Shown here in pieces: positions 1 through 64,000 of a DNA stretch of 64,000 nucleotides; position 1 is the stretch's first letter; each line of letters starts with the position of its first letter. The notes under the pieces are model-generated. The model ran no database searches. It worked only from the letters and a program-made list of their open reading frames with translations, and was not told where the DNA came from. The stretch is from positions 3,968,001-4,032,000 of the forward strand of contig NZ_CP038438.1 of assembly GCF_004683905.1 (NCBI RefSeq), written 5' to 3'. This DNA is from Pseudomonas fluorescens (GTDB lineage: Bacteria; Pseudomonadota; Gammaproteobacteria; Pseudomonadales; Pseudomonadaceae). Made by a program: the position numbers and the translations under genes.

Positions 1-690
1 GTAGACCGCTTCGCCCGGGGCCAGGTCGCGGATCAGGGTGAAACCGAGCACGTCCAGGGAAACGCTTTCGGAAGCGATCATGTACTCGACGCCTTCGTCG
101 GTGTGACGCTGGCCGAACACGATCGGACGAATGCCGTGCGGGTCACGGAAACCGACGATGCCGTAACCGGTGATCATCGCCACCACCGCGTAACCGCCGA
201 CGCAACGGTTGTGCACGTCGGTCACGGCGGCAAACACGTCTTCTTCGGTCGGTTGCAGCTTGCCGCGCTGGGCCAGCTCGTGGGCGAACACGTTAAGCAG
301 CACTTCCGAGTCGGAACTGGTGTTGACGTGACGCAGGTCGGATTCGTAGATCTCCTTGGCCAACTGTTCAACGTTGGTCAGGTTGCCGTTGTGCGCCAGG
401 GTGATGCCGTAAGGCGAGTTGACGTAAAACGGCTGCGCTTCGGCCGAGGTCGAGCTGCCGGCAGTCGGGTAACGGACGTGACCGATACCCATGTGGCCGA
501 CCAGGCGCTGCATGTGACGCTGCTGAAACACGTCACGCACCAGACCATTGTCCTTGCGCAAGAACAACCGGCCATCATGGCTGGTCACGATACCGGCAGC
601 GTCCTGGCCGCGGTGCTGGAGCACGGTTAGCGCGTCATACAGCGCCTGATTGACGTTCGACTTACCGACGATACCGACGATGCCACACAT
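1..690 (-). CDS. purF: Amidophosphoribosyltransferase, N-terminal part (cut by window edge)
   Basis: Catalyses the first committed step of purine synthesis, making 5-phosphoribosylamine from PRPP and glutamine in the cytoplasm. The protein starts MCGIVGIVG, so removal of Met exposes the Cys nucleophile of the Ntn-type glutaminase domain; QHRGQDAAG follows, as expected of the family. Only the first 230 codons, essentially the glutaminase half, lie in the window; the phosphoribosyltransferase half is beyond position 1. It follows cvpA on the same strand, the usual purF neighbour (cvpA stands for colicin V production, upstream of purF). Identity is very secure; the 3' end is not visible. Confidence 0.97.
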
Positions 691-731
691 GCGACGCAAC
701 CCCTACTTAATGGATCTGAACTGAACAACAC

Positions 732-1292
732 TCACTGAGGCGTTTTGGCCGACGGCAAGAGTTGCTCCTTGAACGGAATATCAGCGGGTACGCTGATTCC
801 GCTGGCAAGCCACTGACTGCTCCACCCGAGAATCAGGTTTTTGGACCAGTCGGCGACCAATAGAAACTTTGGCACGAGCTGTGATTCTTTCCACCACCCG
901 TCCTGCTGTACCGGCCCCAGGCTCAACAGCCCGACTGCCACGACCACCAGCAACACGCCACGCGCCGCGCCGAAGGCCATGCCCAGGAATCGATCGGTGC
1001 CGGACAATCCGGTCACGCGCACCAACTCGCCGATAAGATAATTGATCATTGCGCCCACGATCAGTGTGGCGACAAACATGATGGCACAGCCCGCGATCAC
1101 GCGAGCCGATGGGGTTTCGATGTATCCGGCGAGGTACTCGGACAGTGAGCCACCGAACATCCAGGCAACCGCTCCTGCGATGATCCAGGTCACCAGCGAT
1201 AATGCTTCCTTGACGAAGCCGCGGCTCAAACTGATCAAAGCGGAGATGGCGATGATTGCAACGATCGCCCAGTCAACCAGGGTAAATGGCAC
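732..1292 (-). CDS. cvpA: CvpA family inner-membrane protein
   Basis: A 186-residue membrane protein of the CvpA family, needed in E. coli for colicin V export and implicated in envelope homeostasis. About four hydrophobic segments are visible (near residues 7-25, 32-52, 66-90 and 105-125), followed by a polar C-terminal tail of about 55 residues. The motif SRGFVKEALSL after the first segment and the FLG-FGA-RG stretch near residue 105 are typical of the family. It lies 41 bases upstream of purF and downstream of the SPOR-domain gene on the same strand, so it is probably part of a folC-dedD-cvpA-purF transcript. Molecular function is not defined by sequence. Confidence 0.93.
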   Translation of the reverse strand: MPFTLVDWAIVAIIAISALISLSRGFVKEALSLVTWIIAGAVAWMFGGSLSEYLAGYIETPSARVIAGCAIMFVATLIVGAMINYLIGELVRVTGLSGTDRFLGMAFGAARGVLLVVVAVGLLSLGPVQQDGWWKESQLVPKFLLVADWSKNLILGWSSQWLASGISVPADIPFKEQLLPSAKTPQ

Positions 1293-1390
1293 AGTGCAGC
1301 CTACAGACGGATAAGGCGGCGCATTTTAGCAGAGCGCACCGCTGTCGGTAAGCTGCGATTTTCAGTGCATTTCAATCGAATCGATAGATC

Positions 1391-2044
1391 CTAGCCGCGC
1401 TCGGGCTGGAAGCGCACAACAAACCCCTTGAGGTTCTGCTGGCGACTCAACAGATCACGCAGACGATCGGCCTCGGCACGCTCGATCAGCGGACCCACGA
1501 ACACCCGGTTCTTGCCGTCGGCGGAACGGATATAAGCGTTGTAGCCCTGACTGCGCAGGGTTTTCTGCAGGCTTTCGGCGCTGGCGCGACTCGACAGACT
1601 GGCCAGTTGCACCGACCAGCTGACCGACAGACCGTTGGCATCGACGCGACTTTGCGTGGTGTCAGGTTTCGACGCAGCAGCAATAGGCTGAGCAGGTGCC
1701 GGAATCGGTTTGGCCACCGCAGGCGGCGCAGTCGGCTTGGCGATTGCTATGGGCGCCGTCGGCGCCGGGGCTGCCGCGATTGGTGCAGCAGGCGCAGTGT
1801 CTTCTGCGACTTCTTCATCCGCTGGCACCGGTTCTTGCGGCAAAGCCTGCGGCTCAGGCACGGCCACCGATTCCATTTGCACCTGCGGCATCGAAGGGGC
1901 TTGCGGCGCGGCAGGCGCCTCTACCGTCACTTGACGTTGCTCGTCCTGGCGGGAAAACAGCATCGGCAGGAAAATCACCGCCAGTGCCACCAGCACCAGG
2001 GCGCCAACCATGCGCTGCTTGTACGCTTTATCCAGCAAAGCCAT
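1391..2044 (-). CDS. dedD: SPOR-domain cell-division protein, DedD-like
   Basis: 217 residues. The chosen ATG at 2044 gives [20 protein letters not shown], a short cytoplasmic stretch followed by one membrane anchor (about residues 12-31). Then comes a long Pro/Ala-rich periplasmic linker (about 35-135), and a C-terminal SPOR domain (about 140-215, WSVQLASLSS ... VGPLIERAEADRL) that binds denuded peptidoglycan at the septum. The frame is open further upstream, but that extension lies within folC and lacks family character. The start overlaps the folC stop by 17 bases, suggesting translational coupling. Placement between folC and cvpA matches dedD in Enterobacteria and the corresponding Pseudomonas gene. 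Confidence 0.9.
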   Translation of the reverse strand: MALLDKAYKQRMVGALVLVALAVIFLPMLFSRQDEQRQVTVEAPAAPQAPSMPQVQMESVAVPEPQALPQEPVPADEEVAEDTAPAAPIAAAPAPTAPIAIAKPTAPPAVAKPIPAPAQPIAAASKPDTTQSRVDANGLSVSWSVQLASLSSRASAESLQKTLRSQGYNAYIRSADGKNRVFVGPLIERAEADRLRDLLSRQQNLKGFVVRFQPERG

Positions 2045-3331
2045 TTGCCGCTTCCTCCGTGGAGCGCCGGGCCAACCATTCAAGGGCCTCGGCGACACAA
2101 TAAAATGATCCGAACAACAGAATCTCGTCGTCGCTGGTTGCGATCGCACACTGCCCTTCCAGCGCAGCCGCGACACTGTCATAGGACGTGACGGACGCGC
2201 CAAGGTTCTGCAACCCGGCGTGCAATTCACTGACCGGACGCGAACGCGGCGAATCCAGCGGCGCTACTGCCCAGTGCTGGACACTAGCATTCAATTCGCC
2301 GACAACACCATCCAGATCCTTGTCCGCCAGCAAGCCGAACACCGCCAGACGCTTGCCTACCGGCGGCCGAGTGGCCAGGCGCCGCGCCAGATACTCCGCC
2401 GCGTGCGGGTTATGCCCCACGTCCAGCAGCAGGTTCAGGCGCTTGCCATCGAATTCGAACGAGCGGCGATCCAGCCGGCCGACCACGCGAGTGGCCTGCA
2501 ACGCAGCAACAATTTGCGACGGATTCCACGGCAAACCGAGCATCAGATACGCCTGCAAGGCCAGCGCTGCGTTTTCCATCGGCAGATCGAGCAGCGGCAA
2601 GTCGCGCAGTTCGACCGGCTGGCCTTGCGCATCGGTACCGCGCCACTGCCAGTGCTGGTCTGTGATGCCGAGGTCGAAATCACGCCCACGCAGGAAAAAC
2701 GGACATGCCAGCTCCCGCGCCTTGTCGAGCAACGGCTGCGGAGGATTCAGGTCGCCGCACAAGGCTGGTTTGCCCTGACGGAAAATCCCGGCCTTCTCGA
2801 AGGCCACGGATTCGCGGGTATTGCCCAGGTATTCGGCATGATCGACGCCAATGCTGGTGACCAGCGCGATATCGGCGTCCACCACATTGACCGTGTCCAG
2901 ACGCCCGCCCAGCCCGACTTCCAGCACCACAGCGTCAAGTTTTGCCTGTTGAAACAACCAGAACGCCGCCAGGGTGCCCATTTCGAAGTAAGTCAGGGAA
3001 GTGTCGCCACGCCCGGCCTCGACTGCAGCGAAGGCCTCGCACAGCTGAGTGTCAGTGGCTTCGACGCCATTGAGCTGCACCCGCTCGTTGTAACGCAGCA
3101 GGTGCGGAGAATTGTAGACACCCACGCTCAGGCCCTGCGCCCGTAGCAAGGAAGCCACGAAAGCGCAGGTCGAACCCTTGCCGTTGGTGCCGGTGACCGT
3201 AATCACCCGAGGCGCCGGCTGGCCCAGTCCCATGCGGGACGCTACCTGTTGCGAACGCTCCAGCCCCATGTCGATGGCCGATGGATGCAACTGCTCAAGG
3301 TAGGCGAGCCACTCGCCAAGGGTACGCTCGG

Positions 3332-3335
<4 letters not shown>
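2028..3335 (-). CDS. folC: Bifunctional folylpolyglutamate / dihydrofolate synthase
   Basis: 435 residues, a Mur-ligase-fold enzyme. It adds glutamate to dihydropteroate (giving dihydrofolate) and then to reduced folates, in the cytoplasm with ATP. The P-loop [12 protein letters not shown] is at about residues 45-56, the family Omega-loop and CFP-like segment follow, and the C-terminal half contains the ligase domain with [11 protein letters not shown]. Length is normal for gamma-proteobacterial FolC. The ATG overlaps the accD stop codon (ATGA, 3332-3335), a translational-coupling arrangement, and the 3' end overlaps dedD. Confidence 0.96.
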
Positions 3336-4252
<917 letters not shown>

Positions 4253-4452
4253 GCTTTCTTTCTCCAGTACCGGCGGCCCGAACGCTCTGGTTCGCAGCCC
4301 CGCGTATGCCCTTCAGCTAAATTCATGTGTGTGGCGATGATTGATGGAACGCCGCGGTCAGCGCGGAACATGACCTGCGTGCAACTCCAGAAACCCTCAG
4401 CCTCGCCTGCTTTGTGCAAGTGCATTGATGGACGGCGGCAGTTCGCCAGCCG
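4253..4452. other. accD-trpF intergenic region
   Basis: 200 bases between trpF (upstream on the minus strand) and accD. No ORF with coding character and no convincing hairpin terminator were found. The accD translation start is preceded on the minus strand by GGAGAAAGAAAGC, giving a good GGAG ribosome-binding site. Confidence 0.5.
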
Positions 4453-5097
4453 TCACATCGAAGTAGACGCTCCCTGCGAGCTTCTACGTACGGCATTGAT
4501 GAACGCGCGGATCTTCGCATGATCCTTGATGCCCTTGCTCGCTTCTACCCCGCCGCTGACATCGACCGCGTACGGTTTGACCCGGGCCACAGCGTCGGCG
4601 ACGTTTTCCGGGGTGAGGCCACCGGCCAGGATCAGCGGCTTGCTCAAAGCTTGCGGAATCAAAGACCAGTCGAACGCCTCGCCGGTTCCGCCCGGCACGC
4701 CTTCGACGTAAGTGTCGAGCAGCACGCCACTGGCACTCGGATAGGCATCGACGGCAGCCGCGATGTCATCGCCAGCCTTGACCCGCAATGCCTTGATGTA
4801 CGGACGATGCCAACCTTCGCACTGTTCAGCGGTCTCGTCGCCATGGAACTGCAACAGGTCCAGCGGCACGGCATCGAGGATTTCCCCCAACTCGCAGCGG
4901 CTGGCATTGACGAACAGGCCCACCGTCGTCACGAACGGCGGCAAGGCCTGGATGATCGCCCTTGCCTGCTGCACGCCCACTGCACGCGGGCTCTTGGCGT
5001 AGAACACGAACCCGATCGCATCCGCCCCGGCCTCGACCGCTGCCAACGCATCTTCTATGCGGGTAATCCCGCAGATCTTGCTGCGAACGGCTGACAT
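4453..5097 (-). CDS. trpF: Phosphoribosylanthranilate isomerase
   Basis: 214 residues, single (beta/alpha)8 barrel. Catalyses the Amadori rearrangement of N-(5-phosphoribosyl)anthranilate to CdRP in tryptophan synthesis. KICGITR at about residues 7-13 carries the catalytic Cys, GADAIGFVF the second strand, LLQFHGDE the barrel core, and AVDVSGGVE near residue 180 carries the catalytic Asp and phosphate-binding loop. It is monofunctional, not fused to trpC as in enterics. The final ten or so residues (SQGASTSM) are longer than in many homologues. It lies 64 bases downstream of truA in the minus-strand block, the usual Pseudomonas location. Confidence 0.96.
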
Positions 5098-5161
5098 ATC
5101 GAGAAAAACTCCGCGTCAAATTCGGGAAAGTCCCGGATGGTAACAAATGCGTTCGAGGGCG

Positions 5162-6016
5162 TCAGCCGTCAAGTTCCGAGAAACCCGTAAGGAAATGTGG
5201 CCCGATAAAACGCTCGGGCAACGGAAATTCATCGTGATATTCGACCTGCACCAGATACAACCCGTACGGATGCGCTGTCACGCCACCGGAACGGCGCTCG
5301 CGGCTTTCCAGCACTTCCTTCATCCACTCGACCGGGCGCTCGCCAGCACCGATGGTCATCAGCACACCGGCAATGTTGCGCACCATGTGGTGCAAAAAGG
5401 CGTTGGCGCGGATATCGAGCACGATCATCTTGCCGTGACGGGTCACGCGCACATGATGCATCTTCTTGATCGGCGACTTGGCCTGACACTGGCCGGCGCG
5501 GAACGCACTGAAATCATGAGTACCGATCAGGTATTGCGCCGCTTCAGCCATGCGCTCGACGTCGAGCGGGCGGTGGTTCCAGGTGATTTCTTCGTTGAGA
5601 TGCGCCGGACGAATCTGATCGTTGTAGATCACATAGCGATAACGCCGGGCGATGGCTTTGAACCGCGCATGGAAATGCGCCGGCATCACCCGCGCCCAGC
5701 TGACACTGATGTCGTGGGGCAGATTGATATTGGCGCCCATCACCCAGGCTTTCAGCGAACGATCGACTGGCGTGTCGAAATGAACCACTTGTCCGCAAGC
5801 ATGCACCCCGGCATCGGTACGCCCGGCGCACTGCAGCGAAACCGGCGAATTGGCGACTTTCGACAAGGCTTTTTCGAGTTCTTCCTGCACCGTGGCCACG
5901 CCGGTCAACTGACGCTGCCAGCCGCTGTAGCGCGAGCCTTTGTACTCGACGCCCAGTGCCACACGGTAAAAGCCTTCGGGTGCCATTTCGGCGACCGGGT
6001 TATCTATGTTTGCCAA
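5162..6016 (-). CDS. truA: tRNA pseudouridine(38-40) synthase
   Basis: 284 residues. Isomerises uridines 38-40 in the anticodon stem of many tRNAs. The catalytic Asp is visible in CAGRTDAGVHA (Asp68), and the substrate-binding segment FRAGQCQAKSP and the C-terminal FLHHMVRNIAG motif are intact. The first ATG (MANIDNPVAEM) gives a short extension before the conserved core that begins at about residue 17. It is followed by trpF and preceded by fimV, separated from the latter by a REP palindrome and the fimV terminator, so it probably has its own promoter in 6017-6100. Confidence 0.96.
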   Translation of the reverse strand: MANIDNPVAEMAPEGFYRVALGVEYKGSRYSGWQRQLTGVATVQEELEKALSKVANSPVSLQCAGRTDAGVHACGQVVHFDTPVDRSLKAWVMGANINLPHDISVSWARVMPAHFHARFKAIARRYRYVIYNDQIRPAHLNEEITWNHRPLDVERMAEAAQYLIGTHDFSAFRAGQCQAKSPIKKMHHVRVTRHGKMIVLDIRANAFLHHMVRNIAGVLMTIGAGERPVEWMKEVLESRERRSGGVTAHPYGLYLVQVEYHDEFPLPERFIGPHFLTGFSELDG

Positions 6017-6106
6017 GGTGGGACAGCCTGCTGAGGTACAAAGGCGGGCATTATAAGGCTGTGGGTCGGGGATGCCAGTCAGTTCTGTGTTGACCGATCC
6101 GACCTC

Positions 6107-6172
6107 TTCGCGAGCAAGCCCGCTCCCACAGGAGGAATGTATTCCAAATGTGGGAGCGGGCTTGCTCGCGAA
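6107..6172. repeat. REP palindrome (TTGCTCGCGA type)
   Basis: Two 24-base arms (6107-6130 and 6149-6172) are exact reverse complements, forming TTCGCGAGCAAGCCCGCTCC and its partner around an 18-base loop. The same arm sequence recurs at 10212, 13486, 34199 and 38052, so this is a dispersed Pseudomonas REP element in inverted-pair (BIME-like) form. Confidence 0.93.
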
Positions 6173-6205
6173 GGCGGTCGATCAGGCACCACAGAAATCC
6201 AGCCC

Positions 6206-6237
6206 AAAAAAAAACGGCAGCCTCGATGGGCTGCCGT
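6206..6237 (-). terminator. Rho-independent terminator of fimV
   Basis: On the minus strand a 9-bp stem ACGGCAGCC/GGCTGCCGT with a 6-base loop is followed immediately by eight or nine T. It starts about 22 bases after the fimV stop codon. Confidence 0.9.
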
Positions 6238-6259
6238 TCCGTTTACTGCTGACGCTGGC

Positions 6260-8896
6260 TCATGCCAGGTGCGAAAGCATTTCCTTGGCTTCGCCACGCT
6301 GCTTTTCGTCACCCTCGGTCAACACTTCGTTGAGGATGTCGCGTGCGCCGTCGCTGTCGCCCATATCGATGTAAGCCTGGGCCAGATCGAGTTTGGTCGC
6401 GGCTTCGTCGGTGCCGGCGAGGAAGTCGAAATCGTCCTCGCCCAGATCATCGCCCATGGCCGCATCGGCTTCGGTGAAGGTCGGCTCGGCGATGCTCTGC
6501 GACAGGCGATCCAGCTCGGCGTTGACGTCATTCAGTTCCGCTGCGAATGCGTCAGGCTCGGCCGCCGGGTTGCTGTCCATTTCATCAGCCAGCGACAGAT
6601 CGAAATCCGCCGGCAGCTCCAGATCGTCCTGTGGCACTTCGTTGGCGACCACAGGTTCGGCCGGCGACAGATCTTTCACGCCTTCGTCCAGATCCAGCAG
6701 GAAGTCATCATCCGCCAGATCCGCCGCCGGAGCTGGCGCAGGCTCGGCACCCAGATCCAGATCGAGGTCGAAGTCCGACAGGTCGTCGAGGTTCTCTTTG
6801 ATCTCGGTCTGCTGTTGCAGCACCGATTCAAAGCTCAGATCGTCGTCGGCCGGGAACTCGTCCAGCTCCACCGGAGCTTCAGGCTCAACAACAGGTGCAG
6901 GCTCAACCGGAGTGATGTTGTCGAGATCGTCCAGGCTCAGGTCGAACGCGCTGTCCAGGTCGTCCGCCGCAGGCTCAGGCGCAGGCGCCTCTGGCTCGTC
7001 GAGCAGCAGCTCCTTGACGTATTGCGCATCGAGTTCGGCGGCGGCTGCCGCTGCAGCCAGACCCGCGACAGCGACGACCGCCATGGCCGGGAAGCGTTTT
7101 TTCAGCTCTTCGACCTTGGCGAAGTTATCACCGTTGGCCACCAACTGACGCTCCTGACCCACGAACGCATCGCGATCACCCTGCTGACCGTAGACTTCCA
7201 TCAGCTTCAGACGCAGATCACTGCGTTGCGGCTCGAGGCTGACGCCCTCTTCCAGCAACGCTGCGGCCTGATTCAGGCGACCGGCATTGATGTGCGACTG
7301 AGCCTTGTCCAGCACGTCATCGGAACGCTCGGCGGACGGTGCGACCAATGGCGCGGCAATCGGCTCAGCCATCACCACCGGAGCCACTACCGCAGCAGGC
7401 GCTGGCGCAGGTGCCGGGGTGTTGAGCTTGACGCTGGCAGCAGGTGTTTCCAGGCCTTCGAAGCTGCTTTCCGGCAGATCCTGCTCGGCGGAGAACTCTT
7501 GCTCTTCCGCCAGAGCGCGAGCCATGCGCAGGTGTTTCTCGGCTTCCTGCTGGGCTTTGCGGCGACGGGCCAGCAGCAACAGCAGAAGCAGCAACACCAC
7601 CGCACCGCCACCGATCAGACCCAGCAGGATCGGATTGGTCAGCAGTTCATTGAAGGTTTTATCCTCGTCAACAACCGGTTTCGGCGCGACCACCGGCGTT
7701 TCAGCAGGCGTGTCGACCGGTGGCGCAATCGCCGATTCAGGTGTTGGCGCCGCTTCTGCCGGGGTGGCTGGAGGGGTTGCAGCCAGTTCGGCGGTGATCG
7801 CCGGTACGGCAGCAGTGGCGGCTGGCGCAGCGCCCGGGCCTTCGGCCTGCATCTTCGCCAGTTGATTGTTCTTCAGCTCGATCAGGCGTTGCAGCTTGTC
7901 CAGCTGACTTTGCAGATCGGCCATGCGGCTTTTCAGTTCCTCGTTGTCACGACGGGTCGTGTCGAGGCTTTCCTGAGTCACCGCCAGCTTGTTGCTCAAC
8001 GCCTTGGCATCGCCGGCCGGGCCTTTGCCACGCCCTTTGGCGTTTTCGGCAGAGACCAGACTCAGGTTGTCCTTGGCATTCTGGCCGGCGCCGACATTGC
8101 TGCGACCACGCTTGGTGGCATCGAGCTGCTGCTGGCCGGTACCCGGCTTGGCCACATAGCGACGACCCTGACGCCAGGCTTCGTTCTGCGCGGCGACTTC
8201 GGCAATCGCTTTCGATTGCGGCAGCGCGGTGCTTTCCACCGAGTCCGGCAGGCGCAGCACCTGACCGGTTTTCAGCCGGTTGATGTTGCCGTCGATGAAC
8301 GCATCCGGGTTGAGCGCCTGAATCGCCAGCATGGTCTGCTGCACCGAACCGCCGGTGCGCGCCTTCGCGGCAATTTCCCACAGGGTGTCGCGCGGCGTGG
8401 TGGTGTATTGCGACGGGTGCGTGGCGCCAGTGGTCGGTGCGGTGATGGTCTGCGACGGTGCCGGTTGCGCGGCGGCGTCAGCGGTCTGTGGCGAGAATTT
8501 CGACGGATCCAGCAGCACACTGTAATCGCGCAGCAGACGGCCATTCGGCCACATCACCTGCACGAGGAATTTCACCATCGGTTCCGACAGCGGCTTGCTC
8601 GACGTTACGCGCAGCACGCTTTTGCCGCTGGCGTTGAGCACCGGAGTGAACGTCAGGTCGTTGAGGAAGGCCTGGCGATCGACACCGGCCTTGGCGAAAT
8701 CTTCGGGTGAAGCCAGGCTCGGCACCACTTCGGCAGCGGTGAGATCCTTGACGTCGAGCAGCTCGATCTCGGCCACCAGCGGCTGGTTCAGGGTCGACTT
8801 CAGGGTCAGCTCCCCGAGCCCGAGGGCATGCGCCATACCGGAGGACAGCGCCGAGGCGGCCGCTATTGCTAACACCAGTTTGCGAACTTGAACCAT
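6260..8896 (-). CDS. fimV: FimV-family peptidoglycan-binding polar hub protein
   Basis: 878 residues. In P. aeruginosa FimV localises type IV pilus and signalling proteins to the pole and supports twitching. Seen here: signal peptide (about 1-24, ending MAHA), a conserved N-terminal FimV domain (about 25-150), a LysM domain (about 163-220, DTLWEIAAKARTGG ... LKTGQVLRLP), a coiled coil (about 310-350), a Pro/Ala linker, one membrane segment (about 425-445), and a long acidic cytoplasmic region rich in Asp/Glu. The C-terminal TPR-like FimV cap is TKLDLAQAYIDMGD ... KEMLSHLA. All domains are complete and in order. It is followed by a strong terminator and lies between asd-like and truA, the conserved Pseudomonas position. 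Confidence 0.95.
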   Translation of the reverse strand: MVQVRKLVLAIAAASALSSGMAHALGLGELTLKSTLNQPLVAEIELLDVKDLTAAEVVPSLASPEDFAKAGVDRQAFLNDLTFTPVLNASGKSVLRVTSSKPLSEPMVKFLVQVMWPNGRLLRDYSVLLDPSKFSPQTADAAAQPAPSQTITAPTTGATHPSQYTTTPRDTLWEIAAKARTGGSVQQTMLAIQALNPDAFIDGNINRLKTGQVLRLPDSVESTALPQSKAIAEVAAQNEAWRQGRRYVAKPGTGQQQLDATKRGRSNVGAGQNAKDNLSLVSAENAKGRGKGPAGDAKALSNKLAVTQESLDTTRRDNEELKSRMADLQSQLDKLQRLIELKNNQLAKMQAEGPGAAPAATAAVPAITAELAATPPATPAEAAPTPESAIAPPVDTPAETPVVAPKPVVDEDKTFNELLTNPILLGLIGGGAVVLLLLLLLLARRRKAQQEAEKHLRMARALAEEQEFSAEQDLPESSFEGLETPAASVKLNTPAPAPAPAAVVAPVVMAEPIAAPLVAPSAERSDDVLDKAQSHINAGRLNQAAALLEEGVSLEPQRSDLRLKLMEVYGQQGDRDAFVGQERQLVANGDNFAKVEELKKRFPAMAVVAVAGLAAAAAAAELDAQYVKELLLDEPEAPAPEPAADDLDSAFDLSLDDLDNITPVEPAPVVEPEAPVELDEFPADDDLSFESVLQQQTEIKENLDDLSDFDLDLDLGAEPAPAPAADLADDDFLLDLDEGVKDLSPAEPVVANEVPQDDLELPADFDLSLADEMDSNPAAEPDAFAAELNDVNAELDRLSQSIAEPTFTEADAAMGDDLGEDDFDFLAGTDEAATKLDLAQAYIDMGDSDGARDILNEVLTEGDEKQRGEAKEMLSHLA

Positions 8897-9105
8897 AGCC
8901 TCATCCTTTGTTTGAACGTTCCTCGGCCAGCGAGAAGATGTTGATTGCCGCTGCCGTAAGGCATTGCGCGCGACGACGACAGACTGCCGCGCGCGATCAT
9001 TTCTTTGATGCCCCGGAAAGTCCCGGAGGGTGACACGTTATCAAGTGCTCCGGGCAAGCATAGCGCTCACCTAGAATCAGTCGACAAATTGTTGCCAAGT
9101 ATCTT
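8897..9105. other. fimV upstream region
   Basis: 209 bases between the asd-like gene and fimV. It presumably holds the fimV promoter. No gene was found; a short inverted pair of CGCGCG-rich segments around 8968-8995 could form a weak hairpin. Confidence 0.4.
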
Positions 9106-10116
9106 TTACGGCAGGTCTTTTATCAACAATTCAGCGACCTGCACAGCATTCAGGGCCGCGCCTTTGCGTACGTTATCTGACGTCAGCCACAGATTAAGTT
9201 CCGCCGGGTCGTCGACACCGCTGCGCACCCGACCGACATAGACAACGTCCTGCCCCACCGCGTCACCCACCGCAGTCGGATAATCGCCGGCCTCAACCAG
9301 CTCGATGCCGGGCGCATCCTCAAGCGCAGCGTTGACCTTTGCCAGGTCAACCGCACTCGCTGACTGCAAGGTCACGCTATAGCTATCGCCAAAAAACACC
9401 GGGGCTTGAACGCAAGTGGCGGAAATCTTTAATAAAGGCTGCTTCAGCACCTGACGCAACTCGCGCACCAGCCGCTTTTCCAGCAGCGTGTGGCCTTGAG
9501 CGTCGGGCGTGCCGACCTGGGCCAACAGGTTGAAGGCCATCTGCCGATCAAAGAAAGTCGGCTCCAGCGGACGCATGTTCAGCAACTCAGCGGTCTGCCG
9601 CGCCAGCTCGGTCACAGCTTCGCGACCTTGGGCGGACACGGCCAGATTGGCGGTGACGTTGACGTATTGCAGTTCGAGCAAATCGAGCAGCGGCGCCAGC
9701 ACCACGGCCAGCGTCGTCGCCGAAGGGCTTGGGCTGCTGACCTGGAACGGTGCTTTCAGACCGGCAATGACCTCGGCGTTGGCCTCCGGCACCACTTGCG
9801 GCGCCTGCTCGGCCGGCAATGCGCCGGACAGATCGATCAGCGAGCAACCGGCCGCGTGGGCACGCGCCGCGTAACTCAGGGAAACGGCAGCGCCAGCGGC
9901 GAAGAACACCAGTTTGACCTTGCTGAAATCGAACTCGTCGACTTCACGCACGCGCACGTTCTTGTTGCGGAACAGCACCGAGCTGCCGGCGGATTCGCTG
10001 CTGGCCAGGAGGTGCAGGTTGCCGACCGGAAAGTCGCGTTCTTCGAGAATCTGTACGAGGGTTTCGCCGACAGTACCGGTGGCGCCGACGACGGCAATAT
10101 CAAGGGTCTGGGTCAT
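9106..10116 (-). CDS. Aspartate-semialdehyde dehydrogenase paralogue (USG-1 type), probably not an ASD enzyme
   Basis: 336 residues with the ASD fold: an N-terminal NAD(P) domain (DIAVVGATGTVGE at about residues 5-17, FFAAGAA, DLSGA) and a C-terminal dimerisation domain. The place where true ASD has an Asn-Cys-Thr catalytic triplet reads SSPSPSATTLAVVL, so the nucleophilic Cys is absent. This matches the USG-1/asd-like group found beside asd in gamma-proteobacteria. It follows the authentic asd on the same strand, across a terminator and a REP element. A catalytic role in homoserine/lysine synthesis is therefore unlikely; function is unknown. Confidence 0.88.
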   Translation of the reverse strand: MTQTLDIAVVGATGTVGETLVQILEERDFPVGNLHLLASSESAGSSVLFRNKNVRVREVDEFDFSKVKLVFFAAGAAVSLSYAARAHAAGCSLIDLSGALPAEQAPQVVPEANAEVIAGLKAPFQVSSPSPSATTLAVVLAPLLDLLELQYVNVTANLAVSAQGREAVTELARQTAELLNMRPLEPTFFDRQMAFNLLAQVGTPDAQGHTLLEKRLVRELRQVLKQPLLKISATCVQAPVFFGDSYSVTLQSASAVDLAKVNAALEDAPGIELVEAGDYPTAVGDAVGQDVVYVGRVRSGVDDPAELNLWLTSDNVRKGAALNAVQVAELLIKDLP

Positions 10117-10211
10117 GGTTCTACCTCTGGCGAAACGGGGGGAGCGGCACTTTACCGGGTGACTGCCATGCAGGCAATTTCTGCGGGACTTGCAGTGTCT
10201 GTTCTGACCTC

Positions 10212-10277
10212 TTCGCGAGCAAGCCCGCTCCCACAGGGGGAACGCATTTCAAGGGTGGGAGCGGGCTTGCTCGCGAA
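10212..10277. repeat. REP palindrome (TTGCTCGCGA type)
   Basis: Arms 10212-10234 and 10255-10277 are perfect 23-base reverse complements with a 20-base loop; the arm sequence is the same as at 6107. It sits between asd and its paralogue. Confidence 0.92.
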
Positions 10278-10311
10278 GGCGCCAGACCTGACACCGGAAA
10301 ACCTCAGGCAT

Positions 10312-10344
10312 AAAAAAACCCGCACCTATCACAAGGCACGGGTT
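10312..10344 (-). terminator. Rho-independent terminator of asd
   Basis: Minus strand: AACCCGTGCC ... GGTGCGGGTT forms a 10-bp stem with two G-T wobbles and is followed by seven T. It starts about 20 bases past the asd stop. Confidence 0.85.
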
Positions 10345-10363
10345 CTTTCATTGCATCAAGCGA

Positions 10364-11476
10364 TCAACGCTCCAGCAGGATCCGCAGCATGCGACGCAGC
10401 GGTTCGGCCGCGCCCCACAGCAGTTGGTCGCCGACGGTGAACGCACCGACGAATTGCGAGCCCATGTTCAGCTTGCGCAGACGACCCACCGGTACGTTCA
10501 GGGTGCCGGTGACCTTGGTCGGGCTCAGCTCCTGCATGCTGATGTCGCGGTTGTTCGGCACCAGTTTGACCCAAGGGTTGTGCTGGCTGATCAGCCCTTC
10601 GATATCAGCGATCGGCACGTCTTTGTTCAGCTTGATGGTCAGCGCCTGGCTGTGGCAACGCATGGCGCCGATGCGCACGCAGATGCCGTCGACCGGGATC
10701 GGGCTCTTGAAGCGGCCGAGGATCTTGTTGGTCTCGGCCTGGGCCTTCCACTCTTCACGGCTCTGGCCGTTCGGCAGTTCCTTGTCGATCCACGGGATCA
10801 GGCTGCCGGCCAGCGGCACGCCGAAGTTTTCGGTCGGGTACGCGTCGCTGCGCATGGCTTCGGCCACGCGACGGTCGATGTCGAGGATCGCGCTGGCCGG
10901 ATCGGCCAGTTGATCGGCCACCGCAGCGTGGGTCGCGCCCATCTGCTTGATCAGTTCACGCATGTTCTGCGCGCCGGCACCGGAGGCCGCCTGATAAGTC
11001 ATGGCGCTCATCCACTCGACCAGACCGGCCTCGAACAGACCACCCAGGCCCATCAGCATCAGGCTGACGGTGCAGTTGCCGCCGATGTAGTTCTTGGTGC
11101 CCGCGTCCAGTTGCTGGTCGATGACCTTGCGGTTGACCGGGTCGAGAATGATGACGGCGTCATCGTTCATGCGCAGGCTGGAAGCCGCGTCGATCCAGTA
11201 ACCCTGCCAGCCGGCTTCGCGCAGCTTCGGGAACACTTCGCTGGTGTAGTCGCCGCCCTGGCAGGTCAGAATCACGTCGAGGGTTTTCAGCTCTTCAATG
11301 CTGTAAGCGTCCTTGAGCGGAGCAATGTCCTTGCCCACGGACGGGCCTTGGCCACCGACATTGGAAGTGGTGAAAAACACCGGCTCGATAAGATCGAAAT
11401 CCTGCTCTTCCAGCATCCGCTGCATGAGCACGGAACCGACCATGCCGCGCCAACCGATCAGACCTACACGTTTCAT
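10364..11476 (-). CDS. asd: Aspartate-semialdehyde dehydrogenase
   Basis: 370 residues. Reduces aspartyl phosphate to aspartate semialdehyde, the branch point to lysine/diaminopimelate, threonine and methionine. The NADP-binding [14 protein letters not shown] is at about residues 9-22, the catalytic Cys lies in [10 protein letters not shown] (about residues 133-142), and [14 protein letters not shown] and the substrate Arg/His region [12 protein letters not shown] are present. Length and motifs match the Gram-negative ASD branch. It lies 66 bases downstream of leuB and ends with a terminator. The paralogue downstream lacks the Cys, which makes this the functional copy. Confidence 0.97.
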
Positions 11477-11542
11477 CGCAACTACACCTTCTTGAAAAGT
11501 GGGCCGCTGCTTTGTATTGAATTTCGCAGCGGGCCCGAGAGA

Positions 11543-12625
<1,083 letters not shown>

Positions 12626-12679
12626 GCTTTCCTCGTGTCTTCAATCGGTGCGCCACTCAGGGCGCGCCCGGAAAAATTC

Positions 12680-13447
12680 TTAGCGTTCAGCCATCAGTAC
12701 GATTACATCTGTACTGAACGAGCCGTCGGCATCAATCTCAAAATATTCGCGCACTTCATTGCCCATCGACTGCTGCAACTGGCGGATCGCCGCGCGCATC
12801 ACTTCGGGCGTGCGCATACGCTCCACCCAACTGCTGTACTCCAGACGCAGGCGCTGACGGCTGGTGCTGCGGGTATGCAGCCCGGCCTCGCCGACCTGAC
12901 GCAGCCACTCACCGGCGGAATAGTCGCGCACATGGCTGGTGTCGCGCAGCACTTCGACGCTTTGCAGGTAAGTGTCAAACAGCGGACTGCCCGGTGACAA
13001 CACGTCGATGAACGCTGCCACACCGCCCGGTTTCAGCACCCGACGCACTTCGCGCAGGGCCACCCCGAGGTCGCTCCAATGGTGCGCCGAATAACGGCTG
13101 AACACGTAATCGAATTCACCATCGGCAAACGGCAGGCGCTCGGCGGCGCCGTTGACCGTGGCAATGTTGTTCATGCCGCGATCAACCGCCGCAGCGGCCA
13201 CCACATCGAGCATTTGCTGCGACAGGTCGTAGGCCACCACTTCCTTGACCAGCGGCGCCACATGAAAACTCACATGACCGGCACCGCACCCCAGGTCCAG
13301 CACCCGGGCGTCGCCCTGCCCGGCCAGTTCAGCCTGTAGCAGCGCGAACTCGGTGCCTTGAGCGTGAACAGCGCTGCTCAGGTAGGCGGCGGCCTGTTCA
13401 CCGAATTGCTTTTGTACAACCTGACTGTGCTGGGCGGTGCTGGTCAT
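12680..13447 (-). CDS. Class I SAM-dependent methyltransferase in the leu cluster
   Basis: 255 residues from the ATG at 13447 (MTSTAQHSQVV). The open frame continues upstream only through a REP palindrome and is not taken as coding. SAM-binding motif I is ARVLDLGCGAGHVSFHV (about residues 48-64), followed by VVAYDLSQQML and, after the substrate region, EVRRVLKPGGVAAFIDV. The family resembles UbiE/COQ5-type and Methyltransf_11 enzymes; the substrate cannot be told from sequence. A methyltransferase between leuD and leuB is a conserved Pseudomonas feature, but no link to leucine synthesis is evident. Confidence 0.85.
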   Translation of the reverse strand: MTSTAQHSQVVQKQFGEQAAAYLSSAVHAQGTEFALLQAELAGQGDARVLDLGCGAGHVSFHVAPLVKEVVAYDLSQQMLDVVAAAAVDRGMNNIATVNGAAERLPFADGEFDYVFSRYSAHHWSDLGVALREVRRVLKPGGVAAFIDVLSPGSPLFDTYLQSVEVLRDTSHVRDYSAGEWLRQVGEAGLHTRSTSRQRLRLEYSSWVERMRTPEVMRAAIRQLQQSMGNEVREYFEIDADGSFSTDVIVLMAER

Positions 13448-13485
13448 GGTCACTTCCTGGTATTTGTGTTGTTTGGGCCGGCCTC

Positions 13486-13550
13486 TTCGCGAGCAAGCCC
13501 GCTCCCACAGGGGAATGCATTTCAAATGTGGGAGCGAGCTTGCTCGCGAA
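13486..13550. repeat. REP palindrome (TTGCTCGCGA type)
   Basis: Arms 13486-13509 and 13527-13550 pair with one mismatch (CGGGC against CGAGC). It interrupts the leuD-methyltransferase interval, and its presence argues against the longer methyltransferase frame that would run through it. Confidence 0.9.
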
Positions 13551-13575
13551 GGGGCCAGCCCTGACTACATCAATC

Positions 13576-14220
13576 TTATGCGTCGCGGAACAACCACGGC
13601 TGGCTCACACGATGCTTGGCCTCGAACGCGGCAATCGCATCACCGTCCTGCAAGGTCAGGCCGATATCGTCCAGCCCATTCAACAAGCAATGCTTGCGGA
13701 ACGCGTCGATCTCGAAGCGGTACACCTTGCCGTTCGGGCTGGTCACGGTCTGTTCGTGCAGATCGATCTGCAATTGATAGCCCGGCTCGGCCTCGACCTG
13801 CTTGAACAACTCATCGACTTCAGCGTCGCTCAGGATGATCGGCAGCAAGCCGTTCTTGAAGCTGTTGTTGAAGAAGATGTCGGCGTAGCTCGGCGCGATG
13901 ATGCTGCGGAAACCGTATTCTTCCAGCGCCCACGGCGCGTGTTCACGGCTGGAGCCGCAACCGAAGTTCTCGCGGGCCAGCAACACGCTGGCACCTTGAT
14001 AACGCTCGGCGTTGAGCACGAAGTCCTTGTTCAACGGACGCTTGGAGTTGTCCTGATACGGCTGGCCGACATCCAGGTAACGCCACTCATCGAACAGGTT
14101 CGGGCCGAAACCGGTGCGCCTGATCGACTTCAAGAACTGCTTGGGAATGATCTGGTCGGTGTCGACGTTGGCACGATCCAGAGGCGCGACGAGACCAGTG
14201 TGCTGGGTAAAGGCTTTCAT
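13576..14220 (-). CDS. leuD: 3-isopropylmalate dehydratase small subunit
   Basis: 214 residues. The small subunit of isopropylmalate isomerase; with LeuC it interconverts 2- and 3-isopropylmalate. Typical features are [19 protein letters not shown] near residue 19, the substrate-specificity loop, and the swivel-domain motif [15 protein letters not shown] at about residues 84-98. Length is normal. It starts 13 bases after leuC on the same strand, so the two subunits are almost certainly co-transcribed. Confidence 0.97.
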
Positions 14221-14233
14221 GCTGCGCTTCCTT

Positions 14234-15652
14234 TTAGATCAATTCACGAACGTCGATGAAACGACCGTTTACCGCCGCCGCAGCGGCCATGGCCGGACTC
14301 ACGAGGTGGGTACGGCCACCGGCACCCTGACGGCCTTCGAAGTTACGGTTGGAGGTCGAGGCGCAATGCTCGCCGGACTCCAGACGGTCCGGGTTCATCG
14401 CCAGGCACATCGAGCAACCCGGCTCACGCCATTCGAAACCGGCTTCGAGGAAAATCTTGTCCAGACCTTCGGCTTCCGCCTGCGCCTTCACCAGACCCGA
14501 GCCCGGTACGACGATTGCCTGCTTGATCGTCGAAGCGACTTTGCGACCCTTGGCGATCACGGCTGCAGCGCGCAAGTCTTCGATGCGCGAGTTGGTGCAA
14601 GAGCCGATGAACACGCGATCCAGCTGAATGTCGGTGATCGCCTGATTGGCGGTCAAACCCATGTATTTCAAGGCGCGGACGATCGAATCGCGCTTGACCA
14701 GATCCATCTCTTTGGCCGGATCCGGCACGTTCTGATCAACGGCCAGCACCATTTCAGGCGAAGTGCCCCAGCTGACTTGCGGCTTGATCTGCGCCGCGTC
14801 GAGTTCAACTACGGTGTCGAACTTGGCATCAGCGTCGGAGACCAGGTCTTTCCAGGCTTCAACCGCCTGATCCCACTGCGCGCCTTTCGGCGCGAACGGA
14901 CGGCCCTTGACGTACTCGACGGTTTTTTCATCCGCAGCCACCAGACCCACACGGGCGCCGGCTTCGATGGACATGTTGCAGATGGTCATGCGGCCTTCGA
15001 CGGACAGGTCGCGGATCGCGCTGCCGGCGAATTCGATGGCATGGCCGTTACCGCCGGCGGTGCCGATCTTGCCGATCACCGCGAGGACGATGTCCTTGGC
15101 GGTCACACCGAATGGCAACTGACCTTCGACGCGCACCAGCATGTTCTTCATTTTCTTCGCGACCAGGCACTGGGTGGCGAGCACGTGCTCGACCTCGGAA
15201 GTGCCGATCCCGTGCGCCAAGGCACCGAACGCGCCGTGGGTCGAGGTGTGCGAGTCGCCGCAGACCACGGTCATGCCCGGCAAGGTTGCGCCCTGCTCCG
15301 GGCTGATCACGTGGACGATGCCCTGACGGATGTCGTTCATCTTGAACTCGACAATGCCGTATTCATCACAGTTGTCATCGAGGGTCTGCACCTGCAAACG
15401 CGAGACCTGGTCGGCAATCGCGGCGATGCCGCCCTTGCGCTCCGGTGTGGTCGGTACGTTGTGGTCCGGGGTCGCGATGTTGGCATCGATGCGCCACGGC
15501 TTGCGCCCGGCCAGACGCAGGCCTTCGAAGGCTTGCGGCGAGGTCACTTCGTGGATGATGTGACGATCGATATAGATCAGCGCCGAGCCATCGTCGCGCT
15601 GTTTGACCAAATGCGAATCCCAGAGCTTGTCGTAGAGCGTTTTGCCGGCCAT
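14234..15652 (-). CDS. leuC: 3-isopropylmalate dehydratase large subunit
   Basis: 472 residues from the ATG at 15652 ([14 protein letters not shown]); an in-frame extension to 15697 is open but lacks family similarity. This aconitase-family subunit carries the 4Fe-4S cluster. The cluster Cys residues are visible in [14 protein letters not shown] and, 60 residues later, in [11 protein letters not shown]. The substrate region [19 protein letters not shown] is complete. It is first in the leu cluster and divergent from the LysR gene, with 141 bases between them. Confidence 0.97.
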
Positions 15653-15793
15653 CAGACGGTTCCTCATCAGCTTGTTTCTATGCCCTGGGCTTATCAATAA
15701 CCCTTTGGCTTGTGAGGCCGATCCTATGGGGTTACATTAAATAACTCAAATTCATATTTTTTATGCTTTGGATAACCAACTGGAATACGAACC
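15653..15793. promoter_or_regulatory. Divergent leuC / lysR promoter region
   Basis: 141 bases between two divergent starts, with an A+T-rich core (about 15738-15770) in an otherwise GC-rich region. It is the natural place for LysR-type binding (T-N11-A boxes), but I could not single out one convincing site. Confidence 0.45.
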
Positions 15794-16684
15794 ATGGATC
15801 TGGCCAACCTCAATGCTTTTATCGCCATCGCCGAGACCGGCAGCTTCTCCGGCGCCGGGGAACGCCTGCATCTGACGCAACCGGCGATCAGCAAACGCAT
15901 CGCCGGACTGGAGCAGCAATTGAAGGTGCGGCTATTCGACCGACTCGGTCGTGAAGTGGGCCTGACCGAGGCCGGCCGCGCCCTGTTGCCCCGGGCTTAT
16001 CAGATTCTCAACGTGCTGGACGACACCCGCCGTGCCCTGACCAACCTGACCGGCGAAGTCAGCGGTCGGCTGACCCTGGCCACCAGTCACCACATCGGCC
16101 TGCACCGCTTGCCGCCCCTGTTAAGGGAATTCACCCGCCGCTACCCACAGGTGGCGCTGGATATTCAGTTCCTTGATTCGGAAGTGGCCTACGAAGAGAT
16201 TCTCCATGGCCGTGCGGAACTGGCGGTGATCACCCTGGCGCCAGAGCCGCACACACTGGTCAAAGCCGCGCCGGTGTGGGACGACCCGCTGGATTTCGTG
16301 GTGGCGCCGGAACATTCGCTGATCAGCAACGGCGCGGTGAGTCTGGCGGACATTGCCGGTCATCCGGCCGTTTTTCCCGGAGGCAACACCTTTACTCATC
16401 ACATTGTCCAACGCTTGTTCGAAGCCCAAGGGCTGACGCCGAACATCGCCATGAGCACCAACTACCTGGAAACCATCAAGATGATGGTCTCCATTGGTCT
16501 GGCCTGGAGTGTTCTGCCCCGCACCATGCTTGATGAACAGGTGGCGCGCATACCTTTGCCGGGCATACAGCTCAGTCGCCAGCTAGGCTATATCGTGCAC
16601 ACCGAACGGACGCTGTCGAATGCGGCAAGGGCTTTCATGGCCTTGCTGGATGCGCAAATCGATCTGCCAGGGACTCCAGGCTAA
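15794..16684 (+). CDS. LysR-family transcriptional regulator beside leuC
   Basis: 296 residues. The N-terminal winged helix-turn-helix (about 1-60) has the LysR signature LNAFIAIAETGSFSGAGERL ... LTQPAISKRIAGLEQQL; the C-terminal substrate-binding region (about 90-290) has the usual two-lobed pattern. It is transcribed divergently from leuC, and LysR regulators commonly control the divergent neighbour, so control of leuCD is a reasonable inference. The effector is unknown. The ATG at 15794 is preceded by GGAATACGAACC, a moderate ribosome-binding site. Confidence 0.93.
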   Translation: MDLANLNAFIAIAETGSFSGAGERLHLTQPAISKRIAGLEQQLKVRLFDRLGREVGLTEAGRALLPRAYQILNVLDDTRRALTNLTGEVSGRLTLATSHHIGLHRLPPLLREFTRRYPQVALDIQFLDSEVAYEEILHGRAELAVITLAPEPHTLVKAAPVWDDPLDFVVAPEHSLISNGAVSLADIAGHPAVFPGGNTFTHHIVQRLFEAQGLTPNIAMSTNYLETIKMMVSIGLAWSVLPRTMLDEQVARIPLPGIQLSRQLGYIVHTERTLSNAARAFMALLDAQIDLPGTPG

Positions 16685-16752
16685 CTTGTGCTACTCCTAT
16701 AGAGCCGCTGTCCCTGTACCTAACGCCACCATCAGCTCAAGGCCCGTTAACA

Positions 16753-19700
16753 ATGCCGAAATCTGTTGACCGAATTCCGCCGATGCCGCGTATTCAGGCC
16801 ATTGATCCGCGACGTTCCGAGCAGAGCTGGGAGAGTGCGCCGCAATTGCTCGCCGCGCTCAACGGCGCCCGGCTCGGTGCCTGGTATTGGGACATCGAGC
16901 GCGGGCAGATCAGCTGGTCACGGGGTACCCAGGCGCTGTTCGGCTTCGATCCACGTCAACCGTTGCCCCAGGACCTGGAATATCTCGACCTGCTGCCGCC
17001 CGAAGACCGGGCGAAAACCGTGCGCGCCTTCCACGCGGTGATTGCCGGCGCCCCGCTGGAACAGGCGATGCACCACCGCATCCGCTGGCCCGACGGCAGC
17101 CTGCATTGGCTGGAAATCAGCGGCAGCCTGCTGCCGGACAAAAACGGCCGGCCCCGAATGATCGGGGTGATTCGCGAAATCACCCACCAGCGCCAGCGCG
17201 AACAGGCTCTGAGCAGCTCGGAGAAACGTTTCGCCACACTTTTTCACCTGTGCCCGAACATGGTGCTGCTGACGCGCCAGGAAGACGGCCTGATCACTGA
17301 AGCCAACCAGTATTTCGAAAGTCTGTTCGGCTGGCCGGTCCAGGACGCCATCGGTCGCACCACACTGGAACTGGGCCTGTGGGTGCACCCCGAACAACGC
17401 GCAGAGCTGGTGAAAAAGACCAAGGCCAAAGGTGAATTGATCAGCATGGAAGTGCAGTTCCGCGCCAGCAACGGGCAGATTCATGACGGTATCCTCAGTG
17501 CGCAAAAGGTCGAACTCGAAGGCCAGCCGTATCTGCTCAGCACGTTTCTCGACACCACCGAACGCAAAGCCGCCGAACACGCCTTGAAAGACAGTCAGGA
17601 ACGCCTTGATCTGGCGCTGGACTCGGCGCAACTCGGCACCTGGGACTGGCACATTCCCAGCGGCATGCTCTACGGCTCGGCGCGGGCCGCGCAACTGCAC
17701 GGGCTGGAGCCGATCCCGTTTCACGAGTCGTTCGAGGAGTTTTTCGAAGGCGTGCCCGGTGAGGAGCGCGACAGCATGCGCGACGCCTACCGCAGCCTGC
17801 GTGAAGGCCCGGCCGGCAACTATCAACTGACCTATCGCGTGCAACTGGCGGATGGCAGCTCACGTTATCTGGAAAGCCGCGCCCGCCTCTACCGCGACGA
17901 AAATGGCGCGCCACTGCGTATGGCCGGGACCTTGCTGGACATCACCGATCAGGTCGAGCGCGAGCAACGCCTGGTCGCCTCCGAAGAGAAATTTGCCACG
18001 CTGTTCCAGGTCAGCCCCGACCCGATCTGCGTCACCCGCCAGGACAGCGGCGAGTTCATCGAGATCAACAACAGCTTCACCCAGACCTTCGGCTGGAGCG
18101 CCGCCGACGTGATCGGGCGCACCGCCGAGGACATCGGCCTGTGGGACGCCTCGGCGAAAAGCCTGCAACGTATCGAGCGGGTGATCCGCGAACAGGGCCT
18201 GAGCAATGTCGCAATCATCGTCCAGCACAAGGACGGCCAGTCGCTGACGTGCGTGATTTCCAGCCGGCAGATCAGCGTCGGCAATCAGCCGTGCATCGTC
18301 ACTACCCTGCGCGACATCACTCAACAGCAGCGCTCCGAGGCCGCACTCAAGGCCAGCGAAGAGAAATTCGCCAAGGCGTTTCACTCCAGCCCCGACGCGA
18401 TCACCATCACCGAACGTGACACCGGGCGCTATCTGGAGGTCAACGACGGTTTCTGCCGCCTCACCGGTTATCGTGCTGAAGAAGTGGTGGGCAAGACCGT
18501 GTACCAGATCGGCATCTGGGCCGAAGAGAAACAACGCTCGGCTCTGCTTGCCGAACTGCAGATCAAGGGCCGCGTGCACCATCAGGAAATGCTCGGGCGC
18601 AACAAGCGCGGTGAGTTGCTGACCGTTGAAGTGTCGATCGAACCGATCACCCTCAACGAAACGGCGTGCCTGCTGCTGACCGCCCGGGACGTCAGCCTGT
18701 TGAAAAACGCTGAAGCACAGATCCGCCATCTGGCCTATCACGATCCGCTGACCAATCTGCCCAACCGCGCCTTGCTGATGGATCGCCTGAGCCAGCAGAT
18801 TGCCCTGCTCAAGCGCCACAACCTGCGCGGTGCGCTGCTGTTCCTCGACCTCGATCACTTCAAGCACATCAACGACTCGCTGGGTCATCCGGTCGGCGAT
18901 ACGGTGCTGAAAATCATCACCGCGCGGCTTGAAGCCAGCGTGCGCATGGAGGACACGGTGGCGCGTCTCGGCGGCGATGAATTCGTGGTGCTGCTCAGTG
19001 GCCTCGAAGGCACGCGCAACGAGGTCAGTGCACAAGTGCGGGAACTGGCCGACACCATTCGCGAACTGCTCTCGGAGCCGATGTTCCTCGACGGCCAGCG
19101 CCTGCAAGTGACACCGAGCATCGGCGTGGCACTGATTCCCGATCACGGCTCGACCCCGACCGACCTGCTCAAACGCGCCGACATTGCGCTGTACCGGGCC
19201 AAGGATTCCGGGCGCAACACCACGCAGATGTACCACAACACCATGCAAAAGGCGGCCAGCGAACGGCTGCGCATGGAGACTGACTTACGTCTGGCGTTGT
19301 CGCGCGGTGAATTCAACGTGCACTACCAGCCGCAGGTCGATGCGCGGGACAACCGCATCATTGGCGCCGAGGCGCTGGTGCGCTGGAATCACCCGGAACT
19401 CGGCGCGCAATCGCCCACTGAATTCATCAAGGTGCTGGAAGACAGCGGGCTGATTCTGGAGGTCGGTACCTGGATCCTCGATGAGGCCTGTGAGGCGTTC
19501 AAACAATTGATCGCGCTGAAACTGGTCGACCCGCTCAACTTCAGCCTGTGCGTAAACATCAGCCCACGGCAGTTCCGCCAGAACGACTTCGTCGAACGCA
19601 TCGAACACAGCATGAGCAGCCACGGCCTGCCCTGCTCGCTGCTGAAACTGGAGATCACCGAAGGCATCGTCATCCAGAACCTGGAGGACACCATCAGCAA

Positions 19701-20031
19701 GATGCGCCGCCTGAAAAAACTCGGTGTGAGCTTCGCCATGGACGATTTCGGCACCGGCTATTCATCGCTGACCTACCTCAAGCGCCTGCCGGTGGACACC
19801 CTGAAAATCGACCAGTCGTTCATCCGCGACGCAACCACCGACCCCAACGACGCCGAGATCATCCGCGCCATCGTCGCCATGGCCCGCAGCCTGGAACTGG
19901 AGGTGATTGCCGAAGGCGTGGAGACGCCGGAGCAACTGGCGTTCCTTCAGGGGCTGGGCTGCCATTTGTATCAGGGCTATCTGCACAGTCGGCCGGTGGC
20001 GTTGGAGGCGTTGAAAAAGATGCTGTCGTGA
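16753..20031 (+). CDS. Multi-PAS GGDEF-EAL cyclic-di-GMP protein
   Basis: 1092 residues and apparently cytoplasmic: no membrane segment was seen. About five consecutive PAS/PAC units fill residues 30-655, visible as repeats of ERKAAEHALKDSQERL-like helices and RDIT/LDIT exits. A GGDEF domain follows (about 660-830, with ARLGGDEF at residues 737-744) and then an EAL domain (about 840-1085, GAEALVRW with Glu873). Signature residues of both domains are intact, including DDFGTGYSS at residues 997-1005, so it could both make and degrade c-di-GMP, but which activity dominates cannot be read. The sensory ligands are unknown. It stands alone between lysR and hscC, with short gaps. Confidence 0.95.
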   Translation: MPKSVDRIPPMPRIQAIDPRRSEQSWESAPQLLAALNGARLGAWYWDIERGQISWSRGTQALFGFDPRQPLPQDLEYLDLLPPEDRAKTVRAFHAVIAGAPLEQAMHHRIRWPDGSLHWLEISGSLLPDKNGRPRMIGVIREITHQRQREQALSSSEKRFATLFHLCPNMVLLTRQEDGLITEANQYFESLFGWPVQDAIGRTTLELGLWVHPEQRAELVKKTKAKGELISMEVQFRASNGQIHDGILSAQKVELEGQPYLLSTFLDTTERKAAEHALKDSQERLDLALDSAQLGTWDWHIPSGMLYGSARAAQLHGLEPIPFHESFEEFFEGVPGEERDSMRDAYRSLREGPAGNYQLTYRVQLADGSSRYLESRARLYRDENGAPLRMAGTLLDITDQVEREQRLVASEEKFATLFQVSPDPICVTRQDSGEFIEINNSFTQTFGWSAADVIGRTAEDIGLWDASAKSLQRIERVIREQGLSNVAIIVQHKDGQSLTCVISSRQISVGNQPCIVTTLRDITQQQRSEAALKASEEKFAKAFHSSPDAITITERDTGRYLEVNDGFCRLTGYRAEEVVGKTVYQIGIWAEEKQRSALLAELQIKGRVHHQEMLGRNKRGELLTVEVSIEPITLNETACLLLTARDVSLLKNAEAQIRHLAYHDPLTNLPNRALLMDRLSQQIALLKRHNLRGALLFLDLDHFKHINDSLGHPVGDTVLKIITARLEASVRMEDTVARLGGDEFVVLLSGLEGTRNEVSAQVRELADTIRELLSEPMFLDGQRLQVTPSIGVALIPDHGSTPTDLLKRADIALYRAKDSGRNTTQMYHNTMQKAASERLRMETDLRLALSRGEFNVHYQPQVDARDNRIIGAEALVRWNHPELGAQSPTEFIKVLEDSGLILEVGTWILDEACEAFKQLIALKLVDPLNFSLCVNISPRQFRQNDFVERIEHSMSSHGLPCSLLKLEITEGIVIQNLEDTISKMRRLKKLGVSFAMDDFGTGYSSLTYLKRLPVDTLKIDQSFIRDATTDPNDAEIIRAIVAMARSLELEVIAEGVETPEQLAFLQGLGCHLYQGYLHSRPVALEALKKMLS

Positions 20032-20117
20032 GGCGGGCAGTTTGCAACAGATCAATAATTGTCAGGATTTGCGACAACCTGTAGGGTCGCGTTTTTTGCG
20101 CTGTTTCGAGATCGATC

Positions 20118-21809
20118 ATGCAGGATGCAACCCTTCCCCGCCCAGCCCTGCTGGGCATTGACCTTGGCACCACCAACAGCCTGATCGCCGTCTGGCAGGA
20201 CGGTCAGGCCCGATTGATCCCCAACGCCCTCGGCGAGGTACTCACCCCGTCAGTGGTCAGCCTCGATGAAGATGACACGATTCTGGTCGGCAAAGCCGCT
20301 CGCGCTCGCCTGACCACGCATCCCGATCGCACAGCCGCTGCCTTCAAGCGCTTCATGGGCAGCGACAAGCGAATCGAACTCGGGAATCGCCACTTCAGCC
20401 CGGAAGAATTGTCGGCGCTGGTGCTCGGCTCGCTCAAACAGGACGCCGAAGCATTTCTCGGCTACCCGGTATCGGAAGCTGTAATTTCGGTGCCGGCGTA
20501 TTTCAGTGACGAGCAACGCAAGCGCACCCTGTTCGCCGCCGAACTGGCCGGCCTCACCGTCACCCGCCTGATCAATGAACCGACCGCTGCCGCGATGGCC
20601 TATGGGCTGCACGAGCAAAAGTTCGAGCGCACATTGATCTTCGATCTGGGTGGCGGCACGTTCGACGTCACGGTGCTGGAATACGCACTGCCGTTGATCG
20701 AAGTGCATGCCTCCACCGGCGACAACTTCCTTGGTGGCGAGGACTTCACCGCTGCGCTGTTGCAAGCCTGCCTGAAAAACTGGCAACTGACCCCGTCAAC
20801 GATCGATGCTCAAGGCATGGCCAGCCTTGGCGACGCGCTGGAGCAGCTCAAGTGCAAACTCGGCGAAGGCACTCAGTCATTGCGCTGGCAGCATGTCGAC
20901 CGGTCATTTGAATGGTCGCTGGACGAAACCGCCGCCGTGAAGATCTGGGAGCCATTGCTCGCACGATTGCGCGCACCGATCGAACAGGCTCTGCGCGATG
21001 CACGCCTGAAGCCCAGGGATCTCGACAGCCTGGTGCTGGTCGGTGGCGCCACGCGGATGCCGGCGGTGCAGCAGATGGTCGCCACGCTATTTGGACGCTT
21101 GCCGTATCGGCATCTCGACCCGGACACCATCGTTGCACTCGGCGCGGCCACGCAAGCTGCGTGCAAGGCGCGTGATGGTGCGGTGGAAGAGTTGATCCTG
21201 ACCGATGTCTGCCCTTACACGCTGGGTATTGCGACCATGCGCGGCAACGGTATCGACGGTGCCTTTTCGCCGATCATCGAACGTAACACCATCATCCCGA
21301 CGTCACGGGTGGAGCGCTATCACACCACCCATCCCGGTCAGGCACAGATCCGCATTGCGGTCTATCAGGGCGAACGGCCGTGGGTACGCGACAACATCCT
21401 GATTGACGCTTTCGATGTCGACTTGACGCCCTGCGATCACATTCAGGAACTGGATGTGCGCTTCAGTTACGACATCAACGGGCTGCTCGAAGTCGACGTC
21501 ACGCTGCTCGAAACCGGTGATCGCCACAGCCACAGTATTGACCGCAGCCCTACGGGGCTGGATGAACAGGCGCGAAGGGAAAGCCACAACCGCCTGTCCA
21601 CACTGAAGGTCCATCCACGTGATGCATTACCCAACCGCACATTGCTGGCCCGCCTGGAACGCGCGTGGATGCAGAGCCTCGGCACACAACGCGAACGCAT
21701 TGCCGAATGGCTGCACAGTTTCACTACGGTACTCGGCGGCCAGCAACCGTCAGAGATTGCCAGCCACCGCTCGGAGCTCAACAAGGCGCTGGATCAACTG
21801 CGCCTTTAG
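20118..21809 (+). CDS. hscC: Hsp70-family chaperone, HscC type
   Basis: 563 residues, clearly shorter than DnaK (about 640) and lacking the long C-terminal tail. The actin-like ATPase domain has LLGIDLGTTNSLIAVW (about 11-26), NEPTAAAMAYGL, FDLGGGTFDVTVLEY and LVLVGGATRMPAVQ; the substrate-binding domain starts near residue 365. The length and the shortened lid match HscC, the specialised Hsp70 of E. coli whose partners are the J proteins DjlB/DjlC. The converging neighbour is a J-domain protein, and next to that is a DUF1266 protein, reproducing the E. coli hscC neighbourhood (djlC, ybeU/ybeR). The stop overlaps the J-protein stop tail to tail by 4 bases. Confidence 0.9.
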   Translation: MQDATLPRPALLGIDLGTTNSLIAVWQDGQARLIPNALGEVLTPSVVSLDEDDTILVGKAARARLTTHPDRTAAAFKRFMGSDKRIELGNRHFSPEELSALVLGSLKQDAEAFLGYPVSEAVISVPAYFSDEQRKRTLFAAELAGLTVTRLINEPTAAAMAYGLHEQKFERTLIFDLGGGTFDVTVLEYALPLIEVHASTGDNFLGGEDFTAALLQACLKNWQLTPSTIDAQGMASLGDALEQLKCKLGEGTQSLRWQHVDRSFEWSLDETAAVKIWEPLLARLRAPIEQALRDARLKPRDLDSLVLVGGATRMPAVQQMVATLFGRLPYRHLDPDTIVALGAATQAACKARDGAVEELILTDVCPYTLGIATMRGNGIDGAFSPIIERNTIIPTSRVERYHTTHPGQAQIRIAVYQGERPWVRDNILIDAFDVDLTPCDHIQELDVRFSYDINGLLEVDVTLLETGDRHSHSIDRSPTGLDEQARRESHNRLSTLKVHPRDALPNRTLLARLERAWMQSLGTQRERIAEWLHSFTTVLGGQQPSEIASHRSELNKALDQLRL

Positions 21810-24502
21810 CCGTTGAGCCGACGCAAAGCAGCCTGCAGGCCGCCGGACAGCATGTCGCTACCACCGCTGTCCGGCGGCACGCCGTAGCGGTTGGGTAATT
21901 TATCTCCCGGAAAACCGAACAGCACCAATGGCAAAAATGGCAGGACCGGTGACAGCGCCATGAATATCAGCAACGTTGGTATGCCCCGGCCCATGTCGTG
22001 CAACCGGCGCAGAATGGCGCCGAGCAGCAGCAGGACACCGAGTAACAGGATGAGAATGCCAGAGGCCGTGGTGCCACTGATCAGACCTGCCACCGGTGTA
22101 ATCACCACAACCCCCAGAACCTGAGCGATAAAAGCCTTGCGCCCCAGCCGAGACCCCAGGCGCCAGATCGCACCCGCCGGTACCGGCTGAATATCACTGT
22201 TGGCCAGCAGTAACCGTTCCGACCAGGACAGCAAGGCACACAATGCCAGCCGTAACCCGATACTGTTCTGCACGTCATCCTTGCCCTGCTGCAATTGGCG
22301 CAGTACGCGCGTTTTCGGCACACCGGCAGCGCCATAACGAATCAGGGACTTGAGTGCGTCCAGTGCCTCATACGCCAGCAGTTTGTCGACACCAAAATCC
22401 GTCAACACCTTGCGCGGCGGCCACACCGGCTCGCCCTTGATCAAGCCGTCGCGAAAACCTTCGAACCAGTCGTCCTCACAACTGACCGCCGCGATCGACT
22501 GCAACAAGGCACGATGCTGTTCGGCGCCCAGGCTCGGGTCGTGATAGAGCACGCCCCAGAACATCAACAAACCCAGCAGATCGTCACCGCAGGCTTCCCG
22601 GTCGCTTTCGACGCAGGTGTAAAGCAAGGTATTGGCAGGCAGTCTGGCGCTGTCGAGAGCCTGTTGCACGCTGAACAATTGCTGCACCAACAAACCATGA
22701 ACCGGATCATCGCCTTGCAGCCATCCCAGTAAACCGTCGCAACTGCCTTGCTCACGCCGCAAGCGCTGCAACAGTGGCTGCAACCGAGCCAAAGGATGAG
22801 CAGGATTGAATGCCAGGCGCTCCAGGCACTGTGCATCAATCAACTGCAGCCAACGCCCGGGCTGCTCCAGCAACGCCAGTAAAAACAGGGTCTGGGCATT
22901 CCATTCCCATGTAGCCTGCCCCAAGCCAACCGGCGGCAATTCAATACCGCGAAGGCTCAACTGCAGCAGCAGATCGAGTTCGGACAAGTCGCAGTCGTCT
23001 TTGACGGCGCTCAGGCTGAACGCTTCGGCCATTCGCTCCAGCGCCGCGGCGCTGTAGGGCCGCAAGCGTCGCAGCCACAAACGACAGACCTTGTGCGTTT
23101 CGCCTTTTGTCAGCACCTCGGGCAAGCTGCGCGAAATCGCGTCCGCCTCGCAGAAAGCGTCCATCGCCTGCGCAATCGGGGCACTGCTCAACCAGCGCAG
23201 ATGCTGCCCGGCCTGATATTTGAAACCGCCCATCACCAGGCTTTCGAGCGCATCGACCGGCAGCGGCGCATCCAGAATCTGCTGCAGCAACGCCGAATCC
23301 CCCCGATGCAACGCCCAGGCCTGGCGGTACAGCTGCAGCAATCGGCTGTCGGCATTTTCGCCCAACAGCTGTGCTAACAATGGGAGTTCATCGCCCGTCA
23401 TGCGCCAGTCGACAAAGCTCTGCGCCAGACTATCAAGCTGCAACTGCCCGACATCCAGCCAACGATTCAGCGTCTCCGGGCGCTGTGACGGACTGCCATA
23501 GACCTGGCACTCATCCCCGAGATCCTCTGACCAGTCAGCGCAGTCCTGCAGACGATCGAATGCCTGAATCAGCAGCGGTAGAAAGGTCGGCTGTCGCTTG
23601 GCACACAGCTCCAGCAGACGGCTTTCAGCCATCGGATGACGATGTTCGCTCCACAGCCGGATCCAGCAAGGCAATGCATGATCGTCCCGGCCCAACAAGC
23701 TGTTCTGACACGCCAGCAAGTACAGCCAGTCCACATCATCCGGAGCTGCAAGTTGCTGCTCGACACAGCACTGCAAAAATGTCGACGCACCGATTCCCGC
23801 TTGAGTGAACTGCACCAGCAAGCGCTTGATGAACACAGCATCATCCGGCAACGGCAGGCACGTGTGCTGACTGGCGAAGTCGGCGAACTCATGGAGGGGG
23901 CGCTGAGAGAAGATGAAGTCGAGACTACGGGCGTACCACAGCGATTCAGTCTGCGCAGACTCTGACCAGGAGCTCATCAGATCCGTGTTGAATGGGTCGG
24001 GCGTTTCGATTCGCTGCAGAAAGGCTTCCACCCGGTGTGCATCATCGAACTCCAGATCGAGCAACTGTTGATCCCAGGCCATTCGCCTGGCCAACAGGTT
24101 CGCGCAACGGTAGGACAACGGACCGGCACCCGCCATCCGGTGGTAGAGCCCCCAACTGAGCTCATCCAGCTCATCCAGTGACAATTCATCCAGTGCCTGA
24201 ACAAATGCCTGCCATGCCGCGAAATTGAACCGCCGCGCGGGATCATCAAGCAGCTCGCAGAAATTCACGAACACCTGAGGGATCGCGACGATCTCCTGCT
24301 CTGCCTCTTCGGACTGTTCTTCGGACTCGTCCTCCTCTTCCTCACGCGCCAGACGCATCGCGTTTTCGTAAGCCATGCGCAACGCCTGAAAGCCCTCCGG
24401 ATCGGTCTCTGGATGATGCGCCGGCAGGCGTGCGCGGTAGGCATTGCGAATCAGGTTTTCGTCAGTAGTAGGCTCGATGCCCAGTCGGATCCAGCAACTC
24501 AT
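21806..24502 (-). CDS. J-domain protein with C-terminal DUF805-like membrane domain (DjlC-like HscC partner)
   Basis: 898 residues. The first 60 or so form a divergent J domain (IRLGIEPTTDENLIRNAYRA ... HHPETDPEGFQALRMAYENA), in which the usual His-Pro-Asp reads His-Pro-Glu, as in the DjlB/DjlC group. An acidic patch follows (about 60-75), then a long Leu-rich helical middle (about 75-760) without recognisable domains, and near the C-terminus a membrane region (about 795-880) with RRLHDMGRG and NRYG motifs of the DUF805 family. It is probably an inner-membrane co-chaperone of the adjacent HscC. The start codon overlaps the DUF1266 gene stop (ATGA, 24499-24502), so the two are translationally coupled. 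Confidence 0.82.
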   Translation of the reverse strand: MSCWIRLGIEPTTDENLIRNAYRARLPAHHPETDPEGFQALRMAYENAMRLAREEEEDESEEQSEEAEQEIVAIPQVFVNFCELLDDPARRFNFAAWQAFVQALDELSLDELDELSWGLYHRMAGAGPLSYRCANLLARRMAWDQQLLDLEFDDAHRVEAFLQRIETPDPFNTDLMSSWSESAQTESLWYARSLDFIFSQRPLHEFADFASQHTCLPLPDDAVFIKRLLVQFTQAGIGASTFLQCCVEQQLAAPDDVDWLYLLACQNSLLGRDDHALPCWIRLWSEHRHPMAESRLLELCAKRQPTFLPLLIQAFDRLQDCADWSEDLGDECQVYGSPSQRPETLNRWLDVGQLQLDSLAQSFVDWRMTGDELPLLAQLLGENADSRLLQLYRQAWALHRGDSALLQQILDAPLPVDALESLVMGGFKYQAGQHLRWLSSAPIAQAMDAFCEADAISRSLPEVLTKGETHKVCRLWLRRLRPYSAAALERMAEAFSLSAVKDDCDLSELDLLLQLSLRGIELPPVGLGQATWEWNAQTLFLLALLEQPGRWLQLIDAQCLERLAFNPAHPLARLQPLLQRLRREQGSCDGLLGWLQGDDPVHGLLVQQLFSVQQALDSARLPANTLLYTCVESDREACGDDLLGLLMFWGVLYHDPSLGAEQHRALLQSIAAVSCEDDWFEGFRDGLIKGEPVWPPRKVLTDFGVDKLLAYEALDALKSLIRYGAAGVPKTRVLRQLQQGKDDVQNSIGLRLALCALLSWSERLLLANSDIQPVPAGAIWRLGSRLGRKAFIAQVLGVVVITPVAGLISGTTASGILILLLGVLLLLGAILRRLHDMGRGIPTLLIFMALSPVLPFLPLVLFGFPGDKLPNRYGVPPDSGGSDMLSGGLQAALRRLNG

Positions 24503-25194
24503 GACCAGTCGAACTCCTTGAGCGATGCCGGCCGTGGCGGCAGCTCAATTTCCATGTGCCAAGGCAAATCAGCCAGAAAGTGCGGAATGTTCTGCGCAAG
24601 GCCACGAGTAATCCGCAGGTTGTGGGCGCTGTTACCCTGTCGGTCCAGCTCGCAAGCCAGCTCGTCATCGCTGGTGCTCAGGCAGCTCCAAAAGGTCCGA
24701 CCCACCACAAAACCATTGAAATAAGCCATCCAGCTGCCGTAGTGAAATTGCGCCCTGATGGCCAAGCGACTGTGCAGCCAGTTGCTCTCGACCAAATCGA
24801 TCCACTGATTGCGTACCGCACACCGCAGGAGAAACCCCATCCGCCCGTAATCCCAGGACAAAATCCCCCCGGGGCCGCAACTGCCGAACGTACGGCTGGC
24901 GAATTCATGCAGGACACGCTCGCGGGGGCTCAATTCTTCGAGCAACGCCTGCCATTGACTCGGCAGACAACGCTGCCAAGCCAGATAGGCACCGCTGAGA
25001 TGCTTGGCATGGCCGTCATCGGTCATCCATTCGAGCATGTCGAACAATTGCCGCCGATCATCGATCCCCCAGCTGTCTTTCAGATCGATGTAGTGGTCAT
25101 CGCAGAACGCGGGGTCGTCGTACCCGGCGCCGGTATTGAGCGCAGCCATTGGTGCAGAAAGGGCGCACAGCCAGCGCTGTTGAATCTCGTCCAT
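24499..25194 (-). CDS. DUF1266-domain protein, YbeU/YbeR-like
   Basis: 231 residues from the ATG at 25194 (MDEIQQRWLCALSAP), which has GGAG 9 bases upstream; a TTG at 25221 is possible but poorer. The pattern WGIDDRRQLFDMLEWMTDDG near residue 50, the Trp-Asp-x-Gly-Arg segment WDYGRMGFLLR, and SWMAYFNGFVVGRTFW late in the protein fit the DUF1266 family. In E. coli DUF1266 proteins YbeR and YbeU are encoded in the hscC/djlB/djlC region, and here the gene is coupled to the DjlC-like gene. Biochemical function is unknown; a role as client or adaptor in an HscC system is inference. Confidence 0.75.
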   Translation of the reverse strand: MDEIQQRWLCALSAPMAALNTGAGYDDPAFCDDHYIDLKDSWGIDDRRQLFDMLEWMTDDGHAKHLSGAYLAWQRCLPSQWQALLEELSPRERVLHEFASRTFGSCGPGGILSWDYGRMGFLLRCAVRNQWIDLVESNWLHSRLAIRAQFHYGSWMAYFNGFVVGRTFWSCLSTSDDELACELDRQGNSAHNLRITRGLAQNIPHFLADLPWHMEIELPPRPASLKEFDWS

Positions 25195-25304
25195 GAAAAA
25201 AGACTCCAGGCCGACCGCCAAGGAGTGGGGCCGGCAAAATTGCGGAGAATTGTAGAGAAACCGCTGTCAGGGGCAAAGTCGAACAGCGCTTTTCTTGCGG
25301 CCAC

Positions 25305-25330
25305 AAAAAAGGCCCCGACGGATCGGGGCC
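25305..25330 (-). terminator. Terminator of ibpA
   Basis: Minus strand: GGCCCCGATC-CGTCGGGGCC, an 8-bp GC stem closing a small loop, is followed by a run of six T. It lies 50 bases after the ibpA stop and insulates the DUF1266/J operon. Confidence 0.88.
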
Positions 25331-25380
25331 TTCATTCAGCGGCTCAGCGCCTGTTCAGGCATTTTGTATCTGCACGTGAA

Positions 25381-25827
25381 TCAGTGCTGCAGAACCGGCT
25401 TCTGCGCTCCGTTGATCGGGATGCGCTTGGCTTTCGCTTCTTCCGGGATCACCCGCAACAGGTCGATGCTCAACAGACCGTTGCTCAGATCGGCGGCCTT
25501 GATCTCGATGTGATCGGCCAGGCGGAAGGACAGCTTGAAAGCACGCTGGGCAATGCCTTGATGCAGGAAGGTCACGCCTTCGTTGGCATCACGCTTGCCA
25601 CCACTGATGGTCAGCACACCCTTCTCGACTTGCAGCTCCAGGTCTTCTTCCTGGAAACCGGCTGCCGCTACGACGATGCGGTATTGATCGTCACCGTGTT
25701 TTTCCACGTTGTAGGGTGGGTAGGTGCTGCCTGGCTCGTTGCGTAGCGCGGTTTCGAACAGGTCGTTGAAACGGTCGAAACCCACCGAGGAACGGAACAG
25801 TGGTGCCAGGGAAAATGCAGTACTCAT
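25381..25827 (-). CDS. ibpA: Small heat-shock protein IbpA
   Basis: 148 residues. An alpha-crystallin-type holdase that binds unfolded protein aggregates in the cytoplasm. The N-terminus MSTAFSLAPLFRSSVGFDRF and the crystallin domain (about 35-130; YNVEKHGDDQYRIVVAAAGF, LTISGGKRD, FRLADHIEIKAADLSNGLL) match the IbpA class, and the C-terminal KRIPI motif is the oligomerisation I-x-I-like tail. The 5' region has a sigma-32 promoter and a ROSE-type RNA thermometer (separate entries). It is adjacent to the HscC chaperone cluster but separated from it by a terminator, so it is regulated independently. Confidence 0.95.
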   Translation of the reverse strand: MSTAFSLAPLFRSSVGFDRFNDLFETALRNEPGSTYPPYNVEKHGDDQYRIVVAAAGFQEEDLELQVEKGVLTISGGKRDANEGVTFLHQGIAQRAFKLSFRLADHIEIKAADLSNGLLSIDLLRVIPEEAKAKRIPINGAQKPVLQH

Positions 25828-25830
25828 GGT

Positions 25831-25896
25831 TCAAATCTCCTGAAAACAATCAGCAAGGTTTTTTGACTCCGCGACCCGAATTCGGCATCGCGTACC
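25831..25896 (-). promoter_or_regulatory. ROSE-type RNA thermometer in the ibpA leader
   Basis: In the minus-strand leader the Shine-Dalgarno AGGAG (25837-25841) lies 9 bases before ATG and is preceded, 10 bases upstream, by TTGCTG (25851-25856). This is the conserved ROSE anti-Shine-Dalgarno arrangement that masks the ribosome-binding site at low temperature. Upstream GC-rich segments around 25866-25890 (GATGCCGAATTCGGGTC) can form the additional ROSE hairpin. ROSE control of ibpA is established in Pseudomonas; the call here rests on the motif and its position. Confidence 0.8.
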
Positions 25897-25900
25897 CCTT

Positions 25901-25928
25901 AGATAGGGACCGCCAAAATGTTTTCAAG
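25901..25928 (-). promoter_or_regulatory. Sigma-32 heat-shock promoter of ibpA
   Basis: Minus strand: CTTGAAA (25922-25928) and CCCTATCT (25901-25908) separated by 13 bases match the RpoH consensus CTTGAAA-N13-CCCCATNT closely. It is about 70-75 bases from the start codon, leaving room for the ROSE leader. Confidence 0.85.
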
Positions 25929-25949
25929 AGAGTATTTGCAGATTTTTTT

Positions 25950-26909
25950 TCAGGCTGCGGCGGCGACCGGCAAACCGAGCAAGCGCGAGACCTGGTCCGG
26001 CTCGGTCTCGCGGCGCAGCACGGTAAACAGCTCCGTCGCCTCGGGATAATTGCGCGTCAGCATCGCCAGCCATTGCTTCAAGCGACCCGGCGATTGCCGT
26101 GCGGTCATCTGCGCCTTGGCTTGCAGCCAGAAGTCCTGAATCAGCGGCAGCAGCTCGGCCCAGGTCATCTCGACCACTTCTTCACCGGCGCGCGCGGCAG
26201 CGATCTGCCGGGCCAGATCCGGGCGCGACACCAGACCGCGTCCGAGCATGATGTCTTCGACGCCGCTGATCTCGCGGCAACGACGCCAGTCCTCGACGCT
26301 CCAGATATCACCGTTGGCGAACACCGGCACCTTGACCACGTCCTGCACCCGCGGAATCCACTCCCAATGCGCCGGCGGCTTGTAGCCATCAACCTTGGTC
26401 CGGGCATGCACCACGATGTGCTCGGCGCCGCCCTCGGCCAGCGCCGTGGCGCAGACCAGCGAGCCGTCCGGGCTGTCGAAACCCAGGCGCATTTTCGCGG
26501 TGACCGGGATGTGCGCCGGCACGGCGCGACGCACGTGTTCGACGATGCTGTTGAGCAGTTCTGGCTCCTTGAGCAGCACTGCCCCGCCCCGGGATTTGTT
26601 GACGGTCTTGGCCGGGCAGCCGAAGTTAAGGTCGATCACTTCCGAGCCGAGCTCGCAGGCCAGCGCCGCGTTTTCCGCCAGGCACACCGGATCGGAGCCC
26701 AACAATTGCACGCGCAACGGCACACCGGAACGGGTGCGGGCGCCGTTGAGCAGCTCCGGGCCGAACTTGTGGAAGTAGGCCGGGGTGAGCAACTGATCGT
26801 TGATCCGAATGAATTCGGTCACGCACCAGTCGATGCCGCCAACGCGGGTCAGCACGTCGCGCAGGATGTCGTCGACCAACCCCTCCATGGGCGCCAGGGC
26901 AATTTGCAT
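25950..26909 (-). CDS. dusC: tRNA-dihydrouridine(16) synthase
   Basis: 319 residues. FMN enzyme reducing uridine 16 in tRNA D-loops. It starts [20 protein letters not shown]; the catalytic Cys is in [20 protein letters not shown] (about residue 98), the VTAKMRLGF and [15 protein letters not shown] segments bind FMN and RNA, and [11 protein letters not shown] follows. The APMEGL start and HARTKxxGYxPPA signature distinguish DusC from DusA/DusB. A second Dus gene (dusA) is at the other end of the window. The gene stands alone, with a REP-like palindrome downstream of its start. Confidence 0.93.
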
Positions 26910-26980
26910 GGGGAAAACACTACTCAGGAAGAAAAAACGTGCGGCAGTTTACTGGATATCGCAAGAAACCGCAGATCCCT

Positions 26981-27069
26981 TGTAGGAGTGAGCCTGCTCG
27001 CGATAGCGGTGGGTCAGATAGAGGAATGCCGACTGACACTCCGCTATCGCGAGCAGGCTCACTCCTACA
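26981..27069. repeat. Long palindromic repeat (TGTAGGAGTGAGCCTGCTCG family)
   Basis: Arms 26981-27009 and 27041-27069 are exact 29-base reverse complements around a 31-base loop. The sequence belongs to a different class from the TTGCTCGCGA REP elements but has the same architecture. It lies between dusC and the thioesterase gene. Confidence 0.9.
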
Positions 27070-27071
27070 GT

Positions 27072-27521
27072 TTAGATTTGGGCTGTTTCTGGATTTTGGA
27101 TCGCCGGGCCATAACCCTCGATGAACTCCGCCGGCATGCGCTTGGGCTTGCCGCTGGACAGTTCGATGCAGACGAATGTGGTCTGGGCACGCAGCAGGGT
27201 GGCGTTGTCGCTGGGGCGGATCAGCTGGAAGTGCCGGGTCATTTTCAGGCGCTGATCCCAATCGACGATCCAGGTCGCCAGTTGCAGCTCGTCGCCTTCG
27301 TAGGCAGCCGCCAGGTAATCGATTTCGTGACGCACCACGGCCATCGCCCGATCCAGGCGCCGGTACTCGACCAGGTCCAGCCCCAGACGCTGCGAGTGGC
27401 GCCAGGCGCAGCGTTCGAGCCAGGTCACGTACACCGCGTTGTTCGCGTGGCCCAGCCCGTCGATGTCCTCGGCGCCTACTTGCAGATCAATGGTGAACGG
27501 CGTTGCCCGATCCCAGCCCAT
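27072..27521 (-). CDS. Acyl-CoA thioesterase, hotdog fold (4HBT family)
   Basis: 149 residues from the ATG at 27521 (MGWDRATPFTIDLQV); a longer frame to 27626 runs into the hydrolase gene and is not preferred. The active-site segment VGAEDIDGLGHANNAVYVTWLE contains the Asp of the 4-hydroxybenzoyl-CoA thioesterase class, and the YEGDELQLATWIVDWDQR strand pair follows. Likely hydrolyses short or medium acyl-CoA esters; substrate unknown. It follows the alpha/beta hydrolase gene by 46 bases and is probably in the same TetR-controlled operon. Confidence 0.88.
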   Translation of the reverse strand: MGWDRATPFTIDLQVGAEDIDGLGHANNAVYVTWLERCAWRHSQRLGLDLVEYRRLDRAMAVVRHEIDYLAAAYEGDELQLATWIVDWDQRLKMTRHFQLIRPSDNATLLRAQTTFVCIELSSGKPKRMPAEFIEGYGPAIQNPETAQI

Positions 27522-27567
27522 GCCCCACTCCCGGTCAGATGATTCAACCGGGGCAGTGTAACGGATG

Positions 27568-28401
27568 TCAGGCCGATTGCCGCGCTTGAAGGCTGCGCCC
27601 CGCCAACAGTGATAACACACCATCAACCACCCGAGGGTCGGCCAGCACCCGCTGGTGGCCGCCGCTTTCCAGGCGCAGCAGGCGACTGTCGAACCAGGAT
27701 TCGTGGATCAATTGCGATTCCTTGACCGAGACAAAGGTGTCGTCCTCGGCATGCACGATCAGGCCCGGCATATCCAGTTGATAGTGCGCGACATCAAGGG
27801 TCGCGGCGCGCATGCCAACGTCCTGCTCGACCTGGCGGATGAACGCCGATCGGGCCCGCGGTGGCATGCCGACATAGCGGGCAAAACCGCGCAGCACGCC
27901 GAGGATCCGTGCGGGGGCTGCGATGCTGACCAGGGTTTCGGTGCGCAGGCCCAGTTGCACCGCGAGCATGGCACTGGCGCCGCCCATGGAGTGGCCGATG
28001 ACGGCTTGCAACGGTGGCAGTTCGGCGGCCGCTTCGAGCATGGCGCGGGCGAACAGTACGACGTTGGCTTCACGCCCCGGTGAGCGACCATGGGCCGGGC
28101 CATCGAGGGCAACGACGGTGTAACCGGCCTCAACCAGCGCCGTGATCAATGCCGCAAACTGGGTGGGCCGCCCTTCCCAACCGTGCATCAACAGCACCGC
28201 CGGCCCCTGCCCCCAACGCAGCGCCGACAGGCCGAAGCGCAGCGTGATGCGTTCGGCACTCGCCAGCAGCGGCAGCTCCCAATCGCGCAGTGGCAACGTG
28301 CGCGGCGTCATGAACGCCTGACGCATTTTGCTTGCTACTCGTTGCGGTGCAATCCAGCCCAAGGTGCCATTAACGCCACGAACCCACTTCAACGTGTTCA
28401 T
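27568..28401 (-). CDS. Alpha/beta hydrolase
   Basis: 277 residues. The nucleophile elbow is VIGHSMGGASAM (Ser138), the acid is in HAEDDTFVS (Asp220 or Asp221) and the base is the His of SGGHQRVL (His249), giving a full triad. The oxyanion hole region is LLMHGWEGRP at about residues 70-79. No signal peptide is seen, so it is cytoplasmic. It lies 30 bases downstream of the TetR gene and upstream of the thioesterase gene on the same strand. The pairing with a thioesterase suggests ester or acyl-CoA metabolism, but the substrate is not known. Confidence 0.9.
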   Translation of the reverse strand: MNTLKWVRGVNGTLGWIAPQRVASKMRQAFMTPRTLPLRDWELPLLASAERITLRFGLSALRWGQGPAVLLMHGWEGRPTQFAALITALVEAGYTVVALDGPAHGRSPGREANVVLFARAMLEAAAELPPLQAVIGHSMGGASAMLAVQLGLRTETLVSIAAPARILGVLRGFARYVGMPPRARSAFIRQVEQDVGMRAATLDVAHYQLDMPGLIVHAEDDTFVSVKESQLIHESWFDSRLLRLESGGHQRVLADPRVVDGVLSLLAGRSLQARQSA

Positions 28402-28431
28402 CGCTTTCTCCTCAGGCGTGTTGCCTTCAGG

Positions 28432-28971
28432 TCAACGCACCGCCGACTTGGCAGCGCGCAGCAATCGATCGGATAAATCGCCCGGGCCCAGCGCACGTGC
28501 CAGCGCCAGACCACCCACCATCAACGCCACATCAGCCAACGCCTTGTCGGTGTCCTCGGGGCTGGACGCCAACTGCGCAATCATCAGTTCCAGGTGCTCG
28601 TTCAGTGCGATGCGGAAGGATTCCGGCAGACGCCCCAGTTCGCCGATGGAAGCCGGAATCGGGCACGCGGCATCGCTGGAATCGCGATGCTTGCGCGACA
28701 GGTAGAACGCAGCGACCAAGGCGCGACGCTCTTCGCCGGTCAGCTCGGAATCCATGTCGGCAATCAGGTCGCGTCGACGGCTGAGCAGTTGCTTGAACGC
28801 CTCGAGCATCATCGCGTCCTTGCTTTCGAAGTGCGCGTAGAAACCACCGACGGTCAGGCCGGCGGCGCCCATCACTTCGCCCACGCTGGGATCCGCCGGG
28901 CCACGCTGCATCAGTGCGGCGCTGGCCGCCTTGAGGATGCGTTCGCGGGTTTGAGCTTTTTTATCGTTCAT
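28432..28971 (-). CDS. TetR-family repressor
   Basis: 179 residues. N-terminal helix-turn-helix TRERILKAASAALMQRG ... EVMGAAGLTVGGFYAHFESK (about 8-52) is the typical TetR domain, and the remainder is the all-helical ligand-binding domain. A 25-base palindromic sequence lies 25 bases upstream of its start (28996-29020), the expected operator. It is first in a probable operon with the hydrolase and thioesterase genes, so autoregulation and control of both are likely. The ligand is unknown. Confidence 0.93.
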   Translation of the reverse strand: MNDKKAQTRERILKAASAALMQRGPADPSVGEVMGAAGLTVGGFYAHFESKDAMMLEAFKQLLSRRRDLIADMDSELTGEERRALVAAFYLSRKHRDSSDAACPIPASIGELGRLPESFRIALNEHLELMIAQLASSPEDTDKALADVALMVGGLALARALGPGDLSDRLLRAAKSAVR

Positions 28972-28995
28972 CGTTGCCTCCGAATATTACGACTA

Positions 28996-29020
28996 GAATA
29001 TTATTCGCATAATAATATTC
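28996..29020. promoter_or_regulatory. Palindromic operator for the TetR regulator
   Basis: GAATATTATT (28996-29005), spacer CGCAT, and AATAATATTC (29011-29020) form a perfect 10-base inverted repeat. It lies just upstream of the tetR start, and a further GAATATT half-site occurs at 28982-28988. A sequence of this symmetry in a GC-rich genome is very likely the repressor's own operator. Confidence 0.8.
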
Positions 29021-29152
29021 CGCAAGTCGAGGATATGACCGCTGGTCTGAAGCACAGTGTAAGGAAAAAGGAGAGTTGGCCAAACGCCAGACAAACAAAA
29101 GGGCCATTCAATAATTGAATGACCCTTATAAATCCCGCAGAGCGGGTAATCG

Positions 29153-29228
29153 TGGCGTCCCCTAGGGGACTCGAACCCCTGTTACCGCCGTGAAAGGGCG
29201 GTGTCCTAGGCCACTAGACGAAGGGGAC
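29153..29228 (-). tRNA. tRNA-Glu (TTC)
   Basis: Minus strand, 76 nt including encoded CCA. It begins GTCCCCTTCGTCTAGTGGCC; the anticodon loop CCTTTCACG gives TTC, the T arm is AGGGGTTCGAGTCCCCT, and the acceptor stem GTCCCCT/AGGGGAC is complete. Confidence 0.97.
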
Positions 29229-29309
29229 ACAAACCCTTCTATACAGCTGATCAGTGCTGAGATCTGATCTGATTCAAGGCCGGTGTGGCCAGACCTTGAA
29301 CTGTAAAAT

Positions 29310-29385
29310 TGGTGGAGCTAAGCGGGATCGAACCGCTGACCTCCTGCATGCCATGCAGGCGCTCTCCCAGCTGAGCTATAGCCCC
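29310..29385 (-). tRNA. tRNA-Ala (GGC)
   Basis: Minus strand, 76 nt with encoded CCA. It begins GGGGCTATAGCTCAGCTGGG; the anticodon arm CCTGC-ATGGCAT-GCAGG gives GGC, and the T arm is AGCGG-TTCGATC-CCGCT. Confidence 0.97.
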
Positions 29386-29438
29386 GGATTTTTCGCCTCG
29401 CGGCGGAGCGACATCTTGCAACATCGCTTCTGTAAAAC

Positions 29439-29514
29439 TGGCGTCCCCTAGGGGACTCGAACCCCTGTTACCGCCGTGAAAGGGCGGTGTCCTAGGCCAC
29501 TAGACGAAGGGGAC
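29439..29514 (-). tRNA. tRNA-Glu (TTC), second copy
   Basis: Minus strand, 76 nt with encoded CCA; same sequence as the copy at 29153 as far as I can read it. It lies 79 bases downstream of the tRNA-Ala at 29594, giving two Ala-Glu units in tandem. Confidence 0.97.
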
Positions 29515-29593
29515 GCAAACCCTTCTATACAACTGATCAACGCTGAGTGCTGATCGCTTCGGAGCCGGTGTGGCCAGGCTTCGAAGTGTAAAT

Positions 29594-29669
<76 letters not shown>

Positions 29670-29807
29670 TCATCGTTGATGTCATCGCTGAGGACGGGGC
29701 GAATCTTAAGGGCGTATCGAAAGCCTGTCAAACTTATTTTTGAAAAATTTAAAAGTTTTTTGTCGGCATAACAATCACTTACCGCCCTCCCCCCGAAAAT
29801 CCGGGGG

Positions 29808-29850
29808 AAAAACGCCGAAGGCCGGAATCAAACGATCCCGGCCTTCGGCG
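29808..29850 (-). terminator. Terminator of gltX
   Basis: Minus strand: a 12-13-bp stem CGCCGAAGGCCGG/CCGGCCTTCGGCG with a 12-base loop is followed by five T, 22 bases past the gltX stop. A second small CCCCCGG-type hairpin follows (about 29789-29805). Confidence 0.88.
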
Positions 29851-29872
29851 GTAACCGCAGAGTCAGACGTGC

Positions 29873-31354
29873 TTAAGCAATCGCGCCCAGCAGCTTTTCC
29901 CACTCTTTGTTTTCTTTCTTCGACACGCCACCCAGCAAGTCAATCGCCTGGCGCAGACGGAAACGGGTCAGATCCGGGCCGAGGATTTCCATCGCATCGA
30001 GCACCGATACCGAACTCGCCTGCCCGGTAATCGCGGCAAACATCAGCGGCATCGCATCGCGCAGCTTCAGCTCGAGGGATTCGACCACCGCCTGAATCGT
30101 CGCGGTGATGCTGTCCTTCTCCCACTGACGCAGGCTTTCCAGCTTCCACAGGATCAACTGCATCAGCTGACGCACCTGATCACCGGAAAGCTTTTTCGAT
30201 TCGAACAGCTTGGCATCCGGGTTCACGCCACCGGCAAAGAAGAAGCCGCCCAGCGGTGCAACCTGGCTGAAGGTTTCCACGCGCCCCTGCACCAGCGGTG
30301 CGATCTTCATCATGTACTCGGAATTGAACGCCCACTTCTGCACGCGTGCGGCGAACTCTTCCACCGGCAGGTCACGCAGCCACTGGCCGTTGAGCCACGA
30401 CAGTTTCTCGATGTCGAAGATCGGCCCGCCGAGGGACACGCGCTTTAGGTCGAAGTTGTCGACCATTTCCTGCAGCGAGAACTTCTCGCGCTCGTCCGGC
30501 ATCGACCAGCCCATGCGACCGAGGTAGTTGAGCATCGCCTCCGGCATGAAGCCCATGCGCTCGTAGAACGTCACCGAGGTCGGGTTCTTGCGCTTGGACA
30601 GCTTGCTCTTGTCCGGGTTACGCAGCAGCGGCATGTAGCACAGCTCCGGCTGCTCCCAGCCGAAGTATTCGTACAGCAGAATCAGTTTCGGCGCCGATGG
30701 CAGCCATTCTTCGCCGCGCAGCACGTGGGTGATGCCCATCAGGTGGTCGTCGACCACGTTGGCGAGGAAGTACGTCGGCAAGCCGTCGGTCTTCATCAGC
30801 ACTTGCATGTCCATGCGATCCCACGGGATCTCGACATCGCCACGCAGCATGTCCGGCACCACGCAGACGCCTTCGGTCGGCACTTTCATGCGGATCACGT
30901 GCGGTTCGCCGGCGGCCAGACGGGCGGCGACTTCTTCCTTCGACAGCAGCAGCGCGCGGCCGTCGTAGCGCGGGGTCTCGCCGCGCGCCATTTGTTCGGC
31001 GCGCATCTGGTCCAGCTCTTCAGCGGTGCAGAAGCACGGGAACGCGTGGCCCATGTCGACCAGTTGCTGGCAATACTTCTGATAGATATCGCCACGCTCG
31101 CTCTGCCGGTACGGGCCGTGCGGGCCGCCAACGTCCGGGCCTTCGCTCCAGTCGATCCCCAGCCAGCGCAGGGCGTCGAAGATCTGCTGTTCGGACTCGC
31201 GGGTCGAACGCAACTGGTCGGTGTCTTCGATGCGCAGGATGAACTCACCGCCATGCTGCTTGGCAAAGCAGTAGTTGAACAATGCGATGTAAGCGGTACC
31301 TACGTGGGGGTCCCCGGTAGGCGATGGCGCGATGCGAGTGCGGACGGTGGTCAT
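29873..31354 (-). CDS. gltX: Glutamyl-tRNA synthetase
   Basis: 493 residues from the ATG at 31354 ([19 protein letters not shown]); a longer frame to 31387 has no family support. Class I synthetase: the HIGH-like element is PHVGTAY (about residues 15-21) and the KMSKS-like element is [13 protein letters not shown] near residue 240. The C-terminal helical anticodon-binding domain is complete. Charges tRNA-Glu, including the two tRNA-Glu genes immediately downstream on the same strand, although a terminator lies between. Confidence 0.97.
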
Positions 31355-31583
31355 GGCATGTCTCGAAAAGAATGAAAAGCAAAACAATCAAGCGGCGAAT
31401 GGTAACAGGCGACACCCGCCCCGCTCCAGCGGGCAGGGCATTTAAGCCAAGTTTGCGTCTGTAACGCCCATAGACCGTGGTGACGGCCCGAATATCAGCC
31501 ATTGGCATTTACCGTTTATCGGCGGTATGCCAGATTCAGCCGCAGATAACTTTCCTTACAATTCCTCGACTACAGTTTGCCTC

Positions 31584-32633
31584 ATGCCTGCCCAACTCAA
31601 GCGTCGTCTGTTTATTTTCCTGCTCCTGGTGCTGTTGATTGCCGGGGGCTTCTTCGCCCATTGGTTTTTCAAGGGCCGTTTTTATGAAAGCACCGATAAC
31701 GCCTATGTCCAGGGCGAGATCACCCGCGTCTCCAGCCAGTTGAGTGCGCGCATCGACGAAGTGCTGGTGCAGGACAACCAGCACGTGGAAAAAGGCCAGT
31801 TGCTGGTGCGCCTTGAACCCAATGATTTCCGCCTCGCGGTCGACCGCGCCAATGCCGCCCTCGCCACCCGCGAAGCCGAGCGTTTGCAGGCACAAAGCAA
31901 ATTGACGCAGCAATCGAGCCTGATCGCCGCCAGCGACGCGCAGGTAGCGACCACCCAAGCCACCCTTGGCCGCTCGCAGATGGATTTATCGCGTGCTGAA
32001 ACCCTGCGCAAACCCGGCTACGTTTCCGAAGAACGAGTGACCACCCTCTCCGCTGACGCCCATATCGCCCGCTCGCAAGTGGCCAAGGCCCAGGCCGATG
32101 CGCAGAGCCAGCGCCAGCAAGTCAATGCACTGACGGCCGAGATCAAACGCCTCGACGCACAGATTGCCAACGCCCGCGCCGATCTGGCGCAAGCCGAGCT
32201 CAACCTGACCCGCAGCGAAATCCACGCGCCGATCAGCGGCATGGTCGGCCAGCGTGCCGCACGCAATGGCCAGGTGGTGCAGGCCGGCGCCTATCTGCTG
32301 TCGATCGTTCCCGATGAAGACATCTGGGTGCAGGCCAACTTCAAGGAAACCCAGATCGGCCACATGCAGCCCGGACAGAAAGCTGAGCTGACCTTCGATG
32401 CCTACAGCGACACGCCGATCGAAGCGCGAGTCGACAGCCTGTTCGCCGCCTCCGGTGCGCAGTTCAGCCTGTTGCCGCCAGACAACGCCACCGGCAACTT
32501 CACCAAAGTCGTGCAGCGGATTCCGGTAAAGCTGACCTTCAAGGCCGATAACCCGTTGCATGGCAAGATCCGCCCGGGCATGTCGGTCACCGCCACCGTG
32601 AATATCAAAGACGCTCCAGACAATGGCCGGTGA
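31584..32633 (+). CDS. HlyD/EmrA-type membrane-fusion protein
   Basis: 349 residues from the ATG at 31584 (MPAQLKRRLFIFLLLVLLIA), which puts the membrane anchor at about residues 8-25; an ATG at 31527 adds 19 residues and cannot be excluded. Then come a lipoyl-type half (NAYVQGEITRVSSQLSARI), a long alpha hairpin rich in Ala/Gln/Leu (about 90-200), the second lipoyl half (APISGMVGQRAARNGQVVQA) and a beta-barrel domain. It is the periplasmic adaptor of an EmrAB-type tripartite pump. The last 11 bases overlap the next gene, the inner-membrane pump. Confidence 0.88.
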   Translation: MPAQLKRRLFIFLLLVLLIAGGFFAHWFFKGRFYESTDNAYVQGEITRVSSQLSARIDEVLVQDNQHVEKGQLLVRLEPNDFRLAVDRANAALATREAERLQAQSKLTQQSSLIAASDAQVATTQATLGRSQMDLSRAETLRKPGYVSEERVTTLSADAHIARSQVAKAQADAQSQRQQVNALTAEIKRLDAQIANARADLAQAELNLTRSEIHAPISGMVGQRAARNGQVVQAGAYLLSIVPDEDIWVQANFKETQIGHMQPGQKAELTFDAYSDTPIEARVDSLFAASGAQFSLLPPDNATGNFTKVVQRIPVKLTFKADNPLHGKIRPGMSVTATVNIKDAPDNGR

Positions 32634-34173
32634 TTCGCTGATCCGCCCCGTTGGCGAACCGACCCGGCGGGACTGGATTGCGGTGATGAGCGTGATGCTT
32701 GGCGCGTTCATGGCGGTGCTCGATATTCAGATCACCAACTCTTCGCTCAAGGATATTCAGGGCGCACTGTCGGCGACGCTGGAAGAAGGCTCGTGGATTT
32801 CCACCTCGTATCTGGTCGCGGAAATCATCATGATCCCGCTGACCGCGTGGCTGGTGCAGTTGCTCTCGGCACGGCGCCTGGCGGTATGGGTGTCGCTGGG
32901 TTTCCTGGTGTCATCGCTGCTGTGCTCGATGGCCTGGAGCCTCGAAAGCATGATCGTCTTTCGCGCCATGCAGGGCTTCACCGGCGGCGCGCTGATCCCG
33001 CTGGCGTTCACCCTGACCCTGATCAAACTCCCCGAACACCACCGCGCCAAAGGCATGGCGATGTTCGCCATGACCGCGACCTTCGCCCCGTCCATCGGCC
33101 CGACACTGGGCGGCTGGCTCACGGAAAACTGGGGCTGGGAATACATTTTCTACATCAACATCCCGCCGGGGCTGATCATGATCGCCGGGCTGATGTACGG
33201 GCTGGAAAAGAAGGAAGCGCACTGGGAACTGCTGAAAAGCACCGACTACACCGGAATTCTCACGCTGGGTGTCGGCCTCGGTTGTCTGCAGGTTTTTCTT
33301 GAAGAGGGCCATCGCAAGGACTGGCTCGAATCGAACCTGATCGTGACCTTGGGCAGCATTGCCCTGCTGAGCCTGATCACCTTCGTCATCGTGCAGATTT
33401 CCAAACCCAATCCGCTGATCAACCTCGGCATCCTGCGCAATCGCAACTTCGGCCTGTCGAGCATTTCCAGCCTGGGCATGGGCGTCGGCTTGTATGGCTC
33501 GATTTATCTGCTGCCGCTGTACCTGGCGCAGATCCAGAATTACAACGCCCTGCAAATCGGCGAAGTGATCATGTGGATGGGCGTGCCGCAGCTGTTCCTG
33601 ATTCCGCTGGTGCCGAAGCTGATGAAGTTCGTTTCGCCGAAATGGCTGTGCACCCTGGGCTTCGGGTTGTTCGGGCTGGCGAGTTTTTCTTCGGGGGTGC
33701 TCAACCCGGATTTCGCCGGGCCGCAGTTCAATCAGATCCAGATCATCCGGGCGCTGGGTCAGCCGCTGATCATGGTGACCATTTCGCTGATCGCCACGGC
33801 GTACATCCTGCCGCAGGACGCAGGGTCGGCATCGAGTCTGTTCAACATCCTGCGCAACCTCGGCGGTGCGATCGGCATCGCCCTGCTCGCTACGCTATTG
33901 GATGCACGCACCAAGACCTACTTCGATTATTTGCGTGAGTCGATTGTGCCGACCAACCCGCAAGTGGCCGAACGTATGGCCTCAATGACCGACCGGTTTG
34001 GCAGCGACACCGCGGCGCTGGGCAAGATGAGCGAGATCGTGCATCAGCAGGCGCTGATCATGGCCTACAACGACGCGTTTCACTTTGTCGGGATTGCGTT
34101 GGGGATCAGCATGCTGGCGATTTTGCTGACCAGGAAATTGCCGGCGGGGTTGAAGGCTGGGGAAGCTCACTGA
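32623..34173 (+). CDS. DHA2-family major facilitator efflux pump, EmrB-like
   Basis: 516 residues with about 14 hydrophobic segments, the DHA2 drug:H+ antiporter topology. Motif GAFMAVLDIQITNSSLKDIQ at the first transmembrane helix (family LDxTIVNVALP region) and the later GPTLGGWLTENWGWEYIFYI (motif C and its neighbour) are clear. With the preceding adaptor it would expel drugs or fatty-acid-like compounds, given an outer-membrane channel encoded elsewhere. The 11-base overlap with the adaptor gene indicates a single transcript. Substrate is not deducible. Confidence 0.93.
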   Translation: MAGDSLIRPVGEPTRRDWIAVMSVMLGAFMAVLDIQITNSSLKDIQGALSATLEEGSWISTSYLVAEIIMIPLTAWLVQLLSARRLAVWVSLGFLVSSLLCSMAWSLESMIVFRAMQGFTGGALIPLAFTLTLIKLPEHHRAKGMAMFAMTATFAPSIGPTLGGWLTENWGWEYIFYINIPPGLIMIAGLMYGLEKKEAHWELLKSTDYTGILTLGVGLGCLQVFLEEGHRKDWLESNLIVTLGSIALLSLITFVIVQISKPNPLINLGILRNRNFGLSSISSLGMGVGLYGSIYLLPLYLAQIQNYNALQIGEVIMWMGVPQLFLIPLVPKLMKFVSPKWLCTLGFGLFGLASFSSGVLNPDFAGPQFNQIQIIRALGQPLIMVTISLIATAYILPQDAGSASSLFNILRNLGGAIGIALLATLLDARTKTYFDYLRESIVPTNPQVAERMASMTDRFGSDTAALGKMSEIVHQQALIMAYNDAFHFVGIALGISMLAILLTRKLPAGLKAGEAH

Positions 34174-34198
34174 TTTTTGTGGTGTCTGCACTGGCCTC

Positions 34199-34377
34199 TT
34201 CGCGAGCAAGCCCGCTCCCACAAGTTTCTTTGGTGATCACACATTTTGTGTACACCATCAATCCTTGTGGGAGCTGGCTTGCCAGCGATGGGGCCAAGTC
34301 AGCTATCACAGGCTTCTTTGGTGATCACACATTTTGTGTACACCATCAATCCCTGTGGGAGCGAGCTTGCTCGCGAA
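34199..34377. repeat. Composite REP region with an internal 39-bp direct duplication
   Basis: Outer arms TTCGCGAGCAAGC...(34199-34222) and its near-complement (34354-34377) are the TTGCTCGCGA REP. Between them a third, diverged REP-like arm is at 34266-34288 (TGTGGGAGCTGGCTTGCCAG). A 39-base segment (34226-34264 and 34314-34352), containing TGATCACACATTTTGTGTAC, is present twice, identically, 88 bases apart. It appears to be a REP doublet that was partly duplicated. No gene is present. Confidence 0.88.
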
Positions 34378-34403
34378 GAGGCCCGACCAAACACTGCAAA
34401 TCT

Positions 34404-36419
<2,016 letters not shown>

Positions 36420-36756
36420 ACACACCTCTGGGATCGCGGCTCGCGCAGAAAACAGCCGAGCCGCGGGGATGACCGCAAACGACCGTTGTCGCCCAAGGAA
36501 AAACGAAGATTGTGCTCAATGTGGAGCCGATTGCCTCGCCTTTCAAGGCAAACGTCCTACATCCGGTAAAGTCTCTGACAGAGTCAATCGACTAACGGTC
36601 AAGAAATAATCGGAAAAACTTGCCGGAAAAGCTGAATCGCCTGTCGCCATTGCTCAGTGATGGCCTCTATACTAGCTCCCCGTTTGTGCACCGCTCTAGT
36701 GCATTCGGCTGGAGCGCGACACGTCCCTCCACTCTCCATTCAGAGCCGCCGTAATA
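36420..36756. other. uvrB / aminotransferase divergent intergenic region
   Basis: 337 bases with no gene. It must carry the uvrB promoter on the minus strand and the aminotransferase promoter on the plus strand. A TATACT hexamer at 36668-36673 is well placed as a plus-strand -10, but no correctly spaced -35 was found. A small palindrome CTCTGACAGAG lies near 36571-36581. Confidence 0.4.
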
Positions 36757-37953
36757 ATGAGCCTGTTCTCCGCTGTCGAAATGGCACCCCGCGATCCAAT
36801 CCTGGGCCTCAACGAAGCATTCAACGCCGATACCCGGACCACCAAGGTCAACCTGGGTGTAGGTGTTTACTGCAACGAAGAGGGGCGAATTCCCCTGCTG
36901 CGCGCGGTGATCGAAGCCGAAACCATTCGCGCTGCCCAGCACGCCTCCCGTGGCTACCTGCCGATCGACGGCATCGCCGCCTATGACCAGGCCGTGCAAA
37001 AGCTGCTGTTCGGTAACGACTCGCCGCTGATCGCTGCCGGTCGCATCGTCACCACTCAGGCGGTCGGCGGTACCGGCGCGCTGAAAATCGGTGCCGACTT
37101 CCTCAAGCAACTGCTGCCGAACGCCGTCGTGGCGATCAGCGACCCGAGCTGGGAAAACCACCGCGCGCTGTTCGAAACCGCTGGCTTCCCGGTGCAGAAC
37201 TACCGTTACTACGACGCCGCCACCCACGACGTGAACCGTGCCGGCATGCTCGACGACTTCAACGCCCTGCCGAACGGCTCGATCGTTGTGTTGCACGCCT
37301 GCTGCCACAACCCGACCGGCGTCGATCTGACCCCGGCCGACTGGAAAAACGTGCTGGACGTGGTCAAGGCCAAAGGTCACGTACCGTTCCTCGACATGGC
37401 TTACCAGGGTTTCGGCGACGGCATCGACGAAGACGCCGCGGCTGTGCGTCTGTTCGCTGAATCGGGCCTGACTTTCTTCGTTTCGAGCTCGTTCTCCAAG
37501 TCGTTCTCGCTGTACGGCGAGCGCGTTGGTGCCCTGTCGATCGTCAGCGAATCGAAAGAAGAAAGCGCGCGCGTGCTGTCGCAGGTCAAGCGTGTGATCC
37601 GCACCAACTACTCCAACCCGCCGACCCACGGTGCAAGCATCGTCGCCGCTGTGTTGAACAGCCCGGAACTGCGCGCCCAGTGGGAAGCGGAACTGGCAGA
37701 AATGCGCCTGCGCATTCGCGGCATGCGCGAGCAGATGGTCGCCCTGCTGGCGGAAAAAGCCCCGCAGCGTGACTTCAGCTTCGTCGGCCGTCAGCGCGGC
37801 ATGTTCTCCTACTCCGGCCTGACCACCGAACAGGTGCACCGCCTGCGCAACGAGTTCGGCATCTACGCCCTGGACACCGGCCGCATCTGCGTCGCGGCAC
37901 TGAACCAGAGCAACATCAAAGCGGTCACGGATGCGATCGTTCAGGTCATCTGA
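36757..37953 (+). CDS. Aromatic/aspartate aminotransferase, fold type I
   Basis: 398 residues, a PLP enzyme of the TyrB/AspC subgroup. It transfers amino groups among tyrosine, phenylalanine, aspartate and 2-oxo acids. The PLP lysine lies in SSSFSKSFSLYGERVG (Lys248), and VNLGVGVY, HACCHNPTGVDLT and the C-terminal Arg of GRICVAALN complete the active site. It is divergent from uvrB and followed by a strong terminator. In pseudomonads this family is usually the main aromatic aminotransferase, which fits the PheC-like gene further along; exact substrate preference cannot be told. Confidence 0.92.
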   Translation: MSLFSAVEMAPRDPILGLNEAFNADTRTTKVNLGVGVYCNEEGRIPLLRAVIEAETIRAAQHASRGYLPIDGIAAYDQAVQKLLFGNDSPLIAAGRIVTTQAVGGTGALKIGADFLKQLLPNAVVAISDPSWENHRALFETAGFPVQNYRYYDAATHDVNRAGMLDDFNALPNGSIVVLHACCHNPTGVDLTPADWKNVLDVVKAKGHVPFLDMAYQGFGDGIDEDAAAVRLFAESGLTFFVSSSFSKSFSLYGERVGALSIVSESKEESARVLSQVKRVIRTNYSNPPTHGASIVAAVLNSPELRAQWEAELAEMRLRIRGMREQMVALLAEKAPQRDFSFVGRQRGMFSYSGLTTEQVHRLRNEFGIYALDTGRICVAALNQSNIKAVTDAIVQVI

Positions 37954-37970
37954 TTTCGCTTTGCCATGAA

Positions 37971-38001
37971 AAACGGGAAGCCTTGGGGCTTCCCGTTTTT
38001 T
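37971..38001 (+). terminator. Terminator of the aminotransferase gene
   Basis: AACGGGAAGCC-TTGG-GGCTTCCCGTT followed by T: an 11-bp stem with a tetraloop and six T, 20 bases after the stop codon. Confidence 0.92.
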
Positions 38002-38051
38002 ATTTGTCCCGGAAAACTATCCGAACCCTCTAGACTGCACACAGGTTCCAT

Positions 38052-38141
38052 TGTGGGAGCGGGCTTGCTCGCGAAAGCGGTGCATCAGGCGACAACAATA
38101 ATGGCTGGGCCGACGCCTTCGCGAGCAAGCCCGCTCCCACA
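38052..38141. repeat. REP inverted pair
   Basis: Arms 38052-38075 (TGTGGGAGCGGGCTTGCTCG...) and 38118-38141 (its reverse complement) with a 42-base loop, in the opposite arm order to the copy at 6107. Confidence 0.9.
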
Positions 38142-38178
38142 GGTTTTGTGTACACCTCAGAGTTTTGCGAGAACACCT

Positions 38179-38379
38179 ATGAAAAACGACAACCTGCGCG
38201 CCGACCGAGACGACCTGGATGACTTCATCCCCCGCACCACGGCCAAACGCGACAAAAGCCTGGTGCTGCAAGTCGCAGCGGGCGTCTTCCTCGGCGGCCT
38301 GGCCCTGTGGCTGGTGCAACTGGCCGCCACCGCGGCTTATGCCAAACTGATGCTCGGCACCATCACTTTCGGCGGTTAA
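38179..38379 (+). CDS. Small single-span membrane protein
   Basis: 66 residues (MKNDNLRADRDDLDDFIPRT ...). A charged, Asp/Arg-rich cytoplasmic N-terminus of about 30 residues precedes one Ala/Leu-rich transmembrane helix (about 33-58) ending TITFGG. A start further upstream (37966) would run through the terminator and the REP element and is rejected. The stop overlaps by 4 bases the stop of the convergent gene on the other strand. I do not recognise a named family; it looks like a conserved Pseudomonas small membrane protein. Confidence 0.75.
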   Translation: MKNDNLRADRDDLDDFIPRTTAKRDKSLVLQVAAGVFLGGLALWLVQLAATAAYAKLMLGTITFGG

Positions 38380-38606
38380 GCCAGTTCCGTCGCACGTTGA
38401 CTGGCCGCATCGTCATAGGCGACGTACAGCGATTCGGCGATCTGACTTTTGATTGCCTTGGTGCTTTCCAGGCCGAGCACGAACCCTTCGGCCTTGCCGC
38501 CAGCACGGTTCAACTCCTCAGCGGTGCTGGCCTGGGTAATCGCATCGAAGAGTTTCTCGGCGTGCGGGCCGACGCCTTTAGGCAGGCTGATCTGCGTGAC
38601 GCTCAT
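38376..38606 (-). CDS. Small conserved hypothetical protein (76 aa)
   Basis: 76 residues, soluble, mostly helical, with LNRAGGKAEGFVLGLESTKA in the middle. The ATG at 38606 is preceded by GCGAGGTG, a good ribosome-binding site. It is convergent with the 66-residue membrane-protein gene, sharing 4 bases at the stops. No domain was recognised and no function is proposed. Confidence 0.7.
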   Translation of the reverse strand: MSVTQISLPKGVGPHAEKLFDAITQASTAEELNRAGGKAEGFVLGLESTKAIKSQIAESLYVAYDDAASQRATELA

Positions 38607-38796
38607 ACGAACACCTCGCGTGAAAGGGAAACAACAACGGTTCGAGTCATGGCGCGTACCTTTTCGGCAAATGGCCGGCAGCGCGTGTCACCACTTCCGG
38701 GCAACCATGGTAGACCTGTGAGGCGGTTCTGGTAACCGCCAATCGCTGACAAAACACCGCCCGTCCTGCCGAACGCAGAAAATTTACGCCCGACGC

Positions 38797-38824
38797 TTGA
38801 CTTCTCTTTTTGAATCAGTAACAT
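38797..38824 (+). promoter_or_regulatory. Sigma-70 promoter of tRNA-Asn
   Basis: TTGACT (38797-38802), a 16-base spacer, TAACAT (38819-38824), ending 11 bases before the tRNA. Close to consensus and correctly placed. Confidence 0.75.
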
Positions 38825-38834
38825 ACGCACCAAT

Positions 38835-38910
38835 TCCGCAATAGCTCAGTTGGTAGAGCAAATGACTGTTAATCATTGGGTCCCTGGTTCGAGTCCAGGT
38901 TGTGGAGCCA
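38835..38910 (+). tRNA. tRNA-Asn (GTT)
   Basis: 76 nt with encoded CCA. It begins TCCGCAATAGCTCAGTTGGT; the anticodon loop CTGTTAAT gives GTT; the T arm is CCTGGTTCGAGTCCAGG and the acceptor stem TCCGCAA/TTGTGGA is complete apart from one wobble. Confidence 0.97.
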
Positions 38911-38916
38911 AATAGC

Positions 38917-38951
38917 AAAGCCCCTGAATCGAAAGATTCAGGGGCTTTTTT
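38917..38951 (+). terminator. Terminator of tRNA-Asn
   Basis: AAGCCCCTGAATC-GAAA-GATTCAGGGGCTT: a 13-bp stem with a GAAA tetraloop and a run of six T, seven bases after the tRNA. Confidence 0.93.
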
Positions 38952-38969
38952 GTGGACGCTCGAAAAGTC

Positions 38970-39032
38970 AAAAGATCGCAACCTGCGGTAGCTCCGATCC
39001 CCTGTAGGAGCTGCCGCAGGCTGCGATCTTTT
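38970..39032. repeat. Third-class palindromic repeat (GCTGCGATCTTTT family)
   Basis: AAAAGATCGCA-ACCTGCGGTAGCTCC and GGAGCTGCCGCAGGCTGCGATCTTTT (quoted in part) form an imperfect palindrome between the tRNA-Asn terminator and the permease terminator. It differs from the TTGCTCGCGA and TGTAGGAGTGAG classes, so at least three REP-like families are present in the window. Confidence 0.82.
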
Positions 39033-39044
39033 GCTCTTCAAACC

Positions 39045-39083
39045 AAAAAGGCCGATCTGTCTCACAACAGATCGGCCTTTTTT
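39045..39083 (-). terminator. Bidirectional-type terminator downstream of the NCS2 permease
   Basis: AAGGCCGATCTGT-CTCACA-ACAGATCGGCCTT, a 13-bp stem with A and T runs on both sides. It lies 15 bases beyond the permease stop on the minus strand and could also stop plus-strand readthrough. Confidence 0.9.
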
Positions 39084-39097
39084 CATCCATTTAGCGC

Positions 39098-40621
39098 TCA
39101 AACATGCTCGCTGCTCTTCATCTGGGTCTTCGGCGCGCCATGCCCATGATCGTGTTCATCAGGCTCGATCACCGGCACTTCCTTGCCATCGCAATCGCGC
39201 AGCTTGCCGTCGCTGAAGTAATCGCCTTCCCGCAGCGCCGCCAGGTCGCGATAACGCAGGGTGCGCTCTTCCGCTGCGGCGAAAACCGACTGCTGGTCCG
39301 AGTTGCCGGCGGTGAAGTGGTTGAAGGTCAGGTTGAGCACGATCGCCATGATCGCCGAGGAGCTGATGCCCGAATGGAAAATGGTCGCGAACCAGCTCGG
39401 GAAATGATCGTAGAAGTTCGGCGCGGCAATCGGGATCATGCCGAAGCCGATCGAGGTGGCGACGATGATCAGGTTGACGTTGTTGCGGTAATCGACCTTC
39501 GACAACGTGCGAATCCCGCTCGCCGCCACCGTCCCGAACAGCACGATACCGGCGCCGCCCAGCACCGACGTCGGCACTGCTGCGATCACCCGGCCCATGA
39601 ACGGCAGCAGACCGAGAATCACCAGGAAGATACCGCCTGTGGCCACCACGAAACGGCTCTTGATCCCGGTCACCGCCACCAGCCCGACGTTCTGCGCGAA
39701 GGCGCTCTGGGTGAACGAACCGAAGATAGGGGCAAACATGCTCGACAGCATGTCCGCGCGCAGACCGTTGCCCAGGCGTTTGGAGTCGACCTTGGTGCCG
39801 ATGATCTCACCGACCGCCAGAATGTCCGCCGAGGTTTCCACCAGGGTCACCATGACCACGATGCACATCGACAGGATCGCGGCGAAGTGGAAGGTCGGCA
39901 TGCCAAAGTGGAACGGCGTCGGGAAGCCGAACATCGGCCCTTGGGTGACACTGGAGAAATCGGCCATGCCGAGGAACACCGCCAGAATCGTGCCGATCAC
40001 CATGGCCAACAGGATCGACAGGCGCGAGATGGTCGAACTGCCGACCTTGCTCAGCAGCAACACCAGCACCAGCGTCACCGCCGCCAGACCGATGTTCTGC
40101 ATGCTGCCGAAGTCCGGCGCGTGGCTGTTGCCACCCATGGCCCAGCGCGCAGCCACCGGCATCAGCGTCAGGCCGATGGTAGTGATCACGATGCCGGTGA
40201 CCAGTGGAGGGAAAAACTTGGTGATTCGCGAGAACACCGGGGTGATCAGCAAGCCGATCAACGATGCGGCAATCACCGCGCCCAGCACCGACTGGAAGCC
40301 GCCCTCCCCGCCACTGCTGACAATCGCGACCATGGTCGCCACACCGGAGAACGACACGCCCTGCACCAGCGGCAACTGACAGCCAAAAAACGGTAGACCC
40401 AGGGTTTGCAGCAGTGTCGCCAGCCCCCCCGCAAACAATGAAGCAGCAATCAACAGACCAATGTCCGCCGGCGACAGCCCGGCCGCCTGGCCGATGATCA
40501 GTGGCACCGCAACGATACCGCCGTACATGGTCAGAACATGTTGCAGGCCGTAAGCCATATTCGCGCCGACCCCGAGATTTTCGTCCTCGGGCCGTTGGTG
40601 TGAAACATGGGGCGTTTTCAT
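39098..40621 (-). CDS. NCS2-family xanthine/uracil permease
   Basis: 507 residues, about 14 transmembrane segments. It imports a purine or pyrimidine base with protons. Family motifs are visible: QHVLTMYGGIVAVPLIIG at the first helix, LPLVQGVSFSGVATM, and VETSADILAVGEIIG in the central substrate helix (the NAT/NCS2 region), then GSFTQSAFAQNVGLVAVTGI. The C-terminal 55 residues form a charged, His-rich cytoplasmic tail. Within NCS2 it looks more like the xanthine/urate branch (XanP, UacT) than UraA, but I cannot settle the substrate. A perfect palindrome upstream (40687-40700) suggests regulator control. Confidence 0.92.
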   Translation of the reverse strand: MKTPHVSHQRPEDENLGVGANMAYGLQHVLTMYGGIVAVPLIIGQAAGLSPADIGLLIAASLFAGGLATLLQTLGLPFFGCQLPLVQGVSFSGVATMVAIVSSGGEGGFQSVLGAVIAASLIGLLITPVFSRITKFFPPLVTGIVITTIGLTLMPVAARWAMGGNSHAPDFGSMQNIGLAAVTLVLVLLLSKVGSSTISRLSILLAMVIGTILAVFLGMADFSSVTQGPMFGFPTPFHFGMPTFHFAAILSMCIVVMVTLVETSADILAVGEIIGTKVDSKRLGNGLRADMLSSMFAPIFGSFTQSAFAQNVGLVAVTGIKSRFVVATGGIFLVILGLLPFMGRVIAAVPTSVLGGAGIVLFGTVAASGIRTLSKVDYRNNVNLIIVATSIGFGMIPIAAPNFYDHFPSWFATIFHSGISSSAIMAIVLNLTFNHFTAGNSDQQSVFAAAEERTLRYRDLAALREGDYFSDGKLRDCDGKEVPVIEPDEHDHGHGAPKTQMKSSEHV

Positions 40622-40686
40622 GTGGGGGGTTCCCTGTTTTTTGTTATGCGCACACTGTATTCAATACTCGGGACAAATGTCCATAG

Positions 40687-40700
40687 AGTTGTATACAACT
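40687..40700. promoter_or_regulatory. Palindromic operator candidate upstream of the NCS2 permease
   Basis: AGTTGTATACAACT is a perfect 14-base palindrome 66 bases before the permease start. Its form (TTGTATACAA) resembles GntR-family operators in proteobacteria. No GntR gene lies in the window, so the regulator would be elsewhere. A very similar palindrome AAGTTGTACAACTT occurs at 58281. Confidence 0.55.
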
Positions 40701-40853
40701 TGTCAGTCACATAATGGATAGGTAGCCACCCAAGCTTCTATCTCGCCACCTCCATCTCCCACAAATCCGGCAACACATCCCCTCCTGCCCCCGGTTTTTA
40801 TCGCACTAGGCTGAAGTGTTCATGGCGACCAGCGGTGCACCGGCGCTCTTTTT

Positions 40854-40874
40854 TATACATATAAAGTATGCATA
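40854..40874 (+). promoter_or_regulatory. Putative BrnA operator / promoter of brnTA
   Basis: TATACAT-ATAAAGT-ATGCATA is an inverted repeat with one mismatch ending at the base before the brnT ATG. It lies where a toxin-antitoxin pair is usually autoregulated. No good Shine-Dalgarno is visible before brnT. Confidence 0.5.
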
Positions 40875-41159
40875 ATGAAGTCATTCGAAACTCAGTACGA
40901 CAAAAGCAAGAACGCAGCCAACAAACTCAAGCACAGGGGCGTCAGCCTTGCCGAGACCGAGCCGGTCTTTCACGACGAACGCGCGCTGACGATCGAGGAC
41001 AACGACCATGACGAACAGCGCTGGATCACCCTCGGCCTCGACGGCAAAGGGCGCTTGCTGGTGGTTGCGTACAGTTATCGCGAGGCCAACGTCGTACGAA
41101 TCATTTCTGCACGTGTCGCCACACCGAGCGAACGTCGCGCATATTTTCTGGAGGCTTGA
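40875..41159 (+). CDS. brnT: BrnT-type ribonuclease toxin
   Basis: 94 residues. The BrnT fold resembles RelE-type RNases and cleaves RNA until neutralised by BrnA. Family pattern visible: YDKSKNAANKLKHRGVSLAE (the D-x-x-K-x-x-x-N-x-x-K-H-G signature), then ALTIEDNDHDEQRWITLG and VVAYSYREANVVRIISARVA with the RIISAR motif. Length is typical. It is followed 3 bases later by brnA, so the pair is co-transcribed. Confidence 0.9.
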   Translation: MKSFETQYDKSKNAANKLKHRGVSLAETEPVFHDERALTIEDNDHDEQRWITLGLDGKGRLLVVAYSYREANVVRIISARVATPSERRAYFLEA

Positions 41160-41162
41160 TCA

Positions 41163-41495
41163 ATGAAAGACGAATACGATTTCTCGCACGGCAAGCGCGG
41201 TGCCTTGGCGCCCGCCAAGGGCAAGACCCGCATCACCATCATGCTCGATGACGCCGTCATCGAAGCCGCCCGCAGCGTGGCGGAAAACGAAGGGTTCGGT
41301 TATCAGACGGTGATCAACAACACTCTGCGCCATACCCTGCTGGAGGCTGGCAGCAAAACGCAGGACGTCGAGCCGCACCACTCCGGGCAATTCAAGAAAG
41401 GCATCACCGCCGCCGACCTCAAGAGTCTGGAAAAAAAGCTGTCGGCGGCGGTCGGGGAAATCCGCCGGGTACTGGAACCGGAGGCCAAGCCCTGA
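41163..41495 (+). CDS. brnA: BrnA-type antitoxin
   Basis: 110 residues. Ribbon-helix-helix antitoxin: RITIMLDDAVIEAARSVAENEGFGYQ (about 23-48) is the RHH segment that binds DNA and the remainder wraps the toxin. The C-terminal LKSLEKKLSAAVGEIRRVL helix is a longer tail than in many BrnA proteins. It lies 3 bases downstream of brnT and presumably represses the pair. The order toxin-antitoxin is the normal one for BrnTA. Confidence 0.88.
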   Translation: MKDEYDFSHGKRGALAPAKGKTRITIMLDDAVIEAARSVAENEGFGYQTVINNTLRHTLLEAGSKTQDVEPHHSGQFKKGITAADLKSLEKKLSAAVGEIRRVLEPEAKP

Positions 41496-41497
41496 GA

Positions 41498-42325
41498 TCA
41501 GGCCGGTACAAGCATCCGCGCCAGCGACTGGCGCACATGCGGCTGGTCAGGCACGCGCAGGCCGAATTCCTGCTCCAGCACTTCAAGCAGTTCATCGACA
41601 TCCGCCACCTCGCGCCGCTCGCTGTCGGCGCCCATGTGATGAATCGCGAAGCTGCCGTTGTTCAGGGTCCGCCGCCAACCATCGCCGGTGCGCGCAACCA
41701 TCAACCGCTGAGCAAACGGTGACTCGGGATGGGTCGAGACGTACCAGTTGCCGAGCGTGTAATCGATGTCTTCCTGGCGTTGCAGATCAAACAGGTACAT
41801 CGCGCGCCATTCGCCGGCGACATTGGCGCGCAGCATGTAACCATCGGCCTGTTTCTCGATGCGATAGGACTCGTGCGGCGTCGCCTGTTCAGCCTCGGTA
41901 TCGAGCAGCAGCGGCGCGGTCGGCACCATACCGCCAAAGCCGACGTCGGTGATGTAGCGCTCGCCATCGATGATTACCAGGCTCAAGCGGTGGGTACGCG
42001 CCGTCCACGTGCCTTCGGGTTGCGCCAGCACCACACGCCCGGAGATGCCACGGGCGTCGAAGCCCAGCTCCAGCAATAACGCCAGAAACAGATTGTTCAG
42101 TTCGTAGCAGTAACCACCCCGGCCACCGTGGAGAACCTTTTGTTCGACCGAGGCCAGATCGATCAGCACCGGCGCGCCAGTGATCGTCGACAGGTTCTCG
42201 AAGGGAAAGACGCCGGTGTGGCGCAACTGCAACTGCCGCAGGGTTGTCAGTGTGGGGGGCGGTGGGATGTCGAACCCCAGGTGTTGCAGGTACAACGTCG
42301 GATTCGCCAGACGTGGCTCGCTCAT
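41498..42325 (-). CDS. nat: Arylamine N-acetyltransferase
   Basis: 275 residues. Transfers acetyl from acetyl-CoA to aromatic amines and hydrazines by a cysteine ping-pong mechanism. The catalytic triad is visible: Cys73 in GGRGGYCYELNNLF, His112 in ARTHRLSLV, and Asp127 in ITDVGFGGM. The N-terminal PFENLS motif is also intact, and length is normal for bacterial NAT. It is convergent with brnA, with 2 bases between the two stop codons. Confidence 0.95.
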   Translation of the reverse strand: MSEPRLANPTLYLQHLGFDIPPPPTLTTLRQLQLRHTGVFPFENLSTITGAPVLIDLASVEQKVLHGGRGGYCYELNNLFLALLLELGFDARGISGRVVLAQPEGTWTARTHRLSLVIIDGERYITDVGFGGMVPTAPLLLDTEAEQATPHESYRIEKQADGYMLRANVAGEWRAMYLFDLQRQEDIDYTLGNWYVSTHPESPFAQRLMVARTGDGWRRTLNNGSFAIHHMGADSERREVADVDELLEVLEQEFGLRVPDQPHVRQSLARMLVPA

Positions 42326-42425
42326 TGCTCAGTCCTTTTGCATGTGGCCGCGGATCGTTGCGCCGCTGGCCGACATGTATACGGGATCGAGCCCCGACTC
42401 CGACAATTGATTTCGCCAATCAGCG

Positions 42426-43220
42426 CTACCGACGCTTGCGCGAACCGATGCGAATCCAGGTCGGCGCATGATCGCTGGCGTGCTGTTCGTTGCGCACCCA
42501 GGCGTCGACCCCGGCTTCGTGCAGATACGGACTGAGTGCCGGGTTGAGCAGCAGATGATCGATGCGCAGACCGGAGTTGGTTTGCCAATGCTGGCGAAAG
42601 TAATCCCAGAAGGTGTAGAGGCGATCGTCGGGATACAGATGGCGCAGCGAATCAGTCCAGCCTTGATCAAGCAGTCGTTGATAACACTCGCGGCTTTCGG
42701 GTTGCAGCAGCGCATCCTTGAGCCAGGAACGGGTGTTGTAGATGTCCATGTCAGTGGGCACCACGTTGTAATCGCCGGCCAGCACCACCGGATGATCACT
42801 GCTTTGCAAATCCTTGGCGTAGCGGATCAAGCGTTCGAACCAGGCCAGTTTGTAGTCGAACTTCGGCCCCGGTTGCGGGTTGCCATTGGGCAGGTACAGG
42901 CAGCCGACCAACACACCGTGCACCGCCGCCTCCAGATAACGGCTGTGCTTGTCCTCGGGATCGCCCGGCAGACCGCGGCGACTCTCCAGCGGCTGCGCAT
43001 CGCGAGCGAGAATCGCCACGCCGTTCCACGACGCCTGCCCGTGCCAGATTGCGCCGTAGCCGGCGGCTTCCAGTTCGGCGGCCGGGAATGCACTGTCGAC
43101 TGACTTGAGCTCTTGCAGGCAAGCGATGTCCGGTTGCTCGCGCTTGAGCCACTGCAGCAGGTTCGGCAAGCGTGCGCGCAGGCCGTTGACGTTGAATGTG
43201 GCGATCCGCAGGTTTTTCAT
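42426..43220 (-). CDS. xthA: Exodeoxyribonuclease III
   Basis: 264 residues from the ATG at 43220 (MKNLRIATFNVNGLRARL); the longer frame to 43283 lacks family similarity. An AP endonuclease and 3' exonuclease in base excision repair. The metal and catalytic residues are visible in ATFNVNG (Asn), CLQELK (Glu), LAGDYNVVPTDMDIYN (Asp and Asn) and the terminal ASDHAPTW (Asp-His). It stands between nat and the GNAT gene, which is divergent. Confidence 0.95.
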   Translation of the reverse strand: MKNLRIATFNVNGLRARLPNLLQWLKREQPDIACLQELKSVDSAFPAAELEAAGYGAIWHGQASWNGVAILARDAQPLESRRGLPGDPEDKHSRYLEAAVHGVLVGCLYLPNGNPQPGPKFDYKLAWFERLIRYAKDLQSSDHPVVLAGDYNVVPTDMDIYNTRSWLKDALLQPESRECYQRLLDQGWTDSLRHLYPDDRLYTFWDYFRQHWQTNSGLRIDHLLLNPALSPYLHEAGVDAWVRNEQHASDHAPTWIRIGSRKRR

Positions 43221-43347
43221 CGTCCAGGCTCCGGCGAACAAGGTGTGAAATTTGTGACCCTGTGCTAACGGCGGTGGTTGCATCGGATCAACCGGCTGCG
43301 GCGTAATAGGCGCTCGTCACTGCCCCGAACTGCCGAGACTCGCCTCC

Positions 43348-43932
43348 ATGCTCACCACGCTGCAAGGCCCGCGCATCCTCCTGCGTCCACTTCAGTACAG
43401 CGACGCCGACGCCCTGCTCCGCGCTGCCGCCGACGGCGAACTGTGGAACCTCACCGTCACTGTGGTGCCGTCGGCGAGCACCATCGACAGCTATCTGAAA
43501 AAAGCCCTCGACGGCCGTGATGCCGGCACGGTCATGCCGTTTGTGATCGTGTTGAAGGATAGCGGCGAAGTGATCGGCTCGACCCGGTTCTGGAAGATCG
43601 ATCCGCTCAATCGCAAGCTGGAAATCGGCAGCAGCTGGATCTCCGCGCGCTGGCAGAAATCCTTCGTCAACACCGAAGCCAAATACCTGATGTTGCGTCA
43701 CGCCTTCGAGGTGCTCGACTGCGTGCGAGTGCAGTTCACCACCGACGAGAACAACCAGAAGTCGCGCAACGCGATTCTGCGCCTCGGAGCGCAACAGGAA
43801 GGCATCGTGCGCCACGAGCGGATCATGCCCGACGGCCGCAAGCGTAACTCGGTGCGTTTCAGCATCATCGATGACGAATGGCCGCAGGTGCGGCAGGCGC
43901 TGGAGCAGAGGCTGGCTGAGGATCGAGGCTGA
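43348..43932 (+). CDS. GNAT acetyltransferase, RimJ/RimL type
   Basis: 194 residues. The N-terminus LQGPRILLRPLQYSDADALL and the motif YLMLRHAFEVLDCVRVQFTTD followed by NQKSRNAILRLGAQQEGIVR are those of ribosomal-protein-alanine acetyltransferase-like GNATs. Acceptor not known. It is divergent from xthA. The start is the only good ATG before the conserved region. Confidence 0.9.
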   Translation: MLTTLQGPRILLRPLQYSDADALLRAAADGELWNLTVTVVPSASTIDSYLKKALDGRDAGTVMPFVIVLKDSGEVIGSTRFWKIDPLNRKLEIGSSWISARWQKSFVNTEAKYLMLRHAFEVLDCVRVQFTTDENNQKSRNAILRLGAQQEGIVRHERIMPDGRKRNSVRFSIIDDEWPQVRQALEQRLAEDRG

Positions 43933-44021
43933 GGTTCGACAACCGCTCGTCAGCCAATCGGCACCAACGGGTGAAAGCGTCAGACCAAAGTCAGGTAACC
44001 GAGCCTTTCTGGAGACGTACC

Positions 44022-44321
44022 ATGAAAACGCGCAAACTGACTTCCCTGTTGCTCGCCGGGCTGCTGACCACCGCCTCGGTCGGCGCCTTTGCCGCCAATG
44101 ACGGGGCGGATGCCTCCGGCACCAAATCCGGTGCTACAAGCGGCACCAACATGCCACCCAACAGCACCCCCGGTGCTCCGAAAAACGGTGACAGTACCGA
44201 TGGCGCCGGCAAGGGTACCGGCACCAACAGTGGCACCATGGGTTCTGGATCGGGAGCGGGGGGCGGCACCGGTTCGGCCGGCGGCGGAACCGGCGGTGCC
44301 GGTGGTGGCACAGGCAGCTGA
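44022..44321 (+). CDS. Small secreted Gly/Ser/Thr-rich protein
   Basis: 99 residues. A clear signal peptide MKTRKLTSLLLAGLLTTASV (to about Ala24) precedes a low-complexity mature part in which Gly, Ser, Thr and Asn dominate; its last 35 residues are GGGTG-type repeats ending GGTGS. GGAG precedes the ATG at a good distance. The mature part has no recognisable domain. Such small periplasmic proteins are common in Pseudomonas and their function is unknown. The Gly codons may also mean the repeat count varies between strains. Confidence 0.7.
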   Translation: MKTRKLTSLLLAGLLTTASVGAFAANDGADASGTKSGATSGTNMPPNSTPGAPKNGDSTDGAGKGTGTNSGTMGSGSGAGGGTGSAGGGTGGAGGGTGS

Positions 44322-44413
44322 ACGAATAAGCGTGACCGCTGGTGATCCGGCATGAAGGCATGAATCTGTGGCGCTGGAATCCGATTCCTCGCCACAGATC
44401 AAGCGCGGAGGCT

Positions 44414-45982
44414 TTAGCGATCCGACCGCATCAACTCGGCAACACCCTCCTCCAGCGACAACACCGCCGCGCGATTGCGTCCGGCATTTTTTGCCTGATA
44501 CAGCGCCGCATCAGCACGCTGGATAAACACTTCGAGGCTGTCATTGCCGCTCGGAATAAATGAGTAGCAGCCCAGACTCACCGTCAGGTAACCGGTGGGC
44601 GAACCGCTGTGAGTAATGCGTTTATCCATCACGCTGCGGCGAATCTGCCCGGCAATCGCCAGCACGCCGTTGATGTCGGTATCCGGCAGCAACACCGCGA
44701 ACTCTTCGCCACCGTAACGCACCGCCAGGTCAGACTTGCGTTGAGAGCAATTCTTCAACACCTGCGCCACCTGAGTCAGGCAGTGATCCCCTGCCACGTG
44801 CCCGTAGGCATCGTTGTAGCGCTTGAAGAAATCGATATCGAGCATGATCAGGCCGACCGGACTCGACTGTCGGGCACCGCGGGCAAACTCAATCTCCAGC
44901 GAACGCTCGAACAGGCGCCGATTCGCCAGCCCCGTCAGGCTGTCGTGGGTCGCGATCTGCTCCAGTGTGCGCTGTGCCTTGCGCAGGTTTCTCTCGATTC
45001 GCTCGCCGTCACGCACCTGATGAATGAACACCCAGCCGAACAGGCCGACGCCAAGAATCACCAGCGCCACAATCACGCTGGACTGAAAGGCCCGCTCATA
45101 CCAACCCTTGAGAATCGTGTCGCGCGAAGAGGCGGACGCTACCACCAGCGGGTAAGCCGCCAACTGGCGGTAGCCGTACAAGCGCACCACGCCGTCGACC
45201 ACCGACTTGATCATCGCAGTGCCGGCCGGGGCTTCGGGCAGCAGCTTCTGGTAGATCCTGCCTTGCGCCAGCGACGAACCGATCAGGCCTTCGTCGAACG
45301 GTCGCCGCGCCAGCAACGTGCCGTCCTTGAGTCCGAGAAACATGATGCCGTTGTCATCGAGGCTGAAGCTTTTGAAGAACCGGTCGAAGTACGCCATCTT
45401 GATCCCGGCCATCAGCACGCCCTGGAAATTGCCGGCGCGGTCGTTGATGCGTTTCGAGATCGGGATGATCCACTCGCCATTCTCGCGGCTGCGAATCGCC
45501 GGGCCGATGTGCGCCACGGTAGAAGCGTTCTGCTGGTGAAACCTGAAGTACTCGCGGTCGGCGACGCCATTGCCACGGGGCAGGTCCGGGAACGAGGTGA
45601 TCACCCACTGGCCCTCGCGATCGAAGAGGAACATGCCGTGCAACTGCTCCAGTTGCTGCACCCGACGCGCGAAGGTTTTTTGCAGACGTGGTCGCTGCGC
45701 GGCGCCATAACCATCGTCCTCAACCCAATCGGCAAGACTGGTGAGCACAAGGTCGGCGGCCAGAAACGTGTCTTCCGCCTGCTGCGCCATGGCTCGGGTC
45801 AGGTTGGTGGAAGCGATCTGCGCGTTCGCCAGGTCCTGACGCCGTGTCTGCTCCAGTTGCAGATAGAGCAAGCCAGACAGGCACAGACACACCGCAACGA
45901 TGAACAGCGCTGCCGCCTTGCGCAGCGGCAGGCGTTTAAGCGTGCCGGGAGTCTGATGCGGGTCGTGAATGGGGATTGGCAA
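44414..45982 (-). CDS. Membrane diguanylate cyclase with dCache sensor
   Basis: 522 residues. Two membrane segments (about 22-42 and 298-318) bracket a periplasmic Cache-type sensor (about 45-295), and a GGDEF domain follows (about 350-510), with the active-site sequence RYGGEEFAVLLPD at about residue 425. GGEEF is a fully active variant; no I-site RxxD was clearly recognised immediately upstream. It should make c-di-GMP in response to a periplasmic ligand. The gene stands alone; no cognate EAL gene is adjacent, although two other c-di-GMP genes lie elsewhere in the window. Confidence 0.93.
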   Translation of the reverse strand: MPIPIHDPHQTPGTLKRLPLRKAAALFIVAVCLCLSGLLYLQLEQTRRQDLANAQIASTNLTRAMAQQAEDTFLAADLVLTSLADWVEDDGYGAAQRPRLQKTFARRVQQLEQLHGMFLFDREGQWVITSFPDLPRGNGVADREYFRFHQQNASTVAHIGPAIRSRENGEWIIPISKRINDRAGNFQGVLMAGIKMAYFDRFFKSFSLDDNGIMFLGLKDGTLLARRPFDEGLIGSSLAQGRIYQKLLPEAPAGTAMIKSVVDGVVRLYGYRQLAAYPLVVASASSRDTILKGWYERAFQSSVIVALVILGVGLFGWVFIHQVRDGERIERNLRKAQRTLEQIATHDSLTGLANRRLFERSLEIEFARGARQSSPVGLIMLDIDFFKRYNDAYGHVAGDHCLTQVAQVLKNCSQRKSDLAVRYGGEEFAVLLPDTDINGVLAIAGQIRRSVMDKRITHSGSPTGYLTVSLGCYSFIPSGNDSLEVFIQRADAALYQAKNAGRNRAAVLSLEEGVAELMRSDR

Positions 45983-46218
45983 AAACGTGTCCTGGGCAGG
46001 TACGACAGGGGCCGCAGCCCGAAACCCTTACTTTTCATGAGCGTAGCCCAGCGGGGTGCGCACAGCAAACCCGCCCCGCCAACACACGCCTGCCCCGCTG
46101 TATCGGCGCGCAAGGGATTTGGATGACCTCCGCACGTCGATTTATTTTCAGTGGTGGTTTTGCGGGTGATCGCCCTCGCGTATCTGCGCAGGGCGATCGC
46201 GTGGGGCACCGATTACGC

Positions 46219-46743
46219 CTATCGGGGTTTGTTGATTTCGCGCAGCAGATCCGCGACTGGCAGGTTCATGGTGTTTGAGTAGTAGGGTTTATAGCCGTAC
46301 GCGGTGACGACGACTTTGCAGGGGATTTGTTGTTTGTTCGCGAGGAGTTGATTCAGTTCTGTTACTGAAAGATTTCTCTCAGAACTTCGGTTGCTGGAAG
46401 TTTCACTGAGGAATGCGCGAGTAAGGTAGGAAAACTTTCCCTTGTTGTTTTCATTTTTTTCCGATCGTATCAAACCGGATGCGGAGAACTGTATGGCTTT
46501 GCCTACTGAGAAATCATGATCATCCGCCAATGCGCAATGAAGCATGCCCGAAATCATCCCAACTCGCTCCCCGCGATCAAAAAGATCCAACACATCAACG
46601 TCCGACTGATACCGGATGATGTATAGCAGCGACTTTTCTCTTTCCACAGATTCGAAGTTCAGGTTTGCGGGAGGCTTTGTGTGGTCTTTCGCACAACCTG
46701 AGCAAATAGCGAGCAAGCAACAAATGAGCACCCTGTACATCAT
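46219..46743 (-). CDS. Lipoprotein, candidate immunity protein for the adjacent lipase effector
   Basis: 174 residues with a type II signal (MMYRVLICCLLAICSGCAKD; lipid-modified Cys17 expected). The mature part is about 157 residues, without a recognised domain. The start overlaps the lipase stop in an ATGA (46740-46743), so expression is strictly coupled. T6SS lipases act in the periplasm and their known immunity proteins are usually periplasmic or lipoproteins, so immunity is a reasonable inference. The first of two adjacent ATG codons (46743) is preferred because of the overlap. Confidence 0.7.
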   Translation of the reverse strand: MMYRVLICCLLAICSGCAKDHTKPPANLNFESVEREKSLLYIIRYQSDVDVLDLFDRGERVGMISGMLHCALADDHDFSVGKAIQFSASGLIRSEKNENNKGKFSYLTRAFLSETSSNRSSERNLSVTELNQLLANKQQIPCKVVVTAYGYKPYYSNTMNLPVADLLREINKPR

Positions 46744-47468
46744 GGAAAATCCTTCATGATTGAGTCAAAAAGCATATCGGCTGCCGATTTGCTCCCCGCG
46801 ATACGGGCAGTAAACAACCCCAATGCATTTGCATGATTAGTGTCTATATTGACGTTCAATGAAGGGCCACAGGAGATAAGCCACTTTTCACCAAAATCAG
46901 CGACCCCATCTGACGAATCTCTTTTAGTTGGCATCGCTTTGATGTTGATCCAGTCGGCAGCAATTGGATCGGGGCGTTCGCGATAAATATCCGACCCCAA
47001 CCAGACCAAGGCCCCTTCACCCACGGGATCAAGGGTAATCAGCATCTGAATCCGGTAACCCCATTCCGACATGATCTTTGTCAGATGCGCACCGTTCCAC
47101 CCACCGAGGCTATGACCCACGATATAGACAGGACAGCTCTTGTAGGGGATCAGACTCAAGACATGTCGCTGAATATCCTGTTTTCCTCTGACTTCGTTAT
47201 AGCCCAGCCACTCAGACTTATATTTACCCTCCTTTGCCAAGCTTGTCGTGCGCTCATCAAAGTCCTTCCGTGCCTCTTGGATGTTTCCATAAGGCCCCGA
47301 AAAATAATAACGTTCCTTATCCCCAGCGCCTCCGACGAAAACAACAATCGCCTTGGTACTCTCCACCGGCACAGGCTTGTCACTGACATCCTTCTTGTCC
47401 GTCAGCGCATGTTCCTTGTGCAGCTTGTAATTGTTGCCTTTCGCGCACGTTACTGTTTCAGCGGCCAT
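46740..47468 (-). CDS. Candidate type VI lipase effector (GxSxG)
   Basis: 242 residues, no signal peptide. An alpha/beta-hydrolase with a clear triad: Ser120 in YIVGHSLGGWNG, Asp147 in ITLDPVG, and His212 in DTNHANAL. VVFVGGAGDKERYYFS near residue 43 looks like the oxyanion-hole strand. The context (PAAR gene 3 bases upstream, coupled lipoprotein downstream) is that of a T6SS Tle-type phospholipase effector and its immunity. It fits none of Tle1-4 by eye, so I leave it unclassified. No other T6SS structural gene is in the window, so the cassette would depend on an apparatus encoded elsewhere. Confidence 0.72.
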   Translation of the reverse strand: MAAETVTCAKGNNYKLHKEHALTDKKDVSDKPVPVESTKAIVVFVGGAGDKERYYFSGPYGNIQEARKDFDERTTSLAKEGKYKSEWLGYNEVRGKQDIQRHVLSLIPYKSCPVYIVGHSLGGWNGAHLTKIMSEWGYRIQMLITLDPVGEGALVWLGSDIYRERPDPIAADWINIKAMPTKRDSSDGVADFGEKWLISCGPSLNVNIDTNHANALGLFTARIAGSKSAADMLFDSIMKDFP

Positions 47469-47471
47469 GCC

Positions 47472-47969
47472 TCACTCCTCCAAAAACAGCTTGATGGTTT
47501 CAGGCAGGTGCGAGCTAACTTCGTGGGTGAACCCGTTAGCGTCAGACACCCCGTGCTCCAGACGCCCGTCTGCGCGCTGGATCACGTAGGGATGATTGGT
47601 CATGGGCTCACCGGTCACGTCATTGACCAGTTTCAATTTGTCCGTGAAATGCACCGGCATCGGCAGCAATCCACTGAAAGGTGCCGCTGTTACCGTGTCA
47701 CCAATGATGACCGTGCCCGACCCGCCAATGACCACATTGCCGTGCCCACCGGTGCTGTCCAGGGTCGCGGCGTTTAAGCCATTGATAAACACCGTCGAGG
47801 AAACGCCGCCAGTAATCGGGCTGCCGCACGCTGATTTATCGGTCATTCGGGCAGCCGCCAATCCGTCGAAATTCACATTCGGCGAGCCACTGGCAATCGG
47901 ATTGGTGCCATGTCCCGGGAGTGGGCAGGCGGTTGGATCGGTGACGCGGGCGGCGGGTTTTCCGCTCAT
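47472..47969 (-). CDS. PAAR-repeat T6SS spike protein with C-terminal extension
   Basis: 165 residues. The PAAR domain (about 1-98) has the repeated P-A-A-R-like strands and metal ligands: PAARVTDPTACPLPGHG, SACGSPI, and TGGHGNVV. It sharpens the VgrG tip and carries effectors. Residues about 105-165 (VHFTDKLKLVNDVTGEPMTN, then GRLEHGVSDANGFT) resemble the transthyretin-like extension on VgrG and PAAR proteins that docks cargo. AAGGAG precedes the ATG. It heads the PAAR-lipase-lipoprotein operon. Confidence 0.92.
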   Translation of the reverse strand: MSGKPAARVTDPTACPLPGHGTNPIASGSPNVNFDGLAAARMTDKSACGSPITGGVSSTVFINGLNAATLDSTGGHGNVVIGGSGTVIIGDTVTAAPFSGLLPMPVHFTDKLKLVNDVTGEPMTNHPYVIQRADGRLEHGVSDANGFTHEVSSHLPETIKLFLEE

Positions 47970-48053
47970 GAACAGCTCCTTGCAGTGTTGCGGGTCATCC
48001 TTTTTGGGGGCGCAAGCATGCGTGAATTTTCCGGTTGCTTCAAACCTCCAGGC

Positions 48054-48084
48054 AAAAAAAGGCGCCCGATCGAGGCGCCTTTTT
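48054..48084 (-). terminator. Terminator of the RNase T2 gene
   Basis: AGGCGCC-CGATCGA-GGCGCCT palindromic stem followed on the minus strand by a run of seven T; it starts about 20 bases beyond the stop codon. Confidence 0.87.
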
Positions 48085-48104
48085 CATTCGTGCAACCACT
48101 CACA

Positions 48105-48770
48105 TCAACGCGACGGCGGCACCCGAATATCCCCCGCCCGGCACTGCGTCTTCACGCCCTTGCCGCACGCGCCGAACTGCAGATCCTTGCCCATGCACAC
48201 CCGCACTTCCGAAAGCTCCGGGCCGCTGCAGATCACCGCGATGCCATTGGCCGGGATCCCCGGGTTGGCCTTGCGGAACAGGTCGGCGATTTCCTGGGCT
48301 TCGAAGTAATACGAGCTGCTGAACGGTTGCAGCTCCTGCGGGATTTTCACCGCGCCAACTGCTTTGTCCGCTTCGTCCAGATAACCCATCGCGCCCAGGC
48401 CGCTGCAGGTGCCGTGCTTGGACCATTCGTGGTCAAGCAGTTTCTTGGTCGGGAACAGTGTCAGGCCCTTGGTGGTTTCCGCGGCCGACAACGTGGTCAG
48501 CGGTGGGCAGGATTCCGGCCAGCCGCCGTTGGCGTATTGCGGCCACAAGCCGTGCAGCACGAAGCCGTAGCCCTTGCCGGAGCATTGCACGTCATCTTTG
48601 TGGGTGAGGCAGAACGTTGGCGACCAGGACAGCGTCAGCAGGTAGTAATCGAACTGCCCCGCTACCGCTTCCGTTTGTACCTTGCTGGCGTTCGACTGAC
48701 GCGCCGAACTCAGGCCGATGCTACCGGCCGTCAGCGCGATCAGCGCCAGAATTGTAAACAGCTTTTTCAT
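48105..48770 (-). CDS. Secreted RNase T2-family ribonuclease
   Basis: 221 residues from the ATG at 48770 (MKKLFTILALIALTAGSIGL), a good signal peptide; the longer frame to 48881 is rejected. Both catalytic sites of RNase T2 are visible: CAS I in FVLHGLWPQYANGG (His) and CAS II in DHEWSKHGTCSG (His, Glu, Lys, His). At least eight Cys residues in the mature part suggest disulfides and a periplasmic or extracellular location. Related to E. coli RNase I. It is close to the PAAR-lipase cassette but has its own terminator, so I treat it as independent. Confidence 0.93.
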   Translation of the reverse strand: MKKLFTILALIALTAGSIGLSSARQSNASKVQTEAVAGQFDYYLLTLSWSPTFCLTHKDDVQCSGKGYGFVLHGLWPQYANGGWPESCPPLTTLSAAETTKGLTLFPTKKLLDHEWSKHGTCSGLGAMGYLDEADKAVGAVKIPQELQPFSSSYYFEAQEIADLFRKANPGIPANGIAVICSGPELSEVRVCMGKDLQFGACGKGVKTQCRAGDIRVPPSR

Positions 48771-48935
48771 GTACCCGCTCCTTGGGACGCCTGCGTCCGT
48801 GGTTTTTGATGCTGACCAGACTTGGCCAGCGCTGATTTCGCCATGCTTGTGTTGCAAGCGCATGACGCAAGGCAACGCCACACCCCGTTGAACGGTCTAC
48901 GATTAACAGGCAGACATCAAACCAAGGGATCCGAA

Positions 48936-49406
48936 ATGAGTAAAGCAGACGAACTCGCCGCCAAACTCAAGCAAACCCGGCACACCCATGCGGATGCCGC
49001 GCTGGAGATCGATTGCTGGCCGGCGCAGGTCTACGATCTGTACCACCGCATCGAGGCCTGGCTGCAGCCAGTCACTGAAGTGGGCCTGAAAATCCGCCGC
49101 AATCCAACTCACGTTTGCGAAAGCTCACCGGATGGCGAAAGTCACGATTACGCGATCGACCAACTGGTGATCGAAGCCAATCAACAAACCCTGACATTTG
49201 ATCCCATCGCCCGGTTTACCGAAGACGGCGCCGGCCGCGTGCAGATCACCCTGCCCGAGCGCAACACCTATCTGTTGCGCACCGTCGATGAACATCACGA
49301 AAGCCATTGGTGGCTGCAAACGGTGGAAACCGGGCAAGAACTGGATGCGATTGCGCTGACCGAGAACAATCTGTTGCAGGTGGTGCAGGAAGGGCTCGGC
49401 CTCTGA
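48936..49406 (+). CDS. Conserved hypothetical soluble protein (156 aa)
   Basis: 156 residues from the ATG at 48936 (MSKADELAAKLKQTRHTHAD), with AGGGA at a good distance; the in-frame extension upstream lies between genes and is not supported. Predominantly acidic (DYAIDQLVIEANQQTLTFDP). No motif was recognised. It is divergent from the RNase T2 gene and could be an intracellular counterpart, but nothing in the sequence proves that. Confidence 0.7.
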   Translation: MSKADELAAKLKQTRHTHADAALEIDCWPAQVYDLYHRIEAWLQPVTEVGLKIRRNPTHVCESSPDGESHDYAIDQLVIEANQQTLTFDPIARFTEDGAGRVQITLPERNTYLLRTVDEHHESHWWLQTVETGQELDAIALTENNLLQVVQEGLGL

Positions 49407-49482
49407 CAGCGAACTGACCATAGGGATCAGCGCCTAGAACGTGGTTAACTTCTCGCTCCGATCCCTTTGAAGCCCGACAGAC

Positions 49483-50268
49483 ATGCCCATCAATAAAAAA
49501 CTGCTCTTGCTCGGTTCATTGCTCGCGCTGAATTTAAGCGCTCAGGCCGCCGAGCAACCGTCGCACCTCGACACCATCCAGCAACAAGGCCAGTTGCGCG
49601 TCTGCACCACTGGCGACTACAAGCCCTACACCTTCAAACGCAGCGACGGCGACTTCGAGGGTATCGACATCGCCATGGCGCGCTCGCTGGCCGACAGCCT
49701 CGGCGTGAAAGTCGAGTGGGTGCAAACCACCTGGAAAACCCTGATGCCGGACATGCAGGCCGGCAAGTGCGACATCGGCATGGGTGGCATTTCGGTGACG
49801 CTGGAGCGGCAGAAGAAAGCCTACTTCAGCAACACCCTCGACAGCGACGGCAAGATCCCGCTGGTGCGCTGCGCCGATCAGTCCAAGTACCAGACCGTCG
49901 AGCAGATCAACCAGCCCAACGTACGGCTGGTTGAACCGGCAGGCGGCACCAACGAAGCCTTCGTCCACGCCTTCCTGCCCAAGGCGCAACTGGCCCTGCA
50001 CGACAACGTGACGATCTTCCAGCAACTGCTCGATAACAAGGCCGACGTGATGATCACCGACGCCTCGGAAGCGCTGTATCAGCAGAAACTCAAACCGGGT
50101 TTGTGCGCGGTGAATCCGCACCAGTACATGCAGTATGGGGAGAAAGCCTATCTGCTGCCGCGCGATGACATCAGCTGGAAACTGTACGTTGATCAGTGGC
50201 TGCATCTGAGCAAAGTCACTGGCAGTTATCAGAAGGTCATTGGTGAGTGGCTGGCGCTGCCGCAGTAA
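49483..50268 (+). CDS. Periplasmic cyclohexadienyl dehydratase-like protein (PheC type)
   Basis: 261 residues. Signal peptide MPINKKLLLLGSLLALNLSA precedes a two-lobed solute-binding fold (SBP_bac_3). Features LRVCTTGDYKPYTFKR, IDIAMARSLADSLGV, GGISVTLERQKKAYFS, GGTNEAFV and VTIFQQLLDNKADVMITDA match PheC of P. aeruginosa, a periplasmic enzyme that converts arogenate or prephenate to phenylalanine or phenylpyruvate. Amino-acid binding proteins of ABC systems share the fold; the absence of neighbouring transporter genes and the GGTNE and AEKAYLLPRD motifs favour PheC. An aminotransferase for the next step is encoded at 36757. Confidence 0.75.
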   Translation: MPINKKLLLLGSLLALNLSAQAAEQPSHLDTIQQQGQLRVCTTGDYKPYTFKRSDGDFEGIDIAMARSLADSLGVKVEWVQTTWKTLMPDMQAGKCDIGMGGISVTLERQKKAYFSNTLDSDGKIPLVRCADQSKYQTVEQINQPNVRLVEPAGGTNEAFVHAFLPKAQLALHDNVTIFQQLLDNKADVMITDASEALYQQKLKPGLCAVNPHQYMQYGEKAYLLPRDDISWKLYVDQWLHLSKVTGSYQKVIGEWLALPQ

Positions 50269-50287
50269 TCTTCCAGGCACAAACATT

Positions 50288-50387
50288 TGTGGCGAGGGAG
50301 CTTGCTCCCGCTGGGCTGCGCAGCAGTCCGCTGTTTTAAAAGCGGGGGTTGCTTCGCAACCCATCGGGGATAAATCCCCTCGCCACA
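50288..50387. repeat. Complex inverted repeat (TGTGGCGAGGGAGCTTGCTC family)
   Basis: Outer arms TGTGGCGAGGG (50288-50298) and CCCTCGCCACA (50377-50387) pair, with inner hairpins GGGAGCTTGCTCCC, CTGCGCAGCAG and GGGTTGCTTCGCAACCC. A cruciform-like REP family again different from those listed. No gene is present. Confidence 0.82.
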
Positions 50388-50406
50388 GGTTCAGGTTCTA
50401 TTTCTA

Positions 50407-50622
50407 TCAATCGTTGTGCAACATCCCGGAGCTGTACTGGTTCAAGCTGCTACCAATACTGTTACCGCCGAATTTGAGGGTCGTTGCATTTGTGCGACCC
50501 TCCGGCGATTGGCAATCCGAGGAGAAACAACTGGTGGTGGTCAGCCCACCGGAGCCCGAACAGGCACTCAATACCGAGACAGCTGCAGCGATCAACAGCA
50601 CTTTGACGACATTGGTGCGCAT
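50407..50622 (-). CDS. Small lipoprotein (71 aa)
   Basis: 71 residues. A classic lipoprotein signal is visible: MRTNVVKVLLIAAAVSVLSA followed by Cys, making lipobox LSAC. The mature part is about 50 residues, rich in Ser, Thr, Gly and Asn, without recognised domain. The strong ribosome-binding site AAGGGGAG precedes tandem ATG codons; the second (50622) has the better spacing. It is convergent with pheC across a repeat. Confidence 0.75.
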   Translation of the reverse strand: MRTNVVKVLLIAAAVSVLSACSGSGGLTTTSCFSSDCQSPEGRTNATTLKFGGNSIGSSLNQYSSGMLHND

Positions 50623-50802
50623 CATACGGCTCCCCTTGGGATGATCTTGTGCAAGCATCCTAGGCCTAAGTCGCGCCCGGCAAGATGAAATTTTGCTGAT
50701 CGACAGCGCGGGTTCAGAATCCAGGGCTGCGGCAATCGGCTGGTCTGCCGACAACGCCGCAAAAGATTCTGTCACCCCATTGGAAAAACGCCCCCGGCCC
50801 GC

Positions 50803-51303
50803 TCATTCCCTTCCCGGTCTGGGTATCGCAATACGGCTACTGGTCTTGACCTCACGCAACGCCAGGCTGGACTGGATGGACGCAATCCCGACTTGGCGCC
50901 TGAGCACCTGCTCGATGAAATCGCTGTAGCTATCCAGATCCTCGGCCAGCACCTGCAACACATAATCGGCATCGCCGGTGATCTTGTGACAGGACAGCAC
51001 CTGGGGCAGTTGCGCAATCACCGACTCGAAGGCGTCCGGCGCGTGATCGGCGTGGGTGGAAAAACGGATGTGCACGAACGCCATGATGTCCAGCCCGAGC
51101 ATTCGCCGATCAAGGTTGGCCTGATAGCCCTTGATCACCCCGGCCTCCTCCATTCTTTTGCGCCGCCGCCAGCAAGGCGTAAGGCTCAACGACAGCCGCT
51201 CACTGAGTTCAGCGTTGGAAATACTGGCGTCTTCCTGCAACAACTCAAGAATCGCCAGGTCGGTCTCGTCGAGACTGATGCGTTTGGATGATTTTTTCTG
51301 CAT
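50803..51303 (-). CDS. Lrp/AsnC-family regulator
   Basis: 166 residues. N-terminal helix-turn-helix (LDETDLAILELLQEDASISN ... ERLSLSLTPCWRRRKRMEEA) and C-terminal RAM ligand-binding domain (about 75-155; LPQVLSCHKITGDADYVLQV). It is divergent from the acetylpolyamine amidohydrolase gene with 119 bases between, so control of that operon by an amino acid or polyamine-derived ligand is likely. Length and motifs are normal for Lrp. Confidence 0.93.
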   Translation of the reverse strand: MQKKSSKRISLDETDLAILELLQEDASISNAELSERLSLSLTPCWRRRKRMEEAGVIKGYQANLDRRMLGLDIMAFVHIRFSTHADHAPDAFESVIAQLPQVLSCHKITGDADYVLQVLAEDLDSYSDFIEQVLRRQVGIASIQSSLALREVKTSSRIAIPRPGRE

Positions 51304-51422
51304 GACGCCAATCCTGAGTAAGAACGCCCGATTAATCTACTGAATCAAGAAAACAAAGCAAAGAAAGCGCAGGTCAGCCGGAACAGAATATTTGCACTGG
51401 CTCACATTAACGGATGCGCAGA

Positions 51423-52457
51423 ATGTTTACAGTTTTCAGTGATTCCCACCGTTTGCACCATGGCACCGAATTGAAGGACGGCGTGCTCAAGCCGTCATTC
51501 GAACAACCGAGTCGGGCCGATACGGTGCACAACCGCGTCAAACAGGTCGGCCTTGGGCAAATCGTCGAACCGCGTGCGTTTGACCGCTCGTGCTACGTCA
51601 ACGCCCACAGTGAGCGCTACGTCAGTTTTCTGGAAAGTGCCTGGACCGAATGGTGCGCAACCGGACGCACGCACGATGCCTTGCCCCTGGTCTGGCCGGT
51701 ACGCGATCTGGGCAACGAGCAAGTGCCGACGTTCATCGACGGCAAGCTCGGCTTCTATGCCATGGATGCCGGTTCGCCCATCACCGCCACGACCTGGCAA
51801 GCGGTGAAAACCAGCGCGGATATCGCCCTCACCGGACTCGCACTGATCGATGAAGGCCACGACAGCGCCTTTGCCCTGTGCCGCCCGCCCGGCCATCACG
51901 CTGCGCGCGAATACATGGGCGGTTATTGCTACCTCAATAACGCCGCGATTGCCGCGCAGCAGGCCATCACCCAAGGCGCCAAACGTGTCGCGGTGCTCGA
52001 CGTCGACTTCCACCACGGCAACGGCACCCAGAACATTTTCTACCAGCGCAGCGACGTCATGTTCGTCTCGCTGCACGGTGAACCTGCGGTGTCCTACCCG
52101 TACTTTTCAGGTTACAGCCACGAAGTCGGCGCGGGTGTCGGCGAGGGTTACAACCTCAACTACCCGCTGCCGAAAAACACCACGTGGGAGAGCTACCGCA
52201 ACGCCCTGCTCCACGCCTGCAAAAAGCTCCAGCAGTTCGCACCTGAAGTGCTGGTGATATCCCTGGGTGTCGACACGTTCAAGGATGACCCCATCAGCCA
52301 CTTCCTGCTGGAAAGCGAGGACTTCATCGGCATCGGAACGCTGATCGCCAGTGTCGGCTGCCCCACCCTGTTCGTGATGGAAGGCGGCTACATGGTCGAT
52401 GAAATCGGCATCAATGCGGTGAACGTGCTGCATGGTTTCGAGAGTAAACGCAGCTGA
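51423..52457 (+). CDS. Acetylpolyamine amidohydrolase (histone deacetylase family)
   Basis: 344 residues from the ATG at 51423 (MFTVFSDSHRLHHGTELKDG); an ATG 9 bases earlier is possible. Zinc-dependent deacetylase for N-acetylputrescine or related acetylated polyamines. Family motifs: RPPGHHAAREYMGGYCYLNN (tandem His), VLDVDFHHGNGTQNIFY (zinc Asp and His), SLGVDTFKDDP (zinc Asp) and MEGGYMVDEIG. The RLHHG and loop around residue 85 match bacterial polyamine deacetylases rather than eukaryote-like HDACs. It heads an operon with an ornithine cyclodeaminase and a permease. Confidence 0.93.
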   Translation: MFTVFSDSHRLHHGTELKDGVLKPSFEQPSRADTVHNRVKQVGLGQIVEPRAFDRSCYVNAHSERYVSFLESAWTEWCATGRTHDALPLVWPVRDLGNEQVPTFIDGKLGFYAMDAGSPITATTWQAVKTSADIALTGLALIDEGHDSAFALCRPPGHHAAREYMGGYCYLNNAAIAAQQAITQGAKRVAVLDVDFHHGNGTQNIFYQRSDVMFVSLHGEPAVSYPYFSGYSHEVGAGVGEGYNLNYPLPKNTTWESYRNALLHACKKLQQFAPEVLVISLGVDTFKDDPISHFLLESEDFIGIGTLIASVGCPTLFVMEGGYMVDEIGINAVNVLHGFESKRS

Positions 52458-52506
52458 ACCATCCCCGCTCTGCGGCCTTTGAATGACTGAATCGGAGAAC
52501 AACAAC

Positions 52507-53559
52507 ATGACGCTTTTTATTGATGTCGATGATGCTGCACGCCTGTTCACCCAGGTCGGCATCCGCCGGGCCATCCGCGACATGGCGGGCTACATCGAAG
52601 CGGACTACGCACGCTGGGCGCAATTTGATAAATCGCCGCGCACGGCCAACCACTCGGCAGACGGCGTGATCGAGCTGATGCCCACCGACGATGGCCAGCA
52701 GTACTCGTTCAAATACGTCAACGGCCATCCGGACAACGGTCAGCAGAATTTACTGACGGTCATGGCCTTCGGGCTGCTGGCCGATGTGCAGAGTGGCTAC
52801 CCGACCCTGCTCAGCGAACTGACCCTGACCACCGCTGTGCGCACCGCTGCCACCTCGGCACTGGTTGCGCAGTCGCTGGCTCGCCCGGGTGCGACCTCGA
52901 TGGCGATCATCGGCAACGGTGCGCAGAGTGAGTTTCAGGCGCTCGCCTTTCATGAAATGTTGGGCATCAGCGAAATCCGCATCTTCGATATTGATCGCGA
53001 CGCTTCGCTCAAGTTGAAGCACAACCTGGCGGCGTTTCCGCAGATCGAAGTGATTCTGGCCGACTCGGTAAAGGACGCGGTCAAGGGTGCGCATATCGTC
53101 ACCACAGTCACCGCCGACAAAGCCTACGCAACGATTCTCACGCCCGAAATGATCGAACCCGGCATGCATATCAATGCGGTCGGCGGCGACTGCCCGGGTA
53201 AAACCGAACTGCACGCCGACATCCTGCGCAACGCCCGGGTCATCGTCGAATTCGAGCCGCAAACACGCATTGAAGGCGACATTCAGCAATTGGAGGCCGA
53301 CTCTCCAGTGGTCGAGTTTTTCCGGATTGTGCAGGGCGAAGTGCCCGGCCGCGAGAGCGATACGCAGGTGACGGTCTTTGATTCGGTGGGCTTTGCTCTG
53401 GAAGATTTTTCGTCACTGCGCTACCTCAACGACCTGGCTCAGCAACAGCAAATCGGCCAGCGCATCCACCTGGTACCGACGCCGGCCAACATCAAAAATC
53501 TCTTCCAGTTGCTGGAGCCGCAACCGGCAACAGCCTCACGTCTGCGCACCGCCAGTTAA
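52507..53559 (+). CDS. Ornithine cyclodeaminase family protein
   Basis: 350 residues from the ATG at 52507 (MTLFIDVDDAARLFTQVGIR), with GGAG 9 bases upstream. Converts ornithine to proline with loss of ammonia, using NAD; related members act on other amino acids. The Lys-Asn region KYVNGHPDNGQQNLLTV, Rossmann loop MAIIGNGAQSEFQALAFHEM, and DxG-like AVGGDCPGKTELHADIL are in order. It follows the polyamine deacetylase by 49 bases. Together with that gene it suggests a route from acetylated polyamine or ornithine-like compounds towards proline. Confidence 0.92.
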   Translation: MTLFIDVDDAARLFTQVGIRRAIRDMAGYIEADYARWAQFDKSPRTANHSADGVIELMPTDDGQQYSFKYVNGHPDNGQQNLLTVMAFGLLADVQSGYPTLLSELTLTTAVRTAATSALVAQSLARPGATSMAIIGNGAQSEFQALAFHEMLGISEIRIFDIDRDASLKLKHNLAAFPQIEVILADSVKDAVKGAHIVTTVTADKAYATILTPEMIEPGMHINAVGGDCPGKTELHADILRNARVIVEFEPQTRIEGDIQQLEADSPVVEFFRIVQGEVPGRESDTQVTVFDSVGFALEDFSSLRYLNDLAQQQQIGQRIHLVPTPANIKNLFQLLEPQPATASRLRTAS

Positions 53560-53571
53560 TCAGTAAGGACC

Positions 53572-53597
53572 GCCCCCACGCGATTTTGCGAGGGGGC
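53572..53597 (+). terminator. Hairpin between the cyclodeaminase and permease genes
   Basis: GCCCCCACGC-GATTTT-GCGAGGGGGC, a 9-bp GC-rich stem with one mismatch and no proper T run. It could attenuate rather than end transcription, or be a processing signal. Confidence 0.45.
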
Positions 53598-53704
53598 CAT
53601 TCACTCTCCAGGCATCGCTGTGATTAGCCGCTGTCTCTCTAACAAGAACGCTCGACACCTACTTTCTGCCAAAACTCAAAAACATAAAATCAAGAGGTTT
53701 TGCA

Positions 53705-55120
53705 ATGAATTCGAATCCTTCCGGGCCGCTTGAACAGCCCGCGCTGCAGCGCACGCTCAGCAATCGTCACATCCAGTTAATGGCCATGGGCGGTGCCATC
53801 GGTACGGGACTGTTCATGGGCTCCGGGAAGATCATCGCCCTCTCCGGGACGTCGATCATCCTCATCTACATGATCATCGGCCTGTTCGTTTTTTTCGTCA
53901 TGCGCGCCATGGGCGAAATGCTCCTGTCCAACCTGAACTTCAAAACCTTTGCCGATTTTGCCGGCGCCTACCTCGGCCCGCGCGCGGCGTTTTTTCTCGG
54001 CTGGTCGTATTGGTTGAGCTGGAGCGTGGCGGTGATCGGCGATGCCGTTGTGGTCGGCGGATTCTTCCAGTACTGGTTCCCCGAGGTACCGGCGTGGATA
54101 CCCGCCGTCGGCATGCTGGCGACGTTGTTTGCGCTGAACGTGCTGACGGTCAGGCTGTTCGGTGAGGTGGAGTTCTGGTTTGCGATCATCAAAATCATTG
54201 CCGTCGTGACCTTGATCGGCGTCAGCACCGTGCTGATTGCCACGTCCTTCGTGTCCCCGAGTGGCGTCACCGCATCCCTGAGTCACCTGGTGGATAAACA
54301 GGCGGCCTTCCCTAACGGCTTGTTCGGCTTCTTCGCCGGATTTCAGATGGCAATTTTCTCCTTCGCCGGCACCGAGTTGATCGGCACCGCCGCCGCTGAA
54401 ACCCGATCTCCAGAGAAGACCTTGCCCAAGGCCATCAACTCGATTCCGCTGCGGATCATCCTGTTCTACGTGCTGGCACTGACTTGCATTGTTGCCGTGA
54501 CCTCGTGGCAGCAGGTGTCTCCGGTCAAGAGCCCCTTTGTCGAACTGTTTCTCGTGGCTGGGTTTCCCGCGGCCGCCGGTATCGTCAACTTCGTGGTCCT
54601 GACATCGGCGGCATCATCGGCCAACAGTGGCGTGTTTTCATCGAGCCGCATGCTGTTCGGCCTGGCCAACCAGCAAAACGCTCCGGGCATCTTCCGGCGA
54701 CTGTCAGGTAACAGCGTGCCGCTGCTGAGTCTGGCGTTCACCACACTGCTGATGCTGATTGGGGTGCTAGTGCTGTTCATCGTGCCGGAAGTGATGACCG
54801 CCTTCACCATCGTCTCCACCGTGTCGGCGATTCTGGTGATTTTCACCTGGTCGACCATCCTCGCGTCGTACATTGCCTATCGCAAAAAACGCCCGGACCT
54901 GCATGCGAAGTCGGCTTACAAGATGCCCGGCGGCGTACCGATGGCCTGGTTTTCCCTGGCATTTCTAGGCTTTGTGCTGTGTCTGCTGGCATTGCGACCT
55001 GACACGCGGATCGCCTTGATGGTCATGCCGGGTTGGTTCGTTTGGTTGGCGATTGCTTACCAGTTGACCTGCTCAAGGCAGACGAAATCGGCAGTTGAGT
55101 CGGCGAGCCAGTTTGGCTGA
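53705..55120 (+). CDS. Amino-acid permease, APC/AAP family
   Basis: 471 residues, 12 predicted transmembrane helices. It begins with the diagnostic RHIQLMAMGGAIGTGLFMGS (first helix, substrate-binding GAIGTGL), followed by RAMGEMLLSN and further family motifs EFWFAIIKIIAV and FAGTELIGTAAAET. It belongs to the family of AroP, GabP, CycA, LysP and ProY; the substrate is not determinable by eye. It is 145 bases downstream of the ornithine cyclodeaminase gene on the same strand; supply of amino acids to that pathway is inferred. Confidence 0.92.
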   Translation: MNSNPSGPLEQPALQRTLSNRHIQLMAMGGAIGTGLFMGSGKIIALSGTSIILIYMIIGLFVFFVMRAMGEMLLSNLNFKTFADFAGAYLGPRAAFFLGWSYWLSWSVAVIGDAVVVGGFFQYWFPEVPAWIPAVGMLATLFALNVLTVRLFGEVEFWFAIIKIIAVVTLIGVSTVLIATSFVSPSGVTASLSHLVDKQAAFPNGLFGFFAGFQMAIFSFAGTELIGTAAAETRSPEKTLPKAINSIPLRIILFYVLALTCIVAVTSWQQVSPVKSPFVELFLVAGFPAAAGIVNFVVLTSAASSANSGVFSSSRMLFGLANQQNAPGIFRRLSGNSVPLLSLAFTTLLMLIGVLVLFIVPEVMTAFTIVSTVSAILVIFTWSTILASYIAYRKKRPDLHAKSAYKMPGGVPMAWFSLAFLGFVLCLLALRPDTRIALMVMPGWFVWLAIAYQLTCSRQTKSAVESASQFG

Positions 55121-55179
55121 ATCTGCACGCCTGAGCCGTCACCTCAACGTGATGGCTCAGGCTCAAAGACCAGCCGCCG

Positions 55180-55959
55180 TCAAATCGGCTGCCACGCCTC
55201 CACCGGAATCTGCGCCATCGCCTCAAACGCCGGTTTGGCGAACCAGAATCCCTGCATCAGATAAATCCCGCAATCAGCGAGAAAATCCCGCTCCTCGGGG
55301 TGCTCGATGCCCTCGGCAATCACCTCGACGCCCAACTCGGCACACATGCCCACCACGCCACGCACAATCGCCTGGCGTACGCGGTCGCGATGGATATCGC
55401 GAATCAGCGCCATGTCCAGTTTGATCAGATCCGGCTGAAAGTCCGCCAGCAGATTCAACCCGGAATACCCCGCACCGAAGTCATCAATGGCGGTCTTGAA
55501 CCCGAACTCGCGGTACTCGCGCAAGATGTTCATCAAGTGCTTGTTGCTTTCGACGTGCTCGCCTTCGACCGCTTCGAAGATCAACCGCTCAAGCGGAAAC
55601 GCATGCGCGCGCGCCGCCTCCAGCGTGCTGCGAATGCACAGGTCCGGACGATAAACGGCGTTCGGCAGGAAGTTGATCGAAAGAAACCCGGTGAGCCCCA
55701 ACTGCGCGGCCGTGGAGATTGCCCGCACGCGGCACAGTTGATCGAAGCGATAGCGGTTCTGGTCATCGACCTGCTGCAGAACCGACAGTGCACCTTCGCC
55801 CTGCACGCCCCGGACCAGCGCCTCGTGGGCGAAGGTCGATTGATCACGCACATCGACAATCGGCTGGAACGCGAAGGAGAACGCCATATCGGCCTCGCCT
55901 TTTTGCCGGCATCCTTGGCACCCCCCGCTGGGCTGGGGGAAAATTGGTGTATTGGTCAT
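55180..55959 (-). CDS. EAL-domain cyclic-di-GMP phosphodiesterase with N-terminal Cys motif
   Basis: 259 residues from the ATG at 55959 (MTNTPIFPQPSGG), with AGGGGG upstream; an alternative start at 56010 would add 17 residues. The first 25 residues contain the cysteine pair CQGC. The EAL domain (about 25-255) has the active-site residues HEALVRG, INFLPNA, FEAVEGE, DDFGAGYSG, IKLDMAL, AEGIEH and QGFWFAKP, so it should be a working phosphodiesterase. No sensor domain or membrane segment is present. It lies next to a chemoreceptor gene but is separated from it by 136 bases. Confidence 0.9.
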   Translation of the reverse strand: MTNTPIFPQPSGGCQGCRQKGEADMAFSFAFQPIVDVRDQSTFAHEALVRGVQGEGALSVLQQVDDQNRYRFDQLCRVRAISTAAQLGLTGFLSINFLPNAVYRPDLCIRSTLEAARAHAFPLERLIFEAVEGEHVESNKHLMNILREYREFGFKTAIDDFGAGYSGLNLLADFQPDLIKLDMALIRDIHRDRVRQAIVRGVVGMCAELGVEVIAEGIEHPEERDFLADCGIYLMQGFWFAKPAFEAMAQIPVEAWQPI

Positions 55960-56095
55960 GACGCCCCCTGAGAGCGGGTTGCAACCATCCATGGCCCAGA
56001 AAAAAATCACTGCACGGACCGGGTGGCGCCGCTTGGCGGCCCCCGCTTATACAGGCTGACCGGTCAATTCCGGCCAAGTTCATTGCGAAATGCCA

Positions 56096-58030
56096 TCAGG
56101 TGCGGAAATGCGCCGTCATGCGTTGCAGGTCCTGCCCCAGCGACGCCAGTTCAATGGTCGCGGCAGCGCTTTCTTCGCTGGCGACGGCCGACTGATCGGC
56201 CACATCGCGCACACTGACGATGCTGCGATTGATCTCATCGGCCACCGCACTTTGCTGCTCCGCGGCGGCGGAAATCTGCAGGCTCATTTGCTGGATCGTG
56301 CCGATCGAATGGTTGATCTCGGTGATCGCCTGCTCGGCCTTCTGCGCCAGCACCACGGTGTCCAGGGTGCGCTCGCGGCTGGAGGTCATCAGTGTAGATG
56401 CCGCTTGCGTGCCCTGTTGCAAAGTGACAATCAGCGCTTCGATTTCCTTGGTCGAATCCTGGGTGCGCTGCGCCAGCGAGCGCACTTCATCGGCAACCAC
56501 CGCGAAACCACGGCCCTGCTCACCCGCCCGCGCCGCTTCAATCGCCGCGTTCAGCGCCAGCAAGTTGGTCTGCTCGGCGACTGCCTTGATCACATCGATG
56601 ACCTTGCCGATCTGCTCACTGTCCTGGGACAGTACGTTCATCGCTCCGCCCAACTCTTCGATCGCCACCGACAATTCGCTGATCTGCACGGTCGCCTGCT
56701 TGACCACTGCACTGCCGTGACGCGCCTGCTGATCGGCCAGGGTCGCAGCGGCAGATGCGTCGGTGGTGTTGCGCGCCACCTCCTGCACGGTCGAGGCCAT
56801 TTCGTGCATCGCCGTGGCGACCTGATCCACCTCGACTTTCTGCTGGCGCACGCCGGCGCTGGTCTGCTCGCTCATCGCCGAGAGCTTCTCGGCCGATGTC
56901 GAAATATGCGTCACGCCGTTACCGATCCCCTGCACCAGCGTGTTCAGGCTTTGCGCCATGTCCTGCATCGCGTTTTGCAGATCGCCCAACTCATCCTTGC
57001 GGCTGGATTTGGCTTGCACCGTCAGATCGCCTTTGGCAATCCGTCGCGCCAGCTCCACCGTCAGCGCCAACGGCCCGGTGATCTGCCGCGAGATCAGCAC
57101 CGCAGCCAACAGACCGACCACCAGCGCCAGCACCGTCAGCACGGCAATCTGGATAAACGCACGCTGTTGATCGTCCCGCGCCAGACGCTGCTGAGTGTCC
57201 ATCAGGCCGGTCATGATGCTGTCCATCGCCTGGCTCTGCTGATCCACCTGCTGACGCAGACTCTGCTTCTGCTCGAACAGAGCCGCCACCTGCACCAGCA
57301 CCTCGCGATAACGGCGCATCCCGGCCTGCGCCTCTTCAAGCTGACTCGACAGAGCCGCCGGCAAACCGCTGCGCGCCTTGCTCATATCGGCCAGAAACGC
57401 ATCGGTGGTGTCCAGCAGCACCTTCTTGTTGGCCTCGCTCGGCACCGCGATATAACGCCGCAACATCAGACGAAACATCGTCATGCCATTGCGCAGATCT
57501 GCCACCGTGCGCAAGTCCGCCACCCGCGCACTGTCGGCAGACGCCAACGCGCTGGCCGTGGTGCTCTCGAACATGCTGTTGAAGGTCTCGGCGTACTTGT
57601 CCGACATCGCTCCCAACGGTTTCAGCGCATCGCTGGTCGCCTTGTCCGCCTCGACCAAACGCTTGACCTGCTGATCGTAAGCCAGCGTGGTGTCCTGCAA
57701 ACGCTTCAAGGCTTGCTGGTTTTCCGCCCGCGTCAGGGTCTGCAACGCCTTGGCGATCAGCCCTTGCAACACATTCAACTGCGACTGATAAGCCTCGGCA
57801 TAAGCGACATCCGCCGCCGCTTCGTACTGCTTCTCCGACAGACGCATGTCCTGCGTCGCATCGTTGAGCGTGCCGATCAGACGCGTGGTACCCAGGCGAT
57901 CAACCAGCACATTGCTGCTGTTATAGCCAATGAAGGCAACCGCTCCCACCGCCAGCAAAAGAACGCCAAACCCGGCCCCCAACTTTCGGGAAACCTTGAT
58001 GTTGCCCAGGAAATTCGATGCTTCTGCCAT
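56096..58030 (-). CDS. Methyl-accepting chemotaxis protein
   Basis: 644 residues. Transmembrane segments at about 17-35 and 290-312 bracket a helical periplasmic sensor of roughly 250 residues (four-helix-bundle pattern, HBM-like in length). A HAMP domain (about 312-365) and the cytoplasmic signalling hairpin follow, with the tip sequence [20 protein letters not shown] at about residue 500. No C-terminal NWETF pentapeptide was found. The ligand is unknown. It carries a plausible sigma-70 promoter and a palindrome 234-264 bases upstream. Confidence 0.94.
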
Positions 58031-58477
58031 GTTCAGCCTCTAACGCCCTGACGCGATTCAACGCCAGGCACAAAAAGTAGATCTCTGATAACCGGAGTTA
58101 CCGCTCATATTCGGGGTCGTCGTCCTGGGCGAAATACGGGCAGCTTCCACTGACCCGGCTGCAACAACCTGACGCGAAAAGCCGTACCGACGGCCCACGC
58201 ACCAGCAGACAAATCCAGGACTGACGCTGGATTTATCGTTTCAGCAAAGGTGTTGGAACGGATGCTATAAATTTTGGGAAAAGTTGTACAACTTTATATT
58301 TTTGTATAATCGTTGAACTTTTTTGAGCGCGTGATGACGCATTGCCATCATTTTTTGTGGCACATCGCTATTGCTGCGAAAACAGGCTGAAACCCGCCAT
58401 TTTGAGCGGTTGTTTTGCGCATCGACAGAACGCCCTCCGCGACCACAACCTCGCCGCTTGCCACGGAGGGCAGCGCT
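58031..58477. other. Intergenic region between the chemoreceptor and DUF6124-like genes
   Basis: 447 bases without a gene. It holds the probable chemoreceptor promoter and operator (58264-58294), an A+T-rich tract (about 58281-58320), and near the DUF6124-like end a GCCCTCCG/CGGAGGGC hairpin (58432-58471) that could act as a weak terminator of that gene; it lacks a T run. Confidence 0.5.
58264..58294 (-). promoter_or_regulatory. Putative chemoreceptor promoter overlapped by a perfect palindrome
   Basis: Minus strand: -35 TTGTAC (58286-58291), 16-base spacer, -10 TATAGC (58264-58269). The -35 lies inside AAGTTGTACAACTT (58281-58294), a perfect 14-base palindrome very like the one before the NCS2 permease, so a repressor bound there would block transcription. 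Confidence 0.45.
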
Positions 58478-58840
58478 CTACGCCTTGAGCTCGACGTTAT
58501 CCAACGCCTGATTCACCGCCAACTCCCCCAACATCACCACCTGCGCAATGCCGAGCAGCGTCTTGCGGTGCGAGACCTCCAGCAACGCGGCGAAATCGTT
58601 GAGCATGGTCGTGGCGGAACCCAATGATTCACTGGCGTTGGCGAGCAGGGATTCGGTGTCGTAGGCCGGGTTGGCAAAGAACATTGGTTTGGATTGATCA
58701 CCGCTGGCCATGATCTGGCTGGTTGGGGTGAGGTAGTGATCGAGGGCGCGCTCGGCGGCTTCGTGGAGTTTGCGGGAATCGAGGGATTCGTAGGGGGATG
58801 CGGGGTTGGTTTCGGGTGGGTTGGGTGTTGGTTTGATCAT
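58478..58840 (-). CDS. DUF6124-family small protein
   Basis: 120 residues from the ATG at 58840 (MIKPTPNPPETNPASPYESL). The N-terminus MIKPTPNPPET, followed by SRKLHEAAERALDHYLTP and a helical C-terminal part (ASESLGSATTMLNDFAALLE ... LGELAVNQALDN), matches the family called DUF6124/DUF3077 in Pseudomonas. It is acidic and soluble, and of unknown function. AGGAG precedes the ATG by 8 bases, and this ribosome-binding site is itself one arm of an alternative RNA pairing in the leader (58841-59062). The family name comes from recall rather than a search; the leader structure does not depend on it. Confidence 0.75.
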   Translation of the reverse strand: MIKPTPNPPETNPASPYESLDSRKLHEAAERALDHYLTPTSQIMASGDQSKPMFFANPAYDTESLLANASESLGSATTMLNDFAALLEVSHRKTLLGIAQVVMLGELAVNQALDNVELKA

Positions 58841-59062
58841 GGATGAAACTCCTAACACTTTTAGTGAAGGCTTCACCCTTTCGCTACCAAACGAAGGGTG
58901 GCGGCCATGAACAGGTTGGTAGACCGGGTGTTAGGAGCCGGCGCGCCCGAAGGCGCCCTGTACATGACCACCATAAACCCCGATCGCAAATACGATCGGT
59001 GATGGTGACGCTGTACATCTAACACGCGGGCTACCAAACCCGGTCACTGGTTTTCAGTGACC
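58841..59062 (-). promoter_or_regulatory. Structured leader RNA with mutually exclusive pairing over the Shine-Dalgarno of the DUF6124-like gene
   Basis: Reading the minus strand as RNA from 59062 to 58841. Arm A (59037-59019, TTGGTAG ... GTGTTAG) is complementary to arm B (58934-58916, CTAACAC ... CTACCAA) at 17 of 19 positions. Between them stand a CCGATCG hairpin (58980-58999) inside a CACCAT/ATGGTG stem (58969-59007), and a GCGCC-UUCG-GGCGC hairpin (58943-58956). Downstream, the Shine-Dalgarno segment GTGTTAGGAG (58858-58849) is a perfect complement of CTCCTAACAC (58937-58928), and TTGGTAG (58890-58884), displayed in the loop of a CACCCTT hairpin (58874-58900), is complementary to CTACCAA. 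So arm B can pair with A (ribosome-binding site free) or with the Shine-Dalgarno (closed). An 8-bp hairpin (59042-59062) forms the 5' end. The trigger is unknown. Confidence 0.75.
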
Positions 59063-59067
59063 CGAGA

Positions 59068-59096
59068 ACGATAGAACCCACGGTCTAGACGTACAA
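59068..59096 (-). promoter_or_regulatory. Candidate sigma-70 promoter of the leader and DUF6124-like gene
   Basis: Minus strand: TTGTAC (59091-59096), 17-base spacer, TATCGT (59068-59073). Transcription would start near 59061, exactly at the 5' hairpin of the leader. GTCTAGAC (59083-59090), a perfect 8-base palindrome, lies in the spacer. Confidence 0.5.
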
Positions 59097-59281
59097 GCCG
59101 GCGGATTCTGTCTTAGGTGTAGGGGGAGGCGCAAGGTGGTGTAGGGCTGAGGTAGTACGGACAACCTCATCTTAAACAGACTGAATCTCAACCGTTTAAA
59201 TTGAAGACGCTGTACCAAGGCACGAGTCCAAACAAGTCTGATAGAGTCGGCACCGGTTCATTCGTTGACAGGGAGTCAAAC

Positions 59282-59827
59282 ATGGCAAAGCCAGCCGCAC
59301 GCATCACCGATCCCACCAGTTGCCCAATGCCTGGGCACGGCCCCAAAGCAATCGCTTCCGGTTCCCCCGACGTATTCTTCGACGGACTGGCGGCTGCTCG
59401 AAAAGGCGATACTTGCACTTGTGGTAGTGCGTTGGCTTCAGCGGTTTCCGGGACAGTTTTCATAAACGGCAAAAACGCCGCGCTTGTCGGCACCACGGGT
59501 ACGCATGGAGACGTTGTGACTGGTGGATCGGGAACAGTGATCATCGGTGACTCCCATACACCAGCTCCTTTTACAGCCCCTACCCCGATCATCGTTCACC
59601 CTGGTTGGATCAGCTTCAATATTCCAGGGGAGGAGTCATATCAGGGCATGAGTTGCTCCGCACACTTTGACGACGGATCTACCCTATCAGGCGTTTTTGA
59701 TAACACCAACACAGTGAAATTTCTCAATATCCCCGGGAAAATCTGTCACAAGCTTGAATTCGGTACACAAGAGGAATCGGCCGCTGGTTCGATCTTCGAT
59801 ACGTTATTCAACGCTTCTTTGAAATAA
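59282..59827 (+). CDS. PAAR-repeat T6SS spike protein with C-terminal extension (second cassette)
   Basis: 181 residues from the ATG at 59282 (MAKPAARITDPTSCPMPGHG), with GGGAG upstream; an earlier in-frame start lacks support. The PAAR domain (about 1-100) is close to that of the protein at 47472: ITDPTSCPMPGHG, TCTCGSAL, and GTHGDVVTGGSGTVIIGDS with likely Cys/His metal ligands. Residues about 108-181 (HPGWISFNIPGEESYQGMSC ...) form a different extension, without a recognised domain, which may dock its cargo. It heads a three-gene plus-strand cassette. Confidence 0.9.
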   Translation: MAKPAARITDPTSCPMPGHGPKAIASGSPDVFFDGLAAARKGDTCTCGSALASAVSGTVFINGKNAALVGTTGTHGDVVTGGSGTVIIGDSHTPAPFTAPTPIIVHPGWISFNIPGEESYQGMSCSAHFDDGSTLSGVFDNTNTVKFLNIPGKICHKLEFGTQEESAAGSIFDTLFNASLK

Positions 59828-59837
59828 GGATTTTTTC

Positions 59838-60620
59838 ATGACTGAACCATTGCTCGTCACGGGAAGCTACGTTGTCCAGAAAGCACACGCGCTCGAAAAT
59901 TCGCCCTTGGATATGGCCATTGCGGGAATGGAAGGTGCTGCTACAAGATTTTCTGTAGACGCTATATCGGATGCAAAAGTACGCACCAACTACATGAACA
60001 ACATCAAACGTATGTCAGTGGAAACAAAAGCCGAAGTTGCTGCAGGAAGGCTTAGTGCTAAAGAAGGAGCAGCGTTCTGCCAAGAGATGCGAAACAGAAT
60101 TTTGCTGGAGCACCGAAAATACACTTCGGCACAAGGCGTGGCCTTTGCCGAGAGAAAAAAGAGACTTCCTCCAACGCTTCAGGAAACGCTAGATAAATAC
60201 GCATTAAAAACCGCAAAAGTGGAATACAGCAAACTTACTCCGGAACAAAAAAGCAAAGTTTACTATGAGATTCTTGACTCAGCAGGGCGGGACAATGCAC
60301 CGGTAAGTAGGGGAACCAAGAAATTAAGAATTATGGGGAAAGTCGGTTTATTGGTCACCGCCACCTTCGCCGTTTATGAAATTATGAATGCTGACAACAA
60401 AGTGAAGGAAACAGCCAGACAAGGAATCATCATCGGCGGTGGGGCTGCGGGTGGTGGGGTGGCGGGCTTGGGCGTTTCCGCATTTTGCGGGCCTGGTGCC
60501 ATTGCATGTGCTGTAGCAATCGTCTTGGCAGGCAGTATCGCAGGAGGCATTGCTGGTAGCGTTGTTGCTGATACCTTTGATGAAGAGTTGGAGGAATTTT
60601 CCAAATGGGACGCGCTATGA
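59838..60620 (+). CDS. Candidate T6SS pore-forming effector
   Basis: 260 residues, no signal peptide. A soluble, charged N-terminal part (about 1-170) is followed by a hydrophobic region with two or three helices (about 174-192 and 195-250) rich in Gly and Ala: GIIIGGGAAGGGVAGLGVSA and GSIAGGIAGSVVAD are glycine-zipper patterns (G-x3-G) typical of membrane-inserting toxins. It starts 10 bases after the PAAR gene, with AAGGA before the ATG, and its stop overlaps the next start (ATGA). The gene is A+T-richer and uses different codons from the core genes. The effector role is inferred from position and the hydrophobic tail; no enzymatic motif was seen. Confidence 0.6.
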   Translation: MTEPLLVTGSYVVQKAHALENSPLDMAIAGMEGAATRFSVDAISDAKVRTNYMNNIKRMSVETKAEVAAGRLSAKEGAAFCQEMRNRILLEHRKYTSAQGVAFAERKKRLPPTLQETLDKYALKTAKVEYSKLTPEQKSKVYYEILDSAGRDNAPVSRGTKKLRIMGKVGLLVTATFAVYEIMNADNKVKETARQGIIIGGGAAGGGVAGLGVSAFCGPGAIACAVAIVLAGSIAGGIAGSVVADTFDEELEEFSKWDAL

Positions 60621-60961
60621 CAAAGCAACAAAGAGCGGATATTCGCTGGGCATTGTCAGACGCATTCGTTGATAACGAAGTCGACTATGCTGCGATTGCG
60701 CGGCAGACAGAAGAATTTGATAGAGACGAAATCAAGCGAATTTTGTTTGAAGAGGTAGCGCCTGTTTGTCACTCCAACCTTGAAAGTACACTTCCGACTA
60801 TCTGGCTTTGTTTCAATAGAGAAGAGCTGGAAAACGACATTGAAGAAATGCTTAATGCAAAGAAACATAACTGGATGAAGAATCAGCTAAACTCTCTATT
60901 GGTAAAATGGCTAAAACACAGATACAAATATATTTGGCACAATATAGAAACTCATTATTAA
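60617..60961 (+). CDS. Candidate immunity protein, DUF7079-like
   Basis: 114 residues from the ATG at 60617 (MTKQQRADIRWALSDAFVDN), which overlaps the effector stop as ATGA. Soluble and acidic in the first half (VDYAAIARQTEEFDRDEIKR), basic at the end (WLKHRYKYIWHN). The phrase LSDAFVDNEVDYAAIARQ and FEEVAPVCHSNL resemble the DUF7079 family often seen with T6SS effectors, but that match is from memory and tentative. Coupled position is that of an immunity gene. If the partner really is a pore former, a soluble immunity protein would be unusual. Confidence 0.55.
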   Translation: MTKQQRADIRWALSDAFVDNEVDYAAIARQTEEFDRDEIKRILFEEVAPVCHSNLESTLPTIWLCFNREELENDIEEMLNAKKHNWMKNQLNSLLVKWLKHRYKYIWHNIETHY

Positions 60962-61111
60962 CAACCCGAAAGGAATGCAGTACCAAAAAGCACACCAACT
61001 TATCATCTGCAACAAACAATCAAATTTCGCTAGAGGCCCTTAGCGAAGATCCGTTCAAAAACGGCAAGGACGATCAGAACGTCTAGACAGGAACGCTCAC
61101 AAAAGCGGACT
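60962..61111. other. Intergenic region after the second PAAR cassette
   Basis: 150 A+T-rich bases between convergent genes. CTTAGCGAAGATC-type sequence at about 61040 is not part of a convincing terminator, and no gene is seen. Confidence 0.4.
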
Positions 61112-61570
61112 TCACTTGGAGAATATATAAATCATCGTCCCACCACCGTCACGAACGAAAGCTTGGCACTCAATTGCAACTCCTCTCTGCTCAACCGTAG
61201 CGATCTCTCCGCTATCATTAAGCGCCCGCGCCCTACACTGCTTCGAATATTTCATAATATCGGCGGCTGATCGTGTCGAAACCAAACTACCTGCCCTTCC
61301 TACTAGATCATAGAATTGCTGAACCGGGGTCGGACCTTCCCATGAGATCGCAACATTCGGTAGGCCGGTTGCGCAGCTAAGAGACAAAGTCATGTATCGC
61401 CCATCACGAAAGTGCGTTGTCTGTTTGCCTTCGGTTTGCCTATCCAGTGTTAAGTGACGCTCCGCATAAAGTTTCGAAAGAATTGACTCGCAATTATCAG
61501 CAAGCGCGCTGTTAGAAAGCGTCAAAAGAGCAATGATGGTACCAACGCTGATCCGAAATTTACCGCTCAT
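61112..61570 (-). CDS. Hypothetical periplasmic protein (152 aa)
   Basis: 152 residues with a signal peptide MSGKFRISVGTIIALLTLSN (cleavage after SALA, about residue 24). The mature part has four or five Cys residues (DNCESIL, SLSCATG, KQCRARA, IECQAFV), which may form disulfides. No domain was recognised. A+T-rich like the adjacent cassette, and convergent with it. It could be a second, periplasmic immunity protein, but the opposite orientation argues for caution. Confidence 0.6.
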   Translation of the reverse strand: MSGKFRISVGTIIALLTLSNSALADNCESILSKLYAERHLTLDRQTEGKQTTHFRDGRYMTLSLSCATGLPNVAISWEGPTPVQQFYDLVGRAGSLVSTRSAADIMKYSKQCRARALNDSGEIATVEQRGVAIECQAFVRDGGGTMIYIFSK

Positions 61571-61756
61571 GAGCGTCCTTTTGTGATCGTTTTCGATCAG
61601 TTCTTCAATTAAAAGGGGGTAGATTTATTACTGCCAAGCATTCCCCCAATGCTTGGCTAATTTTTGAGCATAGACCTCCGCCAGCTACCAAACCCGTCCG
61701 TCCCCCATTCCTGATAAACTCCCCACCTCCCAGCCCCACCCAATCCAGAACCGCCA

Positions 61757-62752
61757 ATGTCCCCTATCTCCGCCACACCCGCCCCACTCTCCCGCCGCTT
61801 CTCCGTCGCCCCGATGATGGACTGGACTGACCGCCACTGCCGTTTCTTCCTACGCCTCCTGTCGAAGAACGCCCTGCTCTACACCGAAATGGTCACCACC
61901 GGCGCCCTCCTCAACGGCGATCACGAACGCTTCCTCCGTCACAACGAAGCCGAGCATCCGCTGGCACTGCAGCTCGGCGGTAGCGTTCCGCTGGATCTGG
62001 CCGCTTGCGCGCGCATGGCGCAGGAGCATGGTTACGACGAAGTGAATCTGAATGTTGGCTGCCCAAGTGATCGGGTGCAGAACAATATGATCGGTGCGTG
62101 CCTGATGGGGCATCCGCAGTTGGTGGCGGATTGTGTGAAGGCGATGCGCGATGCGGTGTCGATTCCGGTGACGGTGAAGCATCGGATCGGGATCAATGGG
62201 CGGGACAGTTACGCCGAGTTGTGTGATTTCGTCGGTACGGTGCGGGATGCCGGGTGTACCAGTTTTACCGTGCATGCGCGGATTGCGATTCTGGAGGGCT
62301 TGTCGCCGAAGGAGAATCGCGACATTCCGCCGTTGCGGTATGACGTGGCGGCGCAGTTGAAGGCGGATTTCCCAGAGCTGGAGATTGTGCTGAACGGCGG
62401 GATCAAGACGATGGAGGCCTGCCATGAACATTTGCAGACCTTCGACGGTGTGATGCTCGGGCGTGAGGCTTATCACAATCCGTATTTGCTGGCGGAGGTG
62501 GATCAGCAGTTGTTCGGCAGCAGCGCGCCGGTGATCAGCCGGGCCGAGGCGCTGGCGCAGTTGCGGCCTTATATTGCCGAGCATCTGCAAGCGGGCGGTG
62601 CGATGCATCACATCACGCGGCACGTGCTGGGGCTGGGCACCGGGTTCCCGGGGGCGCGTAAATTCCGTCAGTTGTTGTCGGTGGATATTCACAAGGCCAA
62701 AGATCCGTTGGCGTTGCTGGATCAGGCTGGCGAGTTGCTGCAAGGGCGTTGA
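61757..62752 (+). CDS. dusA: tRNA-dihydrouridine(20/20a) synthase
   Basis: 331 residues. FMN enzyme reducing U20/U20a in the D-loop of tRNA. RRFSVAPMMDWTDRHCRFFL (N-terminal), LNVGCPSDRVQNNMIGACLM (catalytic Cys near residue 109), VTVKHRIGI and HARIAILEGLSPKENRDIPP are the DusA signatures; the C-terminal helical domain is complete. Length is normal. It ends in a hairpin region shared with the convergent uppP. The other Dus gene (dusC) is at 25950. Confidence 0.95.
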   Translation: MSPISATPAPLSRRFSVAPMMDWTDRHCRFFLRLLSKNALLYTEMVTTGALLNGDHERFLRHNEAEHPLALQLGGSVPLDLAACARMAQEHGYDEVNLNVGCPSDRVQNNMIGACLMGHPQLVADCVKAMRDAVSIPVTVKHRIGINGRDSYAELCDFVGTVRDAGCTSFTVHARIAILEGLSPKENRDIPPLRYDVAAQLKADFPELEIVLNGGIKTMEACHEHLQTFDGVMLGREAYHNPYLLAEVDQQLFGSSAPVISRAEALAQLRPYIAEHLQAGGAMHHITRHVLGLGTGFPGARKFRQLLSVDIHKAKDPLALLDQAGELLQGR

Positions 62753-62772
62753 TGCCCTCCCTCCGTAACACG

Positions 62773-62798
62773 CGCCAGGCGGGGTGATCCGCCTGGCG
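62773..62798. terminator. Shared hairpin between dusA and uppP
   Basis: CGCCAGGCGG-GGTGAT-CCGCCTGGCG is a perfect 10-bp GC-rich stem, centred between the two convergent stops. It lacks a T run on either side, so termination strength is uncertain. Confidence 0.6.
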
Positions 62799-62804
62799 TG
62801 CGCA

Positions 62805-63638
62805 TCACCCCGCCGCCGCTTCCGTCCAGTTCACCCAGCCAAACACCCACGTCGCCAGAATCAACAAGCCAAACGCGATCCGATACCAGGCGAACGCGGC
62901 GTAGCTGTGGTTGGCGATGAATTTGAGCAGGCCGCGCACGGCGATCATGGCGAAGATGAAGGCGATGACAAAACCGAGGGCGAACACTGGCAGGTCGCTG
63001 GCCTGGAACAGGTCACGGTATTTGTAGCCGGAGTACACCGCGGCGCCGACCATGGTCGGCATGGCGAGGAAAAACGAGAACTCTGTGGCGGCTTTCCGGG
63101 ACAAGCCGAACAATAAACCGCCGATGATGGTCGAGCCCGAGCGCGACGTGCCGGGAATCATCGCCAGGCATTGCACGAAACCGATTTTCAACGCGTCTGA
63201 CCAGCGCATGTCGTCGACGTGATCGACGCTCACCACATGATTGCGCTGTTCGGCCCACAACATGACGATGCCGCCCACCACCAAGGCCATGGCTACGGTG
63301 ATCGGGTTAAACAGGTATTGATGGATTTTGTCAGCGAACAGTACGCCGAGGACCACCGCCGGGAGGAAGGCGATCAGCAGGTTGAGGGTGAAACGCTGCG
63401 CATTGCGTTGGGTGGGCAGGCCTTTGACGATGTCGAAGATCTTCGGGCGAAACTCCCAGACCACGGCCAGGATCGCGCCCAGCTGAATAATGATGTTGAA
63501 CGCCATCGCGCGTTCGCCGCCGAAGTCCAGCAGGTCGGCGACGATGATCTGGTGGCCGGTACTGGAGATCGGCAAGAACTCGGTCAGGCCTTCTACCGCG
63601 CCCAATATCAACACCTGGATAAAGGTCCAGAAATCCAT
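62805..63638 (-). CDS. uppP: Undecaprenyl-diphosphate phosphatase
   Basis: 277 residues, about eight transmembrane segments. Recycles undecaprenyl diphosphate to the lipid carrier of cell-wall synthesis; overproduction gives bacitracin resistance (BacA). Both active-site motifs are visible: [18 protein letters not shown] (about 15-32) and [17 protein letters not shown] (about 160-176). Length and topology are normal. It is convergent with dusA, and the start at 63638 is the first ATG of the conserved N-terminus ([17 protein letters not shown]). Confidence 0.96.
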
Positions 63639-64000
63639 TAATCCTCCGTCAGAGCGCTCTTGATGAGCGACCGGTCAACTGTATTCAGGAATTGAGTATC
63701 TGAAGTTAAACAATCGGTATAACGCGACACCCATTGCCTGATCAGGCGACGGAGAATATGTCTTATCAAAAGACACACTCAAGCCATGTTAATAAACGTC
63801 CGCCTACGAACTGCTCAAAAAATATTTAGGGCTATAGTAGAAAAAAGTTCGATTGGCCAATAAAGTGTGACCCAGCTCACATTGTCTCAGGATCGTCGAC
63901 AGTGGCAATTGGACATGAATAAAGCCATCGCCATAGATTCAAAATAGTGGCACAATTCCACATTGCCACCATGTAACGACTAGTTCACAGCCCCGAGAAA
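63639..64000. other. Upstream of uppP: no gene seen to window end
   Basis: 362 bases without a gene. It contains a near-consensus CRP/Vfr site at 63866-63881 and an A+T-rich tract at 63780-63850. It probably holds divergent promoters for uppP and for a gene beyond the window. Confidence 0.5.
63866..63881. promoter_or_regulatory. CRP/Vfr-type binding site
   Basis: TGTGA-CCCAGC-TCACA, a perfect inverted repeat with the 6-base spacer of the CRP consensus; the flanking AAAG and TT extend the match. Pseudomonas Vfr and Crp recognise this type of site. The regulated gene would be to the right of the window, or uppP. Confidence 0.65.

Follow-up and report, generated by a model that had tools for sequence, protein, structure and literature searches.

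A Recurrent Pseudomonas Gene Cassette with a Predicted Role in the Conversion of N-delta-Acetylornithine to Proline

The window analysed here is a stretch of 64,000 nucleotides from Pseudomonas fluorescens (contig NZ_CP038438.1, positions 3,968,001 to 4,032,000). The cassette found within it has the following features.

50691..55177, no strand assigned: full cassette, delimited by the sequence that the empty site of a close relative lacks
50803..51303, minus strand: local Lrp/AsnC-type regulator (HTH_24, AsnC_trans_reg), divergent from the other genes
51355..51363, plus strand: AAAGCAAAG motif conserved in intergenic regions, a candidate for an Lrp operator or a promoter element
51423..52457, plus strand: ApaH-like deacetylase (PF00850) of its own subfamily, predicted to be an N-delta-acetylornithine deacetylase (K21, D109, R165)
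52507..53559, plus strand: ornithine cyclodeaminase, OCD (NF005762; related to P. putida OCD, 1u7h)
53705..55120, plus strand: APC-type amino-acid permease, CycA-like (AA_permease domain; CycA model)

The regulator contains the helix-turn-helix and AsnC ligand-binding domains that define the Lrp/AsnC family, and its score against the global Lrp model was 110.5 bits, below the cut-off of 233 bits. The deacetylase domain was identified as Pfam Hist_deacetyl (PF00850) with a score of 233.6 bits. Its reading frame opens at 51414 and ends at 52457, and since in 14 of the 28 rows of window-type deacetylases the alignment begins only at residue 3 or 4 of this frame, the ATG at 51423 is the likelier start; residue numbers such as K21, D109, and R165 are nonetheless counted from 51414. 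The OCD scored 546 bits against NF005762 (cut-off, 350). Its frame opens at 52483 and ends at 53559, and the ATG at 52507, which lies behind a GGAG, is the likelier start because more distant OCDs align from residues 5-9 of the frame, mostly from 8 or 9. The protein is 63% identical to the crystallised OCD from P. putida (1u7h), and the five residues that we take to form the active site of that enzyme (R45, E56, K69, R112, and D228) are identical in the window protein at positions 53, 64, 77, 120, and 236. The OCDs linked to window-type deacetylases at two other loci, L137 and L144, are 92-93% identical to the P. putida enzyme, for which no tie to a deacetylase is described in the open-access literature searched. 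The permease scored 655.8 bits against the CycA model NF008272 (D-serine/D-alanine/glycine transporter), below its cut-off of 732, and is closest to a carrier of small neutral amino acids; neutral and cationic specificity were not separable by eye in an alignment with a lysine permease. The substrates of D-serine/D-alanine/glycine-type carriers are smaller than N-delta-acetylornithine, which counts against the reading favoured below.

The four genes are a single unit of gain and loss in Pseudomonas. A close relative (locus L292 of genome G074) has the same flanks and lacks all four as one block: its sequence aligns up to window position 50690 and resumes at 55178, with 46 bp in between. A genus sample of 119 genomes was divided into 28 with a window-type deacetylase and 91 without. 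Of the 27 other genomes with the deacetylase, 26 also have the order Lrp-deacetylase-permease, and this recurrence, together with the empty site, makes the arrangement more than chance. Cassette-type permeases were found in 27 of the 28 genomes with the deacetylase vs 1 of the 91 others. In a wider scan, several of whose loci come from the same strains as genomes of the genus sample, the OCD is missing at 36 of the best 80 loci. The record of P. fluorescens FW300-N2E3 (L085) contains the cassette in full, and a P. simiae strain (L109) contains the core with no OCD at the locus. The core of the locus is Lrp, deacetylase, and permease, with OCD as an optional part. At E 1e-130, a limit passed by close kin only, the window-type deacetylase was detected in 1 of 369 genomes of a class sample, the window's own. 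A preliminary description of this DNA had placed the four genes consecutively within 51304-55120 as one module. The order was confirmed for all four genes, and the span does contain the deacetylase, OCD, and permease, but the Lrp gene lies just outside it. The recurring core and the empty site bear out the module, except that OCD is not an obligatory member.

The divergent promoter region between Lrp and the deacetylase reading frame occupies 51304-51413. The motif AAAGCAAA[AG] occurs in 99 of 103 Lrp-deacetylase intergenic regions, duplicates kept, compared with a mean of 0.65 in letter shuffles, and it starts 70-73 nucleotides before the end of the start codon in 89 of those 99. It was found at 0 of 20 scanned loci of OCDs located away from the cassette, so that shared control of distant OCDs by this motif was not seen. 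A scan of 50200-55300 returned 0 sigma-70-like promoter sites and 7 terminator-like sites (5.0 expected), and the intergenic stretch between OCD and permease has no unusual folding (z -0.70).

The deacetylase belongs to the fold family of the bacterial ApaH enzymes (PA0321, PA1409, PsApaH 9GKZ, and the ApaH from M. ramosa), with which it has the zinc and catalytic residues and the PIS and RPPGHH motifs in common. It is 56% identical to PsApaH and 47% identical to MrApaH. Within the genus sample, 28 of the 119 genomes hold a deacetylase at 68% identity or more, followed by a gap and then ordinary enzymes at 59% or less. In a tree that included the solved chains PsApaH, MrApaH, and 6phr and left out PA0321 and PA1409, a branch with SH-aLRT 96 separates the window-type deacetylases from all three solved chains. 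The sequences thus indicate a separate subfamily, distinct from the ordinary acetylpolyamine enzyme and associated with Lrp, a CycA-like permease, and OCD.

The residues of this subfamily were compared in a 108-row alignment (duplicates kept) with 16 rows of ordinary ApaH, among which L034 and L063 represent one gene and L035 and L064 another. The zinc ligands and the catalytic His and Tyr (D198, H200, D287, H161, H162, and Y326) are kept in 108 of 108 rows, as expected of an intact catalytic site. The PIS motif, which replaces the gatekeeper of HDAC10, is conserved at P293 (107/108), I294 (108/108), and S295 (108/108). Two basic residues are specific to the window type: K21 is present in 108 of 108 rows vs 0 of 16 ordinary rows, and R165 in 101 of 108 vs 0 of 16, the other 7 rows having alanine. 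D109 is found in 108 of 108 window-type and 7 of 16 ordinary rows. At the salt bridge R95-D163 of the head-to-head dimer, the arginine is kept in 108 of 108 rows and Asp163 is glutamate in 108 of 108. An AlphaFold2 model built from a 5-row alignment was set aside because of its low confidence (mean pLDDT 61.5; loops 9-36, 84-123, and 161-170 below 50), and the roles suggested for K21, R165, and D109 are based on residue numbers in published structures. Both D109 and the PIS motif also occur in the ordinary enzymes, an observation that counts against the favoured reading.

OCD was found in 28 of 28 genus genomes with the window-type deacetylase vs 18 of 91 without it. The tree test used the 118 genomes with rpoD (G066, which has no rpoD match and neither trait, was omitted), for which the counts are 28 of 28 vs 18 of 90. 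On the rpoD tree there were 15 independent pairs, of which OCD followed the deacetylase in the same direction in 10.9 and in the opposite direction in 0 (median p = 0.00098); without the genomes having a local OCD only 6 pairs were left (median p = 0.5), too weak to decide. Ten deacetylase genomes have no intact local OCD, and all ten have one elsewhere, usually in a citrulline operon beside CtlX; a second OCD was present in 1 of 18 genomes with a local one. Among 36 scanned genomes with the deacetylase and without a local OCD, none was found at E 1e-60 in five (Vogesella indigofera, two Chromobacterium, a Paludibacterium MAG, and one unassigned MAG), and a sixth exception, the genome of L138, has a partial match with a stop inside.

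A 64-row tree of OCDs, to which 20 distant OCDs and 3 from the class sample were added and in which linked rows were thinned to 21, shows deacetylase-linked and unlinked OCDs mixed and requires no fewer than 6 changes of linkage, of which at least 4 fall on well-supported branches. It does not tell gains from losses. The two genes have repeatedly, at least four times, gone from linked to unlinked or the reverse. A single old linkage followed by one loss was allowed by the first tree, which held only the deacetylase-side OCDs and the CtlX-side set; the case for repeated change comes from the 64-row tree. Because of the co-occurrence and these repeated changes, the product of the deacetylase is probably ornithine; that its substrate is N-delta-acetylornithine appears somewhat less certain but is still the likelier assignment.

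The assayed cluster 4 ApaH enzymes described in PMC4784309 and PMC11532494 act on acetylpolyamines. Together with the family membership and the retained PIS motif and zinc site, this would fit a second acetylpolyamine deacetylase, acting on N-acetylputrescine or N-acetylcadaverine, with OCD and permease working alongside it on ornithine or other amino acids. We regard this as unlikely. The genome of the window already encodes an ordinary ApaH elsewhere, and its gene adjoins that of a PotF-like spermidine/putrescine-binding protein (482.5 bits, below the cut-off of 636). OCD tracks the window type on the species tree, and none of the 10 ordinary ApaH loci compared showed OCD, a cassette-type Lrp, or a cassette-type permease. 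The basic pair K21 and R165 is missing from the ordinary rows, and by its score the permease comes closest to a carrier for neutral amino acids. The preliminary description had proposed an acetylated ornithine-like or polyamine substrate; the ornithine side is favoured by the OCD co-occurrence, the type of permease, and the separate ordinary ApaH, and the polyamine side found no support.

A close parallel is the CtlX-OCD pathway, in which a putative hydrolase yields ornithine from citrulline and OCD converts it to proline (Price and others 2022, PMC9007349). In both cases a hydrolase would release ornithine from a neutral N5-acyl ornithine for use by OCD. The two hydrolases differ in that CtlX is kin to the arginine deiminases (PMC9007349) and the window deacetylase is of the HDAC family. 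Citrulline is the carbamoyl isostere of N-delta-acetylornithine and a neutral amino acid, and a deacetylase that hydrolysed it in place of CtlX would likewise feed ornithine to OCD. CtlX is absent from 13 of the 28 deacetylase genomes, including that of the window (G000; none at E 1e-60), and four genomes have CycA-like permeases of 60-61% identity close to CtlX. This reading is nevertheless improbable. CtlX accompanies the deacetylase in 15 of 28 genomes vs 19 of 91 genomes that have CtlX without it, so the two co-occur and are not mutual replacements, and some loci hold both systems, side by side in G001 and three further loci. To our knowledge, HDAC-fold enzymes act on acyl and not on carbamoyl amides.

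The same pocket would accommodate a different omega-N-acyl amino acid, for example N-epsilon-acetyllysine or N-delta-formylornithine, with OCD linked for a related reason, and the assayed ApaH of Pseudomonas sp. also accepts acetyl-lysine in a peptide. The likeness of the window and linked OCDs to the P. putida enzyme points to ornithine, and no lysine-pathway genes were found among 15 neighbouring proteins searched against profiles; we consider such a substrate doubtful. Pieces of hydroxamate siderophores were dismissed as substrates, as hydroxamates such as SAHA inhibit enzymes of this kind (for SAHA, PMC4784309). The loci without OCD could also suggest neighbours with no common pathway, but block gain and loss, conserved order, co-occurrence on the tree, and repeated changes of OCD linkage make this very improbable.

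The doe/eut operons for ectoine use likewise combine a deacetylase, an OCD-like EutC, and an Lrp-type regulator in one locus. Their deacetylase is of a different family, and the window OCD is far below the EutC cut-off (97.5 vs 471.65 bits).

From gene content, the block of gain and loss, linkage, co-occurrence, the separate deacetylase subfamily with its intact catalytic residues, and the motif, all observed at the sequence level, we infer the reactions, substrate, transport, and regulation of a catabolic unit for N-delta-acetylornithine, to which we assign a probability of roughly 0.6. The permease would import N-delta-acetylornithine, a neutral amino acid, and the ApaH-like zinc deacetylase would deacetylate it at the delta nitrogen to give acetate and L-ornithine. 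OCD would convert ornithine in a single step to L-proline and ammonia, and L-proline would then enter ordinary proline catabolism. The divergent Lrp-type protein may sense the substrate or ornithine and control the promoters. In genomes whose cassette has no OCD, a distant copy, in most cases the neighbour of CtlX in the citrulline operon, would take the ornithine. The statement of the preliminary description that no named pathway has this gene set held in the open-access literature, where no proposal of an N-delta-acetylornithine cassette was found (subscription papers were outside the search).

More tentatively, an HDAC-fold polyamine deacetylase may have become an amino-acid deacetylase through the addition of K21, in the lid region, and R165, beside the dimer salt bridge, to hold the carboxylate, with D109 for the alpha-amino group; CtlX and this enzyme would then make up an "N5-acylornithine funnel" into OCD. 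Enzymes of this type are known so far for polyamine trimming.

N-delta-acetylornithine is a compound that plants produce under stress. According to PMC3711057, it is made in plants by NATA1, and nata1 mutant plants are more resistant to P. syringae; passages of PMC4520006 and PMC4685198 gave nothing further on it. The proposed pathway provides a testable function for a subfamily that sequence annotation would label acetylpolyamine deacetylase and would add a further route into OCD alongside that from citrulline. It would also connect the cassette to a plant compound whose loss alters resistance to bacteria. If the proposal is true, and if strains of the P. syringae group use the compound, it would help explain the better resistance of plants unable to make N-delta-acetylornithine.

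The preliminary description placed an Lrp regulator, an acetylpolyamine deacetylase, an ornithine cyclodeaminase (OCD) and a permease side by side. The gene order was right, since all four genes are adjacent, but the Lrp gene itself falls outside the span that was given. The features are as follows.

50803-51303, minus strand: divergent Lrp/AsnC regulator
51355-51363: the motif AAAGCAAA[AG]
end at 52457: HDAC-domain deacetylase
end at 53559: OCD (546 bits, an ample margin over the curated cut-off of 350)
53705-55120: APC permease (CycA model, 655.8 bits, near but under the cut-off of 732)

The cassette is real. Alignment of the window with a close relative, G074 (locus L292), runs to 50690 on the left side and resumes at 55178 on the right, the two flanks being separated by 46 bp in that relative; the missing segment, 50691-55177, holds all four genes. 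The flanking genes are also adjacent in genomes G105 and G036, approximately 0.7 kb apart and without the cassette. At loci L039, L075, and L076 the cassette is placed beyond the neighbouring EAL and chemoreceptor genes, on their far side. The EAL protein in the window (55180-56010, minus strand; RimA model, 481 bits against a cut-off of 430) lies between the cassette and the chemoreceptor. A ribonuclease T2 family protein (48105-48881, minus strand; 57.1 bits) is found approximately 1.9 kb to the left of the Lrp gene. At 46222-47969 and 59201-60961, where the GC content is lower (0.49-0.53), two clusters each contain a PAAR-motif protein beside proteins without a Pfam match, with a DUF7079 partner in one; both resemble sets of type VI secretion effectors and immunity proteins.

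The window's genome (6.14 Mb) encodes three HDAC-domain proteins. The ordinary acetylpolyamine amidohydrolase (ApaH), at 6.04 Mb, is 56% identical to the window deacetylase and adjoins a PotF-like spermidine/putrescine-binding protein (482.5 bits, under the cut-off of 636). The window-type deacetylase was found in 28 of 119 genus genomes at 68% identity or more, the next matches being at 59% or less. In a 48-row tree the 32 window-type rows form one side of a branch (SH-aLRT 96); the other side holds three solved chains (PsApaH, MrApaH, and 6phr) together with 13 rows of ordinary enzymes from Pseudomonas, so that of the assayed enzymes PA0321, PA1409, and PsApaH the tree covers PsApaH. A term search of the main texts of the two papers describing the assayed enzymes PA0321, PA1409, and PsApaH (PMC4784309, PMC11532494) did not find "ornithine".

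The divergent Lrp gene and the downstream permease accompany the deacetylase in 26 of the 27 other genus genomes that carry it, and the OCD is on the same strand in 16 of these 27, on the opposite strand in 1, a remnant in 1, and absent from the locus in 9. Among the 80 named loci that match the deacetylase best, which have strains in common with the genus sample, Lrp is present in 76 and the permease in 67; the OCD is on the same strand in 39 (split into two pieces at L086 and L113), on the opposite strand in 5, and absent in 36. Pseudomonas is the label of 69 of these 80 records, and the other 11 are Vogesella, Chromobacterium, Trinickia, Paludibacterium, Paucimonas, Oxalobacteraceae, and other MAGs. 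Control loci of ordinary ApaH (10) contained no OCD and neither an Lrp nor a permease of the cassette type. The motif AAAGCAAA[AG], a candidate operator, occurs at a near-constant distance from the start codon in 99 of 103 Lrp-deacetylase intergenic regions (mean for letter shuffles, 0.65); a scan of 20 distant OCD loci found it in none of them.

The placement of the OCD between the deacetylase and the permease is one of several. At other loci the OCD follows the permease (L061, L134), is encoded on the opposite strand (L062, L137, L141, L143, L144, L146), or comes directly after the deacetylase with the permease absent (L142, L150). A tree of 64 OCDs, 21 linked and 43 other, does not unite the linked proteins in one group and requires at least six linkage changes, at least four of them on branches supported at 95 or above; the linkage has thus changed repeatedly. 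The linked OCDs of L137 and L144, which belong to one group, share 92-93% identity with the crystallised P. putida enzyme. Genome G099 has a 66-residue OCD remnant (L047:6078-6275, 59% identity) between the deacetylase and the permease and an intact OCD elsewhere. In P. bharatica CSV86 (L138:7689-10013), an ISL3-type transposase and a gene for what was judged by eye to be a membrane protein separate the deacetylase from the permease.

An OCD match at E 1e-80 was found in all 28 genomes with the window-type deacetylase and in 18 of the 91 without it. An rpoD tree that covers 118 of the 119 genomes gives 15 independent pairs in which one member only has the deacetylase; the OCD differs in the same way in 10.9 of these pairs on average, in the opposite way in 0, and not at all in 4.1 (median p 0.00098). 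Joint movement of the two genes accounts for part of this co-occurrence. When the 18 genomes with a local OCD were left out, a distant OCD was found in 10 of 10 remaining deacetylase genomes and 18 of 90 others; the tree test then has 6 pairs only and no power (p 0.5). Local and distant OCDs are nearly exclusive, a second OCD being present in 1 of 18 local-OCD genomes and a distant one in 10 of 10 without an intact local copy, with only two independent pairs on the tree. Of the 36 named genomes that lack a local OCD, 31 gave a match elsewhere in the genome at E 1e-60, although the one in the genome of L138 is partial and interrupted by a stop; none was found at this threshold in Vogesella indigofera, two Chromobacterium, a Paludibacterium MAG, and one unassigned MAG. 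From these sequence comparisons, the product of the cassette deacetylase is probably ornithine, an assignment that we consider well supported.

In 9 of the 10 deacetylase genomes without an intact local OCD (the exception is G101), the distant OCD adjoins CtlX. CtlX and OCD make up the putative citrulline route described by Price and others (PMC9007349). If the deacetylase replaces CtlX, the two should avoid one another; however, CtlX is present in 15 of 28 deacetylase genomes and 19 of 91 others. At four loci (L062, L141, L143, L146) the genes for the deacetylase, CtlX, and OCD are adjacent, and the same locus also holds a second Lrp-type gene and CycA-like permeases; this arrangement may be read as an island for N5-acylornithines.

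HDAC-fold enzymes remove acetyl groups from terminal amines, and the unrelated ArgE acts on alpha-acetylornithine. The ornithine would therefore come from the delta-N-acetyl form, and N-delta-acetylornithine is the likely substrate from which the deacetylase would free it. The zinc and catalytic positions agree between 108 window-type and 16 ordinary rows (duplicates included). Two clade-specific residues are new: K21 (M. ramosa position 19; 108 of 108 versus 0 of 16) and R165 (position 162; 101 of 108 versus 0 of 16), the latter three residues past RPPGHH and adjoining Asp163 of the dimer salt bridge. D109, invariant in the window type and present in 7 of the 16 ordinary rows, aligns with M. 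ramosa Glu106, which holds the substrate amine; the roles of Glu106 and Asp163, the L1 lid, and the contacts of Phe27 and Ile29 have been described (PMC11532494). Because of those contacts, position 19 would be part of the L1 lid. We read the site as suited to a zwitterion, where D109 may serve the amino group and K21 or R165 the carboxylate.

N-delta-acetylornithine is a neutral amino acid, and the cassette permease resembles a carrier of small neutral amino acids. Of the 28 deacetylase genomes, 27 have a permease of this type (at least 67% identity), as does 1 of the 91 others, and among the matches listed at 60-61% identity, 4 of 5 lie within approximately 6 kb of CtlX, which probably acts on citrulline, a close isostere of N-delta-acetylornithine. 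Because of this likeness, its occurrence with the deacetylase, and its relatives near CtlX, the permease would fit N-delta-acetylornithine. The permease's place is taken in Vogesella and Trinickia by a branched-chain amino-acid-type periplasmic binding protein that scores under the cut-off of its NCBIfam model.

Plant NATA1, which is induced by jasmonate, makes N-delta-acetylornithine, and nata1 mutants are more resistant to P. syringae (PMC3711057, reporting Adio 2011). Putrescine is also acetylated by NATA1 (PMC13317450), and plant acetylputrescine is therefore another compound that a bacterium could meet. The deacetylase may instead act on an acetyldiamine, but this would not account for the OCD, for the type of permease, or for the presence of a second ApaH. 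The enzymes of the cassette are all from known families, and no report of such a cassette was found in the open-access literature searched. With N-delta-acetylornithine as the substrate, the cassette would work in the manner of the CtlX-OCD citrulline route, but with a different hydrolase.
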